Shown piece after piece: positions 1 to 64,000 of a stretch of DNA of 64,000 nt (its first letter is position 1; every line of letters begins with the position of its first letter). The position numbers and the translations under genes were made by a program. The notes beneath the pieces are model-generated. The model worked only from the letters and a program-made list of their open reading frames with translations. It was not told the origin of the DNA and did not search any database. The DNA is from Haloterrigena salifodinae (lineage in GTDB: Archaea; Halobacteriota; Halobacteria; Halobacteriales; Natrialbaceae), in contig NZ_RQWN01000003.1 of NCBI RefSeq assembly GCF_003977755.1, forward strand, positions 372,001 to 436,000, in the 5' to 3' direction.

Positions 1-1442
1 CAGGCGATCAGCACCGCGGAGGCGAAGACGACGACGGCGAACTCGAACGTCGAGAGCGCGGCCGGGCCGCCGCCGACCAGCCCCAGCACCGGCACCGCGC
101 CGACGAGACCGGCCAGCGCCTCGGGGAAGAGGAACCAGACCAGCCCCCAGAAGGTCGCGTTGAGGATGACCGCGGGGACGAAGTACGCCGAGATGCGGTC
201 CGCGAGGTTCTGGATCTCGGGCTGACGGGACTGGGCCTCCTTGACGGTCTGGACGATCCCCTGTAGGGCCGTGTCCTCGCCGACCTTGGTCGCCTCGACG
301 ACCAGTACACCGTTCTCGTTGATCGTCGAGCCGATCACCTCGTCGCCCGACCCCTTCTCGACGGGGACGGACTCGCCGGTCACCATCGACTCGTCGACCG
401 CGGATTGGCCGTCAACGACGACGCCGTCCGTCGGAATCTTCTCGCCCGGGCGGACCTTCATCCGGTCGCCGACCGCGACGTCCTCGAGGGGAACCTCCCG
501 TTCGGATCCATCATCGTCGACCAGCGTGGCCGTCTCGGCCTCCATCTCGAGGAGTTTCCGCAGGGCGTCGCCGGCCTGGCCCTTCGAGCGGGCCTCGAGG
601 TAGTTGCCCAGCGTGATGAACACGAGGATCATCGCGGCGGTGTCGAAGTAGAGATTGCCCGCCAGCAGGCCCAGCAGGACGACGAGGCTGTAGACGTACG
701 CCGTCGAGGAGCCCAGCGCGATCAGCACGTCCATGTTGGCGGTCCGATTCCTCGCGAGCGCGGTGTAGGAGTTCTCGAGGAACTCGCGGCCCAGCAGGAC
801 GTAAACGGGCGTCGCGAGCAGGAATTCGACCCACCCGAAGGAAACGCCGAAGACCGTCTCAGGGACATACGCACCCCCGAGCAGGAACTTATCGGCGAGG
901 AAAAGCAGGAACGGGGCCGACAGCACGGCGCCGAAGATCGTCAGCCGGCGCTGCTTGCGGATCTCGGCCTGTCGCGCCGCGTCGCGACGGTCCTGGTCCG
1001 ACTCGTCACTCCCGTCCGCATCGTCGCGAACGGGCGTGTAGCCGGCGTCCTCGATCGCCGCGTAGAGATCTCCGAGCGAGGCGTCGGCGGGATTGTACGC
1101 GACGGACGCCTCGTCGGTCGCGTAGTTGACCTCCGCCTCAATAACGCCAGGGACGGACTCGAGCGCCGACTCGTTGGTCTCGGCGCAGTTCGCACAGGAC
1201 ATGTCCGTGATCCCGATCGACCGACTCGCGCGGTCGGCCTCGTAGCCGGCCTCGTCGATCGACGTGTAAATCTCGGCGAGCGATACGGCGTCGGGGTCGT
1301 ACTCGACGGTGCCCTCGTCGGTGGCGAAGTTGATGTTCGCCTCGCTTACGCCGTCGAGGGATTCCAGGGCATCGCTGATCGTCTGCGAACAGTTCGCACA
1401 GCTCATGCCCCGGATATCCAGGTGTGCGGTCCGGGTGCTCAT
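1..1442 (-). CDS. copA: Copper-exporting P1B-type ATPase, CopA type (C-terminal part beyond the window)
   Basis: This should pump Cu(I) out of the cytoplasm using ATP. The 480 codons present begin with ATG at 1442. They hold two N-terminal HMA metal-binding domains (CxxC at residues 15-18 and 83-86), then membrane segments from about residue 167, and an actuator domain with TGES at 355-358. The frame runs off the edge just as it reads ...VLIA followed by TG, the expected first two bases of the Cys in the membrane CPC motif, so the phosphorylation and nucleotide domains lie outside. Two HMA domains plus TGES fit the CopA/YvgX family. A TATA-like element and a palindrome precede it, and the AsnC/TRASH regulator gene lies directly upstream on the same strand. 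Copper over other soft metals is inferred from family and context. Confidence 0.93.
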
Positions 1443-1470
1443 TACTAGCTACTACGCGGTGGTGACTTAC

Positions 1471-1486
1471 CCCCTTTATTGGTTCG
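1471..1486 (-). promoter_or_regulatory. TATA-like promoter element of the copA-type gene
   Basis: On the minus strand this reads as an AATAAAG core about 35 bases before the ATG at 1442, a usual distance for haloarchaeal promoters with a short leader. The palindrome GTTCGAAC (1482-1489) overlaps its upstream side. It was assigned by eye and no transcript start is known. Confidence 0.4.
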
Positions 1487-1512
1487 AACGCAAAGTTTCG
1501 GACCGCAGTTTC

Positions 1513-1525
1513 TTTCGAGTCGAAA
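1513..1525. promoter_or_regulatory. Perfect 13-base palindrome, candidate operator
   Basis: TTTCGAGTCGAAA is a perfect inverted repeat around a central G. It lies just after the stop codon of the AsnC/TRASH regulator and about 30-45 bases upstream of the copA TATA element, a position that suits an activator site. Binding by the neighbouring regulator is an inference. Confidence 0.4.
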
Positions 1526-1526
1526 C

Positions 1527-2117
1527 TCAGACGCCTTCCTCGAGCCGATCATATCGGCCTTCGAACCGGCTCGAACAGGACGGACAACAGAAGTGGTACA
1601 CCTCCCCGTCGATTCGTGTCGATTCCCCCTCGCTGTCGACGGTGTTCCCACACTCCGCGCAGGTGAGCGCGAACTGCGTCCCCTCGAGCGAGGGCGTCCA
1701 CTCGGCGTCGTCCAGCAGCGTCACGTCGTACTCGCAGTCCGCGGCGTCGGGGAGCAGTCCCTCGAGCCACTCGCGGACGCGCCTGACCTGCGCACGGGCG
1801 TAGAACCAGATCTCGCCGTCGGCGGTGACGAACACGTGCTCGACGGCGTCGGCCTCGGCGGCCGCCATCCGGCAGTCCTCGACCGCACCCGGTGGAGTGG
1901 TCACTTGCACGAACACCGGAACGCCCGCCCGGAGCTGGGATTGGTCCACGTCGAGGGTGAACCGGTTGATGATCCCGGCTTCCTCAAGGCGCTGGACGCG
2001 GTCCGAAACCGCGGGCCCGGAGAGGTCGACTTCGTCGGCGATCTCGCTGAACGGCCGCCGGGCGTTCTCGCCCAGCAGCCGCAGGATTTCCATGTCGGTT
2101 TCGTCGAGGTCGCGCAT
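1527..2117 (-). CDS. Lrp/AsnC-family transcriptional regulator with C-terminal TRASH metal-binding domain
   Basis: The 196-residue protein has an AsnC-type winged helix (about 3-60), an Lrp-like alpha/beta domain (about 65-140) and a C-terminal treble-clef TRASH domain with CxxC at 153-156 and CCxxC at 177-181. The family is established: Halobacterium VNG1179C has the same architecture and controls the copper ATPase gene yvgX in response to copper. Here the gene sits immediately upstream of the CopA-type ATPase on the same strand, with a palindrome between them. It probably senses Cu(I) through the TRASH cysteines and activates the exporter. The metal specificity is inferred from the family. 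Confidence 0.92.
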   Translation of the reverse strand: MRDLDETDMEILRLLGENARRPFSEIADEVDLSGPAVSDRVQRLEEAGIINRFTLDVDQSQLRAGVPVFVQVTTPPGAVEDCRMAAAEADAVEHVFVTADGEIWFYARAQVRRVREWLEGLLPDAADCEYDVTLLDDAEWTPSLEGTQFALTCAECGNTVDSEGESTRIDGEVYHFCCPSCSSRFEGRYDRLEEGV

Positions 2118-2243
2118 ACGCTCCGTTCAGTCCGGCCGCCAAAGAGAGTAGCGACGGTGACTTAGGAATCCGAACTCAGGTTCGCTGACGCGCTAGCATC
2201 GAAAGCAGTAACACACAAAGAGCGGGCGTTCCTATACTCTTCT

Positions 2244-2441
2244 ATGAGTCAAACGATCACCGTCGAAGGGATGTCCTGCGAACACTGCGAACAGACCGTC
2301 GAAGACGCGCTCGAGGGCGTCTCGGGCGTCGAATCGGTAGATGTAGACCGCGAGGCGGAACGAGCCACCGTCGACGGGGACGCGGACCCGCAGGAACTGG
2401 TTCGCGCGGTCGACGAGGCCGGCTACGACGCGAGCGCGTAG
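2244..2441 (+). CDS. copZ: CopZ-like heavy-metal-associated (HMA) chaperone
   Basis: This 65-residue protein is a single HMA domain with the binding motif GMSCEHC (cysteines 12 and 15) and the usual ferredoxin-like pattern ending in AVDEAGYDA. Such proteins carry Cu(I) in the cytoplasm and hand it to the HMA domains of CopA-type ATPases. It is divergent from the AsnC/TRASH regulator gene, with 126 bases between the starts that contain the inverted repeat CGAAC-tcag-GTTCG (2171-2184). This arrangement suggests shared copper control. Confidence 0.92.
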   Translation: MSQTITVEGMSCEHCEQTVEDALEGVSGVESVDVDREAERATVDGDADPQELVRAVDEAGYDASA

Positions 2442-2487
2442 TCCCGATCAGCGCCCGCGCCCCGATTTTCCGCGCGGTCCGTTCGGC

Positions 2488-3384
2488 TCACCCGAGATCC
2501 GCGTCTTCGAACAGCCGGTAGCCCGCGAGGACGGGAACGAGCCCCCACGCGAGCAACACGACTACGGAAAACCAGTCCGCGAGATAGAACGGCACCTCGC
2601 CCGCGAGCCGGTTCGAGAGCTCGAGCGTCTCAGCGGGCGCGTTCGCGGGAACGTCCTCCAGCGGGAACTCGGGGACCGCGTCCACCCGCTCGTCGAGAAC
2701 CGCGCCGGCGACGACTCGGTAAGCCTCGAGTGGATTGAGTCGCTTCAGGAGGAAGTACCACGACTCGGCCTGAACCCCCGGTAGCGAGCCGGTGACCGCG
2801 TAGTAGATCCCGACGACGACCGGTTTCCAGAAGAACACCATGCCCACGAACGAGCCGATGGTGAGCGTCCGCGCCCGTCCCCGGGTCGACGCGGCGGCCG
2901 AGCCGCCGACCGCGAGGGCCGTGAACGTCAGCCCGAGCAGGACGCCGGCCGCCACGAACCCGGCGAACGTCCCCGCGTCGGGGACGCCGTACAGGGCCAC
3001 GACGAGGACACTGGCCGCGGCGAACCCGATCGTCAGCGCGGTGCCGGTGACCAGCAGCCGGCCGGCGAGTTTGCCGGCGACCACCTCGCCCCGCGAGAAC
3101 GGATAGCTCAGCAACACCCGCAGGCTGCCGGAGCGGCGTTCGCCGACCACGGCCATGTAGCCGACCGCCAGCGCGATGCCCGGGACGAACAGCTGGGCGA
3201 GCATCGCGACGCCCGACAGCGCCATTGCGGTGTCGACGGTCACGGGCTCCGGGAAGAGCTGTTCGGCCGAGAGCAGCGACATCCCCAGAAAGGCGACGAA
3301 GACGGCGGTGAGTCCCCAGAGCAGCCGCGAGCGGACGGCGTCCTCGAAGTCCTTGCGGGCGACGTCCCGCCAGGAGACCGTCAT
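2488..3384 (-). CDS. ABC transporter permease, ABC-2/NosY-like
   Basis: The 298-residue protein has about six membrane segments, with a soluble acidic loop at roughly 215-260 before the last one. The N-terminus (short cytoplasmic helix, then RSRLLWGLTAVF) and the GERRSGSLRVLLSYP stretch are typical of ABC-2 export permeases such as NosY. It overlaps the upstream ATPase gene by 4 bases (ATGA), so the two are translationally coupled and form one transporter. NosFY systems serve copper delivery to nitrous oxide reductase; the copper-gene neighbourhood makes a metal-related substrate possible, but no nosZ or nosD is present here, so the substrate is unknown. Confidence 0.82.
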   Translation of the reverse strand: MTVSWRDVARKDFEDAVRSRLLWGLTAVFVAFLGMSLLSAEQLFPEPVTVDTAMALSGVAMLAQLFVPGIALAVGYMAVVGERRSGSLRVLLSYPFSRGEVVAGKLAGRLLVTGTALTIGFAAASVLVVALYGVPDAGTFAGFVAAGVLLGLTFTALAVGGSAAASTRGRARTLTIGSFVGMVFFWKPVVVGIYYAVTGSLPGVQAESWYFLLKRLNPLEAYRVVAGAVLDERVDAVPEFPLEDVPANAPAETLELSNRLAGEVPFYLADWFSVVVLLAWGLVPVLAGYRLFEDADLG

Positions 3385-4337
3385 GGGACCACCTCCTCGA
3401 CGAGAACGGGATCCCCCGGCTCCGCGTCACCGACGTCGCCGTCCGTCGTGTACGCCGTAAACACGTCCTCGAGCGACGCGTCGTCGGAATCGACGTCGAG
3501 GATCTCGACGCCGGCGATCGTCAGCCGGGTCACGACTCGCGCTTTCGCGCGCGGATCCGAGCAGGCGACCCGGAGGAGACCGTCTTCCGACCGAACCGAC
3601 TCGACGCCGTCGATCGCGGCGATATCGACGCCGGGATCCTCGGTCACGCGCAGGCGGAGCTCCGAGCCGGCGCCGACGGTCGTCCGCAGCCCCTCGACGG
3701 TGTCGACGGCGACTATCTCGCCGTCCGCCAGGATGCCGACGCGGTCGCAGACCGCCTCGACCTGGCCAAGGATGTGACTCGAGAAGAACACCGTCGTCCC
3801 GCGCTCGGCCTCCTCGCGAACCAGGTCCCGCATCCGGCGAATCCCGTGGGGGTCGAGCCCCGAGGAGGGCTCGTCCAGCACGAGCAGGTCGGGATCGCCG
3901 ACCAGCGCCATCCCCAGTGCGAGCCGCTGTTGCATGCCTTTGGAGTAGTCGCCGACCGACCGCGCCGCGGCGCGGCCGTCCAGTCCGACGCGGTCCAGTA
4001 TCGTGTCGGGATCGTCGGCCGCGTCCGTCCACTCGATCGCGAACTCGAGGTGACGGCGACCGGTCAGGCGATCGTAGAGGCCGATCCCGTCCGGCAGCAC
4101 GCCGACGCGCTCGCGGAGCGCCTCCGACTCTTCGCGGACGTCCATTCCGAGCACCGTCGCGGTTCCGTCGGTCGGGCGGACGTAGTCCAACAGCATGTCG
4201 ATGGTCGTCGACTTCCCGGCGCCGTTCGGCCCGAGGAAGCCGAACACCTCGCCCGTTTCGACACGCAGGTCGAGCCCGTCGACGGCGACGACGTCGCCGA
4301 AGCGTTTGGTCAGGTTGGTGGTTCGGATCGCGGTCAT
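3381..4337 (-). CDS. ABC transporter ATP-binding protein
   Basis: This is a 318-residue cytoplasmic ATPase of the ABC-2 exporter class. It shows Walker A GPNGAGKST (36-44), the signature YSKGMQQR, Walker B LLVLDEPSSG and the switch histidine in SSHILGQ, then an extra C-terminal domain of about 100 residues common in such exporters. ATG at 4337 was chosen over the GTG one codon upstream. It is the first gene of a two-gene operon with the permease at 2488-3384. A TATA-like element (GTATAAACC on the minus strand near 4391-4401) lies about 55 bases before the start. Confidence 0.9.
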   Translation of the reverse strand: MTAIRTTNLTKRFGDVVAVDGLDLRVETGEVFGFLGPNGAGKSTTIDMLLDYVRPTDGTATVLGMDVREESEALRERVGVLPDGIGLYDRLTGRRHLEFAIEWTDAADDPDTILDRVGLDGRAAARSVGDYSKGMQQRLALGMALVGDPDLLVLDEPSSGLDPHGIRRMRDLVREEAERGTTVFFSSHILGQVEAVCDRVGILADGEIVAVDTVEGLRTTVGAGSELRLRVTEDPGVDIAAIDGVESVRSEDGLLRVACSDPRAKARVVTRLTIAGVEILDVDSDDASLEDVFTAYTTDGDVGDAEPGDPVLVEEVVP

Positions 4338-4507
4338 CACTCCGTCGTACCGGCCCGGACCGCATGGGCCGTGCTCCGAGTATACTGGGACGGTTTATAC
4401 GGGCTCGAGCGAGCGTTGCGAATCGGACGACAATCGCCGAAACGGGTCCGGGTCGGAGTAGTGATCGGTGGACAACGCTTTACCCAATTACCGTGGTAGC
4501 ATCAAAC

Positions 4508-5140
4508 ATGAGGGAAGCTCACGTGTCATTGTCCAATCCGGCATTCGACCGGATGGGCATCGCGGAGCTCGTCTCGCTCAGTCGCGAGGCGGGGGTTCTG
4601 GGATTCGAGGAACTCGCGTGCCACGGGACCGGCGCCGTCGTCCAGGTCGCGGTCGAGACGCCGATCGACGAGGACCGACTGTCCGATCTGGAGTGCGTCG
4701 ACTGGTGGGAACGGATCGCCGACTCGGGCGGCGATCACCGCTATCTGATCGCGTTTACCGCGCCGGAACTTCCCGAGGGGCTCGCCGAGCGGGCGGACGA
4801 GTTGATCGGGACCTGCGAACCGAACGTGACCGATCGGGGGGCCACCCTGTCGCTGGTCGGCTCGCAGGAGACGATCGCCGCGACCGTCGACGAGTACGAG
4901 ACCGCGGGGATTTCGCCGGAGCTGCGGAAGTTCGGGACCTACGACGGTCGCGACCACCCGCTGGCCGAGCTGACCGACCGCCAGCGCGAAGCGGTCCGGA
5001 CCGCCTACGAGATGGGGTACTACGAGGTACCCCGGACGGTCACGAGCGAAGACGTCGCCGCCGAACTCGAGGTCGATTCGTCGACGGTCGCCGAACTGCT
5101 CCAGCGAGCCGAGCGGAACCTGTTGGGACGGCACCTGTAA
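4508..5140 (+). CDS. HTH_10 (Bat-type) transcriptional regulator
   Basis: The 210-residue protein has an N-terminal alpha/beta region of unknown ligand and a C-terminal helix-turn-helix of the bacterio-opsin activator type. The diagnostic block is LTDRQREAVRTAYEMGYYEVPR followed by a sigma-70-region-4-like helix pair near 165-208. Haloarchaea carry many such regulators. It is divergently placed from the ABC operon, so autoregulation or control of that transporter is possible. The ATG at 4508 follows an AT-rich element (CTTTACCCAATTACC) at a leaderless-promoter distance. The target is unknown. Confidence 0.85.
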   Translation: MREAHVSLSNPAFDRMGIAELVSLSREAGVLGFEELACHGTGAVVQVAVETPIDEDRLSDLECVDWWERIADSGGDHRYLIAFTAPELPEGLAERADELIGTCEPNVTDRGATLSLVGSQETIAATVDEYETAGISPELRKFGTYDGRDHPLAELTDRQREAVRTAYEMGYYEVPRTVTSEDVAAELEVDSSTVAELLQRAERNLLGRHL

Positions 5141-5180
5141 CGGCGGGCGGCGAACCCGGCGTCGGTCGATCCGTGCCCCG

Positions 5181-5816
5181 TCAGGCCAGGAGCGCGGCCG
5201 CCAGTTCGGTGGCGCCCTCGAGGGGCATCGCGACGGTCGCGGCCGGGACGGCGTCAGCCCACCGATCGTATGACTCGCGCTCCGGAAACGCCCTGACGTA
5301 CGGACAGACCGCGGCGTAGACATCCGCGTGCGACGGGTCGCCGTCCGACGGCGGCGAGACGGTTTCGTCGACGCCGAACGAAACCGCGGTCGTTTCGGGG
5401 ACGACCGTCAGATCGGTGGCACCCGTGGCGCGCGCTTCGATTACCGTCCCGGCCGGACTCTCGGTCCGAATCGCGACCGGTCGATCCACGAGCGCCGACA
5501 GTACCACCGCGTCGTAGAAACACCGGAAGTAGTACCGTTTGCTGCCGATCTCGCCCCAGTGGGCCGTCTCCTCGTCGGCGTGACACAGATCGTCGACCGC
5601 GATCGATCCATTGGTTCGACGGCGGACTTCGGCGACCCACTCGTCCAGGGTCTCGATCGGTTCCTCACCGAGGAGCCGTCCCAGTCCCGCCTGAACGTCA
5701 CTCGGCAGCGGGGTCTCGAGCCGCTGCGAACCGCCGAGCCACCGACCGGAGGCCGACTCGGGGTCGTCCGATCGCCCTTCACACGAACTGGCGCAGGTAC
5801 AGAGATCGTCCGTCAT
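5181..5816 (-). CDS. Organomercurial lyase (MerB)-like protein
   Basis: This 211-residue protein resembles the alkylmercury lyase family. In the middle, FRCFYDAVVLSALVD places Cys99 and Asp102 in the Cys-x-x-Asp spacing of the MerB catalytic pair. Cys171 in AAVCPYVRAFPERESYDRW matches the position of the second catalytic Cys, followed by the family's Phe/Trp pattern. MerB breaks carbon-mercury bonds. There is no MerA or MerR here; the neighbours handle copper, so it may really protonolyse organomercury or may be a repurposed metal-binding protein. The N-terminus has extra cysteines (6, 8, 12). A TATA-like element lies near 5872-5880 on the minus strand. Confidence 0.75.
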   Translation of the reverse strand: MTDDLCTCASSCEGRSDDPESASGRWLGGSQRLETPLPSDVQAGLGRLLGEEPIETLDEWVAEVRRRTNGSIAVDDLCHADEETAHWGEIGSKRYYFRCFYDAVVLSALVDRPVAIRTESPAGTVIEARATGATDLTVVPETTAVSFGVDETVSPPSDGDPSHADVYAAVCPYVRAFPERESYDRWADAVPAATVAMPLEGATELAAALLA

Positions 5817-5925
5817 ACTGCCGTCTACAGCCGTCCGAAGCTATCAGCGTGACTCCCAACGTGCTGGGTCCGTTTATACCGTCCGCGAGAGACGCCGCCG
5901 AAATCGAAACGGCCCGATCGCTCGG

Positions 5926-8193
5926 TCAGTCCGCCGGCCGGGGCTCCCGGGGCGCGGAAACGCCGGGAAGATTCGGCACCGAGAGATCAGTCCGCCGGAG
6001 GAACTGCGCGTTGATCGCGACGATCACCGTACTCAGCGACATGAGCAGCGCTCCGACGGCCGGCGAGAGCAGAATTCCGATCGGCGCGAGGATCCCCGCC
6101 GCCAGCGGGAGCGCGAAGACGTTGTAGCCCGCGGCCCAGACGAGGTTCTGTTGCATCTTCCGGTAGCTCGCCCGACTCAGCTTGACGAGCCGAACCACGT
6201 CCATCGGGTTGTTCTGGACGAGGATGATGTCCGCCGACTGGACGGCGACGTCCGTCCCACTCCCGATCGCGATCCCGATGTCGGCTCTGGTGAGCGCCGG
6301 CGCGTCGTTGACCCCGTCGCCGACCATCGCGACGGATTTGCCCTGCTCCTGGAGCGCCGTGATCTTCTCGTCCTTGTCCTCCGGCAACACCTCGGCGAAG
6401 ACCGTGTCGATGCCGAGGTCGTCCGCGACGGCGCGAGCCACGTCTTCGGAGTCCCCGGTCATCATCGCCACCTCGAGTCCCAACTCGTGGAGCGCGTCGA
6501 CGACGCGGTAGCTCTGCTCGCGGACGACGTCGGCGAGCGCGAAGGCGGCGACCGGTTTCCCTTTACGAACTAAATAGACGACCGTCTGTGCATTCCCGCC
6601 GGCTCTGTCGGCAAATCGCTCGAGCGCCGGCGGAACGTCGCCCTCGAGTTCCGAGAGAAGGTTCGGCCCGCCGACGTAGATCCGCTCCCCGTCGACCGTC
6701 GCGCGGACGCCCCTGCCTTTCAGCGCCTCGAAGTCGGCGGCGGTCCGCCTCGAGACGTTGCGGTCGTCGGCCGCCTCGCGGATCGCCTGGGCGATCATGT
6801 GTTCCGAGTCGCCCTCCACGGTGGCCGCCAGCGCGAGCGCCTCCGCCTCGGAAACGCCGTCGACGGTCGCGATATCGACCACGCCCTGTTCGCCCTCGGT
6901 GAGCGTTCCGGTCTTGTCGAAGACGACGGTATCGAGGGTTCGGGCCTGTTCCATCGCGATGCGGTCCCGGACGAGCATCCCGTTGCGCGCGGCCAGCGAG
7001 GTGTTGATCGCGACCACCAGCGGGATCGCCAGCCCGAGCGCGTGCGGGCAGGCGATGACGAGGACGGTGACGACCCGCTCGATCACCGCCGAGTCGAAGC
7101 CGGTCGCGACCGTCCACGCGACGGCCGTCACGAGGGCCGCACCGAGGGCGACGTAGAACAGCCAGCCGGCGGCGCGGTCGGCCAGCGCCTGCGTTTTCGA
7201 TTTGCTCGACTGGGCCTCCTCGACCAGCCGCATGATACCGGCCAGCGTCGTCTCCTCGCCCGTCGCGCTGATGCGCACGCGGAGGCTGCCGTCGCCGTTG
7301 ATCGTCCCGCCGATAACCTCGTCACCGGGTTCCTTCTCGACGGGCATCGACTCGCCGGTGATCATCGACTCGTTGACGTCCGACTCGCCCGTCTCGACGA
7401 CGCCGTCGGCGGGGACGCTCGCGCCCGGCCGGACGAGTACCGGGTCGCCTTCCTCGAGTTCGTTCGCCGGAATCTCTTCGGTATCACCGTCATCCGTAAT
7501 CCGCTCGGCCGTGTCGGGCATCAGCTTCGCCAGTTCGTCCAGCGCGCTCGAGGCCCGCCGGACGCTGCGCATCTCGATCCAGTGACCCAGTAGCATGATG
7601 TCGATCAGCGTCACCAGCTCCCAGAAGAAGGCCGACTCGGTGGGGACGACGACGCTCGCGAGGCTGTAGACGAACGCGACGGTGATCGCCATCGAGATGA
7701 GCGTCATCATCCCCGGCGCGCGCTCGCGCAGTTCCGGGACGGCCATCCGAAGGAAGGGGACGCCGCCGTAGGCGAAGACGATCACCGCGAAGACGGGGCT
7801 GATCCACTCGCTGCCGGGGAACGCCGGCACCGAGAAGGCGAGCCACTCCTGGAGCATCTCGCTGTAGAGCAGGACGGGGATCGAGAGCAGCGTCGAGACG
7901 AAGAATCGGCGCCGGAACATCGTCTCGTGGCCGGCGTGCATCCCGCCGCCGTGGTCGCTGTGGTCGCCACCGGAATGCATCCCGCCACCGTGATCCTCGC
8001 CGTGGCCACCGCGCTCGTGGCCGACGTGACCCCCGCGTTCCTGCCGATCGCGGATCTCGGCTCGCCCCCGCTCGGCGTCGTCGGCCTCGTCCTCGAGCAG
8101 CGACCGTTCGGTCCGGTCGGCCCGCTCGCCGTCGTCTCGAGCGGTATCGGACGGCTCCGGACCGTCCCCGGCTCGGTGATCGTGATCGTCCAT
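5926..8193 (-). CDS. copB: CopB-type heavy-metal P1B-ATPase with His-rich N-terminus
   Basis: The complete 755-residue ATPase lacks an HMA domain but has a His/Gly-rich metal-binding tail (about 56-90). It has TGES at 279-282, the membrane motif CPH at 382-384, the phosphorylation site DKTGT at 426-430 and a [10 protein letters not shown] hinge. CPH instead of CPC defines the P1B-3 (CopB) subgroup, associated with Cu(II) or silver export. The long acidic start (1-55) is typical of haloarchaea. It is transcribed alone. Together with the CopA-type pump at the window's left edge it gives the cell two complementary copper exporters. Confidence 0.92.
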
Positions 8194-8327
8194 CGGTCGG
8201 TTCGGTCGGACGGTATGCGGTCGGTCACCAAGGAAGTGGGGCTGGCGACTCCCGGGCGCGGCGCCGAGAGACCGACCGTTCGCCCGGATGAAAAGACAAT
8301 TCCCCGCCGGCGACCAACGGGGAGCAT

Positions 8328-9206
8328 ATGCGAATCGCCGTTCCCAACAAGGGCCGCCTGCACGAGCCGACGATCGATCTCCTAGAGCGGGCGGGGCTCC
8401 ACCTCGAGAACGGTGCCGACCGAAAACTGTACGCCGACACCGTCGACCCGGACGTCTCTGTCCTCTTCGCCCGCGCGGCTGACATCCCGGAGTACGTCGC
8501 CGACGGCGCGGCCGACCTCGGCATTACGGGGTACGATCAGGTACAGGAAGCGCGCGTCGACAACGTCTCCGAACTCCTGAATCTGGAGTTCGGGCGCTGT
8601 CGACTCGTCCTCGCGGCGCCCGAGGACGGGGACATCGACGGCGTCGACGACCTCGAGGGCGGCATCGTCGCCACCGAGTTCCCGAACATCACGGAAGACT
8701 TCTTCGCCGAGACCGGCGTCGAGCCCGACATCGTCGAGGTCTCCGGCGCGACGGAGCTAACTCCCCACGTCGAGATGGCCGACGCCATCGTCGACATCAC
8801 GAGCACGGGGACGACGCTGAAGATGAACCGGCTCGCGGTGGTCGAGGAGGTGCTCTCGAGTTCCGTCCGGCTGTTCGGTCGCGAGGACGTCCTCGACGAC
8901 CCGAAGGTCGAGGAGGTACGGACGGCGCTCTCGTCGGTCAAGCAGGCAGAGGGCAAGCGTTACCTGATGATGAACGCGCCGCGGGACCGACTGGACGAGG
9001 TCCGGGACGTCATCCCCGGGATGGGCGGGCCGACGGTGATGGACATCGCCGGCGAAGGCGGGGAGGCGCAAGCGCCGGCTGACGACGAGATGGTAGCCGT
9101 CCACGCGGTCGTCGACGAACAGCAGGTCTTCGAGACGATCACCGAGGTCAAGAACGCCGGCGCGAGCGACATTCTGGTGACCGAAATCGAGCGGTTAGTC
9201 GAGTAA
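8328..9206 (+). CDS. hisG: ATP phosphoribosyltransferase (long form)
   Basis: HisG catalyses the first step of histidine synthesis, joining ATP and PRPP to give phosphoribosyl-ATP. The 292 residues start with the hallmark [15 protein letters not shown], contain the PRPP-binding stretch [13 protein letters not shown], and end with a regulatory ACT-like domain (about 215-292), so this is the long form that works without HisZ and is usually inhibited by histidine. It is divergent from the CopB gene. hisB, hisA and hisI are elsewhere in the window, so histidine genes are not clustered. Confidence 0.96.
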
Positions 9207-9263
9207 TCGCGGCCGCACGGTGCCCGGTTCACGCGAAGCGACCGCGGATCCGAATCCTCCGAG

Positions 9264-9719
9264 CTACGGCCCCGACGACAGCCCCGCAGTGTCCGGGCCG
9301 CCGAGGGCCTCGAGGTCGAGAACCGATTCGAACGCCGAGAGCCGCGCCCCGGGAGCGACGCAGCCACATCCCTCGTCGTAGTCGAGCACGCGGTAGTTCT
9401 CGAGCAGCGGCAGGTGGGTCCGGCACAGCGAGACGTGGACGCGCTGGCGCAGATCCAGCAGCGAAGTGACGGCCGTCGAGTCGTGTTCGGCGTCGGCGAT
9501 CCGAGCGACCAGCGCCGGCAGCTCGAGGGAGTCGTCCGCGTCGAGCAGGCAGCGCAGCAGTTCGCGGCGGCGATCGCTGTCCAGCACGCGGCGGACGGCA
9601 GCCTGCGGGATGGAGTCGTCGATCGCGACCGCAGTCCCGTCCGCGCGGTCGTCGCCGTCGTCCGCGCGTCGACGGCTGGCAGGTGACCCGGTCGTCGGCT
9701 GGTCTGTATGGATCGTCAT
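9264..9719 (-). CDS. Haloarchaeal winged-helix protein (DUF7344-like)
   Basis: The 151-residue protein has a disordered N-terminus of about 35 residues, then a winged-helix-like domain. Diagnostic parts are VLDSDRRRELLRCLL, an acidic helix, and HVSLCRTHLPLLENYRVLDYD, a pattern shared by many small haloarchaeal putative regulators of the DUF7344 type (number recalled, not checked). It probably binds DNA, but its targets are unknown. A clear TATA element lies 30 bases before the ATG, suggesting a leaderless transcript. Confidence 0.75.
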   Translation of the reverse strand: MTIHTDQPTTGSPASRRRADDGDDRADGTAVAIDDSIPQAAVRRVLDSDRRRELLRCLLDADDSLELPALVARIADAEHDSTAVTSLLDLRQRVHVSLCRTHLPLLENYRVLDYDEGCGCVAPGARLSAFESVLDLEALGGPDTAGLSSGP

Positions 9720-9747
9720 CGATACTGGACACTCAGCGCTGGCGAGT

Positions 9748-9757
9748 GGATAAACCG
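9748..9757 (-). promoter_or_regulatory. TATA promoter of the winged-helix gene
   Basis: On the minus strand this reads GGTTTATCC, centred about 32 bases before the ATG at 9719. That is the normal haloarchaeal TATA spacing for a transcript starting at or near the start codon. Confidence 0.45.
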
Positions 9758-9928
9758 GGTCGGTCGTTGGGGTACCTGAGACCGAATTCAGCCTACTATG
9801 GATCGTTCAACGGAGTTCGAACGATCGAAATCCGGCAGAAGAGTAGTGAATCGACGCCGAAACGGTTTCCGGGCTGGTGATCGACGAACGCCGCAAAATC
9901 GATTCAACGACCGACCGAAAGCGACCAC

Positions 9929-9938
9929 TAATATAAAC
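9929..9938. promoter_or_regulatory. Orphan TATA-like element
   Basis: TAATATAAAC is centred about 29 bases before an ATG at 9962 on the plus strand. Transcription from it would run into the 3-prime end of tbp in the antisense direction. The element is roughly symmetrical, so a minus-strand promoter giving a long leader for the gene at 9264-9719 is also possible. Confidence 0.3.
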
Positions 9939-10146
9939 GAAGAGAACGGTTCGCGACCGCGATGGCGTCTGTCCGTGGCGATTCGAACCCAGTCGGTGGC
10001 GGTGTCGCGAGCGCGGCGCAGTGCGTTCGAGAATCAGAGTCGATTCTCGAGCCCAGCAGCGGTGCGACACACCGCTGTGGACGCCGCGAAAACCACAACG
10101 GCACGCCGTTACCCGCGAGCCGGCGAGCGGGCGAAAACGGGTGGCG

Positions 10147-10707
10147 TTACTCGAGCAGGCCGAGGTCCTCGAGGCGGGAGACGATCTTGTCGACCGCGTG
10201 TTCGGCGTCCTTGGGCTTCTTGCCGCCGGTGATGACGAGCTTCCCGGAGCCGAACAGCAGCGCGACGACTTCGGGCTCGTCGAGGCGGTAGACGAGACCG
10301 GGGAACTGCTCGGGCTCGTACTCGATGTTCTCGAGGCCAAGCCCGATCGCGATGGCGTTCAGGTTGAGGTTCCGACCGAGGTCGGCGCTGGTGACGATGT
10401 TCTGGACGACGATCTCGGGGTCCTCGTTGACCTGAATCTGGAGTTCGCGGAGTTTGTCGAAGACGATGCGCAGGCTCTCGTGGACGTCGTCGGTGCTCTT
10501 GGCACCGGTACAGACGATCTTGCCCGAACGGAAGATCAGCGCGGCGGACTTGGGGTTCTGAGTGCGGTAGACGAGGCCGGGGAACTGCTCCGGATCGTAG
10601 TCGGCACCCTCGAGGTCCATCGCGACGCTCTGAAGGTCGAGTTCCTGCCCGATACCGGTCGACGCCACCACGTTTTCGATATTGATGGTGTCCTTGGGAT
10701 CCGTCAT
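10147..10707 (-). CDS. tbp: TATA-box-binding protein
   Basis: This is the archaeal general transcription factor that binds promoter TATA boxes and recruits TFB and RNA polymerase. The 186 residues form the classic two-repeat saddle: each repeat carries an FPGLVYR block (FPGLVYRTQNPKSAALIF and FPGLVYRLDEPEVVALLF) followed by a G-K-(I/L)-V-x-TG(A/G)K block. Length and an acidic N-terminus fit haloarchaeal TBPs, which often occur as several paralogues per genome. The upstream region (10708-10803) is dense in TATA-like elements, one of them well placed for a nearly leaderless transcript. Confidence 0.98.
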   Translation of the reverse strand: MTDPKDTINIENVVASTGIGQELDLQSVAMDLEGADYDPEQFPGLVYRTQNPKSAALIFRSGKIVCTGAKSTDDVHESLRIVFDKLRELQIQVNEDPEIVVQNIVTSADLGRNLNLNAIAIGLGLENIEYEPEQFPGLVYRLDEPEVVALLFGSGKLVITGGKKPKDAEHAVDKIVSRLEDLGLLE

Positions 10708-10730
10708 AAGTCGCTTAAAAAGACGTATTT

Positions 10731-10744
10731 AAGGTTTATAAAGC
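10731..10744 (-). promoter_or_regulatory. TATA element of tbp
   Basis: On the minus strand this reads GCTTTATAAACCTT, about 24-37 bases before the ATG at 10707. Further TATA-like words lie upstream: ATATAT near 10760, TATATT near 10770 and CTTATA near 10795. These could be extra start sites or sites for self-control by TBP. Confidence 0.5.
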
Positions 10745-10936
10745 TTAGTACCGCCACCTGATATATCCGGTATATTCGACGGCACCGGAAGATCCTTATA
10801 CGGCAATTTACCCGGTGTCAATGGCTCGCAAGCGGGTTTAAGTCGGGATGAATGTACAGTCGATCGGCGGTCGGAACGCCGCGGCGACGACCGCGAAGCG
10901 GTAGGCTCATGGCTGCCGCCGCGGTGAGCTACGGGC

Positions 10937-12052
10937 GTGTACCTGCTCGAGCTCGGCGGCGAGGACGACGCGTTCGCGGCCCGCGAAGCGACCAGCGCCG
11001 CGACCGGCGTCCGGCGGATCGCCCCCGGTCTGGCCGTCGCGAACGCCGTCAACCCCGAGCGCGTCCGCGGACTGGCCTACACGCACCGTGCGAGCGACCT
11101 GCTCGGGCGCACCGACGCCGACCTCGAGACCGCGCGCGCCCTCCTCGAGACCGCGCCGATCGACCGCGAGGGGAGCGTCGCGGTGCGCGCGACTGACGTC
11201 CACGGCTCGACGGGCGTCAGCACGGCGCGCGCGGAGCGCGAACTCGGGAGCGTGCTGGTAGATCGGGGCTTTACCGTGGACCTCGACGACCCCGATCACG
11301 TGCTGCGCGCGGCGTTTTCCGAGGGACCGCTCGAGGGCGGCGGGGAACTCGAGGCCGACGCCGAGACCGGCGACCTGTTCGCCGACGCGGGCGCGGAGGC
11401 GGACTCGCTAGAGGAACGCGTCTCGGTCTGCGCGCTCGGCTGGCTCGCGGCCGAGAGCGTCCGCGACTTCGGAGACCGCGCGCCGACGGACAAACCCTTC
11501 TTCCAGCCCGGCAGCATGGACCCGCTACTGGCTCGGGCGGCGGCAAACATCGCCGGCGCAGGTCCCGGCGCGACGATCCTCGATCCGATGTGCGGCACCG
11601 GCGGCGGCCTCGTCGAGGCCGGCCTCGTCGGCGCCGATATCGTGGGGACGGACGCACAGGAAAAGATGGTCCGCGGCGCGCGGGAGAACCTCGAGCACTT
11701 CCTCGAGCCCGACGAGCCATCGCCGACCGGTGTCGACCGCGGGGAGTGGACCGTCGCCCGCGGGGACGCGACGCGACTTCCGCTGGCCGACGACAGCGTC
11801 GACGGCGTCGTCTTCGACGCGCCCTACGGCCGCCAGTCGAAGATCGAGACCCACCGTCTCGAGGACCTGGTCGCGGGCGCGCTCGCTGAAGCGCGGCGGG
11901 TCGCCCCGCGGGCCGTGATGATCGCGGACCGGTCGTGGACGAGCGAGGCCCGGGCCGCGGGATGGGAACTCGAGGCCGCGTTCGAACGCCGCGTCCACCG
12001 CTCGCTGACGCGGTACGTGCTCGTCCTCGAGCGGCGGGAGCCGTCGACGTAG
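10937..12052 (+). CDS. trmG10: tRNA (guanine-N2) G10 methyltransferase, Trm11/TrmG10 family
   Basis: The 371-residue enzyme methylates G10 of tRNA using S-adenosylmethionine. An N-terminal THUMP-type RNA-binding region (to about 130) precedes a Rossmann methyltransferase with the SAM motif DPMCGTGGG (216-224) and the catalytic DAPYGR (294-299; DPPYG type). The linker FFQPGSMDPLLARA is typical of the archaeal family. GTG at 10937 begins the conserved YLLELGGEDDAFA; an ATG at 10909 is out of frame, so GTG is the start. Confidence 0.92.
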   Translation: MYLLELGGEDDAFAAREATSAATGVRRIAPGLAVANAVNPERVRGLAYTHRASDLLGRTDADLETARALLETAPIDREGSVAVRATDVHGSTGVSTARAERELGSVLVDRGFTVDLDDPDHVLRAAFSEGPLEGGGELEADAETGDLFADAGAEADSLEERVSVCALGWLAAESVRDFGDRAPTDKPFFQPGSMDPLLARAAANIAGAGPGATILDPMCGTGGGLVEAGLVGADIVGTDAQEKMVRGARENLEHFLEPDEPSPTGVDRGEWTVARGDATRLPLADDSVDGVVFDAPYGRQSKIETHRLEDLVAGALAEARRVAPRAVMIADRSWTSEARAAGWELEAAFERRVHRSLTRYVLVLERREPST

Positions 12053-12125
12053 CGGCGAGTCTCCGGGACGCGAACGCGATCGCGATCGTCTCGGACCGCG
12101 GCGACGAGCGCCGGAGGGACGGGGA

Positions 12126-12272
12126 CTACTGCTCGACGTCGCAGGTGATCGTCGACGAGATCCACGCGCGGTCGTTTCGCGGATCGGTGATGACGCCGAC
12201 GACGTCGCCGTCGGCCGTGTGTTCGCTGTACTCGTCGCGAATTCGATCGTCCTCGGTTTCAGTGTCTGTCAT
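12126..12272 (-). CDS. Tiny conserved haloarchaeal protein (DUF7331-like)
   Basis: This 48-residue acidic protein starts at ATG 12272 and ends at TAG 12126. The core DEYSEHTADGDVVGVITD followed by NDRAWISS matches a pattern I know from very short haloarchaeal proteins of unknown function (DUF7331 type, number recalled). It is the last of three small genes on the minus strand (12547-12855, 12312-12515, 12126-12272) that may be one transcript. It has no cysteines and no membrane segment. Confidence 0.65.
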   Translation of the reverse strand: MTDTETEDDRIRDEYSEHTADGDVVGVITDPRNDRAWISSTITCDVEQ

Positions 12273-12311
12273 CGGAGTGCGGCGGCGTTACCCGCGGTCA
12301 TCGGTGTTCGG

Positions 12312-12515
12312 TCACGAGTCGTCGGTACCCTCGCGAGGCGGACGCCACTCGTCGCGACACGTGTCGCTACAGAACCGGGCGATACGGTACGTGTCATCCG
12401 AATCCGTCCACCCGACCGTCGGGTGCCAGTTGCCCCGATCGAGGCTCGTTCCGCAGTTCTCACAGCGGGCGGGAGTGTCGGATGCGGCGGCGGCCGACGG
12501 ATCGTCGTCATCCAT
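12312..12515 (-). CDS. Small zinc-finger-like protein (DUF7576-like)
   Basis: This 67-residue protein has a disordered acidic start and a CxxC (CENCG) ... FCSDTC pair of cysteine knuckles, very probably binding one zinc ion. The central HPTVGW and RIARFCSDTCRDEW resemble a widespread haloarchaeal small-protein family (DUF7576 type, number recalled). ATG at 12515 was preferred because a longer GTG version from 12563 would overlap the upstream gene by 17 bases and adds no conserved sequence. Its role is unknown. Confidence 0.72.
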   Translation of the reverse strand: MDDDDPSAAAASDTPARCENCGTSLDRGNWHPTVGWTDSDDTYRIARFCSDTCRDEWRPPREGTDDS

Positions 12516-12546
12516 CGAACCCGCCGTGGCTGGCGTTACGCATCGC

Positions 12547-12855
12547 TCAGTTCGCGCTGGCACGCGCCGAGGCGGTTCGGTCGTCGGCCGTCTCCGCGCC
12601 CGGACTGACGATGACGGCGCCGTCGCGGATGCTGACGGTGCACCCCGCGATCACGAAGGAGACGTGCGTTCCCGCCGGCGGACGATCACCGTTGCGTGGC
12701 TGGAAGATATCGTTGAGGGCGTCGGGATCGATCACCGAGTACAGCGGCGGCAGTTCGTCGACCGGCGTCTCCGTCGCGTCCGCGACCGCCAGCGCGACCG
12801 TGGTACACACCTCGTCGGCCCGAGAGAGTTGTCGGGTCGTCTCTGTTGCGCTCAT
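12547..12855 (-). CDS. HalOD1-domain protein
   Basis: The 102-residue protein matches the haloarchaeal output domain HalOD1: VCTTVALAVADATETPVDELPPLYSVIDPDALNDIF and later FVIAGCTVSIRDGAVIV, with the hallmark PPLYSVIDPDAL. Stand-alone HalOD1 proteins are common in haloarchaea and are thought to act in signalling, but no biochemical role is known. It heads the run of three tiny minus-strand genes. Confidence 0.85.
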   Translation of the reverse strand: MSATETTRQLSRADEVCTTVALAVADATETPVDELPPLYSVIDPDALNDIFQPRNGDRPPAGTHVSFVIAGCTVSIRDGAVIVSPGAETADDRTASARASAN

Positions 12856-13008
12856 CTGTTATCTACTCGGTAAAACGGAACGTTCGGGGAAAGCCGTACT
12901 AGCTCAACTGAGAGGTGCGCGCTTGAACGAGTACTATCAGTTGAGATGGCCGTGCCAGATCGCCGCGACCGGGACCCGATCGGCGCGCTCAGGTGACGGG
13001 GTCGCCGG

Positions 13009-15171
13009 TCAGTCCGTGTAGAGCAGCATCAACAGCTTGCGCAAGGCCGCGCGGAGGTGGTGGTTGAACGTCGGTTGCGTGATGTCGAGCGTCGCCGCCA
13101 CGTCCCGCCCGCTGCTCGCGCGCGGCGATTCGAAGTAGCCGCTGAAGAAGGCCGTGCGCAGGACTTCCGCCTGCCGATCCGTCAGTCGATCCGTCAGCGT
13201 CGTCTGGAACGCCTGTCGCGTCTGTACCGATCGCTCGTCCTCTCGACTCGCCACCAGCGACGACTCCGGGTACGTCGACCGAAAGCGCTCCGCGAACCCC
13301 CTAACGTCCGCGTCGCTGGAGAGTTCGACCGTCAGCTGACCCGTTCCGTCGTTCGCGATCAGCGTCTGTACCGTCACTCCCCGCTCGAGACAGAACGAGA
13401 TGACGTTCGATTCTCGCAGCGTGCACTCAAACACGCACTCGTCCTCCCGCTCCGCGACGAGCGTGAACTCCTCGATAGCGAGCGCTCGCTCGGCGAACGC
13501 CGCCACCTCGTCGACCGACGCGCCGTCGGTCGAGAAGAACACGCGGAGCCGATCGTCCATCCGCGGAACGACGCTCTCGACGGAGCACTCGCAACCGATC
13601 TCCGCGGTCAGGGCGAGAAAAACGATATCCGTGTCGCGGATCTCGAACTTGAGTTCGACGACACGGTCGCTGATCAGCGCCTTCTTGCTTTCGGCCGCGT
13701 TGATGGCGTGAGCGATCGTCTCACCGAGTTCGGTCAGCACGGCCTGCACTTGCTCGGTGAAGATCCCCGGGCGGTCCGCGTAGATCGTGAGGACGCCGTA
13801 CAGCGTCTCCGCGTACACGAGGGGGATGCTGGCGATGGACCGATAGCCGCGTTTCATCGCCTCCTCGCGCCGCGACGCGGACGACAGCTCCCGGACCACA
13901 TCCCCGACGACCCGGAGTTCACGCGTCCGCACCGCGGCCCCGATCGGACCGCCCTCGTCCGACTCCCCGTCGGTCGTGAGCGGGACGCTGTCGAGGTACC
14001 CGTCCTCGACGCCCGATCGAGCGTGCGGCGTCACCGTCCGCTCGAGTTCGTCGTGGACGCCGATCCAGGCGAATCGAAACGAGTCGGCGGCCGCCAATCG
14101 ATCGCAGACGGCCTGCTCGATTTCGGTCCGCGTCGTCGCGTGGACGACGCTCTGGACGACGTCGCGGATCATGGCGTTGATCTGATTGAGTTGCTCGAGG
14201 GACTCGGTCTGCCTCTCGAGTTCGGCCTCCCGCTCCTGCAGCCGCTGCTCGCGACTGAGCCGCTCGAGCGCCGCCTCCGTGTTCGTCGCCAGGATCGACG
14301 CGTAGTTGACGGCGGTAGACGGGATCGTCGATTCGGTCGCCGAACCGACGAGGAACACGCCGTGGGTCCCGAGCGGGAACGCGAGCCGGCTCCGCAGCGG
14401 GGAGTCGGCGTCCGGGAGGGACGCGTCGGGATCGTCGGCCGCGGCGACGTCGGCCCGTTTCGTGGCGAAGACGCGCTCGACGACCGCCGCACAGGGCGTC
14501 GACAAGTGGGATGAGACGCCGGTCGCACCCGACGATTCCGCGGCGAGCAGCACTTCCTCCGCTCGATCGGTGGCGGCTCGAGGCCGCAACTCGCCGCGGT
14601 CGTCGTAGAGACAGACCACGGCGACGGGGAACTCGAGGGACTCCGCCGCCGCGGTGACCGCTCGGTCCGCGATATCGTCGAAGGCGGTCATCGACATCAG
14701 CTCCCGCGAGACCGTCGACAACGCGGTCAACTGCGTTTCGCGCTGGTGCCGCTCGAGCGCGTGGCGAAGCGATCGGGTCAGCAGTGCGCTGGTGATCTCG
14801 TCTTTGACGAGATACGCCTGCGCGCCCTGCTGGACGGCGCGGACGCCGACCCGCTCGTCGGAGAGGCCCGTCAGTACCACGATCGGGACGGTCGCCGAGT
14901 GCTCGAGGACGCTCGTGAGCGTATCCAGGCCCGAACTGTCCGGAAGCCCTAGATCGAGCAACACGATATCGATCGACGACGATAACCGGTCGAGTCCCGC
15001 CTCGAGGCAATCGGCGCGGCGGAGAGTCACCTCCCGGGTTTCCCGACCGACGTCCGCCTCGCCGACCGACGATAGCGGAACGGTCGTCTCCCGGAGCATC
15101 TCTTCGATCAGGCGGGCATCGCCCGGATTGTCCTCGACGAGGAGGATACGGAAATCGTCGTCTGCCATCAT
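13009..15171 (-). CDS. Receiver/GAF/Bat-type regulator
   Basis: The 720-residue cytoplasmic regulator has an N-terminal receiver domain (phospho-acceptor Asp73 in IVLLDLGLPD, Thr101, Lys123), a GAF domain (about 150-300), a coiled coil (about 300-335), a second GAF domain (about 340-490), a Bat-like domain (about 500-650) and a C-terminal HTH_10 DNA-binding domain (about 655-720, LTDRQAEVLRTAFFSGYFESPR). The family includes the bacterio-opsin activator Bat. No histidine kinase lies nearby, so its phosphodonor is unknown. The start is ATG-ATG at 15171/15168. A 250-base AT-rich stretch precedes it. Confidence 0.9.
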   Translation of the reverse strand: MMADDDFRILLVEDNPGDARLIEEMLRETTVPLSSVGEADVGRETREVTLRRADCLEAGLDRLSSSIDIVLLDLGLPDSSGLDTLTSVLEHSATVPIVVLTGLSDERVGVRAVQQGAQAYLVKDEITSALLTRSLRHALERHQRETQLTALSTVSRELMSMTAFDDIADRAVTAAAESLEFPVAVVCLYDDRGELRPRAATDRAEEVLLAAESSGATGVSSHLSTPCAAVVERVFATKRADVAAADDPDASLPDADSPLRSRLAFPLGTHGVFLVGSATESTIPSTAVNYASILATNTEAALERLSREQRLQEREAELERQTESLEQLNQINAMIRDVVQSVVHATTRTEIEQAVCDRLAAADSFRFAWIGVHDELERTVTPHARSGVEDGYLDSVPLTTDGESDEGGPIGAAVRTRELRVVGDVVRELSSASRREEAMKRGYRSIASIPLVYAETLYGVLTIYADRPGIFTEQVQAVLTELGETIAHAINAAESKKALISDRVVELKFEIRDTDIVFLALTAEIGCECSVESVVPRMDDRLRVFFSTDGASVDEVAAFAERALAIEEFTLVAEREDECVFECTLRESNVISFCLERGVTVQTLIANDGTGQLTVELSSDADVRGFAERFRSTYPESSLVASREDERSVQTRQAFQTTLTDRLTDRQAEVLRTAFFSGYFESPRASSGRDVAATLDITQPTFNHHLRAALRKLLMLLYTD

Positions 15172-15735
15172 GTAGCCATAACGTTATTTATCAGATAGAT
15201 ATGTACATGCACCAATTGTTTCACAAAACACATTTTTATTCTAACTATTTTACTTCTAATCTTCTCGCTGGTGAATACAGGATGATGGCGCGAAGATAAA
15301 TAAATCCACAGGGGATTACAACCGATTAGTTAGCTTTCGATGGCTCCACCGGAGGCGGTTGTCATATTGATGTTACTTTATTCAATCCGTCACTGGCAAC
15401 TTAGTGTATCCTAACAAACAAAACGTGTGGTTCGCTCGCTCGACTTCGCCCTCCCGTTCGAGTCGCTTACGGCGCCGCCCACTCCCGTGATCGTTTCGCG
15501 CGTTATAGCACCGTGAGCGAGTCGCGGCACGTCACGCGTCTGAACCTCGGTCACAGCGAGCGACCGTTCGGTTCGACTCGCCTGCGGAGAACTCGAGCGT
15601 CCGCTCGTTGGCGCCGCTCTTCAGCGTTAGCGTCAGATCGCGGGTCGTCTCGACGCGGACCGCGAGCGGCTCCATGGTGTCGATCATCGACCGGTTCGAA
15701 CCGCCGGAGCGGGTCCGGGAAGCGGGGGAGCGGAC
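15172..15735. other. Intergenic region with a strongly AT-rich half
   Basis: Bases from about 15175 to 15425 are visibly AT-rich (many T and A runs) against a GC-rich genome. They hold promoter-like words such as GATAAATAACG on the minus strand before the regulator gene. The rest (15426-15735) is normal in base composition and contains one small minus-strand reading frame, listed separately. Confidence 0.6.
15532..15687 (-). pseudogene. Short orphan reading frame or gene remnant
   Basis: The 51-codon frame (ATG 15687, or ATG 15675; TGA at 15532) reads MEPLAVRVETTRDLTLTLKSGA and on through LEFSAGESNRTV. The alternating hydrophobic pattern of beta strands looks like real protein and resembles the C-terminal beta domain of a larger enzyme or surface protein. 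I cannot name the parent. It could be a small genuine gene or the tail of a lost one. Confidence 0.3.
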
Positions 15736-16467
15736 TCACACACCGGTCGTCTTGACCAGCGACTCCACTTCTCGGGCGACCTCGGGAGGCATGACGATCC
15801 GGCGCGGGCCGGGAACGTACTGGCCGTCGGGCTGGGCGTACTCGAGGGACACGACCGCCGCGTCGCCGAATCGCCGAGTCGAGGCGTCCCGGATGACCGC
15901 GAGGTCGATCGCCTGGTCGGGATCGTAGAGGTAGATCGTCCCCTCCTCGGGGTCGAGCGCGCCGACCGACCGCAGGAACGAGGCGAGCACGAGCGCGACG
16001 AGGGCCAGCGGGAGCAGCAGCGCGGCCAGCCCGGTAAACGGGCCGGCGCCGACGGCCAGCAGTTCCCGCTGGGAGACGACTCGGCCGACGGCCATCAGCG
16101 ATCCCATGACCGCCAGCATCGCGATTGTCCCGAATGCGGCGTCCACCAGCCGCTCGAGGCCCGATCCGGACGGCGCGTCGACAGGGAGCGGTCCGGTGAG
16201 GGTCGCGAGGTGTCGTTCGGTGTCGCCGACGGTGGCGACGGCCAGCACCGTCACGACGAGCGCGGCGAACAGCGCGACGATGAGAGAACCGGCGTCAGCC
16301 TGCCGGGCGAGGTCGTATAGCCGCCAGAAAACGATGATGGAAGCGGTCGCGAAGAACGTTCCGACGCCGAGCGACCACAGGAGCCGAACGGTGCGAGACG
16401 TCGAGGCGTCGCGTCGCCACTGAATCGTCTCGGCGTCGCTCGAGTTCGCGGACACGTCCTCGTCCAT
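15736..16467 (-). CDS. Haloarchaeal membrane protein of unknown function
   Basis: The 243-residue protein has a short acidic start, four predicted membrane helices (about 28-50, 60-80, 112-130 and 140-165) and a C-terminal soluble domain of about 70 residues with a PH-like or beta pattern (TIYLYDPDQAIDLAVI ... VSLEYAQPDGQYVPGPRRIVMPP). I do not recognise the family. It is followed by a PiT phosphate transporter on the same strand, with a 48-base gap, so the two may be cotranscribed. Confidence 0.7.
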   Translation of the reverse strand: MDEDVSANSSDAETIQWRRDASTSRTVRLLWSLGVGTFFATASIIVFWRLYDLARQADAGSLIVALFAALVVTVLAVATVGDTERHLATLTGPLPVDAPSGSGLERLVDAAFGTIAMLAVMGSLMAVGRVVSQRELLAVGAGPFTGLAALLLPLALVALVLASFLRSVGALDPEEGTIYLYDPDQAIDLAVIRDASTRRFGDAAVVSLEYAQPDGQYVPGPRRIVMPPEVAREVESLVKTTGV

Positions 16468-16515
16468 ACGCTCACTCGCGACCGGTCGTGTAAAGCCTGT
16501 TCGATGTCGACCGAC

Positions 16516-17709
16516 TCAGCCGAGGACGGCGGCGACCGCGGTGAAGGCGACGTAAGAGATGACGATCGACCCGGCCAGCGAGCCGATCCACGCGAGCACG
16601 GTGTACCCCATCTTCCGGGCGCTGACACCGCCGCCGGCGCCGGCGGCGGCGTAGCCGCTCCCGATGATCGCGCTGACGATGATCTCGTTGAACGAGACGG
16701 GGATCCCGAAGAGCACCGCGCTCTGGGCGATCATAAACGAGGGGATGAGCGCGGCGATCGAGCGCCGCGGCCCCAGCGAGGAGTAGTCCTGCGAGATCGC
16801 CTTGATCATCCGCGGCGCGCCGGTCCACGAGCCCAGCAGGAGGCCGAACCCGCCACCGACCAGCAGGGCGGTCAGCGGAATCTCGAGGTCGCCCGACAGC
16901 GGGATCAGCGGGCCGACAGCCAGCCCGACCTGGCTGCCGCCCGCCGAGAACGCGACCAGTCCGCCCAGCACGAGCAGGAAGTGACGCTCGCCGCTCTCGA
17001 GTTCGCTTCGCAGATCGAGGCCGACGACGACCGCCCAGAGGATCGCGATGGCAACCGTCATCGCGACGGTGCCGGCGATTTCGGGGCCGGGAACCCACCC
17101 GCTCGAGGCCTGAGCGATCGACGCCCCGCCGGCCTCCGCCGAGCCGAGGATGGCGAACTCGATGTTGGCGACGAGGACGCCGACGAAGGCAGCCAGGAGC
17201 ATGATAAGATACCGCTCGGCGATCAGTTCGGCCCTGAGCAGGCGGGCGATCGTATACGCGATCCCGCCGCCGACGAACGGCGTCAGGATCCACAGCGTGG
17301 CGATCTCCGTGTACTTCGCCCACGCGGGATCGCCGCCCATCGCCAGCCCGACGCCGATGACCGCCCCCGTCACGGTGAAGGCGGTCGCGATGGGGTACCC
17401 CGCGAAGACGCCGAGCGCGACCAGTCCGGCCGCGATCGTCAGCGCGATCGTCGCCGCCATAGGCGTCAGTGACGGGCCGAGGATCAGATCGGAACCGACC
17501 GCCTCCGAGACGTTCGCGCCCTGTAACACGGCGCCGGCGAAGCCGAGAATGCCGACGAGAAAGCCCGCTCGCATCACCGAGATCGCGTTCGCGCCGACCG
17601 CCGGGGCAAAGGGCGTCGAGCCGCTCGAGCCGGCGCCGATTGCCCAGGCCATAAAGAGGCTGGCCAGTGCGGCCACCAGAAACGTCGCGATCGTCACGAG
17701 CTCGACCAT
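16516..17709 (-). CDS. Inorganic phosphate transporter, PiT family
   Basis: The 397-residue integral membrane protein has about eleven helices and the PiT signature repeated in both halves (FAPAVGANAISVMRAGFLVG near the start; later AGGASIAQASSGW and the second-half GGSQVGLAVGPLIPL). PiT proteins import phosphate with H+ or Na+. Its N-terminal motif differs from the two closely related PiT genes at 32.8 and 37.7 kb, so it is a more distant paralogue. Confidence 0.88.
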   Translation of the reverse strand: MVELVTIATFLVAALASLFMAWAIGAGSSGSTPFAPAVGANAISVMRAGFLVGILGFAGAVLQGANVSEAVGSDLILGPSLTPMAATIALTIAAGLVALGVFAGYPIATAFTVTGAVIGVGLAMGGDPAWAKYTEIATLWILTPFVGGGIAYTIARLLRAELIAERYLIMLLAAFVGVLVANIEFAILGSAEAGGASIAQASSGWVPGPEIAGTVAMTVAIAILWAVVVGLDLRSELESGERHFLLVLGGLVAFSAGGSQVGLAVGPLIPLSGDLEIPLTALLVGGGFGLLLGSWTGAPRMIKAISQDYSSLGPRRSIAALIPSFMIAQSAVLFGIPVSFNEIIVSAIIGSGYAAAGAGGGVSARKMGYTVLAWIGSLAGSIVISYVAFTAVAAVLG

Positions 17710-17801
17710 CTATCCCGGCATACCAGCTAGCCCTACAAGTGTGTGCCGACCTCGATCCCCGTTCGAGGGGCAGCGACGCCGTCTCGGTCCCGGATCGACG
17801 C

Positions 17802-18524
17802 TCAGTTCGTCGTCGACCGCGAGTCGTCTTCGGGCTCCGGCGGCGGCTCGGCACCTTCGATCGCCTCGGCCGCGTCAGTGTCCTTCTCGACGCCGACGTG
17901 CCAGCGGTCGACCTCGTCCTCGTACTCGGCCAGCAGGTCCGAGACGTCCTCCTTGAGGACGTCGTCGTTGACGTTGACCTCGAAGACGAACTGCTCGCCG
18001 TTGTCGCCGTTGCGGGTCGACTGCTGGATGTTTGCGCTGATCAGTTCGTTGTCGAAGTAGTACGGCGCCAGCTGGGTCATCACGTTCTGGTAGACCGTGT
18101 CCTCGACGCGACGGAGCGCCTTGCGGCTCGCCGAGTCGGCCGCGCGCGCGACATAATCGATCGACTCCCGCCAGTTCCCGACTGCGCCCTCGGCGTCGTC
18201 GTCTTCGAGTCGCTCGTAGGACTCCGAGAGCTTCTCGCCGGCGGTCTTGATGTCCTCGTCGGGTTCCTTGCCGGCCTTCTCGCCCTTCCCTTCCTCGACG
18301 CTGGCCTGGTCAGCCGTCTTCTCGCTGACGTCGGTATCGAGGGTTTCGTGGGCCTTGGGTCGCCATTCCTCCCACTCCTCGAAGGCGTCGGCCAAGCGGG
18401 TGTCATCGGTGCCGTCGGGATCGTGGACGTCGGCGTCCCGGAGCGCGCGGGTGATGCGCTCGCCGTGTTCGACGACGTCGCCCCAGTCACCGCGAACCTT
18501 GAAGCCCGAGATACTCTCTTCCAT
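17802..18524 (-). CDS. Conserved haloarchaeal protein (DUF5828-like)
   Basis: The 240-residue, very acidic soluble protein begins MEESISGFKVRGDWGDVVEHG, has a charged low-complexity middle (about 75-100) and a helical region (KLSESYERLEDDDAEGAVGNW, then ASRKALRRVEDTVYQNVMTQL) before a beta-rich end. It resembles a haloarchaea-specific family I recall as DUF5828. No catalytic pattern is visible. It is probably monocistronic. Confidence 0.75.
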   Translation of the reverse strand: MEESISGFKVRGDWGDVVEHGERITRALRDADVHDPDGTDDTRLADAFEEWEEWRPKAHETLDTDVSEKTADQASVEEGKGEKAGKEPDEDIKTAGEKLSESYERLEDDDAEGAVGNWRESIDYVARAADSASRKALRRVEDTVYQNVMTQLAPYYFDNELISANIQQSTRNGDNGEQFVFEVNVNDDVLKEDVSDLLAEYEDEVDRWHVGVEKDTDAAEAIEGAEPPPEPEDDSRSTTN

Positions 18525-18595
18525 TCGGTTGCCACGGTCCTAGGGGACGGATCGCTATAAACTTCGTTACTGCGCAAGACTGGCCGCCGCCGCAA

Positions 18596-19483
18596 TCAGT
18601 ATCGCTGTCCGGTCACCTCGGAGCCGCCCCTCGGCTGGCCGCTCATTCCCTGTCCGTACCGTCCCTGTTCGGCCATCCCTTGCATCCCTCGAGACCCGGT
18701 CGATCCGGCGCCGGTTCCGCTCCCTTGACGACCCTGAGAGCCGCCGCCGACCCGCCGGAGGAGGCTCTCGCAGGAGTTCATCGTTCGCTCGATCGTCGCC
18801 ACCGTCTCGAGGACGTGCGGGTGGCGCTGCTGGAACTGTCGAAGCGTCGGGAGCCCTTCGTCGGCGACCCGCAGGAACGCGGTCGCAAGCTCCGGGCCGA
18901 ACATCGAGTCGCGGGCGATCAGCAGCTCGTTGAGCGCCGCGATCTCGGCGAGATCCTGGCAGATTCGGGCGCAGCGTCCGAGCTCCGGTCCGCCGCTGGC
19001 ACACCGCGTGGCACACCAGGCGGCGACGTGGGCAAGTTCGCTGAAGTCCTCGAGGGCGATCCACAGCTCGTCGGTCATGTGGTCCTCGAAGAAGGGGGCC
19101 TGGGCGGGCTGTCCACCGCCCTGCTGGTGCTGCATCCCCATCTGGTGGGAGTCCGTCCGCTGGCCGTCCCGGTGGCCGCTCATGTGCTGCCCGCCTCGCT
19201 GACGACCGCGCATCGGTTCGTTCCCTCGGTCGGCTATCGGTCGACCGGCCTGCTGTCGGGACGCCCCCTGCTGGCCGGTCGTTGACCGACTGGTGCTCGG
19301 CCCCTGGTCACGTGTCATGCTCGGCTCCTGGCCGCCCGTCTCGGACCGTTCGGACGAGCCGCCGAACTGCGGCTGGATGTCCATTCCGGTTCCCGTGTGC
19401 GTCCCCGGTCCCCTCGCCTCGGGCAGTTGGCCGTACTGTTCGCCGGTTCGGTCGTGCTGTTGCTGATCCGAGTGATGAGTCAC
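18596..19483 (-). CDS. Gln/Gly-rich protein with a degenerate Csp/DUF326-like four-helix domain
   Basis: The 295-residue protein has a low-complexity first part (1-128: Gln, Gly, His, Arg, Ser), a helical domain (about 132-245) and a Gly/Gln tail. The helical domain shows AAWCATRC (157, 161) and [14 protein letters not shown] (171, 175) and one more Cys at 238. The CxxxC ... CxxxC-xD pattern is like the second helix of Cys-lined four-helix copper-storage (DUF326/Csp) proteins, but most of the metal cysteines are gone. It may be a structural or coat-like protein derived from that fold. The function is unknown. Confidence 0.72.
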
Positions 19484-19752
19484 GAATAGTGTACCTCGAG
19501 TGTGGCGGCGGCTACGCCGATCCCTCGATTAAACCGGTTCTACCGTTTCGTCCGTTTACGTCAGAAAACGACTGGCTTTCGCGGTCCCAGCGGCCGATAA
19601 CGACCGAAACCGGTCGGGCGCGCTCGAGTAATCGCGGATTGGAACTTGCCGTCGGACGGCGATTTGCGGGATGGCAGCCGGAACCACGGGAGATTCCGCC
19701 TCGGCCGCGGCTGATCGACAACGTGAACTATCCGGCGACAGGCTGTACGGGT

Positions 19753-20430
19753 ATGACGATCGAAGACCGGGAAAACGCCTATCTCGTCACGCACGCACTG
19801 GCGAAGGACACGCTCTCGCGGCTCCGCGACGTCGAAACCGAGCAGGTCAGCTTCCGGAAGGGCCTCGTGAAACTCGGCCGGATCTGCGGCTACGAGATCA
19901 TCGACGGCCGGATGGAAACGGAGTACGTCGAGATCGAGACGCCCCTCGAGCAGACCATGGGCGAGCGCGTCCGCGGGCTGGACGACGTCGTGATCATCAA
20001 CGTCCTCCGCGCGGCGACGCCGTTCGTCGAGGGGCTGTTGAAGGCCTTCCCCCGCGCTCGACAGGGCGTCATCAGCGCGAGCCGCGACGAGGAGGCCGGC
20101 CGCGAGGAAGACGGTTCGTTCCCCATCTCTGTCGACTACGTGAAACTGCCCGAGATCACCGAGGAGGACACCGTGATCATCGCCGACCCGATGCTCGCGA
20201 CCGGGTCCACGATGTGTACCGTCCTCGACCACGTCATCGAGAACTCGCCGGAGCCCGAGAATCTAATCGTCCTCTCGGCGGTCTCCGCGCCGGAGGGACT
20301 GCTCCGCGTCGGCGATACGTTCCCCGAGGCCGACCTGCTGACGGTCTCGATCGACGACCGCCTCGACGACGACGGCTTCATCGTGCCCGGGCTGGGCGAC
20401 GCGGGCGACCGGGCGTTCCGCACCACATAA
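19753..20430 (+). CDS. upp: Uracil phosphoribosyltransferase
   Basis: Upp salvages uracil with PRPP to make UMP. The 225-residue protein has the family blocks: [22 protein letters not shown], the PRPP-binding loop [21 protein letters not shown] and the C-terminal [16 protein letters not shown] that recognises uracil. ATG at 19753 was chosen because the much longer open frame upstream has no conserved content. Confidence 0.96.
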
Positions 20431-20495
20431 CCGTCCGTCGCCGACCCGCCGCCGGTCGCCGTCGACTTTTTGTGAGCGAGCCGTAATCGCTCCGT

Positions 20496-20873
20496 ATGGA
20501 GTACTCCGTTATCGATCCGGACGATGGGGAGCCCGTCGAGGGTCGCCCCTGCAATCTGCGCCGGCTGAGCGACGCGGCCGGCCTCGAGAACGTCGCGATC
20601 AACCGGTTTCGCGCGGACCCCGGCGAACAGTTGCCGCTGGCCTACCACTACCACGAACAGCAGGAGGAGGCGTTCGTCGTGCTCTCGGGGACGCTTCACG
20701 TCGAGACGCCCGAAGGCGAACTCGAGGTACCGGAGGGATCGATGTTCGCGGCCCCGCCCGAAGCGCCCCACCGCGCGTACAACCCCGAGGATGCTGAGGG
20801 ATCGATCGAAGTGATCGCGATCGGCGCGCCGCCGGTCAGCGACGACGCGGTCCCCTACGAGCCCGACGAGTAG
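20496..20873 (+). CDS. Single-domain cupin
   Basis: The 125-residue protein is a small beta-barrel cupin. Motif 1 is visible as AYHYHEQQEEAFVVLSGTLHVE (two His, Glu) and motif 2 as PPEAPHRAYNPED. The metal-binding His/Glu set is intact, so it may bind a metal and act on or sense a small molecule, but the substrate cannot be told. It follows upp by 65 bases on the same strand and could be cotranscribed. Confidence 0.87.
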   Translation: MEYSVIDPDDGEPVEGRPCNLRRLSDAAGLENVAINRFRADPGEQLPLAYHYHEQQEEAFVVLSGTLHVETPEGELEVPEGSMFAAPPEAPHRAYNPEDAEGSIEVIAIGAPPVSDDAVPYEPDE

Positions 20874-20911
20874 CGTTTCGGCCGCGACTCGCGGCACTCG
20901 AGTTCTGCCAC

Positions 20912-21112
20912 CTACTCGGCCGAACAGGTATCGATCCCGAGGACAGCGTTGACCGGACACCGCTGAATAATCGCGGTCGCGACGATATCGCTGCCGGCGA
21001 TGAACGCGAGCGTGCCGGCTGTTCGATCCCGGTTTCGGTAGCCGATCAGCAGCAGTGCCGCGCCGAGGACGATCCGTAGCACGCGGTCGAAGCCGCCGAC
21101 GTTTCGATCCAT
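20912..21112 (-). CDS. DUF2892 (YgaP-tail-like) small membrane protein
   Basis: The 66-residue protein has NVGGFDRVLRIVLGAALLLIGY, then a second hydrophobic segment, and the terminal RCPVNAVLGIDTC, which is diagnostic for DUF2892. The family consists of two-helix membrane proteins, often fused to or near rhodanese-like sulfurtransferases. None is adjacent here. The role is unknown. Confidence 0.88.
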   Translation of the reverse strand: MDRNVGGFDRVLRIVLGAALLLIGYRNRDRTAGTLAFIAGSDIVATAIIQRCPVNAVLGIDTCSAE

Positions 21113-21328
21113 ACGCGGACGAACGGGCGAGACGCCCGTAGGGATTTCCTTGCACCGGCGGGCGATCGGGATGCTGTAGTCTGTACACCGGCATCGTCGA
21201 TCGCGAATCGAACCCCTTCGTTTCCGGTCGAACCGGCCCGAACGGTCGTTTTCGGACGGTTTGACGGTCGACGGTCCAGACGAAACGCTGCTCCGACCGC
21301 CGGGGATCGCGTCCCGACATCGCGAGTC

Positions 21329-23443
21329 TCACTCCGCGTTTCCGTCGTCGTCTTCGCTCCCACCGGAGAGCCCGGCGTCGCGCTCGCGCTCGAGCGCCGG
21401 TGGTGCCTCATGATACGCGGAGTAGCCGTCGAACCAGCGGGCGATGCGCTCGAGTCGGTCGACGACGTGAGCGGGTTCGCCCGACCGGGAGAGTTCGTGG
21501 CCCTCGCGGGGGTACCTGACCAGCCGCGTGTCGACCCCGTGTTTCTGCAGCCCGCGGACGAACAGTTCGGCCGTGTTGGCGGGCGTCCGGTAGTCCCGGT
21601 CGGCGTGGAGCACGAGCGTCGGCGCGTCAACGTCGGCGACGTGGGCGGCGGGAGATTGGTTCCACAGGAAGTCGGGGTCGTCCCAGGGCGTCGTTCCGAA
21701 ATCGTCCTCAACGAGTTTGAACGCGTCGCTCGAGCCGTAGAACCCGGCGAGATCGTAGACGCCCCGCTGGGAGACCGCCGCCTCGAAGCGGTCGCTGTGG
21801 GCGACCGCCCAGGCGGTCATGAACCCGCCGAAGCTGCCGCCGGTGACGAAGACCTCGTCGTCGTCCACGAACTCCCGCTCGCAGACCGACTCGACGCCCG
21901 TGAGCACGTCCGCGAGCGTCACCTCGCCCCAATCCCCTTCGATGGCCGTCGCGCGGTCCTCGCCGTACCCCGTCGAACCTCGCGGGTTGCACCAGAAGAC
22001 GACGTACCCTCGCGCCGCGAGCGTCTGGAACTCGTGCCACATCGTCCCCGCGGTCGTCCAGTGGGCGTGGGGGCCGCCGTGAACCTCGACGACGAGGGGG
22101 TAGCGCTCGCCCGGCGACGCGTCGGCGTCGAACTCGGGGGGCGTGAGGAGCCAGCCCTGGATCTCCGTTCCATCGTCGTTTTCGAACCACACTTCATCGG
22201 GACGCCGAACGGGCCGGTCGGCGAGGTAGCCGTCGTTCACGCGAGTCAGCCGGTGGGCCTCGTTGCCGCCGCGGGTCGTCACGAAGACGTCGCCGGGGTG
22301 GTCCCACTCGCTGTAGACGTAGGCGACGGCGTTCTCGCCGACCGAGAAATCTGCGATCGTGACGCCGTCGCCGTAGACTCGCGCCGGTTCCTCGCTCGCG
22401 TCGCCGGGTACCGACCAGCAGACGCGCGAGCCCTCATCGGGCGTCGTGACGTACAGCGCCTCGCCGCCGGGCGCCCACTCGAAGCCACAGCGGTGACCGA
22501 CGGTCCGATCGAGCGGCTCCGTCGGCGTCCGCTCCTCGCCGGTTACGCGGTCGTGCACGCGGATCTCGGTCTGGCGCATCGAGGTCCGGTCCTTGGGCGT
22601 GAACTCGAAGGCGACGCGGTCGTCCGCGGTGGCGTCGATCGATCCGGACTCGAGCCAGCCCGTGGTTTGCGTGAACGCCTCAACCTCGCCGGAGTCCGTC
22701 CCGTGTTCGTACAGATCGTAGGCCAGCGTGTCGTCGGGATCCTCGCCGGCCGAAGCGGCCGTGGCCGCGTAGTAGATCGTCTCGTCGTCGCCCCACGTCG
22801 GAGAGACGTAGTCGACAGGTACGTCGGCTGGCCCGTCGTCGTCGGTGAGGCGGGTGATCGCCGTTCCGTCCGGATCGTCCTCCGGAGCCCTCGAGAGCGC
22901 GGCCTCAACCGCGAGGACGTAGACGTGGCGCCGCCGGCCGTCGAAGTACTCGGTTCCGGCTCGGTAGATCGTGCGGTCGATCACCCGCGGATCGGGGGCC
23001 TCGCGCTCGTAGTCGGGATCGACCGCACGGTCCCGGTCGGCCTCTCGATCGTCGGGCGTGACGCGCTGGGAGAAGACGAGTCTGGAACCGTCCGGGCTCC
23101 ACTCGAGGTCGTCGATCCCGCCGACGACCGACGTGAGCCGGCGCGCTTCGCCGCCGCCGGTCGAGACGAGCCAGACCTGCTCGCGGTCGCCCTCGCCGCG
23201 GGTGCTGGCGAAGGCGAGTCGGTCGCCGTCGGGGCTCCAGCGGGGCTGGGAGTCGACGCCGTCGCTGGCGGTGAACTGCGCGGCCTCGTCGCCGCCGACG
23301 GGGACGGTGTGGATCGACGCCGCGTACGACTCGTCGTCGGCGGGCGTCCGGCGGACGAACGCCACCCGCTCGTCGTCCGGCGAGAGTCGCGGCTCCTCGG
23401 CGCGGACGAGATCGTGATAATCGCTCGCCGCGATCCTGTTCAT
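21329..23443 (-). CDS. S9-family peptidase (acylaminoacyl/prolyl-oligopeptidase type)
   Basis: The 704-residue soluble serine peptidase combines an N-terminal WD-like beta propeller (about 1-420, with repeated SPDGSRLVF/SPDGDRLAF motifs) and a C-terminal alpha/beta hydrolase. The nucleophile is in GGSFGGF, the acid in LHADRDYRTP and the histidine in PREGHELSR. Such enzymes cut small peptides or remove acylated N-terminal residues. ATG at 23443 was chosen; the 51-codon upstream extension is unconserved and Arg-rich. Confidence 0.93.
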   Translation of the reverse strand: MNRIAASDYHDLVRAEEPRLSPDDERVAFVRRTPADDESYAASIHTVPVGGDEAAQFTASDGVDSQPRWSPDGDRLAFASTRGEGDREQVWLVSTGGGEARRLTSVVGGIDDLEWSPDGSRLVFSQRVTPDDREADRDRAVDPDYEREAPDPRVIDRTIYRAGTEYFDGRRRHVYVLAVEAALSRAPEDDPDGTAITRLTDDDGPADVPVDYVSPTWGDDETIYYAATAASAGEDPDDTLAYDLYEHGTDSGEVEAFTQTTGWLESGSIDATADDRVAFEFTPKDRTSMRQTEIRVHDRVTGEERTPTEPLDRTVGHRCGFEWAPGGEALYVTTPDEGSRVCWSVPGDASEEPARVYGDGVTIADFSVGENAVAYVYSEWDHPGDVFVTTRGGNEAHRLTRVNDGYLADRPVRRPDEVWFENDDGTEIQGWLLTPPEFDADASPGERYPLVVEVHGGPHAHWTTAGTMWHEFQTLAARGYVVFWCNPRGSTGYGEDRATAIEGDWGEVTLADVLTGVESVCEREFVDDDEVFVTGGSFGGFMTAWAVAHSDRFEAAVSQRGVYDLAGFYGSSDAFKLVEDDFGTTPWDDPDFLWNQSPAAHVADVDAPTLVLHADRDYRTPANTAELFVRGLQKHGVDTRLVRYPREGHELSRSGEPAHVVDRLERIARWFDGYSAYHEAPPALERERDAGLSGGSEDDDGNAE

Positions 23444-23616
23444 ACTCGAGGTCGTACCCGCTGGCCCATATAGCTCGGCGAGGCGGCAGGCGGTCGTGGT
23501 CGCAGTCGTGCCCTCGAGCGCCGATCGATCGCGATCGGCACCGACTCGCGAGGCGGTCGATCGGCAGCACCGTCGAGTCCGATGGAGTTTTGTCAATACG
23601 CCGTCGTATCTCGAGT

Positions 23617-24480
23617 ATGGCCATGCGAACCTCGACCGAGCGCGTCGCGCTCGGTGACAGCGGTGACGGCGGCGACGAGCCGTCAGACGGGCGCTTTCGG
23701 CTCGTCGTCGCCGTCTACGCCGGCGCCCTCCTCGCGGGCGTCGTCTCGGTCGCGGCCGTCCTGACCGCGTTCGTCCGGGGTCCCCTTCCCGCCGTCTATG
23801 CGGCCGGGTTCGTTGGCGGCTTCGTCGGCGGACTGGCGCTGGCGGCCGCGGATCCGCGGCTTCCCGTCCGCCTCGGCCGCACGCTCGGCCGACGGGCGGC
23901 GGTCGTCGTCCCGACCGTGCCGTTCGTCGTCATCTGGTTCGCTCCGCTCGAGGCGGCCGTCGATGCCGTCGCGCTCTGGGCGGTGATCACCGTCTTCGTC
24001 TCGGGCTACGTTCTCTCGCAACTGGCCGGAAACCGGTACGTCGATGCGGTTACCACCGGCGAGCCCGCGGAACGGTGGCGGTGGACGCCGCCCGGTTCCC
24101 CGATCGTCGACGCCCTGCTCGCCGGGATCTGGCTCGTCATCGGAATCGGTGACGCCGTCACCGGATCCCCGGCGCAGGGTCTGCTGTGGCTGTCGCTCGC
24201 CGTCTTCTGGATGGTGAGCTGTCTCGTCGAGGGTCGGTGGTCGTTCGGTCCGGGACGGGAGCGCTGCGAAATTCAATTCTACAAGACCGGGCTCGTCAAA
24301 CGGCGGCCGTACACGAAGGCGTTCGTCCCGTGGCGCGACGTCAATCACGTCCGCCTGCGCGAGGGCGAACTCGTCATCGACCGCGGTCTCCGCGACGTGC
24401 GGTTCGACCGGGACGAACTCGAGGACCCCGAGGCCGTTCTCGAGGCCATCGACCGTCGAATCGCGTCCGCGGTCGCCTGA
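23617..24480 (+). CDS. Membrane protein with C-terminal PH-like domain, copy 1
   Basis: The 287-residue protein has about six membrane helices (35-215) and a soluble C-terminal domain of about 70 residues (CEIQFYKTGLVKRRPYTKAF, then PWRDVNHVRLREGELVIDRG) that looks like a bacterial-type PH domain. It is clearly homologous to the next gene along its whole length. I do not recognise a named family. A promoter-like stretch lies upstream, and ATG at 23617 was preferred to a TTG at 23590. Confidence 0.75.
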   Translation: MAMRTSTERVALGDSGDGGDEPSDGRFRLVVAVYAGALLAGVVSVAAVLTAFVRGPLPAVYAAGFVGGFVGGLALAAADPRLPVRLGRTLGRRAAVVVPTVPFVVIWFAPLEAAVDAVALWAVITVFVSGYVLSQLAGNRYVDAVTTGEPAERWRWTPPGSPIVDALLAGIWLVIGIGDAVTGSPAQGLLWLSLAVFWMVSCLVEGRWSFGPGRERCEIQFYKTGLVKRRPYTKAFVPWRDVNHVRLREGELVIDRGLRDVRFDRDELEDPEAVLEAIDRRIASAVA

Positions 24481-24546
24481 TCGCGGGTTACGACGGTGCG
24501 TCGGTGACTCCGTTCGACCGAACTATTTTTGATCCTACACGAATAC

Positions 24547-24558
24547 GTTTCATATATC
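24547..24558 (+). promoter_or_regulatory. TATA-like element upstream of copy 2
   Basis: The stretch reading TTTCATATATCC would place transcription start near 24580. No ATG, GTG or TTG in the frame of the following gene occurs until GTG 24650. Confidence 0.35.
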
Positions 24559-24649
24559 CTATTCGAACGCGACACCGGCGGCCGGCAACGCTGGCCCCGG
24601 ACCAACGGGGACGGCGTTCCGGGTAGCGTTCGGGCTCTACGTCGGCGCC

Positions 24650-25435
24650 GTGCTGGGTGGGCTCGCGACGACGGCCGCCGCTCTGTCGCTCGAATCGTCC
24701 CCGCGCCTCCTCGCGATCGCTGTCGCGACGTTCGCGACGGGGGCCGTCGTCGGTGCCGGGATCGCGGGACGCCTGCACGGACTCCCCGGGCGACTCGGTC
24801 AGACGTGGGTCCGCAGGCTGGCGATCATCTGCGGGGCCCTCCCGTTCGCCGCGGTGATCGTCGCGTCGCTTCCGTGGTCACTCGAGCCGCAGGTCAAATT
24901 CGCCGCACTCGGGTCGGCGTGTGCCGTCGCGATTTCGGGGATCCTCCTCGCGCGGGTGGCGGAGAACGGCTACGTCGACGCTGCCACTGAGGGCGACGAG
25001 CCCGTCGCGAGTTGGCGCTGGTACTGGTCGCCGTCCGGCTCGCGGACCCTCGATCTCATCCAGTTCCTCATGTGGGGGCTTCTGGCCGTCAGCAGCGCCG
25101 TCGTCGGCGATTGGTGGTCTGCGGTCCTCGGGACCAGCGCCATGGTTCTCGGCGCGGTCGTGAGCGTCACTGAAGGTCGCTGGACGAGATGGTTCCCCGA
25201 CGCCTCGAGCGAGGCGGCCGAAATCCGCGTCTACGAACACGGGTTCGCCACGGAGCGACCGTACCGCCGGCAGTTCGTCCCGTGGTCGTCGATTACCCAC
25301 GTCCGGCTCCGCGGCGACGAACTCGTCATCGACCGCGGGCGGTTCGACCACCGCTTCGACCAAGACGCCCTCGAGGACCCCGAGGCCCTCCGCGAGGCGA
25401 TCGATCGACGCCTCGAGACGGCCGGCAGACGATAG
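24650..25435 (+). CDS. Membrane protein with C-terminal PH-like domain, copy 2 (start uncertain)
   Basis: From GTG 24650 the protein has 261 residues and matches copy 1: membrane helices, a WRW motif in the middle, then QFVPWSSITHVRLRGDELVIDRG and EDPEALREAIDRR near the end. In-frame sequence homologous to copy 1 (TAFRVAFGLYVGAV) extends upstream of GTG 24650 back to a stop at 24530-24532 with no usual start codon. Either a non-standard start is used, the first helix is shortened, or a small mutation has damaged the N-terminus. Tandem duplication is the obvious origin. Confidence 0.65.
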   Translation: MLGGLATTAAALSLESSPRLLAIAVATFATGAVVGAGIAGRLHGLPGRLGQTWVRRLAIICGALPFAAVIVASLPWSLEPQVKFAALGSACAVAISGILLARVAENGYVDAATEGDEPVASWRWYWSPSGSRTLDLIQFLMWGLLAVSSAVVGDWWSAVLGTSAMVLGAVVSVTEGRWTRWFPDASSEAAEIRVYEHGFATERPYRRQFVPWSSITHVRLRGDELVIDRGRFDHRFDQDALEDPEALREAIDRRLETAGRR

Positions 25436-25449
25436 GCGTCGTCCCCGCG

Positions 25450-26097
25450 TTACTCGAGGTCCGCCCGCCCGCTCGTCGCGCTCCGCAGTCGATCACGGAA
25501 CGCGTCGGCCTCCTCGAGGGGGACGCGAACGTCGAACGAGACGGCTTCCTGATAGTCGGCCTCGAACTCGTAGCCCTCGCTCTCGAGAATCCCGCGGACC
25601 GTGCCGGAGTCGTCGTATTCGACGGTGATCGAGACCCGTTCGTGGGGCCGTTCCTCGACGACGCCGGCCGCCTCGACGGCCTCCTTGACCGCCCGCGAGT
25701 AGGCCCGGACGAGGCCACCGACGCCGAGGTTCGTCCCGCCGTAGTAGCGCGTGACGACGACCGCGCAGTTCTCGATCTCTTGCTGGGTGAGGACGTTCAG
25801 TGCCGGCTTTCCCGCGGATCCGGAGGGCTCGCCGTCGTCGCTCGAGTACTCCCGAAGGAAGTAGCCCGCTCCCGCGCCCTCCTCGCCGTTCCCGCCGCTG
25901 TCAGCTCCGTCGCCGACTCGCACCCGGTAGGCGGGGACGTTGTGGGTCGCGTCGGCGAACTCCTCGCTGACGGCGTCGACGAACGACTCGGCGGAGTCGA
26001 CGGAGTCGACCGGTCGAACGCGGCCGATGAACTCCGAGCCCTGCACGACGAAGTCGGCGGTCGCCGCCTCGGCGACGGTCCGGTACGATCGACTCAC
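25450..26097 (-). CDS. IMPACT family protein (UPF0029, YigZ-like)
   Basis: The 215-residue protein has the IMPACT N-terminal domain with SEFIGRVRPVDS, the hallmark DDGEPSGSAGKPALNVL, and VVVTRYYGGTNLGVGGLVRAYS, followed by the smaller UPF0029 C-terminal domain. A Gly/Asp/Glu-rich haloarchaeal insertion lies at about 60-75. The bacterial members are linked to translation control; the archaeal role is not known. It converges with the gene at 24650-25435. Confidence 0.92.
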   Translation of the reverse strand: MSRSYRTVAEAATADFVVQGSEFIGRVRPVDSVDSAESFVDAVSEEFADATHNVPAYRVRVGDGADSGGNGEEGAGAGYFLREYSSDDGEPSGSAGKPALNVLTQQEIENCAVVVTRYYGGTNLGVGGLVRAYSRAVKEAVEAAGVVEERPHERVSITVEYDDSGTVRGILESEGYEFEADYQEAVSFDVRVPLEEADAFRDRLRSATSGRADLE

Positions 26098-26229
26098 GGC
26101 GACTCCCCTCGCACGATGCTCGACGGTACGCCCGGTAGCGAAAAGAGTGCGTCGGTCCGTTCGTTCGATAGAAGTATCATATTCTATATGTTCAACACGC
26201 TCTTATCCCCCGCTGTAGAGGGTGCAGCC

Positions 26230-26655
26230 ATGAGCGACGAAACCGAACTCGAGACCGAAACCATCGACGAGACGCTCGCGGAGGAGCTCCTCAGCGTCAG
26301 CCGGACCGCCGTCGGCGACGAACTGCGGAGCATCACCTACTTCACCGAGGACGAGGTTGAGCAGATCTACCTCCGCTCGGATCTCGAGCAGACGGCCGAC
26401 CTCGTCGGCTTCGCCGACCACGAACGACTCGGCTTTCGCTCCCAGTCGGCCTACCGCAACACGCAACTCGGCGAGTACCAGGCGACGGTCCGAATGTTCG
26501 AGAACGGCTACCTCTCGCGGGTGATCCGCGGACCCCACGGCGTCTGGGTGACGACCGACGACATGTCGATGGATCGGTTCAAGGAACTGACGACGGCGAC
26601 CAAGTCGGTGTTAGACGATCACGTCGATACGGTGTCGACCGACGGCGACGACTGA
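26230..26655 (+). CDS. Haloarchaeal conserved protein (DUF7522-like)
   Basis: The 141-residue soluble, acidic protein has the block LRSITYFTEDEVEQIYLRSDL and YRNTQLGEYQATVRMFENGYL with GVWVTTDDMS. I recall similar haloarchaeal proteins (DUF7522 type, unchecked) next to signalling genes, but no function. An AT-rich promoter stretch with TATATG lies about 40 bases upstream of the ATG. Confidence 0.72.
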   Translation: MSDETELETETIDETLAEELLSVSRTAVGDELRSITYFTEDEVEQIYLRSDLEQTADLVGFADHERLGFRSQSAYRNTQLGEYQATVRMFENGYLSRVIRGPHGVWVTTDDMSMDRFKELTTATKSVLDDHVDTVSTDGDD

Positions 26656-26662
26656 CCAGCCG

Positions 26663-27166
26663 TCACTGGAGTTCGATCTTGCGGACGAACTCGAGGTCCC
26701 GAATTTCGGTGATGACGTTACCCGGCAGCTCCTGGTCGGTGATCAGGTAGAGCTGTGGCTCGTCGGTGAACTCCGGATCCTCGCTGATGGTCTGGCGGAT
26801 CGAGATGTCGTGTTCGGCCAGGAGCCCGGTGATCCCCGCGACGATGCCCTTCTGATCGGCGTCGTCGGGCGTGACCGTCAGTACCGTCAGGTCGAGCACC
26901 GGCGCCAGGTCCATCAGGCTCGGCACCTGCGAGATGTTCTGGAAGATACGGCGCAGTTCGGGATCCTCGAGGATGACGTCGGTCGTCGAGTCGACAACGC
27001 GCCGGTCGACGCCGATCTCGCGAGCGATACCCGTGTTCGGAATCTCGATCCCCCCGGAGACGACGCGGCCGTCGTCGTTGACCGAGAACCCTCGCTCCAG
27101 TAGCAAGCGAATCACCGCCTGTTGGCTGGGCGAGCCCTCGAACTTCTCCATGATCTCGTCGAACAT
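26663..27166 (-). CDS. HTH plus ACT-domain regulator
   Basis: The 167-residue protein starts with a helix-turn-helix-like region (about 10-75, ending in GIAREIGVDRRVVDSTTDVIL) and ends with an ACT domain (about 90-167, LTVLTVTPDDADQKGIVAGI). ACT domains bind amino acids, so it is probably an amino-acid-responsive regulator. ATG at 27166 was chosen; the longer frame upstream has no conserved sequence and overlaps the divergent gene. Targets are unknown, and no biosynthesis gene adjoins it. Confidence 0.82.
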   Translation of the reverse strand: MFDEIMEKFEGSPSQQAVIRLLLERGFSVNDDGRVVSGGIEIPNTGIAREIGVDRRVVDSTTDVILEDPELRRIFQNISQVPSLMDLAPVLDLTVLTVTPDDADQKGIVAGITGLLAEHDISIRQTISEDPEFTDEPQLYLITDQELPGNVITEIRDLEFVRKIELQ

Positions 27167-27275
27167 TCGTTGCCGGGTATACGGCGGCCGGCGTATAAGG
27201 CCCAGTGATCGACGCCAACGAGGAGACGTCGCGTCTGACGGGCGATTTTTGACGGTCCGGGAAAAACGCCATACC

Positions 27276-28133
27276 ATGCGCGAACTCCGACGTTGTGACT
27301 TCTGCGGTGGCGACGCGGCCGGGGCTTTCGAAATCGTCCCGCCTGAACTCGAGCCGACCGAGGCCGAACAGCGACGCGTCGTCCTCTGTGCCGACTGCAA
27401 GAACCGTCTGCAGACCCTCATCGAACCACTGCTCGCCCGCGCCGGCGCCGACGGCGAGTCGTCGGCAGCGTCCGCGGAGGACGGACGACGCTCCGGCGAG
27501 GGCGACGACAACGGCGATCGTGCCGGCGAATCCACGAGCGAGAGCGGAACCGTCGTCGCGTCGGCCGACGAGTCGACCCCGAAGCGATCGCGGGCCTCGA
27601 GCCCCAACGCGACGGTGTCGGACGCGGCTCCCGGCGAGAGCGACGCCGCCGGCAATGACGTCGGCGCCAATGACGCCGAACCTGACGGCGTCGAAGCCGA
27701 AGCCGCCGGAGCTGACAACAGCGCCGCCGACGCCGGCGGTGACGCGGCGATCGATTCCGAGTCGCTGCTCGAGGACGGGATCACCTTCGAGCACTCCGAG
27801 CCCGCGAACGGGGAATCGGACACACCGGAAACGGCGTCTACAACCGGAGAAGGAACCGACGACACAGCCGAGTCAGACGACGAGCGCTCAGGCGACGCGG
27901 AGACCAGCGCGTCGGCCGATCGAGACGAGTCGAGTCAGCCGCCGGCCGCGTACGGCAAGGTGCTTCGACTGCTGCGAAACCGCGAGTTCCCCATGCAGCG
28001 CAGCGCCGTCGAAAGCCTGGCCGCCGGCGCCTACGACCTCGAGTCTAGCGAGGTCGACGCGATCATCGATCACGCGATCGAACGGGACGAGTTCGTCGAG
28101 AAGCGCGGCGAACTGCGCCGACCCGACGCCTAG
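27276..28133 (+). CDS. Zinc-ribbon and winged-helix protein with long acidic linker
   Basis: The 285-residue protein has an N-terminal zinc knuckle pair (CDFCGG at 7-12 and LCADC near 37-41), a disordered acidic Ala/Asp/Ser/Gly linker (about 60-225) and a C-terminal winged-helix-like domain (about 228-280, [21 protein letters not shown]). I recognise the haloarchaeal architecture but no function; a nucleic-acid-binding role is likely. It is divergent from the ACT regulator, and its stop overlaps the hisB stop by 4 bases on the opposite strand. Confidence 0.8.
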
Positions 28134-28720
28134 AGCGTCCCCTTCGTGCTCGGGGTCCCCTCGCGGTGCTCGTCGAGTCGCGTCGCATCGTCGAGCGTCC
28201 GCGCGAGCGCCTTGAACAGCGCCTCGACCTCGTGGTGGGCGTTCTCGCCGGAGACCACCTCGAGGTGGACGGTCAGGCCGGCGTTCATCGCCAGCGACTC
28301 GCCGAAGTGACGAGCCATATCGCTCGTGAAGTCGCCGATTTGGGCCTGCGAGAACGCCCCGTCGAAGTAGAACCGAGGGCGGCCGCTGACGTCGACGACG
28401 GCGCCGGCGACGGCCTCGTCTAGGGGCACCTTCCGGTCGGCGTAGCGGACGATCCCCGCCCGATCACCTAGCGCCTCGTCGAACGCCTCCCCGAGGACGA
28501 TGGCCACGTCCTCGACGGTGTGGTGGTCGTCGACCGCGAGGTCGCCATCGCAGTCGACGGTCAGGTCGAACAAGCCGTGTTTGGCGAACGACGTCAGCAT
28601 GTGATCGAAGAAACCGATCCCGGTGTCGACGTCGGCCTCGCCGGTGCCGTCGATCGCGAGTTCGAGTTCGATCGACGTCTCGGCCGTCTCCCGCGTTCGG
28701 GTCGCCGTTCGCTCGCTCAT
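28130..28720 (-). CDS. hisB: Imidazoleglycerol-phosphate dehydratase
   Basis: HisB removes water from imidazoleglycerol phosphate in histidine synthesis. The 196-residue protein shows the two metal-binding histidine motifs, [13 protein letters not shown] and [15 protein letters not shown], as well as GIGFFDHML at the start. ATG at 28720 was preferred over an upstream start nine codons earlier. It converges with the zinc-ribbon gene. Confidence 0.96.
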
Positions 28721-29037
28721 GTCGCTTCGATCGCACCGCCGGTACAAGGGAATTGCGCTCGACCGGTCTCCCCCTCGAGGGACCAGCGCCGACAGCGTCT
28801 ATATACAGATACTATCGCCCATGTTTCACTCTCGATCGCTCGGGAGTCGAAAAATAGCTTCGAACCGGATTGGGCCCTCTAAGATCCTTATGAAAGATCT
28901 AACTATTTCTGAGCGGGTTTCGAAATATCGTATTGACTCGTTATCGGGAGTGAAACGAAGCGAAATGACGACAATATTCAGTCCGTTATATGATGAGAGG
29001 GGAGAATGTCGTGTATACGAAGAGGTGACCCGAACCG
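28721..29037. other. 317-base intergenic region, AT-rich
   Basis: From about 28795 to 29000 the sequence is poorer in GC than the genes. It contains the promoters of hisB (TCTATATACAG near 28797) and of the small gene at 29038 (TTATATGATG near 28985). A minus-strand frame at 28826-29044 (72 codons) has no recognisable pattern, and I do not call it. Confidence 0.5.
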
Positions 29038-29307
29038 ATGTCAAACCCCTCCCCGCTCTCGAACGAATCGATCGGTCCGTCCGGCCCTGAATCGGACCGA
29101 CAACACGAGCAGCGCCTCCGCCGGCTCGTCCGCTCAGTCAAAGGCTCGACGCAGTTCCTCTCGTTCTGGGTCGCGATCGCCCTCCCGTTCGTCCACCTGC
29201 CGCTGCTCGCACAGGGGCTGGGCGATCCGCGGATCACCGCTACGTTCCTCGTCCTCCTCGCCGTCAACGTCTGTGCCCTCTACGTCGGCCACGGCTACAA
29301 GCAGTAA
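29038..29307 (+). CDS. Small haloarchaeal membrane protein
   Basis: The 89-residue protein has a charged N-terminus with a short coiled segment (about 20-35) and two hydrophobic helices (about 38-58 and 66-84, ending GHGYKQ). It is conserved in appearance with other haloarchaeal two-helix proteins but has no known role. It is flanked by hisB and hisA, which are on the opposite strand. Confidence 0.68.
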   Translation: MSNPSPLSNESIGPSGPESDRQHEQRLRRLVRSVKGSTQFLSFWVAIALPFVHLPLLAQGLGDPRITATFLVLLAVNVCALYVGHGYKQ

Positions 29308-29415
29308 CGCGCTATCGACGCTCGCACCGGACTCAATCCCGTCGCCCGGTCAGTCACCTCTCGAATACGTCGCGATCTGCGATACCGAGCGTCATTCGCT
29401 CCGTCGTTCCAGTCG

Positions 29416-30147
29416 CTACCCGTCGACTGCGTTCTGGGCGTCCGCGAGCGAGAACCGGCCTTCGTACAGCGCGCTCCCGACCACGACGGCGGCCGCGCCG
29501 GCCGCCTCGAGAGCCTGCACGTCCTCCAGCGTGGCTACGCCGCCGCTGGCGATCACGGGAATGTCGGTCGCCTCGACCAGTTCGCGGACGGGTTCGGTGG
29601 CGACCCCCTCGAGTTGGCCCTCGACGTCAACGTTCGTGAAGAGAATCGCCGCGGCCCCCAGTTCCTCGTAGCGCTCGGCGGCGTCGACCGGCGAGATCCC
29701 GGCGCCCTCGGTCCAGCCCTCGACGACGACCTCGCCGTCCTTCGCGTCGAGGCTGACGACCACGCTGTCGGGGTGGCGCTCGCTGATCTCGGCGACGATC
29801 TCGGGGTTCTCGACGGCGGCGGTGCCGAGGATGACCCGGTCGACGCCGCGCTCGAGCAGGTCGACGGCGTCGTCGGCGGTGCGGATGCCCCCGCCTAACT
29901 GGGTGGGGACGTCGACGGTCTCGAGGACCTCGTCGATGGCGTCGCCGTTCGCCCGTTGGCCCTCGAAGGCGCCGTCCAGATCGACGAGGTGTAACGCCTC
30001 GGCGCCCTCGTCGAGCCACCGCCGGGCGGCGTCGACGGGATCGCCGTAGGTCTTCTCGGTCCCGCGCTCGCCCTGGACGAGCTGGACGACCTCGCCGTCC
30101 TGCATGTCGACGGCTGGAATCACCTGAAATGCCGGAAACGCGCTCAT
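29416..30147 (-). CDS. hisA: Phosphoribosylformimino-5-aminoimidazole carboxamide ribotide isomerase
   Basis: HisA opens the ribose ring of ProFAR in histidine synthesis. The 243 residues form a TIM barrel. The catalytic aspartates lie in VIPAVDMQDGEVVQLVQG and near the second half's LFTNVDVEGQLEG, and two phosphate-binding half-barrel motifs are seen (GGIRTADDAV and SGGVATLEDV). Confidence 0.96.
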   Translation of the reverse strand: MSAFPAFQVIPAVDMQDGEVVQLVQGERGTEKTYGDPVDAARRWLDEGAEALHLVDLDGAFEGQRANGDAIDEVLETVDVPTQLGGGIRTADDAVDLLERGVDRVILGTAAVENPEIVAEISERHPDSVVVSLDAKDGEVVVEGWTEGAGISPVDAAERYEELGAAAILFTNVDVEGQLEGVATEPVRELVEATDIPVIASGGVATLEDVQALEAAGAAAVVVGSALYEGRFSLADAQNAVDG

Positions 30148-30321
30148 ACGAGGGCGCAGGCCGGGCGCGGGCCTAAAGCCACCGACTTCGGCGCCGCCGA
30201 CGCCGCGTAGCGGCGCAGGCGACGGACGCGTATCAGCGCCGATGACGACTCTCGAGCCGTTACAGTCCGGATCTCGTGGCGAGCGCTTACGGAACGGGAC
30301 CGCGTGGGCTGTGATATCCGG

Positions 30322-32178
30322 ATGACGGCCCCCGTCGCGCTCGCGCAGGACCTCGCGACCCGGCCCGAACTGACGACGGACGTTCTCGTCGTCTTCGGTG
30401 TCGTCGCGGTCGCCCTCGCGTTGTTCGTCACCGAACGGCTGCCAATTGACGTGACCGCGATCTTGCTGATCGTGATTCTGGTCGTCTTAGAACCGTGGAC
30501 GGGGGTCGATCCCGAGACCGGCATCTCCGGGTTCGCCAACGAGGCGACGATCACGGTGCTGGCGATGCTGATCTTGAGCGGCGGCATCAGCCGAACGGGG
30601 CTCGTCCAGGAGCTGGGACGGCGGATGGCGGCCTTCGCGGGCGATAGCCTCCGGAGGCAGCTATTCGCGACCGTCGCCGCGACCGCCCCGGTCTCCGGCT
30701 TCCTGAACAACACGCCGGTCGTCGCCCTATTAGTGCCGGTCGTCACCGACGTCGCCAATCGCGGGAACACCTCGCCCTCGAAGCTGCTGATCCCGCTGTC
30801 GTACGCCTCACAGATCGGCGGGATGCTCACGCTGATTGGCACCTCGACGAACATCCTCGCGAGCGACGTCAGCGCTCGACTCGGCTCGCAGCACCCGGAA
30901 CTGCACCGGTTCTCGATGTTCGAATTTACGCAGTTAGGGATCATCGTCGTCGTCACCGGCTCGTTGTATCTGATCTTCGTCGGCCACTACCTCCTGCCCG
31001 AGCGCGTCCCGCCGCGGGCGGACTACCTCGAGGAGTACGACGTCGGGGACTACATCGCCGACGTCGCGGTGGTCCCTGGGTCGCCACTCGTGGGGGAGAC
31101 GGTCGGCGAGGCGACCGACAGGTTCGGCCCCGAGATCGACGTCATACAGATCGTCCACGACGAGGACCGGTCGGTCGCACCCCGGCGGAGCACTCACCTG
31201 TCGGAGGGCGACGTCCTCGTCGTCCGCACGAATCGTGACGCGATCACGACCCTCGAGGACGCCGAGGGCATCGAACTCGTCGGTCGGTCGGACTCCACCG
31301 CGACGCTGTCTCCCGACGGTGAGTCGGGGATCGTCACGGAACTGGTCGTCGCGCTGGACTCGCAACTGATCGGCGAACGCCTCGAGCCCGAGTCGTTTCG
31401 CGAGGAGTTCGGCGCCGCCGTCCTCGGCCTCCGGCATCACGGCGCGCTCGTCGGCGATCGAATCGTCGGCCGCCGGCTCGACGTCGGCGACACGCTGCTC
31501 ATCCAGGCGCCACCCGACACGATAGATCGACTCTCGCGGCGCGACGGCGTGATCGTCGCACGTGAACCGCCACGGTCCGAGTACCGCGCTGATAAGGCGC
31601 CGGTCGCCGTCGCCATCATGATCGGGGTCGTCGCCGTCGCTGCCCTCGAGATTTACCCGATCCTCATCTCCGCGCTCGCGGGCGTGGTCGCCATGGTCGT
31701 CACCGGCGTCTTAGAGCCCAACGAACTGTACGACGCCGTCGAGTGGGACATCATTTTCCTGCTGGCCGGCGTGATCCCGTTGGGAGTCGCACTCGAGGGG
31801 AGCGGCGCGGCGGCGCTCCTCGCGTTCGCGGTCGTCGAAGCCGCGGGCGTCCTGCCGACGATCGCGGTCCTCTGGGTGTTCTACGTGTTCACGGCGCTGC
31901 TGACGAACGTCATCAGTAACAACGCCAGCGTCGTGCTCCTGATTCCCGTCGCGGCCGCTGCGGCGGCGGGCATCGGCGCGAATCCCTTTTCGTTCGTTCT
32001 GGCGGTCACCTTCGCCGCGAGCACGGCCTTTCTGGGGCCGATCGGCTACCAGACGAACCTCTTCGTCTACGGACCCGGCGGCTACCGCTTTAGCGACTAC
32101 GCCCGGATCGGCGCGCCGCTGCAGTTGCTGCTCTCGGTGGTGACCGTGCTCGGGATCGCTCTCTTCTGGGGCGTATGA
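30322..32178 (+). CDS. SLC13-family permease with two RCK-C domains
   Basis: The 618-residue protein resembles ArsB/NhaD and SLC13 carriers: membrane segments in two halves (about 1-220 and 430-615) flank two TrkA-C (RCK-C) ligand-binding domains (about 240-320 and 340-420). The helix-break motifs FLNNTPVVALLVP and TNVISNNASVVLLIPVA, one per half, are diagnostic. The substrate may be sodium, sulfate or a dicarboxylate. ATG at 30322 was preferred to GTG at 30304. It heads the transporter/Usp island. Confidence 0.88.
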   Translation: MTAPVALAQDLATRPELTTDVLVVFGVVAVALALFVTERLPIDVTAILLIVILVVLEPWTGVDPETGISGFANEATITVLAMLILSGGISRTGLVQELGRRMAAFAGDSLRRQLFATVAATAPVSGFLNNTPVVALLVPVVTDVANRGNTSPSKLLIPLSYASQIGGMLTLIGTSTNILASDVSARLGSQHPELHRFSMFEFTQLGIIVVVTGSLYLIFVGHYLLPERVPPRADYLEEYDVGDYIADVAVVPGSPLVGETVGEATDRFGPEIDVIQIVHDEDRSVAPRRSTHLSEGDVLVVRTNRDAITTLEDAEGIELVGRSDSTATLSPDGESGIVTELVVALDSQLIGERLEPESFREEFGAAVLGLRHHGALVGDRIVGRRLDVGDTLLIQAPPDTIDRLSRRDGVIVAREPPRSEYRADKAPVAVAIMIGVVAVAALEIYPILISALAGVVAMVVTGVLEPNELYDAVEWDIIFLLAGVIPLGVALEGSGAAALLAFAVVEAAGVLPTIAVLWVFYVFTALLTNVISNNASVVLLIPVAAAAAAGIGANPFSFVLAVTFAASTAFLGPIGYQTNLFVYGPGGYRFSDYARIGAPLQLLLSVVTVLGIALFWGV

Positions 32179-32294
32179 TGCAGTTCTCCCCAAGTGATTT
32201 CACACGCTACCCTGAAATGATACGACGTTATGAGCGTCCGTGTGGAACGAGTCCAAAACCGACCTGCGACTACGCTGAAGGGGCAGACCGAACG

Positions 32295-32678
32295 ATGAAT
32301 CCGACCCGTATCGACGCGATCATCGACCTCGCCTACGGGGTACTGATTTTCGTCTCGGTCGTTCTGATCGTCGTCGAGGGAACGCGAGTCGGATTGGCGC
32401 TCGGGCTGGGCGTCCTCGTCTCGTACGCGTTGCACGTGATCTGGAAGATGGCGCGCTTCGATCCGGAGTGGATGACGAGGGAAGTAGAAGAGACGGTCGA
32501 AGAAGCCGTCGAACAGTCGATCGGCGAGCAGGTCGACGCGGTCCAACAACAGATCGAAACCGTCGACGAGCGCATCGACCGTCGTCCGCGCGAAGACGAG
32601 ATCGAGGACCTCCTCGAAGAGACGGTCGTCGACGACGCAGCGGGCGGCGGAGACGAGACCGAGAACTCGGGTCGGTAA
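32295..32678 (+). CDS. Small membrane protein with coiled-coil tail
   Basis: The 127-residue protein has two hydrophobic helices (about 5-28 and 30-50) followed by a highly acidic coiled coil (about 60-110) with repeated EETVEEAVEQ-type heptads. I do not recognise the family. It sits between the SLC13 permease and a PiT transporter on the same strand and may assist one of them, which is speculation. Confidence 0.65.
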   Translation: MNPTRIDAIIDLAYGVLIFVSVVLIVVEGTRVGLALGLGVLVSYALHVIWKMARFDPEWMTREVEETVEEAVEQSIGEQVDAVQQQIETVDERIDRRPREDEIEDLLEETVVDDAAGGGDETENSGR

Positions 32679-32801
32679 ACCCCTCGAAGCCGTATCGGTT
32701 CGCTGACGTAGACGTCACTCACACCCGACGTTCCGTCGATTCTCGCGTCGTACACGACGGCACAACGAATATCCGAATCGACGTGAAAGCCGTATATCAG
32801 T

Positions 32802-33980
32802 ATGGTGTCCGTGCTGCTGCTCGTGGGGATTCTCGTGGCCGTCTTCGTGGGCTACAACATCGGCGGTGCGACGACGGGACCGGCGTTCGGTCCGGCCGTC
32901 GGTGCCGACGCCATCTCGAAGACGACGGCCGGCGTACTGATGACGGTGTTTTTCTTCGTCGGTGCGTGGACGATCGGGCGTCGCGTCGTCGAGACCCTCG
33001 GGGGCGACCTCGTCTACGATCCCGGCGTCTTCACGCTCGAGGCGAGCGTCGGCGTCCTCTTTTTCATCGGCGTGGCGCTGTTCATCGGGAACTTCTTCGG
33101 CGTTCCCGCCTCGACCTCGATGACGGCGGTCGGTTCGATCGCGGGCCTCGGGCTGGCCGCCGGCGAGCTCAACTGGGCGGTCATGGGCGAGATTGCCATC
33201 TGGTGGATCGTCTCCCCGTTCATCGGGTTCTGGGTCTCGCTGATCATCGGTCGCTACTTCTACTCGTCTCTCAATCGAAAGCTCGCGATGGAACGCAGCA
33301 CCGGCCCGCTCCTCCGAATCGATCGGTCCGGTCGCGTTCCGATCCCGACTCCGAGCGATACCACCAACCGGCGCGAACTGGGCGGCGTGGCGATGGTGAT
33401 CGTCATCGGCTGCCTGATGGCGTTCAGTTCCGGGACCTCGAACATCGCGAACGCGATCGCCCCGCTCGTCGGCAGCGGCGAACTCGAGATGAATCCCGCT
33501 ATCCTCATCGGCTGTGTCGCGGTCGGGATCGGGACGGTCACGATCGCACGGCGCACCCTCGAGACGATGGGCAACGAGCTCACGGAGCTGCCGCTGACGG
33601 CGGCGATCGTCACGGCGACGGTCAGCGCCTCACTCGTGATCTTCCTCTCCGCGATCGGCATTCCGGCGAGTTTCGTCATCATCGCGACGATGTGCATCAT
33701 CGGTCTCGGCTGGGGGCGGGCGACGCGACCGGTGACGGTCTCCGAGGCGGTCCGCGGCGAGGAGTCGCCGCCGGTCTCGGTCGGCGCGCTGACCGCGGAC
33801 CGGGAGGGGGAGAAGTTGCCGCCGATCGGCGAGGAAGAACCCGATCGAGTCCCGAGTGCGGCCGATCTCTTCGATCCGGCGACGACGGCCCGCGTCGTGC
33901 TCATGCAGAACGTCGTCCCGATGATCGCGACGGTCGGCGCGTACGCCACGTTTCGGTTCGTTCCCCTCTTCGGACTCTGA
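32802..33980 (+). CDS. PiT-family phosphate transporter, copy A
   Basis: The 392-residue transporter has the PiT pattern FVGYNIGGATTGPAFGPAVGADAIS near the N-terminus and SSGTSNIANAIAPLVGSGEL in the second half, with membrane helices throughout. It is closely related to the gene at 37714-38898; both carry a conserved soluble loop before the last helix (DLFDPATTARVVLMQNVVP) and end RFVPLFGL/RFVPIFGF. A TATA-like element (AATATCC near 32768) is suitably placed. Confidence 0.9.
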   Translation: MVSVLLLVGILVAVFVGYNIGGATTGPAFGPAVGADAISKTTAGVLMTVFFFVGAWTIGRRVVETLGGDLVYDPGVFTLEASVGVLFFIGVALFIGNFFGVPASTSMTAVGSIAGLGLAAGELNWAVMGEIAIWWIVSPFIGFWVSLIIGRYFYSSLNRKLAMERSTGPLLRIDRSGRVPIPTPSDTTNRRELGGVAMVIVIGCLMAFSSGTSNIANAIAPLVGSGELEMNPAILIGCVAVGIGTVTIARRTLETMGNELTELPLTAAIVTATVSASLVIFLSAIGIPASFVIIATMCIIGLGWGRATRPVTVSEAVRGEESPPVSVGALTADREGEKLPPIGEEEPDRVPSAADLFDPATTARVVLMQNVVPMIATVGAYATFRFVPLFGL

Positions 33981-34088
33981 CCCGCCGCTGTCCGACGCGA
34001 GACGCCGACGGCGATCGGTATCGGTGCTCGCTTTCCTGCCGGGGGTATATTACCCGCTGTCCCGTATGCGACACTGAGGCATTCGCCA

Positions 34089-34850
34089 ATGCCTGACACT
34101 GGCGATCACCGCGTGCTCGTTCCCGTCGCGGTACTCCGCGGGGAGGGCGTTCCCACGACCATCGTTGACGCGTTCGCGTCGATCCCGGTCGTCTTGCTCG
34201 GGTATCACGAAGTCCCCGAACAGACGTCGCCGGATCAGGCGCGCGATCAGTACCAGCGGCGAGCCGCGCGCGAACTCGAAGAGCGTCGGTCGGTGTTCGA
34301 AGCCGCCGGCTGTCCCGTCACCTCGCGACTCGTGTTCACGCACGATCGCTTCAAGACGTTCGAACGCGTCGCGGTCGAAGCGGAGTGTGACGCCGTCTTG
34401 ATTCTCAATCCGGCGCCGGTCCTCGAGCGGTTTCTCGTCGCGATTCGGAGCGACATTAACGTCGAGTACAAGGCGCGACTCGTCGCTACGGTACTGGATG
34501 GGACGGAGATCGACGTGACCCTCTTTCACGTCGTCGCGGACGAACGAGACCGGCATCGAGGGGACGAACTGCTCGCGACGACGGCTGACGCGCTCGAGGA
34601 CGCGGGGGTCGACCGCGATCGGATCTCTCGCTCGATCGTCGTCGACGACTCACCGACGGAGGCGATCCTCGAGGCCGCGAACGAGCACGACGCGATCGTC
34701 GCGGGCGAGAGTCGACCGTCGGTCCGTCGGTACGTCCTTCGAGACCGCGCCGAGCGGATCGCGAGGCGAACGGCTGATCCGGTCCTCGTCGTCCGCGGAG
34801 AGTACCTCGAACCCGCCGACGAGGAGAAAGGCGACGCTGTAGCCGAGTAA
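34089..34850 (+). CDS. Two-domain universal-stress-like protein, copy 1
   Basis: The 253-residue soluble protein has two Usp-like alpha/beta domains (about 5-140 and 140-240). It shares with the next gene the motif GYHEVPEQTSPDQARDQY and ends with PVLVVRGEY. The Gly-x2-Gly-x9-Gly-Ser ATP-binding pattern expected before this end is replaced by GESRPSVRRYVLRDRAERIA, so ordinary ATP binding is doubtful. It sits between a PiT and an APC transporter, which suggests it tunes transport. Confidence 0.8.
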   Translation: MPDTGDHRVLVPVAVLRGEGVPTTIVDAFASIPVVLLGYHEVPEQTSPDQARDQYQRRAARELEERRSVFEAAGCPVTSRLVFTHDRFKTFERVAVEAECDAVLILNPAPVLERFLVAIRSDINVEYKARLVATVLDGTEIDVTLFHVVADERDRHRGDELLATTADALEDAGVDRDRISRSIVVDDSPTEAILEAANEHDAIVAGESRPSVRRYVLRDRAERIARRTADPVLVVRGEYLEPADEEKGDAVAE

Positions 34851-34873
34851 CCGAGTAAGCGCCGAGACGACCC

Positions 34874-35614
34874 TCACGACGAATCCGACGCCGACGACGT
34901 GTCTCGAGCGGGAGGGCGAACCACCAGGACTGGGCCGACCGACTCGGCAGCGATCCGCTCGGGTTCCTCGCCGAGCAGGAACGACTGGAGCGACGGGGCG
35001 TGCTCGCCAACGACGATCGCGTCGTGCTCCGCCGCGGCTTCTCCGAGCGTGTCGAACGGCGCGCCGCTGACGGCGTCGAACGGCCCCTCGCTCACGACGA
35101 GCGTCGACTCCGCGTCGATTCCGCGCCTCGAGAGGGTTTCGACGGCCTCCTCGAGCGCCAGTCGGCCGTCGGCCTCCGCGTCGGTCGCGAGAAACAGCGT
35201 GACGTCGATCTCGCGGTCGCCGACCAGTTCGGCGACGAACTCGAGGATGCGGTCGACGGCGACGTCGCCGGTGAGCGCCACGAAGAGTCGATCGATCGAT
35301 CCCGCGGCGCCCGTGATGACGTACGCTCGCGACTCCGTTTCGGCGGCGATCCGATCGATCGTCTGATCCCGGTCGTGCGTGAACGCGAGCCGGTAGTCGG
35401 CCTCGCGTCCGCCGTCCTCGAACGCCGTCGCCAGGTCGGCGAGCGCGTCGGTCGCACGCTCGCCGTACTGGAGCCGCGCCTGATCCGGCGGCGTCTGCTC
35501 GGGCAGGACGTGGTAGCCGAGGACGGTCACGTCGACCGGCTCGAGCAGGCGGACGAGTCCGGGCGAAACCGATTCGCCCTCGAGCACGGTCAGCGGGACG
35601 AGGACGCGCGTCAT
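34874..35614 (-). CDS. Two-domain universal-stress-like protein, copy 2
   Basis: The 246-residue paralogue of the previous gene has GYHVLPEQTPPDQARLQY and the end PVLVVRPP; it too has lost the glycine nucleotide motif (GEHAPSLQSFLLGEEPERIAA). Its ATG overlaps the stop of the amino-acid permease gene by one base (TGATG), so the two are translationally coupled. It converges with copy 1, 23 bases apart. The partnership with the permease is a strong inference from this overlap. Confidence 0.83.
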   Translation of the reverse strand: MTRVLVPLTVLEGESVSPGLVRLLEPVDVTVLGYHVLPEQTPPDQARLQYGERATDALADLATAFEDGGREADYRLAFTHDRDQTIDRIAAETESRAYVITGAAGSIDRLFVALTGDVAVDRILEFVAELVGDREIDVTLFLATDAEADGRLALEEAVETLSRRGIDAESTLVVSEGPFDAVSGAPFDTLGEAAAEHDAIVVGEHAPSLQSFLLGEEPERIAAESVGPVLVVRPPARDTSSASDSS

Positions 35615-37038
35615 CACAGTGCCCCCCGTAGCGTCACGTCGCGCGCGTAATAGAAGTACCAGCCGGCGGTTACGGCCATCACCGCGACGCCGATGACCTG
35701 CGAAGCGGGTTGCATGAATCCGATGAGCCCGAAGCTGGCGACCGCCCCCACCGCCGGGACGACCGGATAGCCGGGCGTCCGGAAGTCGGGATCGTACCAC
35801 TCGGGCTCGTCGCGGCGAAGCGAGACGAGCGCGACGCAGATCAGGCCGTACATGACGAGGTGCAGGAAGGACGCGACCTCCGCGAGCAGCTCCACCTGTC
35901 CGGTGGCGACCAACACGAGGATCGGTCCGCCGGCCAACCCGAGCGCGACGTGGGGCGTCCCGTACCTGAGGTTGATTCGACTCGCCCGCCGCGGGAGCAA
36001 GGCGTCCCTCGAAACGGCGTAGACCGCCCGCGACGTGCTGAGGATCGAGGCGTTGGCGCTCGAAATCGTCGCGAGCAGGCCGCCGAAGACGATCGCCAAC
36101 GCGCCGATCGAACCGAGGTAGTGGCGCCCGACTTCGACCATCGCCGTTTCGCCGAGTTCGGCGAGGCGTTCGCTTCCGAACGCGCTCGTCGCGACGAAGA
36201 TGGTCACCACGTACAGGGCCCCGACGATGAGCACGGAGCCGACCATCGAAAGCGGCAGGTTCCGGCCGGGGTCTCTCATCTCGCCGGCGACGGTCGCGAT
36301 CTGTGCGAAGCCGAGATAGGAGGTGAACACGAGGGCCGATGTCGTCAACACGGGAAACGCGCCGAACGGGGCGAACCGCTCAGGTGTAGCCGGTTCGCCG
36401 ACGAGGCCGAGTGCGTCGAGCCCGCCGAAGCCCAGAAAGCACACCAGAATCGAGAGCAACAGCGCGACGATTCCGTTCTGGAGCTTCGCTGCGTTCTCCG
36501 TTCCCGTGACGTTCAACACCGTGAACCCGGCACCGAACAGCAGCGCCAGCGGGATCACCAGTCCGTTGCCAACCGCGATTCCGAGCTCCGCGAGCGTGTC
36601 GACGGCGTAATACCCGAATCCGACCAGATAGAACGCCGTCGCGAACACGAGCCCCAGCCACAGCGACAGTCCGACGACGGTCCCGGCGAACGTTCCGAGT
36701 CCGCGCGAGATGAAGTAGTAGCCGCCGCCGCTTTTCGGCATCGCCGTCGCGAGTTCCGACGCCGGCAGCGCCACGAAGAGCGCGATCACCGCGCCGATCG
36801 CGAACGAACCCGCCGCGGCGGGGCCCGCGTGTCCCGCCGCCAATCCGGGGAAGACGAAGATACCCGCACCGATCATCGTCCCGATACCGATCGCGAGGCC
36901 GCCGACGAGTCCGAGCGTCCGCTCGAGTTCGGCGTCGTCGGTCTTCGTCGCCGCTTCGGTTTCGATCGTCGGTTCGATACGCGGCGCTTCGTCGTCGATG
37001 TTGGTCCCCTCGCCGACTGCCGGCGCGTCGCGATCCAT
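35614..37038 (-). CDS. APC-family amino acid permease
   Basis: The 474-residue protein has about twelve membrane helices with the APC hallmarks: [19 protein letters not shown] in helix 1, [13 protein letters not shown], and [23 protein letters not shown] in the middle. It lacks a fused Usp domain, but a Usp-like gene is coupled to it directly downstream. The substrate is probably an amino acid or polyamine. ATG at 37038 follows the longer open frame's extra 12 unconserved codons. Confidence 0.9.
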
Positions 37039-37177
37039 GATCGGTCCGTAACTATGTGAGCATATGTGACACACCCCCTTGGTACTGGGGGCGGAAGACG
37101 ACGGCCGCCGACCTCAGCGATCCGTGCGAACAGCGGCCCGCCCGTGGGCTTATTCCCGTCGCCGTGGGATGGGGCGT

Positions 37178-37603
37178 ATGGTCTCAGACGTCCTCGTCCC
37201 GATGGACGGATCGGAGATGAGCAAATACGCGCTCGAGTACGCGATCGACGCATTTCCGAACGCCGAGATAACCGTTCTCCACGTCGTCGGTGAGCCGTCT
37301 CCGATGTGGGGGCGGGCGACGGGTCTCGCGCTCGCCGACGACATCGAGGAGGCGGCCCGCGAGCACGCGGAGACAGTGTTCGAACAGGCACGCGAGATCG
37401 TCGCCGACGCCGACGCCGACGTCGCCCTCCGTACAGAGATCGAATTCGGCCACCCCGTGCGCGCGATCGTCAATTGCGCTGACGACTACGAGACGGTCGT
37501 GATCGGCAGCCACGGCGGGAGCGTCGCGGACCGCATCTTCGTCGGCAACGTCGCGGAGAAGGTGTTTCGACGATCCCCGGTACCGGTGGTCGTCGTTCGG
37601 TGA
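37178..37603 (+). CDS. Universal stress protein UspA family, canonical
   Basis: The 141-residue single-domain protein begins VSDVLVPMDGSEMSKYALEYA and ends with the nucleotide-binding pattern VIGSHGGSVADRIFVGNVAEKVFRRSPVPVVVV, so it can probably bind ATP. It is divergent from the APC permease and precedes the PiT copy B gene by 110 bases on the same strand. ATG at 37178 was chosen because the family's first beta strand starts there. Confidence 0.92.
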   Translation: MVSDVLVPMDGSEMSKYALEYAIDAFPNAEITVLHVVGEPSPMWGRATGLALADDIEEAAREHAETVFEQAREIVADADADVALRTEIEFGHPVRAIVNCADDYETVVIGSHGGSVADRIFVGNVAEKVFRRSPVPVVVVR

Positions 37604-37680
37604 GTCAGTCGTCGACTGCACTCGGCCGTCGCGTCCCGTTCGACTCGAGGTCGTCTCGGCAAGGGAATCGTGAATGGGCG

Positions 37681-37691
37681 CGTTTTTAGTA
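37681..37691 (+). promoter_or_regulatory. TATA element of PiT copy B
   Basis: TTTTTAGTAT is centred 28 bases before the GTG at 37714, supporting a leaderless transcript and the choice of GTG over the out-of-frame ATG at 37701. Confidence 0.45.
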
Positions 37692-37713
37692 TCGGATCGT
37701 ATGACTACGGGAC

Positions 37714-38898
37714 GTGAACGCGGAACCGCTACTTATCGTCGGAATCCTCACTGCGATCTTCGTCGGCTACAACATCGGCGGCTCGACGACGGGGCCGGCG
37801 TTCGGTCCGGCCGTCGGCGCGAACGTCATCACGAAGGTGATGGCCGCCGGGCTGATGTCGATCTTCTTCTTTATCGGCGCCTACACCATCGGCCCGCAGG
37901 TCGTCACCACGCTCGGCGAGGAACTCGTCACCGACACCTCCATCTTCACGCTGCGCTCGAACGTCGCCGTCCTCTTCTTCATCGGCGGCGCGCTGTTCAT
38001 CGGCAACTACGCCGGCGTCCCGGCTTCGACGTCGATGACCGCCGTCGGCGCCATCTCAGCGCTCGGACTGGCGACCGGCGAACTCGACTGGTCGGTGCTG
38101 GGCGAGATCGTCGTCTGGTGGATCGTCGCACCGATCATCGGCTTCTGGGTGGCCGGCGTCGTCGGCCGCTACTTCTACCCGCGGATCAACGCCTGGGTCG
38201 CCATCGAGGGGAGCAAGGGCGGCGAGCCGATGATCTCGGTCGACCGATCGAGCGCCGTGCCGCGGCTCCAGTTCGGGGCCGATGGCGACCGGCGGGAGGT
38301 CACCGGCGCGTTCGTCGTCATCGGTATCGGCTGTCTGATGGGCTTTTCCTCGGGCACGAGCAACATCGCTAACGCGATCGCGCCGATCTATGGCACCGGC
38401 GACGTCGACATGGTACCGCTGATCCTGATCGGGTCCGCGGCCGTCGCCGTCGGCTGTTTCACCATCGCCCGCCGGACGCTCGACACGCTGGGTAACGACA
38501 TCACGAACCTGCCGCTGACGGCCGCGATCGTCGTCGCCGTCATCAGTTCGACCATCGTCGTCGGCCTCTCCGCGATCGGCATCCCCGCGAGTTTCGTCGT
38601 CATCGCGACGATGAGCATCGTCGGACTAGGCTGGGGTCGGGCGACGCGGACGACGACGCTGTCGGGCGTCAGAGCGGGCGAAGAGACCCGCGTCTCCGTC
38701 GGCGCACTCACCGCCGAAGAGGAGGGCGAACAGTCCCCCGATATCGGCGAGGAGGAGCCCGAAGACATCCCGAAGGCGTCGGACCTCTTCGACCCCTCGA
38801 CGACCGCCCGCGTCATCCTCATGCAAAACGTCGTCCCGATCATTTCGACCGTCGGCGCGTTCATCACGTTCCGGTTCGTACCGATATTCGGCTTCTAG
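37714..38898 (+). CDS. PiT-family phosphate transporter, copy B
   Basis: The 394-residue protein is a close paralogue of the gene at 32802-33980, with the same PiT motifs (FVGYNIGGSTTGPAFGPAVGAN; SSGTSNIANAIAPIYGTG) and the same conserved end QNVVPIISTVGAFITFRF. GTG at 37714 is the start. Carrying two close PiT copies and a third distant one within 22 kb is unusual and could reflect different affinities or substrates. Confidence 0.9.
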   Translation: MNAEPLLIVGILTAIFVGYNIGGSTTGPAFGPAVGANVITKVMAAGLMSIFFFIGAYTIGPQVVTTLGEELVTDTSIFTLRSNVAVLFFIGGALFIGNYAGVPASTSMTAVGAISALGLATGELDWSVLGEIVVWWIVAPIIGFWVAGVVGRYFYPRINAWVAIEGSKGGEPMISVDRSSAVPRLQFGADGDRREVTGAFVVIGIGCLMGFSSGTSNIANAIAPIYGTGDVDMVPLILIGSAAVAVGCFTIARRTLDTLGNDITNLPLTAAIVVAVISSTIVVGLSAIGIPASFVVIATMSIVGLGWGRATRTTTLSGVRAGEETRVSVGALTAEEEGEQSPDIGEEEPEDIPKASDLFDPSTTARVILMQNVVPIISTVGAFITFRFVPIFGF

Positions 38899-39195
38899 TC
38901 GAGACGTTCGACGATCGATCGCAACCGGCACCCTCGAGTCGACGACGCTCCGGCGGCGGTCGGATTCGCCGATGGCTCGCCGTTCGACCCGTTCAGTGTG
39001 GTAGCAGACGGAAAAAGCGGCAATAGATGCAGGAACTGGGTGCGTTGGTTGAAACGTTTCTTTTTCTCACCCACTTTGTAGACTAGTAGTTGCTAAATAT
39101 GGACATTCTTCCCTTCGAACTTCCAAATTCCGATTCAAAGACAATTTAGGACTGAACAGCAAGCTATACCAGTGCGGGACGTGAATCACCGAGTG

Positions 39196-39585
39196 ATGCC
39201 CACGGTAGAATACCTCAACTACGAAGTACTGGACGACCAGGGCTGGGACATGGACGACGACGACCTCTTCGAGCAGGCCGCCGACGCCGGCCTCGACGAT
39301 GAGGACTACGGCACCCTCGACGTCGCCGAGGGCGAGTACATCCTCGAGGCCGCCGAGGCCCAGGGCTACGACTGGCCCTTCTCGTGTCGCGCAGGCGCCT
39401 GCGCGAACTGCGCAGCCATCGTCTTCGAGGGCGAGATCGACATGGACATGCAGCAGATCCTCTCGGACGAGGAGGTCGAGGAGAAGGACGTCCGCCTGAC
39501 CTGCATCGGTTCCGCCGAGACCGACGAGGTCAAGATCGTGTACAACGCCAAGCACCTCGACTACCTGCAGAACCGCGTCATCTAA
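39196..39585 (+). CDS. Haloarchaeal plant-type 2Fe-2S ferredoxin
   Basis: The 129-residue protein is an electron carrier with the haloarchaeal N-terminal extension (about 1-40, very acidic) before the cluster-binding core [17 protein letters not shown] plus the fourth Cys in [13 protein letters not shown]. It matches Halobacterium ferredoxin in length and layout. It accepts electrons from pyruvate and 2-oxoglutarate oxidoreductases. An ATG at 39196 follows a GTG; a hairpin and T-run lie after the stop. Confidence 0.96.
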
Positions 39586-39593
39586 GCCAGTCG

Positions 39594-39654
39594 CTGGCCC
39601 GAACGGGCCAGGTTGCAGAGACGCAGGTTGTCACCACCTGCGGACGAAATTTTT
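39594..39654 (+). terminator. Hairpins and T-run after the ferredoxin gene
   Basis: Two hairpins follow the stop: CTGGCCC-gaac-GGGCCAG (39594-39611) and GCAGGT-tgtcacc-ACCTGC (39623-39641). The run AAATTTTTC comes 9 bases later. Haloarchaeal termination favours T-runs, so this is a plausible terminator. Confidence 0.5.
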
Positions 39655-39840
39655 CGCTGCTCGAGCGCTCCGCGCCTCGAGAGCCATCGATGGGGAGCGA
39701 CGCCTCTCGTTATAGCCGTGCCTCCCGCGCTAGACAGTTGTCGTCCGTTCCCGTCTGGCGTCGGCAACATCGGCGTTCCCTCGGAATCCCACGAGGTCCT
39801 CAGTGGGAATCGCCCTCGGGTCGCTGCGCAGTCGCAAGCG

Positions 39841-40092
39841 TCAGGAGAAGTCCGCGACGTCCACGTCGAAACCGCGAGCCTCGAACTCGCGGACCATTCC
39901 CTCCAGATGCGTCGCGCCTACGACGACGCAGACGTTCTGGTAGCCGTGTTCGGTCACATCCTCGACCGTCCGGGCCACCATGTCCTCGTTCCGTCGCTCG
40001 AGGGTTTGCCGGAGCACAAGTCCGTGGGTGGCCAACCCGACGAGTAGGATCGCGGTCGGAACGGGTCCCGTTACAAGGTATGGAAATACCCC
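39841..40092 (-). pseudogene. Truncated C-terminus of a membrane or TraB-like protein
   Basis: The frame from a stop at 40093-40095 to TGA 39841 reads FPYLVTGPVPTAILLVGLA, then LERRNEDMVARTVEDVTEHG and VCVVVGATHLEGMVREFEARGF. A membrane helix followed by the R-N-x-x-M ... VVGATHLEG pattern resembles the end of TraB-type or membrane protease-like proteins. No start codon occurs before the conserved part (the first is TTG 40035, inside it). It looks like the remains of a 5-prime-deleted gene. Confidence 0.5.
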
Positions 40093-40189
40093 TCACACGG
40101 TCTACCGCTGCAAGTTCTGCGGGAAGGAACGCGAGCTGAAGGCATACTTTCACTCGGAGGACTGCGAGGAGTTCGATGCCGTCGAGTAA
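40028..40189 (+). CDS. Small cysteine-rich reading frame (start uncertain)
   Basis: The C-terminal 36 codons read TVYRCKFCGKERELKAYFHSED followed by CEEFDAVE, a CxxC ... HxxxC pattern that could bind zinc. The region upstream is antisense to the pseudogene and has no convincing start. GTG 40028 is the nearest one in frame; an ATG at 40080 is in another frame. It may be a shifted or truncated gene joined to the remnant at its left. Confidence 0.4.
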   Translation: MANPTSRIAVGTGPVTRYGNTPHTVYRCKFCGKERELKAYFHSEDCEEFDAVE

Positions 40190-40409
40190 CTGGTCGGCGC
40201 TCCTCCACGGTTCGTCCGGGGTGTCGATCGGGAGTCCTCCCCTCGTCGCCTCGAGAACGTCACCGGTTCACCGCAACGCACCCGTCCAACCGCGTCCATA
40301 TTCGGCCTCGAGTTCGGACGATCTGCCGGAGGAGAGGCACCGATCACGGTCCATCCGAAGGTCCGGGGAGCCGAAAGGATAACACTCCCCCGCTTCGAGA
40401 GCACCACCT

Positions 40410-41444
40410 ATGACTCTCACTGACGTTGCGACGGCCCCGGATCTCCTGCGGCTCGTCGCCGTTCCGGTCTTCGCCTGGGTCGCCGTCCGCGACATCAAGA
40501 CCAGACGCGTCTCGAGCGCCGTCTGGATCCCCCTCTCCCTGCTCGGCGCCGTCCTGCTCGTCTGGGACGGTTGGCTCGCTTGGACGGCCGGCGGGACCGC
40601 CTGGACTTACGAGTTCCTCCTGCCGACGACGGTGAGCCTGGGCTTCGTCGTCCCCATCGCCTACCTGTTCTGGTGGATCGGCGGGATCGGCGGCGCGGAC
40701 GCGAAGGCCTTGCTCGTGTTGGCCCTGTTCTTCCCGGTGTACCCGGAGTATGCGATCGGCTCGTGGACGTTCCCGCTGACGTCCATGCCCGTCGAGGCGT
40801 TCGCCTTTACCGTCCTGGTCAACACCGTCTTTATCGGCCTCGCAGCCCCGATCTTCCTCGCCGTCCGCAACGCCGCTTCCGGTCGGTTTACCGGCGTCAT
40901 GTTCATCGGCTGGCCCGTCTCGTGGGACGCGATCCCCGAAACCCACGGCCGCCTCCTCGAGACGCCTGACGGCCCCTCTCGAGGCGGACTCGACCTCGAC
41001 GCCCTCCGGATGTACCTCCGCTGGCGCGGCCTGACGCTGGCCGACGTCCGCGAGGACCCCGACCGCTACCGCGATCCGGCGACCCTGCCCGCCGAGCCCA
41101 ACCCCCCGACCGACGGCGCCGTCACCGCAGCGGTTCGCGGCGACGGCGGAACGGCGCTCGAAGGTGAGGATGAGGGCGAAGGCGAGGGCGACCTCGAGAC
41201 CGATTCCACCAACGGCGGGCTCGAGGTATCGACCGACGATCCGTGGGGCGCCGACGCCTTCCTCGAGGACATCGAGGGCTCGGCCTACGGGACTCGCCCC
41301 GCCGAACTCCGGGAGGGGCTCGAGGTGCTCGCGACCACGGAGACGGTCTGGATCTCGCCGGGCACGCCGTTTCTCGTCCCGACGTTCCTCGGCCTGCTGG
41401 TCGCGCTGGGCTACGGCAACCTGTTCATCGGACCGCTGTTTTGA
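40410..41444 (+). CDS. pibD: Archaeal prepilin peptidase (A24 family, PibD/FlaK type)
   Basis: This integral membrane aspartyl peptidase cuts the signal peptides of archaellins and pilins. The 344-residue protein has about six helices. The catalytic aspartates are Asp28 in VRDIKTRRV and Asp97 in the GxGD-like GGADAKALL (94-101). A long acidic hydrophilic stretch (about 190-310) before the last helix is typical for haloarchaeal PibD. It acts on type IV pilin-like proteins at the membrane. No pilin or archaellin genes occur in this window. Confidence 0.92.
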   Translation: MTLTDVATAPDLLRLVAVPVFAWVAVRDIKTRRVSSAVWIPLSLLGAVLLVWDGWLAWTAGGTAWTYEFLLPTTVSLGFVVPIAYLFWWIGGIGGADAKALLVLALFFPVYPEYAIGSWTFPLTSMPVEAFAFTVLVNTVFIGLAAPIFLAVRNAASGRFTGVMFIGWPVSWDAIPETHGRLLETPDGPSRGGLDLDALRMYLRWRGLTLADVREDPDRYRDPATLPAEPNPPTDGAVTAAVRGDGGTALEGEDEGEGEGDLETDSTNGGLEVSTDDPWGADAFLEDIEGSAYGTRPAELREGLEVLATTETVWISPGTPFLVPTFLGLLVALGYGNLFIGPLF

Positions 41445-41601
41445 GACGAGACAGTCCCTCTACGGACCCGTTCTGATCAATCGACGTGCGGTGGCGCGCG
41501 CTGTCTCGTGGTGAGCGAAATCGAGGCGTAAACGGAGTGAACGCCTCGAAAAGCGAATGAGAGCGAAGCGACTCATGAGCCGAGCGAACCACGAGCGACG
41601 T

Positions 41602-41646
41602 CGCGCGAGGGATGAGCGAACAGAGTGAGCGAATCGGCTGGGGTGG
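41602..41646. repeat. Left arm of imperfect inverted repeat
   Basis: Its reverse complement matches 41813-41863 over two exact stretches: CAGCCGATTCGCTC (14 bases) and CGCTCATCCCTCGCGC (16 bases), separated by unmatched bases. About 166 bases lie between the arms. Confidence 0.7.
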
Positions 41647-41812
41647 ATGTGGGATTCCCCGTTGCCAGCGCGAGTAGTCTGCTCACTCCGCTGGTCCAGT
41701 AGTAGTAGTAGCGTTTTCGCGGTAACCGCTCGGTCGAGAGTCAACCGATAGGGGGAACCTGAGGAGGTCAATACGAAACGAACCGTTCTGCTGCTCGTGG
41801 CGGCTAGGGTTT

Positions 41813-41863
41813 CCACCCCCTCTCCAGCCGATTCGCTCCCGATAGTCGCTCATCCCTCGCGCA
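41813..41863. repeat. Right arm of imperfect inverted repeat
   Basis: This is the partner of the arm at 41602-41646. Including both arms, the element spans about 260 bases. Confidence 0.7.
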
Positions 41864-42114
41864 GTATCGTCGATCGCACCTCGCGTCGCTCACGGGTTAC
41901 TCCGTTCCCCGTCTACTCACGGGCGCTCCGTGCCCGTTCGTATGGTTCGCGGGACCGTCGGTCCCGCGCTATTCGCATCCGAGGTGCTCCTGTCGGTCGC
42001 ACCTCGAGTCGCTCGGTCGCGATCGACAGCGCGCGCCACCGCATACCGATTCCGTCGTTCAGAGCGGAAGGAGAGTGCGATTCACCGGGTACGGATCAAC
42101 GACACTGACGCTGA

Positions 42115-42348
42115 TCACGGCTCGTACACGAATCGCTCGTACAACGGCACCAGCGCGGTCCAGAAGACGACGAACACCGCACCGACGCCGATGAGGGCGA
42201 GCCACGGATCCCCCCGACCCGTCGGGAGCCCGGTGGAGAACAGCGCGAGCGTCCCCAGGAACAGAAACAGGCAGACGACCACGCTCCCCACCTCGAGGAT
42301 CGTGGCGACGGGATGGGCCCGAAACTGGGCGACGATATCGGCGAGCAT
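42115..42348 (-). CDS. Small two-helix membrane protein
   Basis: The 77-residue protein has two or three hydrophobic segments (about 17-40 and 47-66) and ends VPLYERFVYEP. It looks like a conserved haloarchaeal small membrane protein without known function. It is next to the HIT gene on the same strand, 111 bases away. Confidence 0.65.
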   Translation of the reverse strand: MLADIVAQFRAHPVATILEVGSVVVCLFLFLGTLALFSTGLPTGRGDPWLALIGVGAVFVVFWTALVPLYERFVYEP

Positions 42349-42459
42349 ACGCGAGAGTGTCGGTCGACGATCAAAAACGTCACGGCAACTCGGCGTCGGG
42401 TCGGTCGCTGCACTCTTACCGCCGCGCTCATCGCGGACCTGCGAAGACGGGCCGCAGTC

Positions 42460-42879
42460 TCAGGTTCGAGACTCGATTTCGTCGGCGATCTCGTCGAGTC
42501 GGTCGTCGTCGATGTCTTCCTGGCCGCCGAACATGGCGTGAATCGGCCCGGCGCCGTCGCCCTCGAACCGCGGGACGATGTGACAGTGGACGTGGGGCAC
42601 TTCTTGACCCGCTTCCTCGCCGTTGTTGAACGCGACCGTCGAGGCGTCGGCGTCGACGCTCTCCTCGACGGCAGGCACCAGCCGGTGGACCGTCGCGTAG
42701 AGGTCCTCAGCGACGTCGTCAGGGACGTCGTTCAAACGCTCGTACTCGTCCTTCGGAATGACCAGCGTGTGCCCCGGCGCCAGCGGATTGGCGTCGAGGA
42801 AGGCGATCGTCGTCTCGTCTTCGTACACGACTCGAGCGGGGATCTCCCCCTCGACGATCTGGCTGAAGATCGTACTCAT
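42460..42879 (-). CDS. HIT-family nucleotide hydrolase/transferase
   Basis: The 139-residue protein carries the histidine triad HVHCHIVPRF near 97-106 and the family's DPNPLAPGHTL-like block (LDANPLAPGHTLVIPK). HIT proteins hydrolyse adenosine nucleotides with phosphoramidate or dinucleoside linkages. ATG at 42879 was chosen since the 30-codon extension upstream is unconserved. Confidence 0.92.
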   Translation of the reverse strand: MSTIFSQIVEGEIPARVVYEDETTIAFLDANPLAPGHTLVIPKDEYERLNDVPDDVAEDLYATVHRLVPAVEESVDADASTVAFNNGEEAGQEVPHVHCHIVPRFEGDGAGPIHAMFGGQEDIDDDRLDEIADEIESRT

Positions 42880-43489
42880 ACGCGAGTGTGTGTCGGCCGG
42901 CTGTAAGAAGCTTACTCGCCTGCCTCGCGGTCGGAATCGCCACCGATCGGCGACCGTCACCGTCCGCAAACAGTGTGAACTGGCGTAAAGTCCGGCTAGC
43001 TGTGCTTACGTGTCGAGAATCGTGATGGACGATCGGGGCCGTTCAATACCCCGCGCCGCCTCGGTGAGAGTGCCCAGCGGGGGCCTGTCGTATCGCGCCG
43101 ATGGGGAACCTCGTGCGACATCGCACACCTGTACCGGACCGACACCGTCACGCTGGTCACACCGGGTCGACCGCACGACCGTCGGCAGCCACGACGTCAC
43201 GAACCTCGACACACCACCGCCGACGGTTTTCGGCGATGCTCCGAACCGACGAGCCGCGACACCGCGTTCGACCCAGCGGTTCAGCGGACAGTCCCGAATA
43301 TACCACAGTCAAGGGAGAACGTTCTCCGATAGTGAACAGTCGACCTACGTAGCGGCGGCAAGCTGCAAGTATTAGTATGTTGTCCACCCTATTCGTGGGT
43401 ATCATTCGCACGGCGATCGAACGGAACCGCTGTGTCGGCACGCAGACCGAAACGCTACCGCTCGAGACGGGGACTCGGGAGACTGCGAG
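42880..43489. other. 610-base intergenic region
   Basis: I see no gene. A plus-strand frame at 43010-43375 has no conserved pattern. Bases 43300-43410 are relatively AT-rich with promoter-like TATTAGTATG and probably drive the gene set at 43490. The remainder shows nothing I can name. Confidence 0.5.
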
Positions 43490-44476
43490 ATGGTAGCGGT
43501 ACTGTACGCCATCGAGCGACCGTTCATGCGGAAGACGTTCGAGTCGATCGACCGGCACGTGAACGTCGAATCGGCGTTCGTCCCGGTCAGAGCGGACGCG
43601 CGCGGCTGTAGCGACCGTATCACAGAGATCGAGGTCCGTGACCCCGGCGCGGTCGACGAGAACGTGCGAGCGATCGATCCGGCCGTCGTCGTCTACAATC
43701 ATCGGTTTGGGATCGAGCGGTTCTCCTTCTACGAGGAGTACCCGCTCGTTCACCTCCGACACGGCGCCTCGATCGGCCGCGGCGAGATTTCCGTGACAAC
43801 CGAGACGATGCTCGAGCGCGTCGCCGCCGCCCTCGCGCCCGGCGAGCGGTGGGCCAGGGCCTATCGGGCCGCCGCGCCGCCCGACGTGACCGTGGCCGTC
43901 GTCGGCCTCCCGGAAGCCGACGCGCTGGTCGACGCGCCGCCACCCCGCGAGCGCCGGGTGCTGTACGCGCCGACGAACTACATGGTCGGTCGCGGCGCGT
44001 ACGCGAACACCGCCCGTTCGGTCGTCGAGTGCGTCGCCGATACCGAGTACGAACTGCTCTTTCGGCCCCATCCGACCGACAGACGCGAAGGCCCGGGGCT
44101 GGCCGTCACGCGCGAGTGTAGGGCCCGAATCGCCGAGCTGCCGAACGTCATCTTCGACGAGACCGTGACGCCGACCGAGAGCATGCAGCGGTCCGATATC
44201 CTCGTCTCGGACTACTCGGGGTCGATCGCCGAGTGGCTCCACACCGGACGGCCGCTCGTCCAGCTGACGGACATCGACGCGCCGGACCGCGCGGTTCCGG
44301 AGATCGGCGTCACGACGGACGCGATCGATCTCGCGCTCGTCGACGACCTCTACCGCAATGGCGAGCCCGAACCCGTCGCCCGCCGTCGCCAGTCGTGGCT
44401 CGAGGACCTCGGGATTCCGATGGACGGCCGGGCCGGCGAACGCGCCGCCAGCGAGGTGCTGCGATGCATGGCGTAA
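43490..44476 (+). CDS. CDP-glycerol glycerophosphotransferase family protein
   Basis: The 328-residue soluble protein fits the CDP-glycerol:poly(glycerophosphate) glycerophosphotransferase (TagB/TagF-like, GT-B) fold. In the C-terminal half it shows RVLYAPTNYM, LLFRPHPTDR and DILVSDYSGSIAEWLHTGRP, the hallmark of the family. Bacterial members add glycerol-phosphate units to teichoic acids; archaeal ones are uncharacterised. It overlaps the next gene by 13 bases and should act with that nucleotidyltransferase. No membrane segment is visible. Confidence 0.87.
   Translation: MVAVLYAIERPFMRKTFESIDRHVNVESAFVPVRADARGCSDRITEIEVRDPGAVDENVRAIDPAVVVYNHRFGIERFSFYEEYPLVHLRHGASIGRGEISVTTETMLERVAAALAPGERWARAYRAAAPPDVTVAVVGLPEADALVDAPPPRERRVLYAPTNYMVGRGAYANTARSVVECVADTEYELLFRPHPTDRREGPGLAVTRECRARIAELPNVIFDETVTPTESMQRSDILVSDYSGSIAEWLHTGRPLVQLTDIDAPDRAVPEIGVTTDAIDLALVDDLYRNGEPEPVARRRQSWLEDLGIPMDGRAGERAASEVLRCMA
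44453..44458 (+). promoter_or_regulatory. Shine-Dalgarno site for the overlapping nucleotidyltransferase gene
   Basis: GAGGTG sits 5 bases before the ATG at 44464, inside the end of the preceding gene. It supports this internal start and coupled translation. Confidence 0.55.
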
Positions 44477-45144
44477 TCCTCGCCGCGGGACGGGGCCGGC
44501 GGATGCGACCCTACACCGACGACGTTCCGAAGGCCTTCCTCGAGTTCGACGGCCGGACGCTGTACGATCGACAGCGCGACCTGCTCGAGCCGTACGCGGA
44601 CGGAACGAGCGTCGTACTGGGATACCGTCACGAGACCGTCCTCGAGCGGTACGATCCCGTCGATCCGATCGTCCTCGAGGGGTGGGACCGGTACGAGAAC
44701 GCCGCGTCGCTGCTCCTCGCGCTCGAGCGGATCGACGACGATCTGCTGGTGATAAACGGCGACGTCCTCGTCGACGAGCGGGAGGTCGGTCGGTTGGCGG
44801 GAGCGTTCGACGCCCTCGACGGTCGGCTCAACCTCGTCGGATGCATTCCAGGGCTCCAGAGCGCGGAAACAGCGATTCGGTGGGACGAGACGGGACGCGT
44901 CTCGGCCTACGGACTCATCGAGGGCCACCAACACGCCGGCTTCGGCGTCGTGAGCCGCGACCACCGGACGGCTGCGATACAAATCTTGCGCGAACGGCTT
45001 GACGACTGGTACCCCTGCGTCTACCCGCGGACGCCGACGCGGCCGCTGTTGCTCCCGGCCGAGCGACACGTGGAGCTCAATCGACCGACCGACCTCGACC
45101 AGCTGCGAGCGTGGCTCGCCTCCGACCGGATTCGGTGTGCGTGA
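44464..45144 (+). CDS. NTP-transferase, LicC-like (sugar or alcohol-phosphate nucleotidyltransferase)
   Basis: The 226-residue cytoplasmic enzyme has the nucleotide-binding start GVILAAGRGRRMRPYTDDVPKAF (Lys23) and a metal-binding Asp in LVINGDVLVD. Short length and the KAFLEF form resemble LicC-type phosphocholine and other alcohol-phosphate cytidylyltransferases. It would make the CDP- (or other NDP-) activated substrate for the glycerophosphotransferase encoded just upstream. The identity of the activated group is inferred from context. Confidence 0.86.
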   Translation: MHGVILAAGRGRRMRPYTDDVPKAFLEFDGRTLYDRQRDLLEPYADGTSVVLGYRHETVLERYDPVDPIVLEGWDRYENAASLLLALERIDDDLLVINGDVLVDEREVGRLAGAFDALDGRLNLVGCIPGLQSAETAIRWDETGRVSAYGLIEGHQHAGFGVVSRDHRTAAIQILRERLDDWYPCVYPRTPTRPLLLPAERHVELNRPTDLDQLRAWLASDRIRCA

Positions 45145-45333
45145 CCGGCACCGTCGCGTCTGATCGGCGACCAAACGCGGCAGAAGTCCGGCGCCGGTCG
45201 CGAGCCCGCGAGACGACCCCGTGCCGCGATTCGTCGCCACGCCGGTCAGCGTTCGATACATTCTGGACGATTGTCCGGAATAGCACACCGGAACCAAAAT
45301 GTTGATTGCCAGCGGGTGCCGGGACCCGGATAG

Positions 45334-46035
45334 ATGGAGATAATCGGCCATCGCGGCTGTGCGGATCAGTTTCCGGAGAACACCCTCCTCGCGCTCCGCG
45401 AAGCCGCTCGTCGGCTGCCAGCGGTCGAAGTCGACGTTCGGCGGTGCGGGTCGGGCGAACTGGTGGTATTTCACGACGAGACCCTCGAGCGCGTCACCGA
45501 CGCGGACGGCCGCGTCGCGGAGACGCCGTGGACCGAACTCCGCGACCTGACCGTCCTCGAGTCGGGCGAATCGATTCCGCGCCTCGAGACGGTCCTGCGG
45601 GCCGTCCCGGACGACGTCACCCTCCAACTCGAATTGAAAGAACGGGGGATCGCCTCTGAGACGTTGCAGTTGGCGATGACGGTCGGCGCCGACGTCCGCG
45701 TCACGTCGTTTCTCCCCGAGGCGCTGGCCGAGATCGAGACGAACTATCTGGACGTCCCGAACGGGCTGCTCTTCGGCGACGACCCCGAGGAGAACCTCTC
45801 GCGCGCGGTCGAACTCGACTGTACGCACGTCTTCCCACACTACGACCTCTGCGTCGAAACCGACGTCGTGTCCGCCGCCCGCGATCGCGGGTTCGACGTC
45901 ATCGCGTGGAAGGCCGCGCGGACGACCGACGACGTCCGCGCGCTACACGAGGCCGGCGTCGACGGCGTCACCGCGGATCGATGGGACGTCACGCCCGCTT
46001 CGCTCCGGGCGAGCGCCAAATCGCAGCGATCGTAG
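45334..46035 (+). CDS. glpQ: Glycerophosphodiester phosphodiesterase
   Basis: The 233-residue protein is a TIM-barrel GDPD with the catalytic set His6-Arg7, Glu15 (HRGCADQFPENTL), Glu32/Asp34 (EVDVRR) and His47 (FHDET). These enzymes split glycerophosphodiesters into glycerol-3-phosphate and an alcohol. It lies 189 bases after the nucleotidyltransferase gene in the same direction and could recycle or edit the polymer or lipid headgroup made by that pair. There is no signal peptide, so it acts in the cytoplasm. Confidence 0.93.
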   Translation: MEIIGHRGCADQFPENTLLALREAARRLPAVEVDVRRCGSGELVVFHDETLERVTDADGRVAETPWTELRDLTVLESGESIPRLETVLRAVPDDVTLQLELKERGIASETLQLAMTVGADVRVTSFLPEALAEIETNYLDVPNGLLFGDDPEENLSRAVELDCTHVFPHYDLCVETDVVSAARDRGFDVIAWKAARTTDDVRALHEAGVDGVTADRWDVTPASLRASAKSQRS

Positions 46036-46089
46036 CGGGCGACGACTGTTCGGTGTCGCCAGTAGCGATATGAGACCGCGGTCGGGTCG

Positions 46090-46749
46090 CTACTCGTCGA
46101 TCGGACCACACAGCTTCTCGAGCGTCTCGCCGATTGCCGCGAGGTACTCCTCCGGTTCGTACCCCAGCCGCCCGATCCAGACGTCCTGATACGAGGGGTG
46201 AAGGATTGGCAGGAGCGTCGTCTCGAGGCGCTCACAGTCCACGGGCTCGAGGACCGTGTCGATGAAGCCCTCGAGATCGCGGTCTTCGGCCGCGAGGACG
46301 CTGGTCGTCGCGTGTTTCCCGGTCGCGAGGACGACGTCGGGGTCGACGGTCTCGATCTCGGTCAGCAGGTGACCGCGACAGTTCGTCCGCTCCGCGGGCG
46401 TCGGTTCTCGGTTACTCGTGGGGTCCTCGGGATCGGCTGGGAAGCACTTCACCGCGTTCGTGTAGTAGGCGTCGTCGCCGTAGCCGACCCGCTCGAGCAT
46501 CCGGCGGATGCGCCGACCGGAATGGCGGGAGGTGTACGCCTTGCCGGTCCAGTTGCCGCCCCGCCAGCGCTCGGCGTCGGGGTTCCCGGGACCGGGGGCC
46601 TCCCCGATCACCAGCACGCTGGCGTCGAGCGGCCCCGTCCCCCACGAGATGCACTCGCGGTGCTCGGCGAGCGCCGGACAGCGCTCGCAGCCGGGTTCGA
46701 CGACGTTTCGCTCGGTCGGATAGGCCGGATCGGTGTCGGAGGGGGACAC
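46090..46749 (-). CDS. Uracil-DNA glycosylase family protein with probable Fe-S cluster
   Basis: The roughly 219-residue protein shows the UDG-superfamily motif VLVIGEAPGPGNPDAERW near the start and HPSYQ near the end, with four cysteines placed as in family 4/5 enzymes (CERC, then AVKCFP and later TNCRGH). Archaeal family 4/5 UDGs remove uracil from DNA. GTG at 46749 is my choice; a longer ATG start at 46857 would overlap the divergent gene's beginning. The GEAPG-xxx-NPDAERW part is longer than usual, so it may be a separate clade. Confidence 0.8.
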   Translation of the reverse strand: MSPSDTDPAYPTERNVVEPGCERCPALAEHRECISWGTGPLDASVLVIGEAPGPGNPDAERWRGGNWTGKAYTSRHSGRRIRRMLERVGYGDDAYYTNAVKCFPADPEDPTSNREPTPAERTNCRGHLLTEIETVDPDVVLATGKHATTSVLAAEDRDLEGFIDTVLEPVDCERLETTLLPILHPSYQDVWIGRLGYEPEEYLAAIGETLEKLCGPIDE

Positions 46750-46844
46750 GTCCGTCAGGTGGGCCGGCGTCGGGTTAGGTTGCTCGGATTCGCGTCCTGC
46801 TCGAGCAGACAGATTTACCTTCCCCCGGCGGTTCTCGATAGGTA

Positions 46845-47087
46845 ATGGGAACGGCAATTCCGGAACTCCTCGCAGAACTGCTCCCGCTGGCGGCCTACAC
46901 GATCGCCGCGGGCGTCCTGACGGTCATCGGCTTCGCCGCCGAGTACGCGAGCATGCAACACATCGGCACGGGCGAAACGACGGTCGCGTTCTGGCTCGCG
47001 GCGATCGGCTGTGTCATGCTCTACGCCGGCGTCTACGGCCTCGGCTATCAGAAGGTGCTCGCGCGAGCGTTCGGCATCGAGCAGTAG
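46845..47087 (+). CDS. Small membrane protein of unknown function
   Basis: The 80-residue protein has two hydrophobic helices (about 12-34 and 46-66) with a short polar linker AEYASMQHIGTGET, ending in VLARAFGIEQ. I recognise it only as a typical haloarchaeal small membrane protein. It is divergent from the UDG-like gene and lies 124 bases before ileS. Confidence 0.68.
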   Translation: MGTAIPELLAELLPLAAYTIAAGVLTVIGFAAEYASMQHIGTGETTVAFWLAAIGCVMLYAGVYGLGYQKVLARAFGIEQ

Positions 47088-47210
47088 CGCCGCCGACCGT
47101 CGATTTTCGCGGCCGCGTCCGAGAGCGTCGGTACCGTCTCGGCCGCCTCGAGTTCCGCGGCCGCCAGCGGGACCGATTCCCCTTTACTCTCGGAGTGAGA
47201 TTGCTCCCGT

Positions 47211-50200
47211 ATGAGCAGATTCGGCGAGGTCGACGACCAGTACGATCCGCACGAACTTGAGGGGCGGATCTTCGACTACTGGGACGACGTCGACGCCTAC
47301 GAGCAGACGGTCGAGCACCGGTCGGACGGCGAGTCGTTCTTCTTCGTCGACGGGCCGCCGTACACGTCTGGGTCGGCACACATGGGAACGACCTGGAACA
47401 AGTCGCTGAAGGACGTCTACCTGCGCTTCCTGCGGATGCAGGGATACGATGTCACCGACCGGCCGGGCTACGACATGCACGGCCTGCCCATCGAGACCCG
47501 CGTCGAGGAGCGACTCGGCTTCGAGAACAAGAAGGACATCGAGGAGTTCGGCGAGGAGAACTTCATTCAGGAGTGTAAGGACTACGCCGACGAGCAACTC
47601 GAGGGCCTCCAGGAGGACTTCCAGGACTTCGGCGTCTGGATGGACTGGGACGACCCCTACCGGACGGTCGAACCGGAGTACATGGAGGCCGCCTGGTGGG
47701 GCTTTTCGAAGGCCGCCGATCGCGGATTAGTCGAGAAGGGCCACCGCTCGATCTCCCAGTGTCCGCGCTGCGAGACCGCGATCGCGAACAACGAGGTCGA
47801 GTACGAGGACGTCGAAGACCCCTCCGTCTACGTCAAGTTCGACCTCGAGGACCGCGAGGGCAAGCTCGTCATCTGGACGACCACACCGTGGACGATCCCG
47901 GCGAACACGTTCGTCGCCGTCGACGAGGAGGGCGACTACGTCGGCGTCCGGGCCGAGAAAGACGGTGAGGAAGAACTGCTGTACGTCGCCGACGCGAAAC
48001 ACGAGGAAGTCCTCCGGGAGGGCCGCTACGACGACTACGAGGTCGTCGAGGAACTCTCCGGCGAGGAGCTGATCGGCTGGTCGTACGAGCACCCGCTGGC
48101 CGAGGAGGTGCCCGACCACGTCGACGTCGACGGCGCGCTCGAGGTCTACGCCGCCGACTACGTCGACACGGACGGCGACGGCACCGGGCTGGTCCACTCT
48201 GCGCCCGGCCACGGTGAAGTGGACTTCGAGCGGGGCCGCGAACTCGGCTTCCCGATCTTCTGTCCCGTCGGCGGCGACGGCGTCTACACCGAGGAGGCCG
48301 GCACGTACGAAGGCCAGTTCGTCAAGGACGCCGACCCGGAGATTACGGATGACCTCGAGGCCAACGGCGCGCTGCTCGCCTCGGGCACCGTAACCCACAG
48401 CTACGGCCACTGTTGGCGCTGTGACACGGGGATCCTCCAGATCGTCACCGACCAGTGGTTCATCACGATCACCGACGTCAAGGACGAACTGCTGGACAAC
48501 ATCGAAGACAGCGAGTGGCACCCCGAGTGGGCCCGCGACAACCGCTTCCGGGACTTCGTCGAGGAGGCCCCCGACTGGAACGTCTCCCGGCAGCGCTACT
48601 GGGGCATCCCGCTGCCCGTCTGGACCCCTGAAGACCGGGACGACGACGAGGACATGATCGTCGTCAGCGACCGCGAGGAACTCGCCGAGCGCGTCGATCA
48701 GGACGTCGATCCCGAAGACATCGACCTCCACAAGGACACGGTCGACGACCTGACGATCACCGAGGACGGCACCACCTACACACGCGTCCCCGACGTCTTC
48801 GACGTCTGGCTCGACTCCTCGGTCGCCTCCTGGGGCACCCTGAACTACCCCGAGGACGACAGCAAATTCGACGAACTCTGGCCCGCTGATTTCATCCTCG
48901 AGGCCCACGACCAGACGCGGGGCTGGTTCTGGTCCCAGCTGGGGATGAGCACCGCTGCGCTCGGCGAGAGCCCGTATCAGGAGGTGCTGATGCACGGCCA
49001 CGCGCTGATGCCCGACGGCCGCGCGATGTCCAAGTCCAAGGACATCCTGATCGACCCCCACGAGGCCATCGACCGCCACGGCCGCGACGTCATGCGCATG
49101 TTCCTGCTGTCGAACAACCCGCAGGGCGAGGACATGCGCTTCGACTGGGACGGGATGCAGACGATGGAGAACCACCTCCGGACGCTGTGGAACGTCTTCC
49201 GGTTCCCGCTGCCGTACATGCGCCTAGACGAGTTCGATCCCCAGGAGACGACCTTAGACGACGTCGATTCCAACCTCGAGCTCATCGACGAGTGGGTGCT
49301 CGCCCGCCTCCAGTCGACGAAGGCGGAGATGACCGAGGCCTTCGAGGACCGCCGGCAGGATCGCGCGCTCGACGCCCTGATCGAGTTCGTCGTCGAGGAC
49401 GTCTCGCGCTTTTACGTCCAGGCCGTCCGCGAGCGCATGTGGGCCGAGGAGGACAGCGGCTCGAAGCGGGCCGCCTACGCGACGATCTATCGGGTCCTCC
49501 GGGAGAGCGTCGCCCTGCTCGCGCCGTACGCACCGTTCATTAGCGAGGAGATCTACGGGACGCTGACCGGCGACGACGGGTTCGACACCGTCCACATGGA
49601 GGACTGGCCCGCCGTCGACGAGTACTGGCAGGACGAACAGCTCGAGGACGACGTCGCCATCCTCCGGGCGATCGAGGAGGCCGGCGCGAACGCCCGCCAG
49701 CAGGCCGGCCGCAAGCTGCGCTGGCCCGTCCCGCGGGTCGTCGTGGCCGCCGGCGACGAGCGCGTCGTCGAGGCCGTCGAACGCCACACGCCGCTGCTCG
49801 AGGACCGGCTCAACGCCCGCGAGATCGAACTCGTCTCGGCCGAGAACCGCTGGGAAGAGCTTCAGTACAGCGCCGAAGCGGACATGAGCGAACTCGGCCC
49901 GGCCTTCGGCGACCGCGCCGGCCAGGTCATGAACGCGCTCAACGAAGCCCGCATCGACGAGCCGAGCCTCGAGGCGATCGAGGACGCCGTCGCGGACGTC
50001 CTCGAGGAGGGCGAAGAGATCACCGACGAGATGGTCTCCTTCGTTACCCAGACGCCCGACGGCATCGCCGGCACCGCGTTCGGCCTGAACGGCGACGACC
50101 GCGGCGTCGCCTACGTCGACGCCTCGCTGACCGACGACATCGAGAGCGAGGGCTACGCCCGCGAGGTCATCCGCCGGGTCCAGGAGATGCGCAAGGAACT

Positions 50201-50417
50201 TGACCTCGACGTCGAGGAGCGCATCGCGCTGGATCTCGAGATCAGCGACGACCGCGTCGCCGACCTCGTCGCCGAGCGCGAAGACCTGATCCGCGAGGAG
50301 GTCCGCGCCGACGAGATCGGCGAGATCGACGACGGCCACCACAAGGAGTGGGAGGTCGAGGACGTGACGATGGAAATCGGGGTCGAGCCGCTGGCAGCGG
50401 CCGAAGCGTCGGATTAG
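47211..50417 (+). CDS. ileS: Isoleucyl-tRNA synthetase
   Basis: The 1068-residue class I synthetase charges tRNA-Ile. It has the HIGH-type motif HMGT (57-60) in the PPYTSGSAHMGT block, the editing (CP1) domain with TTPWTIPANT, the WxxSRQRYWGIPLP block, the KMSKS-type motif AMSKSK near 605-610 and an anticodon-binding C-terminal domain. The CPRC ... C pattern at about 185 suggests a zinc knuckle. The length and acidic composition fit haloarchaea. A terminator-like hairpin follows. Confidence 0.97.
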   Translation: MSRFGEVDDQYDPHELEGRIFDYWDDVDAYEQTVEHRSDGESFFFVDGPPYTSGSAHMGTTWNKSLKDVYLRFLRMQGYDVTDRPGYDMHGLPIETRVEERLGFENKKDIEEFGEENFIQECKDYADEQLEGLQEDFQDFGVWMDWDDPYRTVEPEYMEAAWWGFSKAADRGLVEKGHRSISQCPRCETAIANNEVEYEDVEDPSVYVKFDLEDREGKLVIWTTTPWTIPANTFVAVDEEGDYVGVRAEKDGEEELLYVADAKHEEVLREGRYDDYEVVEELSGEELIGWSYEHPLAEEVPDHVDVDGALEVYAADYVDTDGDGTGLVHSAPGHGEVDFERGRELGFPIFCPVGGDGVYTEEAGTYEGQFVKDADPEITDDLEANGALLASGTVTHSYGHCWRCDTGILQIVTDQWFITITDVKDELLDNIEDSEWHPEWARDNRFRDFVEEAPDWNVSRQRYWGIPLPVWTPEDRDDDEDMIVVSDREELAERVDQDVDPEDIDLHKDTVDDLTITEDGTTYTRVPDVFDVWLDSSVASWGTLNYPEDDSKFDELWPADFILEAHDQTRGWFWSQLGMSTAALGESPYQEVLMHGHALMPDGRAMSKSKDILIDPHEAIDRHGRDVMRMFLLSNNPQGEDMRFDWDGMQTMENHLRTLWNVFRFPLPYMRLDEFDPQETTLDDVDSNLELIDEWVLARLQSTKAEMTEAFEDRRQDRALDALIEFVVEDVSRFYVQAVRERMWAEEDSGSKRAAYATIYRVLRESVALLAPYAPFISEEIYGTLTGDDGFDTVHMEDWPAVDEYWQDEQLEDDVAILRAIEEAGANARQQAGRKLRWPVPRVVVAAGDERVVEAVERHTPLLEDRLNAREIELVSAENRWEELQYSAEADMSELGPAFGDRAGQVMNALNEARIDEPSLEAIEDAVADVLEEGEEITDEMVSFVTQTPDGIAGTAFGLNGDDRGVAYVDASLTDDIESEGYAREVIRRVQEMRKELDLDVEERIALDLEISDDRVADLVAEREDLIREEVRADEIGEIDDGHHKEWEVEDVTMEIGVEPLAAAEASD

Positions 50418-50729
50418 CGTCCGTCGAACGGACTAGGACGGTTCGCAGGTCGTGAGGCTACGCCGAACGACCTGCTTTTTTGGTCTCTTTGCGAACGGAG
50501 TGAGCAAAGGTCAGCGAGTGCTTTGCTCTCACCAGACAGATTTTTGCGCCGAGTGGTTCGCTCGCAACGCGAGCGAATCCCGGCGGAAAAAGGTAGAGGC
50601 GAGCCGCTGACGACGGCTATCGCGTAACTGGCCCCCTCCGTTCGATAATCCGGCTGCAAACCAAACGATAGCTCAAATAGCCGTTTGAGTCACGCGGGAA
50701 TATTTACGCCACTTCCTGTAGTATTCATT
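50418..50729. other. 312-base hairpin-containing region after ileS
   Basis: It holds the ileS terminator and a perfect hairpin TTCGCTCGC-aac-GCGAGCGAA (50557-50577) followed by AT-rich sequence before the next gene. There is no coding potential that I can support. Confidence 0.5.
50445..50481 (+). terminator. Terminator-like hairpin after ileS
   Basis: GCAGGTCGT pairs with ACGACCTGC across an 11-base loop and runs directly into TTTTTT. The stem-plus-T-run is the strongest terminator in the window. Confidence 0.65.
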
Positions 50730-51212
50730 ATGAACCGTCGGACGCTCCTCGCCAGTACAGCGACGCTGTCGTCTATTGGTTTCGCCGGGTGTCTGGATCA
50801 ACTGGCGGCTACCGATTCGGACTCTCCATCGCTGCCCGCTGCGGTATCGGAGCTCGAGTTCGAGATCACCGATACCGATCTCGATCCGCGGGATGAGCCC
50901 GCGATCTCGGTTACCGAGGAGACCGGCGAAGCGACGGTCGAAGGAGCGATCTGGGTCGGGTCGAAGAAATGTAAGGAAGCGACACTCGCCGACGTTTCCG
51001 CCGACGAATCGGACGGGTCCGTAGAACTCCGTATCAGTCACGGGAAGTCGGACGACCATCCCGATAATCGACTTCTCGGGGGTTCTTGCGATGAGGCGAT
51101 GAGTGCTGACGGCTACGAGGCTACGATCGCAATAGACGATGTAGTCCAGACTGTCACTGTCCTCGAGCGAGACGCGGAGGGAAACAGCCGAAGAGCATCG
51201 CCCGGCAACTAA
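50730..51212 (+). CDS. Twin-arginine lipoprotein
   Basis: The 160-residue protein starts MNRRTLLASTATLSSIGFAGC: a twin-arginine pair (3-4), hydrophobic core and lipobox Cys21, so it should be exported folded and anchored as a lipoprotein. The mature part is an acidic beta-rich domain with two further cysteines (in KKCKEATL and GGSCDEAM), perhaps a disulfide. No family is recognised. Confidence 0.85.
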   Translation: MNRRTLLASTATLSSIGFAGCLDQLAATDSDSPSLPAAVSELEFEITDTDLDPRDEPAISVTEETGEATVEGAIWVGSKKCKEATLADVSADESDGSVELRISHGKSDDHPDNRLLGGSCDEAMSADGYEATIAIDDVVQTVTVLERDAEGNSRRASPGN

Positions 51213-51319
51213 TATCTCCTCTCAGACGCTTCTATTCTCCCTTCAACCGTATCAGTCGTCGGAGTTTGACAGTATCAGTGCCACAAAAGTCATGGTGACT
51301 GATTTACCAGCCGTAGATA

Positions 51320-53443
51320 GTGACATCTCGGGCTACCGTTCTCGTCGTCGTAGTGCTCCTACTCGGAACCATTCCGGCCGGCATCGCCGGCGCCGGCGCT
51401 GGCGGGAGTCCGACAGCGAGCGGTCCGGCGGCCGGTAACGCCGGGGCGCTCGAGTCGACTGCTGTATCAACTGCTACCGCCGAACCGAGCGCCGCAACGA
51501 AGACCGACGCCGAGGCGGCCGCGATGACTGAGGCGGACGATATCCTCCACCGAACGATCGAACTCCGGCACCTGCCCGACCGGCCGGACGTGTACGAGGC
51601 CGAGTTTACGTTCGATATTCCGGAGCCGATGAGCAGCCTGACCGTCGACCTCGAGGACGAGGCGACGGTCCGGTCGACCGACGGGTTCGAGGCGACCGAC
51701 GAAGGGACCTACCGATGGACCGGCGACGGCGAGGCGCCGTCGATCCGGGTCCGGCTCCCTGCCGACCGGACGGAAACCGGCGGCCGCGTGGGCTCGAGCC
51801 GGAGCGGCTACAGCTTCGTCGATACTGGCGAGTGGGGCGTCGTCCCCGTGCCGGGCATCAGCGTCTCCTACCGGCGGGAGGCCGACGTCAGCATCGGAAT
51901 CGAGGAGACGGTGACCGTCGACGGGCCGGGGGCGACCGGGGGCGATATCGCCGTCTTCGGACCGGTGACCGAGTACGAGCGGACCGAAAACGGCGAGACC
52001 GTCAGACTGGTCGTCTCCGACGCCGCCGACCTCCGCGAGGATCCCGACGACATCCTCGAGGCGCTCGGCAACGCGAGCGATAGGCTCTCGATCGCGCCGA
52101 GCGACGAGGAGGTGTTCGTGGCCGCGGTGCCGAGCGACGCCGACTGGGGCCCGCGGGGGCTCCAGTACGGCGAGTCCGACGCGTGGGTCCGCGCCGACGC
52201 CCCACTCTCCGAGGCGTCGAACGTCTGGCTCCACGAGTACGTCCACGTTCACCAGCGCTTCGCCAACGACGAGGTCGCGACCGACGCCTCCTGGCTCGTC
52301 GAGGGCGGAGCCGAGTACCACGCCGCGTTGCTCGCCTACGAGCAGGGGCTGATCTCGTACAGCGAGTTCCGCGACCACCTCGAGCGCGGCGAGCAGTCGC
52401 CGTACGCCGACGGCGTCCTCGCCGAACCGGAGACGTGGGGCCACCACCGGACCGACTACGCCAAGGGCGCGCTCGTCTACGGCGAACTCGACCGGCAGCT
52501 TCGGGAAGCGACCGACGGCGACCGACGGCTCGAGGATATCGTCCGAGCGCTGAACGCGCAAGAGGAGCGAGTGACGGCGGCTGACTTCCTGACGGCGCTC
52601 GAGGAGGCGGGCGGGAAGGAACTGCGAGCGAGCGCCGAGCGGTACGCGCACACGAGGTCGACGCCCGATATGTGGAACTACTTCAAGCACGAGGCGACGT
52701 TCGGACAGTCCCGCGCCGCGACCACGTCGGGACTGGGCGAGGAGCCCGTCACGGTCGACGGACGAGAGTGGGAGCGCTGGGATCGCGCGAACCTGTCGGG
52801 ACCCAGCGCCGAGCTCGGCGCCGGCGACGTGCTGGCGGTGCCAGCCGGCGAGCGCGTCACGGTGCCGGTTGCACTCGAGAACGTCGACGACCGCGCGGGG
52901 TCCGCCGACGCGACCCTGCAGGTCGACGGCGAGGTCGTCGAGACCGAACGGCGAGTGCTCGAAGCCGGCGAGGCGGCGACGACGGCGCTCGCGTGGACGC
53001 CGACGAAGCCCGGGATCCACGACGTTCGCGTCGGGAGCGACCGACTGACCGTCTACGTCCGGTCGACGCCGAGCCTGACCGTCACCGACCTGCGGATCGA
53101 ACCCGCCAGCGTCGACCCCGGCGAGACGGTGACGGCGACCGCATCGGTCGCGACCGCTGACTCCCTCCCCGCGGCCGGACGCCTCGCGTTCCGGACCGCA
53201 TCGGGGACCGAACGTGGTGAGCCGATCGCGCTCGCGCCGGGCGAGACCGGGAGCGTCGCGGCCGAACTGACATTCGACGACGGCGGCGACTACGAGATCA
53301 GCGCCGGCGAGCGGACGACGACGGTCTCCGTCGGTGGGATCAAATCGACGGTCGAATCGATGCCCGGCTTCGGTGTCGCGGCCGCGGCCGTCGCCTTCGG
53401 ACTCGCGGTCGCGATCGCGATGGTCGGTCGGCGGCGCCGCTGA
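51320..53443 (+). CDS. Surface-anchored gluzincin-type metallopeptidase (PGF-CTERM-like)
   Basis: The 707-residue protein has a signal peptide (GTG start, VVVVLLLGTIPAGIAG), an acidic Ala/Thr-rich linker and a catalytic domain with HEYVH at 305-309 and Glu328 in WLVEGGAEYH, i.e. HExxH then 18 residues then Glu, the M1/M61 gluzincin spacing. A CARDB-like beta domain follows (about 490-670), then PGF-CTERM-type anchoring (MPGFGVAAAAVAFGLAVAIAM plus Arg tail), which archaeosortase A would process. It should be a cell-surface zinc peptidase. Confidence 0.87.
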   Translation: MTSRATVLVVVVLLLGTIPAGIAGAGAGGSPTASGPAAGNAGALESTAVSTATAEPSAATKTDAEAAAMTEADDILHRTIELRHLPDRPDVYEAEFTFDIPEPMSSLTVDLEDEATVRSTDGFEATDEGTYRWTGDGEAPSIRVRLPADRTETGGRVGSSRSGYSFVDTGEWGVVPVPGISVSYRREADVSIGIEETVTVDGPGATGGDIAVFGPVTEYERTENGETVRLVVSDAADLREDPDDILEALGNASDRLSIAPSDEEVFVAAVPSDADWGPRGLQYGESDAWVRADAPLSEASNVWLHEYVHVHQRFANDEVATDASWLVEGGAEYHAALLAYEQGLISYSEFRDHLERGEQSPYADGVLAEPETWGHHRTDYAKGALVYGELDRQLREATDGDRRLEDIVRALNAQEERVTAADFLTALEEAGGKELRASAERYAHTRSTPDMWNYFKHEATFGQSRAATTSGLGEEPVTVDGREWERWDRANLSGPSAELGAGDVLAVPAGERVTVPVALENVDDRAGSADATLQVDGEVVETERRVLEAGEAATTALAWTPTKPGIHDVRVGSDRLTVYVRSTPSLTVTDLRIEPASVDPGETVTATASVATADSLPAAGRLAFRTASGTERGEPIALAPGETGSVAAELTFDDGGDYEISAGERTTTVSVGGIKSTVESMPGFGVAAAAVAFGLAVAIAMVGRRRR

Positions 53444-53560
53444 GCGGCGACTATTACCGCCCCTAGCAGCCGCAGTTCAAAGGACACGTCTCGAGAATGG
53501 ACGCTTCGAGTCGACGGAACAGCCGCGCAAAACCGTGGCGGCGCGGCGTCGGCGGGCCGG

Positions 53561-54415
53561 TTACAGTTCGTCGGCGATCGCCGGTGCGACCGAGACGGCG
53601 CTCACTTCTCGCTCGATCGTATCGGTGCCGTAGATCGTTTCGACGCCCGCACGGCGGAGTTTCGTCACCGCGTTGCGCGCCAGCAGCGGGTGGACGCAGG
53701 TGACGAAGACGCGCCCGACGTCGCGGTCCCGAAGGACGCCGACGGCCTCGCTCATGGTCGATCCCGTCGCGATGATGTCGTCAGTCACGACGACGTCGCG
53801 GCCGGCCACGTCGACGTCGCTGGGGGAGATCTCGATCTCCGTTGCGGAGTGGCGGGTCTTCTCGAAGTAGTCCGTCTCGCCGTCGCCGTAGGCGTCCCGA
53901 ACCGTGTCGGCGAGGTCAATCGCGCCTGCGTCGGGCGAGAGGAAGACGGGGTCCGCGAGGTCGGCGGGCAGCGGATCGGCCAGCCGGCCCGCCGCGTCGA
54001 CGGCGGTCGCCGTCGGTTCGAAGAACTCGCAGACCGCCGTCTCGTGGGGGTTAACGGTCAGCACGCGGTCCGTTCCAGTCGAAATCGAACGGGCGACCGC
54101 GCGGGCGGAGACGGGATGGCCCGCCTCGAAGGCCTCGTCCTGGCGGGCGTAGCCCATGTACGGCAGGACGGTGACGATTTCCTCGGCGCCGGCCTCTCGG
54201 ACGGCATCCTGCAGCTGGAGCACCTCGAGGTGGGCGTCGCTCGAGACCGTCGAGCCGACGATAATAGCCCTGTCGTCGTCGAAGTCGGGAGCGGCCGCGA
54301 GCAGTTCGCCGTCCGGGAATCGATCGTACTCGACGGCGGCGAGCGATACCTCGAGTTCGTCCGCGAGGGAGGCGGCCAGCGTCTGGGAGGCCGACCCGCT
54401 GACGATCGTAGTCAT
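53561..54415 (-). CDS. prs: Ribose-phosphate pyrophosphokinase
   Basis: The enzyme makes PRPP from ribose-5-phosphate and ATP. The 284-residue class III-like archaeal protein shows LPYMGYARQDEAFEAGHPVSARAVA, the active-site histidine in VNPHETAV and the PRPP loop VVVTDDIIATGSTMSEAV. Its product feeds hisG and upp, both in this window. It is transcribed alone. Confidence 0.95.
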   Translation of the reverse strand: MTTIVSGSASQTLAASLADELEVSLAAVEYDRFPDGELLAAAPDFDDDRAIIVGSTVSSDAHLEVLQLQDAVREAGAEEIVTVLPYMGYARQDEAFEAGHPVSARAVARSISTGTDRVLTVNPHETAVCEFFEPTATAVDAAGRLADPLPADLADPVFLSPDAGAIDLADTVRDAYGDGETDYFEKTRHSATEIEISPSDVDVAGRDVVVTDDIIATGSTMSEAVGVLRDRDVGRVFVTCVHPLLARNAVTKLRRAGVETIYGTDTIEREVSAVSVAPAIADEL

Positions 54416-54504
54416 ACTCGAGCAGAGCGGGCGGGAGGTAAACCCGTTTTCGTTCTTGGGTTCGACGCGTCGACGCCCGACCGCGAGGAAACGGGCGCAG
54501 CCGA

Positions 54505-55014
54505 CTACTCGGAGTCGTCGTCCGACGCGGCCCCGCAGTGGCCGGGATCGGTGTTGCTCGAGTGCGTCATGGTCTCGCCGTCGGTGATGCGGACGAAAAT
54601 GCTGAGACAGGTCGACTCGTTCCAGTTCGACGGGGTGATGTTCACCGGCTCGCCCCCGTTGAGCCGGGCGGTTACGCGGAACTGCTCTCGGTCGGCCGAC
54701 CAGTCGTGATCGAAGGTGAGCGTCTCGTCGGCGCCGGGAGATCTGGTCTCCCAGTGCTGGATCTGCCCATCGTATTCGACGAGGATGTCGAACGTGTGAG
54801 ACGTATCGTCGAGGTTGTCGACGACGATCGTTCCGGAGACCGACTCGGCGGTCTCGTCGGTTTCGCTTTCAGTCTCGTTTTCGTCGCCGGTTTCGTCCCC
54901 GTTCTCGTCGCCGTTCGCACCGCCGCTTTCGTCGCTCCCCAGACAGCCGGCGATCGCACCCGTCAGGCCGACACCGGTCGCGGCGAGGAGTCGGCGGCGT
55001 TGGATCCCACTCAT
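54505..55014 (-). CDS. Twin-arginine lipoprotein with acidic linker
   Basis: The 169-residue protein starts with a twin-arginine signal (RRR at 6-8) and lipobox GAIAGC (Cys24), then an Asp/Glu/Gly/Asn linker (about 27-60) and a beta-sandwich-like domain (VSGTIVVDNLDDTSHTFDILV, then SADREQFRVTARL). It ends with another acidic tail. It is an exported, lipid-anchored protein of unknown role. Confidence 0.85.
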   Translation of the reverse strand: MSGIQRRRLLAATGVGLTGAIAGCLGSDESGGANGDENGDETGDENETESETDETAESVSGTIVVDNLDDTSHTFDILVEYDGQIQHWETRSPGADETLTFDHDWSADREQFRVTARLNGGEPVNITPSNWNESTCLSIFVRITDGETMTHSSNTDPGHCGAASDDDSE

Positions 55015-55098
55015 ACGAAATGTTGAAAGTATCCAGTACAGATAAATGTCCGTCAGACGGACGAACCGCGGTCGTCGACTCGGTACGTACCGGAACCG

Positions 55099-55986
55099 CT
55101 ACTCGTCGCCGGGAACGGCGAGCCCTGTCACGCCGCTGACGCCGATCGTTTGCGACCGCCAGCGACCGGCCCCGTCGTCGGGCGTCGCCGAGAGGAAGGT
55201 TCCCTGATCGGTAACGGCGTAGACCGTGCGTCCATAGCCGATGCCGACGATCGGCGCACTCGAGCGATCGTACTCGGCCCACGACTCGTCGGCAGCGTCG
55301 TAGGCGTAGACGGCGTCGCCGCCGACCACGTGAGCGCGAGTCAACTGCCCGCGCTCGCTGTGCGGGTCGGCAGCGACGGTCTCGAACCCACCCTCGAGGG
55401 CCTCCATCCAGCCGTTGCCGAGTTTGTAGAGGCCGTCGGCGGTCGCGGCCAGCGGAACGCCGGCCGCGGAGACGTCTCGCACGTCCGAGAGGCCGGCGTG
55501 ATCGAGGCGACCCTCGTGGACGCGATAGACGCCGCTGTCGGTGCCGACGAGATCGCCGTCGATCGCCCGCACCGTCGCGACGCCGTTGCTCTCGAGGGGC
55601 GTCCACTCGCGGGTGCTCCCGGCGTCGCCGAGGCCGATCGAGGGCGACTCGAGGCGCGCGACGTCGCCGTCGGGACCGGCGGCGACCAGCCCGGAGCCGT
55701 CGGCGCCGACCGCGACGGCGGGCCCGAAGCCGCTGTCGACGACCGTCGCGTCGTCGGGGTCGTCGTCGCGCTCGAAGTCGAGCAGGCGAACGTCCTCGTC
55801 GGTCGCGACTGCGACGACGCCGTCCGTCGCCGCGATGTCGCGGGCCGTACAGCGGTCACAGAGGCCGAACTCTCCGACAGTGTCGTCGGCGACGCGGACG
55901 CGAACGACGCCGATCGAACTGGCGACGTAGGCCTCGAGGGCCCCGTCGCGGTCGCCGTAGACGCGCTTTTCCTCGATGGAATGCAT
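55099..55986 (-). CDS. HVO_0234-family beta-propeller protein
   Basis: The 295-residue protein is a run of short beta blades, each with an acidic-Gly-V pattern (GVVAVATDEDVRLLDF, GSGLVAAGPDGDVARL, GVYRVHEGRLDHAGL). It corresponds to a haloarchaeal family named after Haloferax HVO_0234. No enzyme signature is seen; a scaffold or sensing role is possible. It is divergent from the glmM-like gene, 82 bases away. Confidence 0.82.
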   Translation of the reverse strand: MHSIEEKRVYGDRDGALEAYVASSIGVVRVRVADDTVGEFGLCDRCTARDIAATDGVVAVATDEDVRLLDFERDDDPDDATVVDSGFGPAVAVGADGSGLVAAGPDGDVARLESPSIGLGDAGSTREWTPLESNGVATVRAIDGDLVGTDSGVYRVHEGRLDHAGLSDVRDVSAAGVPLAATADGLYKLGNGWMEALEGGFETVAADPHSERGQLTRAHVVGGDAVYAYDAADESWAEYDRSSAPIVGIGYGRTVYAVTDQGTFLSATPDDGAGRWRSQTIGVSGVTGLAVPGDE

Positions 55987-56068
55987 ACGTCCACGATCGG
56001 GGTCGCGCGCCGAAAGCGTTCCGTCTGCTCCGGAATCCCTTTGAGGGGACCCATACGACTAGCGCGTG

Positions 56069-57433
56069 ATGCAAGTGTTCGGATCGAGCGGAACGCGCGG
56101 CGTCGCCAACGAAGAGCTGACGCCGGCGTTCGTCCTGCGCGTCGCGAAAGCGGCCGGGACGGCGTGGGGGGTCGACCGGGTTGGTATCGCGCGCGACACG
56201 CGATACACCGGGCGGATGCTGGCCGACGCGGCCGCGAGCGGACTCGCGAGCACGGGGACGGACGTCGATCGGCTGGGGATCCTGCCCACGCCGGGTGCGC
56301 AGGCCTACGCCGAGCGAGAGGGGATTCCCGTCATGGTGATCACGGCCTCGCACAACCCGCCTCAGTACAACGGTGTCAAACTCGTCGGTAGCGACGGAAT
56401 TGAGCTCGCGATCACGGACTTGGAGGAGATCGAGAACGTGTTGCTCACAGAGGGGTTCGACGTCGCCTCCTGGGACGAGACCGGCCGCGTCCGGGAAGTC
56501 GACGGCGTACGGGCGTCGTACATCGACGAACTGCTCGGGGCGGCCGACTACGAGACCATCGCCGACGCCGAGCTGACGGTCGCGCTCGATCCCGGCCACG
56601 GCGCCGGCGCGATCACCAGCCCCGAGTTCCTCCGCGAGCTCGGCTGTCGCGTTGTCACCGTCAACGGCCAGCCCGACGGCCACTTCCCCGGCCGGGATCC
56701 CGAACCCGTCCCGGGCAACCTCGGCGACCTCGGGGAGCTGGTCCGGGCCACCGACGCCGACGTCGGCATCGCCCACGACGGCGACGCCGATCGGGCCATC
56801 TTCTTCGACGAGACCGGCGAGTACGTCGAGGGCGACGCCACCCTCGCCGCGCTCGCCGCCGCCGAACTCGAGCCCGGCGACACGACCGTCTCGGCGGTCA
56901 ACGTCTCCCAGCGGCTCGTCGACGTCGTCACCGAGGTCGGCGCTGACCTCGAGTTAACGCCGATCGGGTCGACGAACATCATCACCCGAATCGAGGAACT
57001 CGAGGCGAACGGCGAGCGCGTCCCGATCGCGGGCGAGGGCAACGGGGGGATCTTCTTCCCCGACTTCCGGCTCTCGCGGGACGGCGCCTTCACCGCGGCT
57101 CGCTTCCTCGAGCTCGTCGCCGAGCGACCGGTCAGCGAGATCGTCGCACCCTACGGCGGCTACGCCAACGTCCGCCACAACGTCGCCTACGAGTCGACGG
57201 CCGAGCGCGACGCAATGCTAGACGCCGCGGCCAACCACGCCCAGTCGGCCGACGCCGAACTCAACACTCGGGATGGCTACCGACTGGATTACGGCGACGC
57301 GTGGGTGCTCGCCCGCCCCTCCGGCACCGAACCGCTCGTCCGGGTCTACGCCGAGGCCCGCAACAGAGAGCGCGCCGACGAACTGGCCGACGAGATGTTC
57401 GAGACGCTGACCGAGGCGAAGGCCGAGGTCTGA
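56069..57433 (+). CDS. glmM: Phosphoglucosamine mutase/phosphohexomutase
   Basis: The 454-residue enzyme moves phosphate between C6 and C1 of hexose or hexosamine phosphates for glycan synthesis. Active-site serine lies in TASHNPPQYNG, metal ligands in DGDADRAIF, the sugar-binding loop in GEGNGGIFF and the phosphate-binding loop in PSGTEPLVRVY. ATG 56069 was chosen over the GTG one codon upstream. Whether the substrate is glucosamine or another hexose is not decided by sequence alone. Confidence 0.92.
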   Translation: MQVFGSSGTRGVANEELTPAFVLRVAKAAGTAWGVDRVGIARDTRYTGRMLADAAASGLASTGTDVDRLGILPTPGAQAYAEREGIPVMVITASHNPPQYNGVKLVGSDGIELAITDLEEIENVLLTEGFDVASWDETGRVREVDGVRASYIDELLGAADYETIADAELTVALDPGHGAGAITSPEFLRELGCRVVTVNGQPDGHFPGRDPEPVPGNLGDLGELVRATDADVGIAHDGDADRAIFFDETGEYVEGDATLAALAAAELEPGDTTVSAVNVSQRLVDVVTEVGADLELTPIGSTNIITRIEELEANGERVPIAGEGNGGIFFPDFRLSRDGAFTAARFLELVAERPVSEIVAPYGGYANVRHNVAYESTAERDAMLDAAANHAQSADAELNTRDGYRLDYGDAWVLARPSGTEPLVRVYAEARNRERADELADEMFETLTEAKAEV

Positions 57434-57713
57434 GTCGACTGACCCGTCTCGTTCGAATCGCTTCCCGGGTCGCGTTTCGCGACATGCGCGGTGAGTAGAG
57501 CGGTATATCAAGTCAGAACTATTGTATCGTCGCGTACACATTCCGCGCGGACTGCTTGTATCACACCGTGAACGAGGATCACAGCGTGACCGAATATCGA
57601 AAGATGACTTGATGAGAGTGGTTCACCAATGATAACGTGCCCACCGACTATGCCGAACACGGTGGAATCAGTGCGTGGAGAAGAGCCGTACGGCGGGCGA
57701 CAGGGAGAGAATC

Positions 57714-58247
57714 ATGGCCAAACGCGAATCAATAGGCGACCCGAGACGGTCGTTCATGGCGAAAGGGGTCCTCGCGGCAGGGGCGCTGACGCTCGGAGCG
57801 ACGCCGTTCGGGACAGCCACGGGGAGCGCACAGCGAGAGCAAACAGCGGTCTTCTCGAATAATTACTATCCCGAAGCGGGCTTCGACATCGTTTCGCCTC
57901 TCCAGACGAGTGCGACGGTCGAGATACTACAAGCGGACGGGGAGCCCGTTCCCGAGATCTCCCAACCTGACGAGTGGACCGGATACATCATTCGCTACGA
58001 CATCGGCGACGTTCGGGAGGCGGGCATCACGACGTTTCTATTCACGCGCGGGCAACGACTGAGCGCCGGTAACAGGGGTACGATCGGTGAAGACGCGTCA
58101 GTACTGAGTTCCCAGTTGAACCTGCTCAGTACCTCGGTTACCGAAGAGACGGAGACCGGACCGCAACCGCTCGAGGAGGACGAGATCGACGCCTTCGAGG
58201 AAGCGATCAGGGACGATGACGACGACCCCGAGAACGGAGGAGAGTAA
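57714..58247 (+). CDS. Exported paralogue of a tandem pair, unknown family
   Basis: The 177-residue protein has a twin-arginine signal (RRSFMAKGVLAAGALTLGA) and AxA-type site around TGSAQ, followed by a beta-rich domain homologous to the next protein: VFSNNYYPEAGFDIVSPLQTS, EISQPDEWTGYIIRYDIGD, LTRGQRLSAG-like, SSQLNLLSTSV. An acidic tail ends it. The pair at 58250 lacks the signal. I do not recognise the family; the blocks suggest a small all-beta or calcium/ligand-binding protein. ATG at 57714 was preferred to one 13 codons upstream. Confidence 0.78.
   Translation: MAKRESIGDPRRSFMAKGVLAAGALTLGATPFGTATGSAQREQTAVFSNNYYPEAGFDIVSPLQTSATVEILQADGEPVPEISQPDEWTGYIIRYDIGDVREAGITTFLFTRGQRLSAGNRGTIGEDASVLSSQLNLLSTSVTEETETGPQPLEEDEIDAFEEAIRDDDDDPENGGE
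58236..58242 (+). promoter_or_regulatory. Shine-Dalgarno site coupling the tandem pair
   Basis: GGAGGAG lies 7 bases before ATG 58250 and within the last codons of the preceding gene, so the second protein is probably made from the same mRNA. Confidence 0.6.
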
Positions 58248-58249
58248 CG

Positions 58250-58579
58250 ATGACACAGAATACCAACGGACAAACGCTCGTCTTCTCGTACGACTACAAA
58301 CCCGGCTCGGAGTTCGAGACGATCGCACATCTGCAACCGGGGACGACGATACAGCTCCTCCGGACCGTCGACGGGGAGACTGTCTCGGAGATCTCGCAAC
58401 CGGACGAGTACACCGGTCACGTAATCCGGTACGAATCCTCCGGCGAGGCGTTGGAGCCGACGACGATCCTGTTCGTCCGCGAGGGGCGCATCAGTACCGG
58501 CGAAAGCGCGTCGTTGGATACCGACGCGTCGATGTTCAGTTCGCGACTGAATCTCCTCGCCACGACGGTCGAGCAGTGA
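58250..58579 (+). CDS. Cytoplasmic paralogue of the tandem pair, unknown family
   Basis: The 109-residue protein aligns over its whole length to the secreted partner: VFSYDYKPGSEFETIAHLQPG, EISQPDEYTGHVIRYESSGEA and SSRLNLLATTVEQ. It has no signal sequence and should stay in the cell. It starts 2 bases after the partner's stop, behind a strong Shine-Dalgarno site, so the two are one operon. The function is unknown. Confidence 0.82.
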   Translation: MTQNTNGQTLVFSYDYKPGSEFETIAHLQPGTTIQLLRTVDGETVSEISQPDEYTGHVIRYESSGEALEPTTILFVREGRISTGESASLDTDASMFSSRLNLLATTVEQ

Positions 58580-58612
58580 TCTCCAACTACTTTTCAGCGA
58601 CGGGATGAGAAC

Positions 58613-60472
58613 TCAGCCGAGGAACGGACTCGAGAGCACTAGCAGGATCGCGCCGGCCGCGACCGCGCTGGCGCCGACCATCGCCGCGGTCGCGACGCGG
58701 GTCGGTCGCTCGATCCCCGCCCTCGAGCCAGCGGCCTCGACGGTCGTCCGCAGGAGTTTGCTCCCGTCGAGCGGGTAGCAGGGAATGCAGTTGAAGACGC
58801 CCACCAGCAGGTTGAGCCACCACGTCCAGAACAGGACGTTCGCCGCGGCGAAGACGCCACCGCCGAGGACCGAAAGCGGCCCCGTCACGACGTAGGCGTT
58901 CGCGACCGACCCGACGAAGCCGCCGAAGTTCGCCGTCGAGAAGCCGTCGATCAGCCCGGCGAAGGGGAGGGCGAACACTGCGAACCCGCGCGCTACGGGC
59001 GACGATCCGAGTCCGTCCGCGACCGGCTGGCCCCGGAGGATACCGAGGTGTTGGACGCTCGGATGTGGCTCGACCCCGAGGTCGGTTACCGTCGTCCCGC
59101 TCGTTCCCGGTACCGTGGTAATCCCGAGGACCGCCTCGCCGTTTCGGTCGCCCAGCGTTACCGCGTACTCGCGGCGCTCGCCGTCGACGACGGCCTCGAG
59201 CGAGACTGTCTCGCCGGGAGAGACCTCCGCGAGCGTCTCGAGGAGGTCGTCGCTATCGACGACTCGCTCGCCCTCGAGGCGCGTGATGACCAGCGCTCGC
59301 GGATCGCCGCCCGGGTCGGGCACGCCGGCCGCCGCGAGCGGGCCATCGGCGTCGACCGCGGTGGCGGCCGCGCCGGCAACGACCGTTGTCGAGCCATCGT
59401 CCGTCTCGAGCGTCGCGATCGTGTGATTCTCGAGGGCCGCGCGGAACTCGCGTTCGGTGGCGACCGGGGTGCCGTCGACCGCCGTGATCGTCTCGCCGGG
59501 CTCGAGTGCGTTCGGCTCTCCGTCGGAACCGTCGGCCCTGTCGCTCCCGCCGTCGCTACTGTCGTTCACCGCCGTTCGTCCTCCGGTTCTCTCGAGCGTG
59601 CTGGTGACGACGACCGATCGCTCGAGCGTGACAGTCTCGGCGTCATCGCGGCCGCCCGCGACCGTCAGTGCGACGCGTTCGTCGGTCGCGTCGAGGGCCG
59701 CGCGCAGGTCGGCGGCGCCGTCGATTTCCTCGCCGCCGACGGCAGTGACGACGTCGCCGCGCTCGAGGCCGGCCCGGTCGGCCGGCGTCTCGGGGTAGAC
59801 GCCGCCGACGGCGACGCCGGAGACGGCAGCGATCGAGGTAGAGACGAGCAGGAACAGGGCGAGGAACGCAAGCAGCGCCACCGCGAGGTTGTTCGCGATC
59901 CCCGCGGCGTAGATCCGGTTGCGTTCGGCCGTCGAGGCGGCGTCCTCGTCGTCCTCGTCGATGCCGACGAACGCGCCGAAGGGGAGGGCGGTGAGGAAGA
60001 TCAGGCCGGCCGATTCGACGGCGACGTCCTCGACGCGAGCGAGTAGCCCGTGGCTGAACTCGTGGACGACGACAGCGATGGCGAGGCCGACACAGATCGC
60101 CGGCGTCGCCGCCAGCGGCAGGAAGTCGTTGACACCCGGAATCGCCAGCACGTTCCGCGGCTGGTTCACCTGCGTGGCGGCCTCTCGCGTCAGCGCGGCG
60201 TAGGCGGCGAACAGGACCACGGTAGTCATGACGACGAGCAACAGCAGCGAGACGGCGACGCCGGCGCCGGTCCACCGCCGCCAGACGCGACGGTAGCGCG
60301 GGCGGGCCAGTCGGTCGAGCGCGCCGAGCCCGTTTTCCGTCTCGAAAGTCACGATCGGCCCCCAGACGCCGACCCACGCGGGGAGGCGTCCGCGGGCCTC
60401 AAGGGCCATCGCGACGGCGGTGGCACCCGCGGCGACGAGACCGACCAGGAGCAGCGTCGTCAGCGCGTCCAC
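58613..60472 (-). CDS. Site-2-protease family zinc metalloprotease with PDZ domains (M50)
   Basis: The 619-residue membrane protease has HEFSH at 137-141 and the second metal motif NCIPCYPLDG (Asp569). Between them lie membrane helices and two PDZ-like regions (about 225-300 and 350-500) with a disordered acidic insert. It would cut transmembrane segments within the membrane. GTG at 60472 was chosen; a 39-codon Arg-rich extension of the frame from 60589 is not conserved. Confidence 0.88.
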   Translation of the reverse strand: MDALTTLLLVGLVAAGATAVAMALEARGRLPAWVGVWGPIVTFETENGLGALDRLARPRYRRVWRRWTGAGVAVSLLLLVVMTTVVLFAAYAALTREAATQVNQPRNVLAIPGVNDFLPLAATPAICVGLAIAVVVHEFSHGLLARVEDVAVESAGLIFLTALPFGAFVGIDEDDEDAASTAERNRIYAAGIANNLAVALLAFLALFLLVSTSIAAVSGVAVGGVYPETPADRAGLERGDVVTAVGGEEIDGAADLRAALDATDERVALTVAGGRDDAETVTLERSVVVTSTLERTGGRTAVNDSSDGGSDRADGSDGEPNALEPGETITAVDGTPVATEREFRAALENHTIATLETDDGSTTVVAGAAATAVDADGPLAAAGVPDPGGDPRALVITRLEGERVVDSDDLLETLAEVSPGETVSLEAVVDGERREYAVTLGDRNGEAVLGITTVPGTSGTTVTDLGVEPHPSVQHLGILRGQPVADGLGSSPVARGFAVFALPFAGLIDGFSTANFGGFVGSVANAYVVTGPLSVLGGGVFAAANVLFWTWWLNLLVGVFNCIPCYPLDGSKLLRTTVEAAGSRAGIERPTRVATAAMVGASAVAAGAILLVLSSPFLG

Positions 60473-60643
60473 CGCCGGACACCTCCGCGCGTCGAGCCGA
60501 CCGCTCGCGGTTCGATTCGCTCCGCTCGTTCGCCCCCGGCAGCCACCTGCATCGTGTTCAATATCGAGAACGTATCGATACCGTATCAATACCGCGGTCG
60601 CGCGGTCGACCTCAGATCGGGACTGGGGCCGGTCACCGGCAGC

Positions 60644-61153
60644 CTACGACCGGAGCCGGTTCCCGTACCGCGCACCGACCCGCTCGGTCGCCAGCAGGAG
60701 TTCGTGGGCGACGACGAGCACGACGACGGTGGCGACGATCAGCGCCCCTTCGAGGGGAGTCGAGAGCAGGCCGAGCGAGACGATCAGCGTCGTCGCGCAG
60801 GCCGGCGGGTGGCGGGTCTCGGTCCAGAGCATGCCGCCGGCGGTCAGCATCGTCGCGACGACACCGCTCGCGCCGAGTCTGAGTCCCGCGAGTGAGCCAG
60901 GATCGGTCGCGGCCGTGATCGAGATCGTGACGCCGAAGGCGTGGTAGGCGAGTAAGCCGGCGACGACGCCGATCGCGTGGCCACCGATTACGCGCCGCGG
61001 GGACGTCGCGTCGCTATCTTGAAACAGCGCGAGCACGAACGCGGACGGGCCGAGACTCGGGAACAACATCGGGAAGCCGGAGAGCCACGCCAGCACCGCG
61101 GTCGTCGAGAGCAGGAGTCCAGTGTGAAGCGTCGTCCCCAGCCGGTCGTCCAT
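60644..61153 (-). CDS. HPP-family membrane protein
   Basis: The 169-residue protein has about four to five hydrophobic helices and the name-giving motif RHPPACATTLIVSLGLL near 114-130, plus SLGPSAFVLALF near 34-45. HPP proteins occur in bacteria and archaea; a nitrite-related role has been suggested for some, but none is certain. It lies 142 bases after the Usp gene on the same strand. Confidence 0.88.
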   Translation of the reverse strand: MDDRLGTTLHTGLLLSTTAVLAWLSGFPMLFPSLGPSAFVLALFQDSDATSPRRVIGGHAIGVVAGLLAYHAFGVTISITAATDPGSLAGLRLGASGVVATMLTAGGMLWTETRHPPACATTLIVSLGLLSTPLEGALIVATVVVLVVAHELLLATERVGARYGNRLRS

Positions 61154-61294
61154 GACTCGTCCTTACGTCTTCGACAGAAAAACACCCGCGATTTGATAAA
61201 CGGCCGATTCTCGAGACCGCCGTCGTTCAACAGCGGACGAACGTTCGGTTTTCCGACTGGAACGACGCTGGACGGGGAATCGAATCCGATCCGC

Positions 61295-61708
61295 CTAGGG
61301 AACGATCGTCACCGGCACCGACGCCTGCCGCGTGACGGCCTCGGCGACGCTGCCCAGCAGCATTCGGGAGACGCCCGACCGCCCCTCGCTGCCCATCACG
61401 ATCTGGTCGACGTCCTCCTCGCGGGCGTACTCGAGGATCGCGTCCGCCGACGTGCCCTCGATGACGGCCGTGTCGACGCGCCGGTCGTGCTCGGCGGCGA
61501 TTTCACGTACGTCCGCGAAGAAATCGGGATCGTCCGCGTCGTCCCCGCCACCGGTCGTCACGGGCGGCCGACCGCCGTACCCCGCCTCGAGGTCGTCGAC
61601 GACGTGCACGACCGTCACCTCGTCGGTCGGAAACACCGACAGCGCGTGCTCGAGGGCCGCGCGGGCCGGCTCGGAGTCGTCCATGGGGACAAGTACGCGT
61701 CTGGTCAT
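61295..61708 (-). CDS. Universal stress protein UspA family
   Basis: The 137-residue single Usp domain starts TRRVLVPMDDSEPARAALEHA and ends with the ATP-binding glycine pattern MGSEGRSGVSRMLLGSVAEAVTRQ and PVTIVP. The middle has a Gly/Asp-rich insert (about 50-65). It is on the same strand as the HPP-family gene downstream and may be cotranscribed with it. Confidence 0.92.
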   Translation of the reverse strand: MTRRVLVPMDDSEPARAALEHALSVFPTDEVTVVHVVDDLEAGYGGRPPVTTGGGDDADDPDFFADVREIAAEHDRRVDTAVIEGTSADAILEYAREEDVDQIVMGSEGRSGVSRMLLGSVAEAVTRQASVPVTIVP

Positions 61709-61776
61709 ACCGGCGTTACGACGGCCGGCGCCTTCAGTCGTCGCCCCTCGAACGGGGAGATCGCTGAACCCGACGC

Positions 61777-62958
61777 TCAGATCGGATCCTCGACCTCGAG
61801 CGCCTCCTCCAGCCGCGCCCGCTCGTCTCGCAGCGACTCGAGTTTGTCGGCAACACGGCCGTCGGCCAGCCGCTCGCGTTCGTCGGGAGAGAGCTGTGCG
61901 ACCGCCTGCGCCGCGGTCTGGAGTCGGTCGTACTCGAACTCGGGATCGGTCGTGAGTCGCCGGATCGACCGCAGTTTCGCGACGGCGTCCTCGTCGGCGA
62001 CGCGCTCGACGAACGGGCGACACTCGCGGACGCGGCGCCGCAGGACGCCCGCCTCGCCCGGCGGCCACGGGATCGTCAGCGGGTCGGCGTCGATCCCGTC
62101 GAGGAACGTCTGCTGGGTCGCCACTCGGCGCTTGAGTTCGTCCGCGCTCGAGACGTAGTGCTCGAGTTTCGACCGCGAATAGTTCGCGTACTCCAGAAGT
62201 TCGGGAATCGTATACTCGCCGGCCGGATCCTCGCGGACGTAGGTGGCGAGGTCGTCGGGGGGCTGTTCGTAGTCGACGAAGGGGTACCAGCGGCTCCGCT
62301 CGAGCAGTTCGAACACCTCGTGAGCAGACATCTCGACTCGGTACTCCTCGAAGGCCGTCTTGATCGCCTCGTTGTAGGCGTCGATCGGCTCGCGGAGTTC
62401 CTCGACCGGCGCCTCGAGGTCGGCTTCCCCGAGTTCGACCAGTCGTTCGCGCTCCGAGATTTCATCGGCGAGCACCCGTCGGCGCTTGGCGGCGGCGGTT
62501 CGGGCCTCGTCGATCGCCTCACGAGCGGCCTCGCGTTCCTCGAGCAGTTCGGCGTACCGGGCCGCCGGCTCGAGGGCCTCGTGGGCGCGCTCGAAGTCCG
62601 ACTCGCTGAGCCGGCGCTTGTCGATCGCGTCGAGGGCCTCCTCGAACGCCTCGCGGCCCTTCAGATCGTCGGGCAGTTCCGAGACCAGCGAGTCGAACTG
62701 CCCCTCGAGTTCGACGTAGGCCTTGAAGTTCTCCCGGCCGGTACCCGTCGCCCGATCGACGTAGTCATCGAGGAGCTCCGTCGCGTCCCGGTAGGCCTCA
62801 GCGGCCTCCGCGACGGCGTCGCCGCCCGCGTCCGCGATTCGCTGGTCGGCATCCTCGAACCGCCTGCGGGCCCCCTCGAGGACCTCGAGCGGAGACTGTC
62901 CGTCGGCGCCGGAACCGGAGCCGGCCTCGACGCCGGCGCGGTGGGCGCGTTCACTCAT
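61777..62958 (-). CDS. Coiled-coil conserved haloarchaeal protein (DUF7118-like)
   Basis: The 393-residue soluble, acidic protein is mostly helical: coiled-coil segments at about 25-75, 80-190 and 345-388, with a globular middle (YEQPPDDLATYVREDPAGEY, TIPWPPGEAGVLRRRV) that resembles a winged-helix. I recall a haloarchaeal family of this type (DUF7118, unchecked). It begins 6 bases after the stop of hisI on the same strand, so the two probably form an operon. Confidence 0.78.
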   Translation of the reverse strand: MSERAHRAGVEAGSGSGADGQSPLEVLEGARRRFEDADQRIADAGGDAVAEAAEAYRDATELLDDYVDRATGTGRENFKAYVELEGQFDSLVSELPDDLKGREAFEEALDAIDKRRLSESDFERAHEALEPAARYAELLEEREAAREAIDEARTAAAKRRRVLADEISERERLVELGEADLEAPVEELREPIDAYNEAIKTAFEEYRVEMSAHEVFELLERSRWYPFVDYEQPPDDLATYVREDPAGEYTIPELLEYANYSRSKLEHYVSSADELKRRVATQQTFLDGIDADPLTIPWPPGEAGVLRRRVRECRPFVERVADEDAVAKLRSIRRLTTDPEFEYDRLQTAAQAVAQLSPDERERLADGRVADKLESLRDERARLEEALEVEDPI

Positions 62959-62964
62959 GATCGG

Positions 62965-63339
62965 TTACTCGTCGCCGTAGACGTCGTCGGGGTCGTAGAC
63001 CTCCTCGCCGACGTTCTCGCCCTCGATCGTCCGATAGAAACACGACCGGTGACCGGTGTGGCAGGCCCCGCCCTCCTGGGCGACCAGGTAGAGCAAGGTG
63101 TCGGCGTCGCAGTCGACGCGCACCTCTTCGATCTCCTGGACGTGGCCGCTCGTCGCGCCCTTCTCCCAGAGTTCGTCGCGGCTGCGCGAGTAGTAATGGG
63201 CCCGTCCCGTCTCGCGCGTGCACTCGAGTGCTTCGGGGGAGACGTAGGCGAGCATGAGCACCTCGCCGGACTCCGCGTCCTGTGCCACGGCGGGGACGAG
63301 TCCGTCCTCGCCGAAGTCGACCGAAACGTCGTCGTCCAT
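62965..63339 (-). CDS. hisI: Phosphoribosyl-AMP cyclohydrolase
   Basis: HisI opens the purine ring of phosphoribosyl-AMP in histidine synthesis. The 124-residue protein has the zinc motifs [12 protein letters not shown] and [11 protein letters not shown], the family's hallmark. ATG 63339 was preferred to GTG 63360. It is followed directly by the coiled-coil gene at 61777-62958. It lacks a fused HisE domain, so hisE must lie elsewhere. Confidence 0.95.
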
Positions 63340-63604
63340 GTACGGGCGGTTGGTTGGCACGGCGATAGGTCTTTTGCCACGGCCCTCGCCTCCGGCCGCT
63401 CGAGAGCGGCATACTGGAGGACGACGGCGGTAGACTCGAGGGGAACGGACCGCTGCGGGCGGCCGAACGGCGACGTGCGCACGAGGCGTCCGCCGGCGGT
63501 CCCAGCTGACGATAGCATCACGTCCCGGTACGCTCGAGTGCGGTTTCAGAAAGGGGGCGGATTCTTACGCCGCGGGAATCGGCCGGAAGCCGCGCTCGCA
63601 GTTA

Positions 63605-64000
63605 CTAGACGCCGCGGACGCGCACCGTCTGCTGGTCCGAATCGTCGGCCGTCTGGACGCGGACGGGGAACTGCTGGTCGGACGCGACCGGCGGTGTCTG
63701 GTAGCTCATCGTGAACGTTGTCCGTTCGCCGGCCTCGAGCGACACCGACCGCGATTCGACGGTCGTCGGATCGTGGCCGACCACGAGGTCGACGGTTGCG
63801 GAGCCGGCCGCGCCGCCGGTGTTCCGGACCTCCACGGTCCCCTCGAGGTAGCCGCCCGCCTCAACCGGGGAGTTGGTACTAAGAATCGAGACCGCGAACG
63901 ACGCCGCGGCGTCGCCGTCGGAACCGCTATCGTCGCCGTCGGACCCGCTATCGTCGCCATCGGACCCGTTATCGTCGGCGTCGGTGTCATTCTCATCGCT
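63605..64000 (-). CDS. C-terminal part of a surface protein with CARDB-like domain
   Basis: The frame enters from the right edge and ends at TAG 63605. It reads an acidic tandem-repeat linker (GSDGDDS units, encoded by an 18-base repeat at about 63917-63990) and then a CARDB-type beta-sandwich of about 110 residues (VEAGGYLEGTVEVRNTGGAA, YQTPPVASDQQFPVRVQTAD). Such domains are common in haloarchaeal surface or lipoproteins. The N-terminus lies outside the window. Confidence 0.78.
   Translation of the reverse strand, partial: SDENDTDADDNGSDGDDSGSDGDDSGSDGDAAASFAVSILSTNSPVEAGGYLEGTVEVRNTGGAAGSATVDLVVGHDPTTVESRSVSLEAGERTTFTMSYQTPPVASDQQFPVRVQTADDSDQQTVRVRGV
63917..63990 (-). repeat. 18-base tandem repeat encoding an acidic linker
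   Basis: About four copies of an 18-base unit (GATAGCGGGTCCGACGGC-like on the minus strand) encode GSDGDDS repeats. They lie inside the partial surface-protein gene. Confidence 0.7.

Follow-up and report, generated by a model that had tools for sequence, protein, structure and literature searches.

A duplicated Tat substrate of haloarchaea whose signal-less copy may leave the cell with its sister

Among substrates of the twin-arginine translocation (Tat) pathway, a protein without a signal can be exported piggyback on a partner that carries one, as in PaoABC and HybOC (PMC4273604). In PaoABC, the signal-less PaoB and PaoC are both exported on the Tat signal of PaoA (PMC4273604). Here we describe a tandem gene pair in a 64,000-nucleotide stretch of Haloterrigena salifodinae DNA (the window), in which gene A encodes a small protein with a Tat signal and gene B encodes the same domain without one. 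An earlier note on this DNA called B cytoplasmic, a label that does not follow from the missing signal, because signal-less Tat partners can be exported in this piggyback fashion (PMC4273604). We propose, with a probability of roughly 0.4, that the pair is a duplicated Tat substrate in which B joins A in the cytoplasm and hitchhikes out with it. The analysis further delineates a family of exported proteins, as yet uncharacterised, in Natrialbaceae and one neighbouring family of archaea.

Results

Layout of the gene pair

The earlier note described two tandem open reading frames of one family with a Tat signal in A only, and both the reading frames and a search of the genome with B bear this out; the search recovered the site of A at E = 1.8e-22 (49% over residues 7–108). 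At the level of sequence, this similarity is far beyond chance. To that description we add the 34-aa acidic tail of A, a downstream A–B–C set, a third paralogue in most relatives and the correspondence, by alignment, of B to the mature domain of A (Table 1). The N-terminal region of A reads DPRRSFMAKGVLAAGALTLG...GSA-Q, in which DPRRSFMAKG is followed by a hydrophobic stretch and then GSAQ, as would be predicted for the signal-bearing partner of a hitchhiker system. An SRRSFMxKGAL...AQ signal is common to A and its orthologues, which are present in many genera.

Table 1. Features of the window pair and of related loci. Positions without a locus prefix are those of the window.
Feature	Position	Strand	Remark
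Gene A, Tat-signal protein, 177 aa	57714..58247	+	ATG 57714, TAA 58247; signal, domain, acidic tail
Tat signal peptide of A	57714..57830	+	MAKRESIGDPRRSFMAKGVLAAGALTLGATPFGTATGSA, then Q; from sequence, cleavage site putative
Twin arginines of the Tat signal of A	57744-57749	+	
Conserved domain of A, ~100 aa	57840..58142	+	Profile match and alignment A2
Acidic low-complexity C-terminal tail of A, 34 aa	58143..58244	+	Absent from B
GGAGGAG Shine–Dalgarno of B	58236-58242	+	Within the last codons of A, 7 nt before the ATG of B
Gene B, 109 aa	58250..58579	+	ATG 58250, TGA 58579; domain of A without signal or tail
Conserved domain of B	58271..58573	+	47% identical to the domain of A; alignment A2
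Leader of a family Tat gene (example)	L041:4716-4818		
~630-aa Tat protein gene	L041:2214-4232	-	
~630-aa Tat protein gene	L074:6576-8477	+	
~630-aa Tat protein gene	L097:7032-8861	+	

The start of B 2 nt after the stop of A, behind a GGAGGAG site, was likewise correctly noted. The frame of B extends a few codons 5′ of its ATG before meeting a stop, so that a hidden signal is impossible. In most B-bearing relatives, GGAGGTGA or a variant lies at the position matching the Shine–Dalgarno of the window. A signal-less B with no hydrophobic N-terminus, as a hitchhiking partner would be, sits at the stop of A both in the window and at 22 further loci; across these loci the gap between the stop of A and the ATG of B is −1 to +2 nt in 23 of 23, with the Shine–Dalgarno inside the end of A.

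Family identity and fold

Searches of Pfam, NCBIfam and PHROGs returned no family for the window proteins, and a PDB sequence search gave no credible match. AlphaFold2 (AF2) modelling of B on 78 relatives yielded a small, strand-rich fold (pLDDT 88.7), and a model of A built without an alignment reached a pLDDT of 38. Judging from the model of B, A and B share one small beta-barrel domain. The B model resembles the small beta-barrel folds (OB and SH3-like) in being small and rich in strands, but Foldseek against the PDB and viral models found nothing at E ≤ 0.001. The highest VIA-align Z, 5.0, was for a chain of 6ted, and chains of OB or SH3-like type scored lower; values of about 5.0 are common by chance and not informative. 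SH3_16 gave weak matches in six members, and SH3_3 or SH3_16 matched relatives only at E of about 0.005; in the window proteins neither Pfam model matched at E ≤ 10, and the curated cut-off was not reached.

Several RefSeq records from Natrinema, Natribaculum and Haladaptatus, entitled ‘calcium-binding protein’ or ‘twin-arginine translocation signal domain-containing protein’, are family members. The calcium-binding label is a record name only, and no calcium-binding family model matched in our searches. A literature search found no paper on the A/B/C family.

Distribution and genomic setting

With B as the query, 69 of the 125 genomes of the window’s family gave a match, 43 of them two or more. 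With a class-wide profile in which the signal region was kept, 119 of 391 genomes matched, and weak matches among them may reflect the signal only; a profile of the domain alone matched 12 of 393 genomes of the phylum, all in the window’s family or in family f6. From these searches the domain appears confined to Natrialbaceae and one neighbouring family. Plasmids of Haladaptatus and Halorussus also bear members, family f6 clusters with the Haladaptatus record in the tree, and named hosts include Haloterrigena salina, Halopiger, Natrinema, Natribaculum and Haladaptatus.

Linked A and B genes are a conserved unit across many genera of haloarchaea, which goes against the outcome that the earlier note had named as refuting a partnership, namely homologues that usually stand singly. 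Its term ‘pair’ holds for the linkage of A and B but is incomplete, as the common arrangement has three genes and A can also stand alone. A solitary A-type gene (with twin arginines and tail) was found in at least nine genomes (G050, G063, G075, G041, G042, G069, G011, G018 and G019), a few of which may hold a divergent second copy; B is thus not obligatory for A everywhere. Most A–B loci include C, a divergent third copy whose N-terminus is signal-less or vestigial and lacks a working Tat motif. The genome of the window has five family members: the window pair, which lacks C, and one full A–B–C set (L041; G000:C3:442.8-444.3 kb), ~13 kb downstream on the same contig.

The window pair is flanked by a phosphoglucomutase-like gene and an M50 site-2 protease. 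In many species (L104, L094, L086 and others), the cluster lies between thyA/folA (thymidylate synthase and DHFR) and an aconitase or DUF255 thioredoxin-like gene; through this shared thyA/folA slot, close subfamilies and distant ones correspond in position. A divergently transcribed gene for a ~630-aa Tat protein, for which Pfam and NCBIfam searches gave no match, adjoins A–B–C in about ten genomes (Table 1). Its nearest subgroup occurs mainly at A–B–C loci, and more distant paralogues are encoded elsewhere. Natribaculum-type genomes (L081 and L083) carry four to five tandem members in which intact and broken signals are mixed.

A conserved leader upstream of the Tat genes

The Tat genes of the family are preceded by a leader of ~70 nt, consisting of GAAACRRTSG-N6-YTTATNC, a short CCCC/GGGG hairpin, GTGAGAG and the ATG, which is kept even where the proteins are only about 28% identical. 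Single leaders fold into a short hairpin, and RNAalifold on the leader gave no consensus pairs. When the pattern was searched in 61 genomes with one mismatch allowed, matches fell almost only at family loci and a reversed control gave none; because of this near-confinement, the regulon search offered little functional hint. The A gene of the window has no such leader, so expression of this copy probably differs from that of the downstream set. Elsewhere in the same genome, a gene for a Tat cupredoxin/glucose-sorbosone dehydrogenase-like protein (L142:3-1466, minus strand) carries the same promoter-like motif, GGAACGGTCG...TTTATCC, which is also present in G027.

One signal is retained at each multi-gene locus

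We compared the architecture of 57 loci with 132 members, picked from the strongest matches rather than at random, and called twin-arginine (RR) status by a simple pattern and a hydrophobic-stretch rule. Loci hold 1 to 5 copies. In the A type the SRRSF-type signal is intact and there is usually a tail of 19–70 residues, acidic or Gly/Asn-rich; B is tailless. An intact RR member was kept in 45 of 45 multi-member loci, and in 43 of these one member combined intact RR with a tail of ≥19 aa. RR was lost in 60 of 120 members of multi-member loci and in 1 of the 12 members that stand singly (11 of 12 with RR). Signal and tail went together (RR with tail, 51; RR without tail, 19; RR lost with tail, 3; RR lost without tail, 36; Fisher 1.7e-11, a value that overstates independence, as a phylogenetically independent pair test was short of informative pairs). 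At loci other than the 23 with a fully signal-less B, the tailless partner still has an N-terminus like that of a signal, in which the twin arginines are broken (RH, RQ, EQ, GQ, ER, KG, RD or TR). Some B-type partners retain a hydrophobic, AxA-like N-terminus and might be able to use Sec.

Repeated signal loss and co-variation of A and B

A tree of 101 columns places the A, B and C proteins of trio loci in a clade each (SH-aLRT 94, 97 and 99, respectively), with 20 rows in the orthologous B clade. A single clade of all fully signal-less B proteins was not rejected (p = 0.31). A single origin of all signal-less partners was rejected by the AU test: for groups named after the tree had been inspected, it rejected as one clade both the B proteins with the broken-signal partners (p = 0.007) and the distant subfamily’s partners with broken signals (p = 0.008). 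Leaving C aside, 11–15 changes of signal state are counted. Judging from the AU rejections, these state changes and the differing broken motifs, signal loss arose more than once.

Estimated from substitution rates, A, B and C are under purifying selection: dN/dS is about 0.1–0.4 for B and C (Nei–Gojobori, pairs with enough changes) and, for A, 0.21–0.55 against near relatives, where changes are few, and 0.30 against L077. Across 15 trio loci, A and B distances are correlated (r = 0.76; partial r = 0.70 given C, the sole control at these 15 loci), and the correlation of A and C given B is 0.03. Gene conversion was considered as the source of the A–B co-variation and excluded, because the A–B distance within loci equals that between loci.

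Discussion

We suggest that A is a small Tat-exported protein, built of a signal, a small beta-barrel domain and an acidic low-complexity tail, and that its gene was duplicated to give a copy, B, that shed tail and signal and remained translationally coupled to A. B would be translated from the message of A straight after it, fold in the cytoplasm and bind A, presumably through the shared domain. The resulting heteromer would leave by Tat on the signal of A, carrying B with it, to form an extracellular A–B assembly; C, if present, could be one more signal-less subunit or a relative that acts inside the cell. Translational coupling, the one Tat signal retained per multi-gene locus, repeated signal loss and co-variation are consistent with cytoplasmic assembly followed by export by way of the signal of A. 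Against this reading stand the solitary A-type genes and those B-type partners that might use Sec.

The same four observations also fit a partner that stays inside, which is the inside/outside pair of the earlier note and the main rival reading. B, and C, would then, for example, hold the domain of A until Tat export, titrate A or sense within the cell the ligand that A meets outside, a reading that we consider possible if doubtful. No kind of export signal is present in B, repeated loss of signals in partners is what selection for a cytosolic role would be expected to produce, and the A–B co-variation is also compatible with a chaperone-like contact. However, Pfam and NCBIfam searches gave no match to a Tat proofreading chaperone, and B is the mature domain itself, with no feature that marks it as a sensor.

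An unlikely explanation is that A, B and C act independently, their adjacency and shared expression being inherited by-products of tandem duplication and the lost signals reflecting relaxed constraint or a separate cytosolic use that involves no contact with A. The readiness of the family to duplicate, the loci where A stands alone and the lack of C–A co-variation once B is accounted for are in keeping with it; the near-invariant stop–start coupling with its Shine–Dalgarno, the purifying selection on B and an A–B co-variation that goes beyond C argue against it. The coupling and co-variation speak, from sequence, for the partnership that the earlier note had proposed. Its suggested toxin–immunity form, with A exported against neighbours and B shielding the producer, suits the outside/inside layout and strict linkage but is highly improbable, as A and B are one domain without immunity-like asymmetry, the extra part of A is a low-complexity acidic tail, Pfam, NCBIfam and Foldseek gave no toxin domain in A (a missing match being no proof) and A stands alone in many genomes.

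Hitchhiking of B on A has an evolutionary corollary that we advance tentatively: a Tat substrate may have repeatedly made its own passenger, in that the duplicate lost its twin arginines in several lineages and would leave the cell solely in a heteromer with the intact sister. If true, the loci would be natural replicates of the evolution of Tat hitchhiking. Here the putative rider and its carrier are paralogues, and living species preserve intermediates (intact RR, broken RR, no signal), which would make the evolution of piggyback export directly testable. Like the Escherichia coli hitchhikers PaoABC and HybOC (PMC4273604), A–B combines one subunit bearing a Tat signal with a co-encoded signal-less partner; PaoABC and HybOC are cofactor enzymes of dissimilar subunits, whereas A and B, a candidate complex, are paralogues of one small domain.
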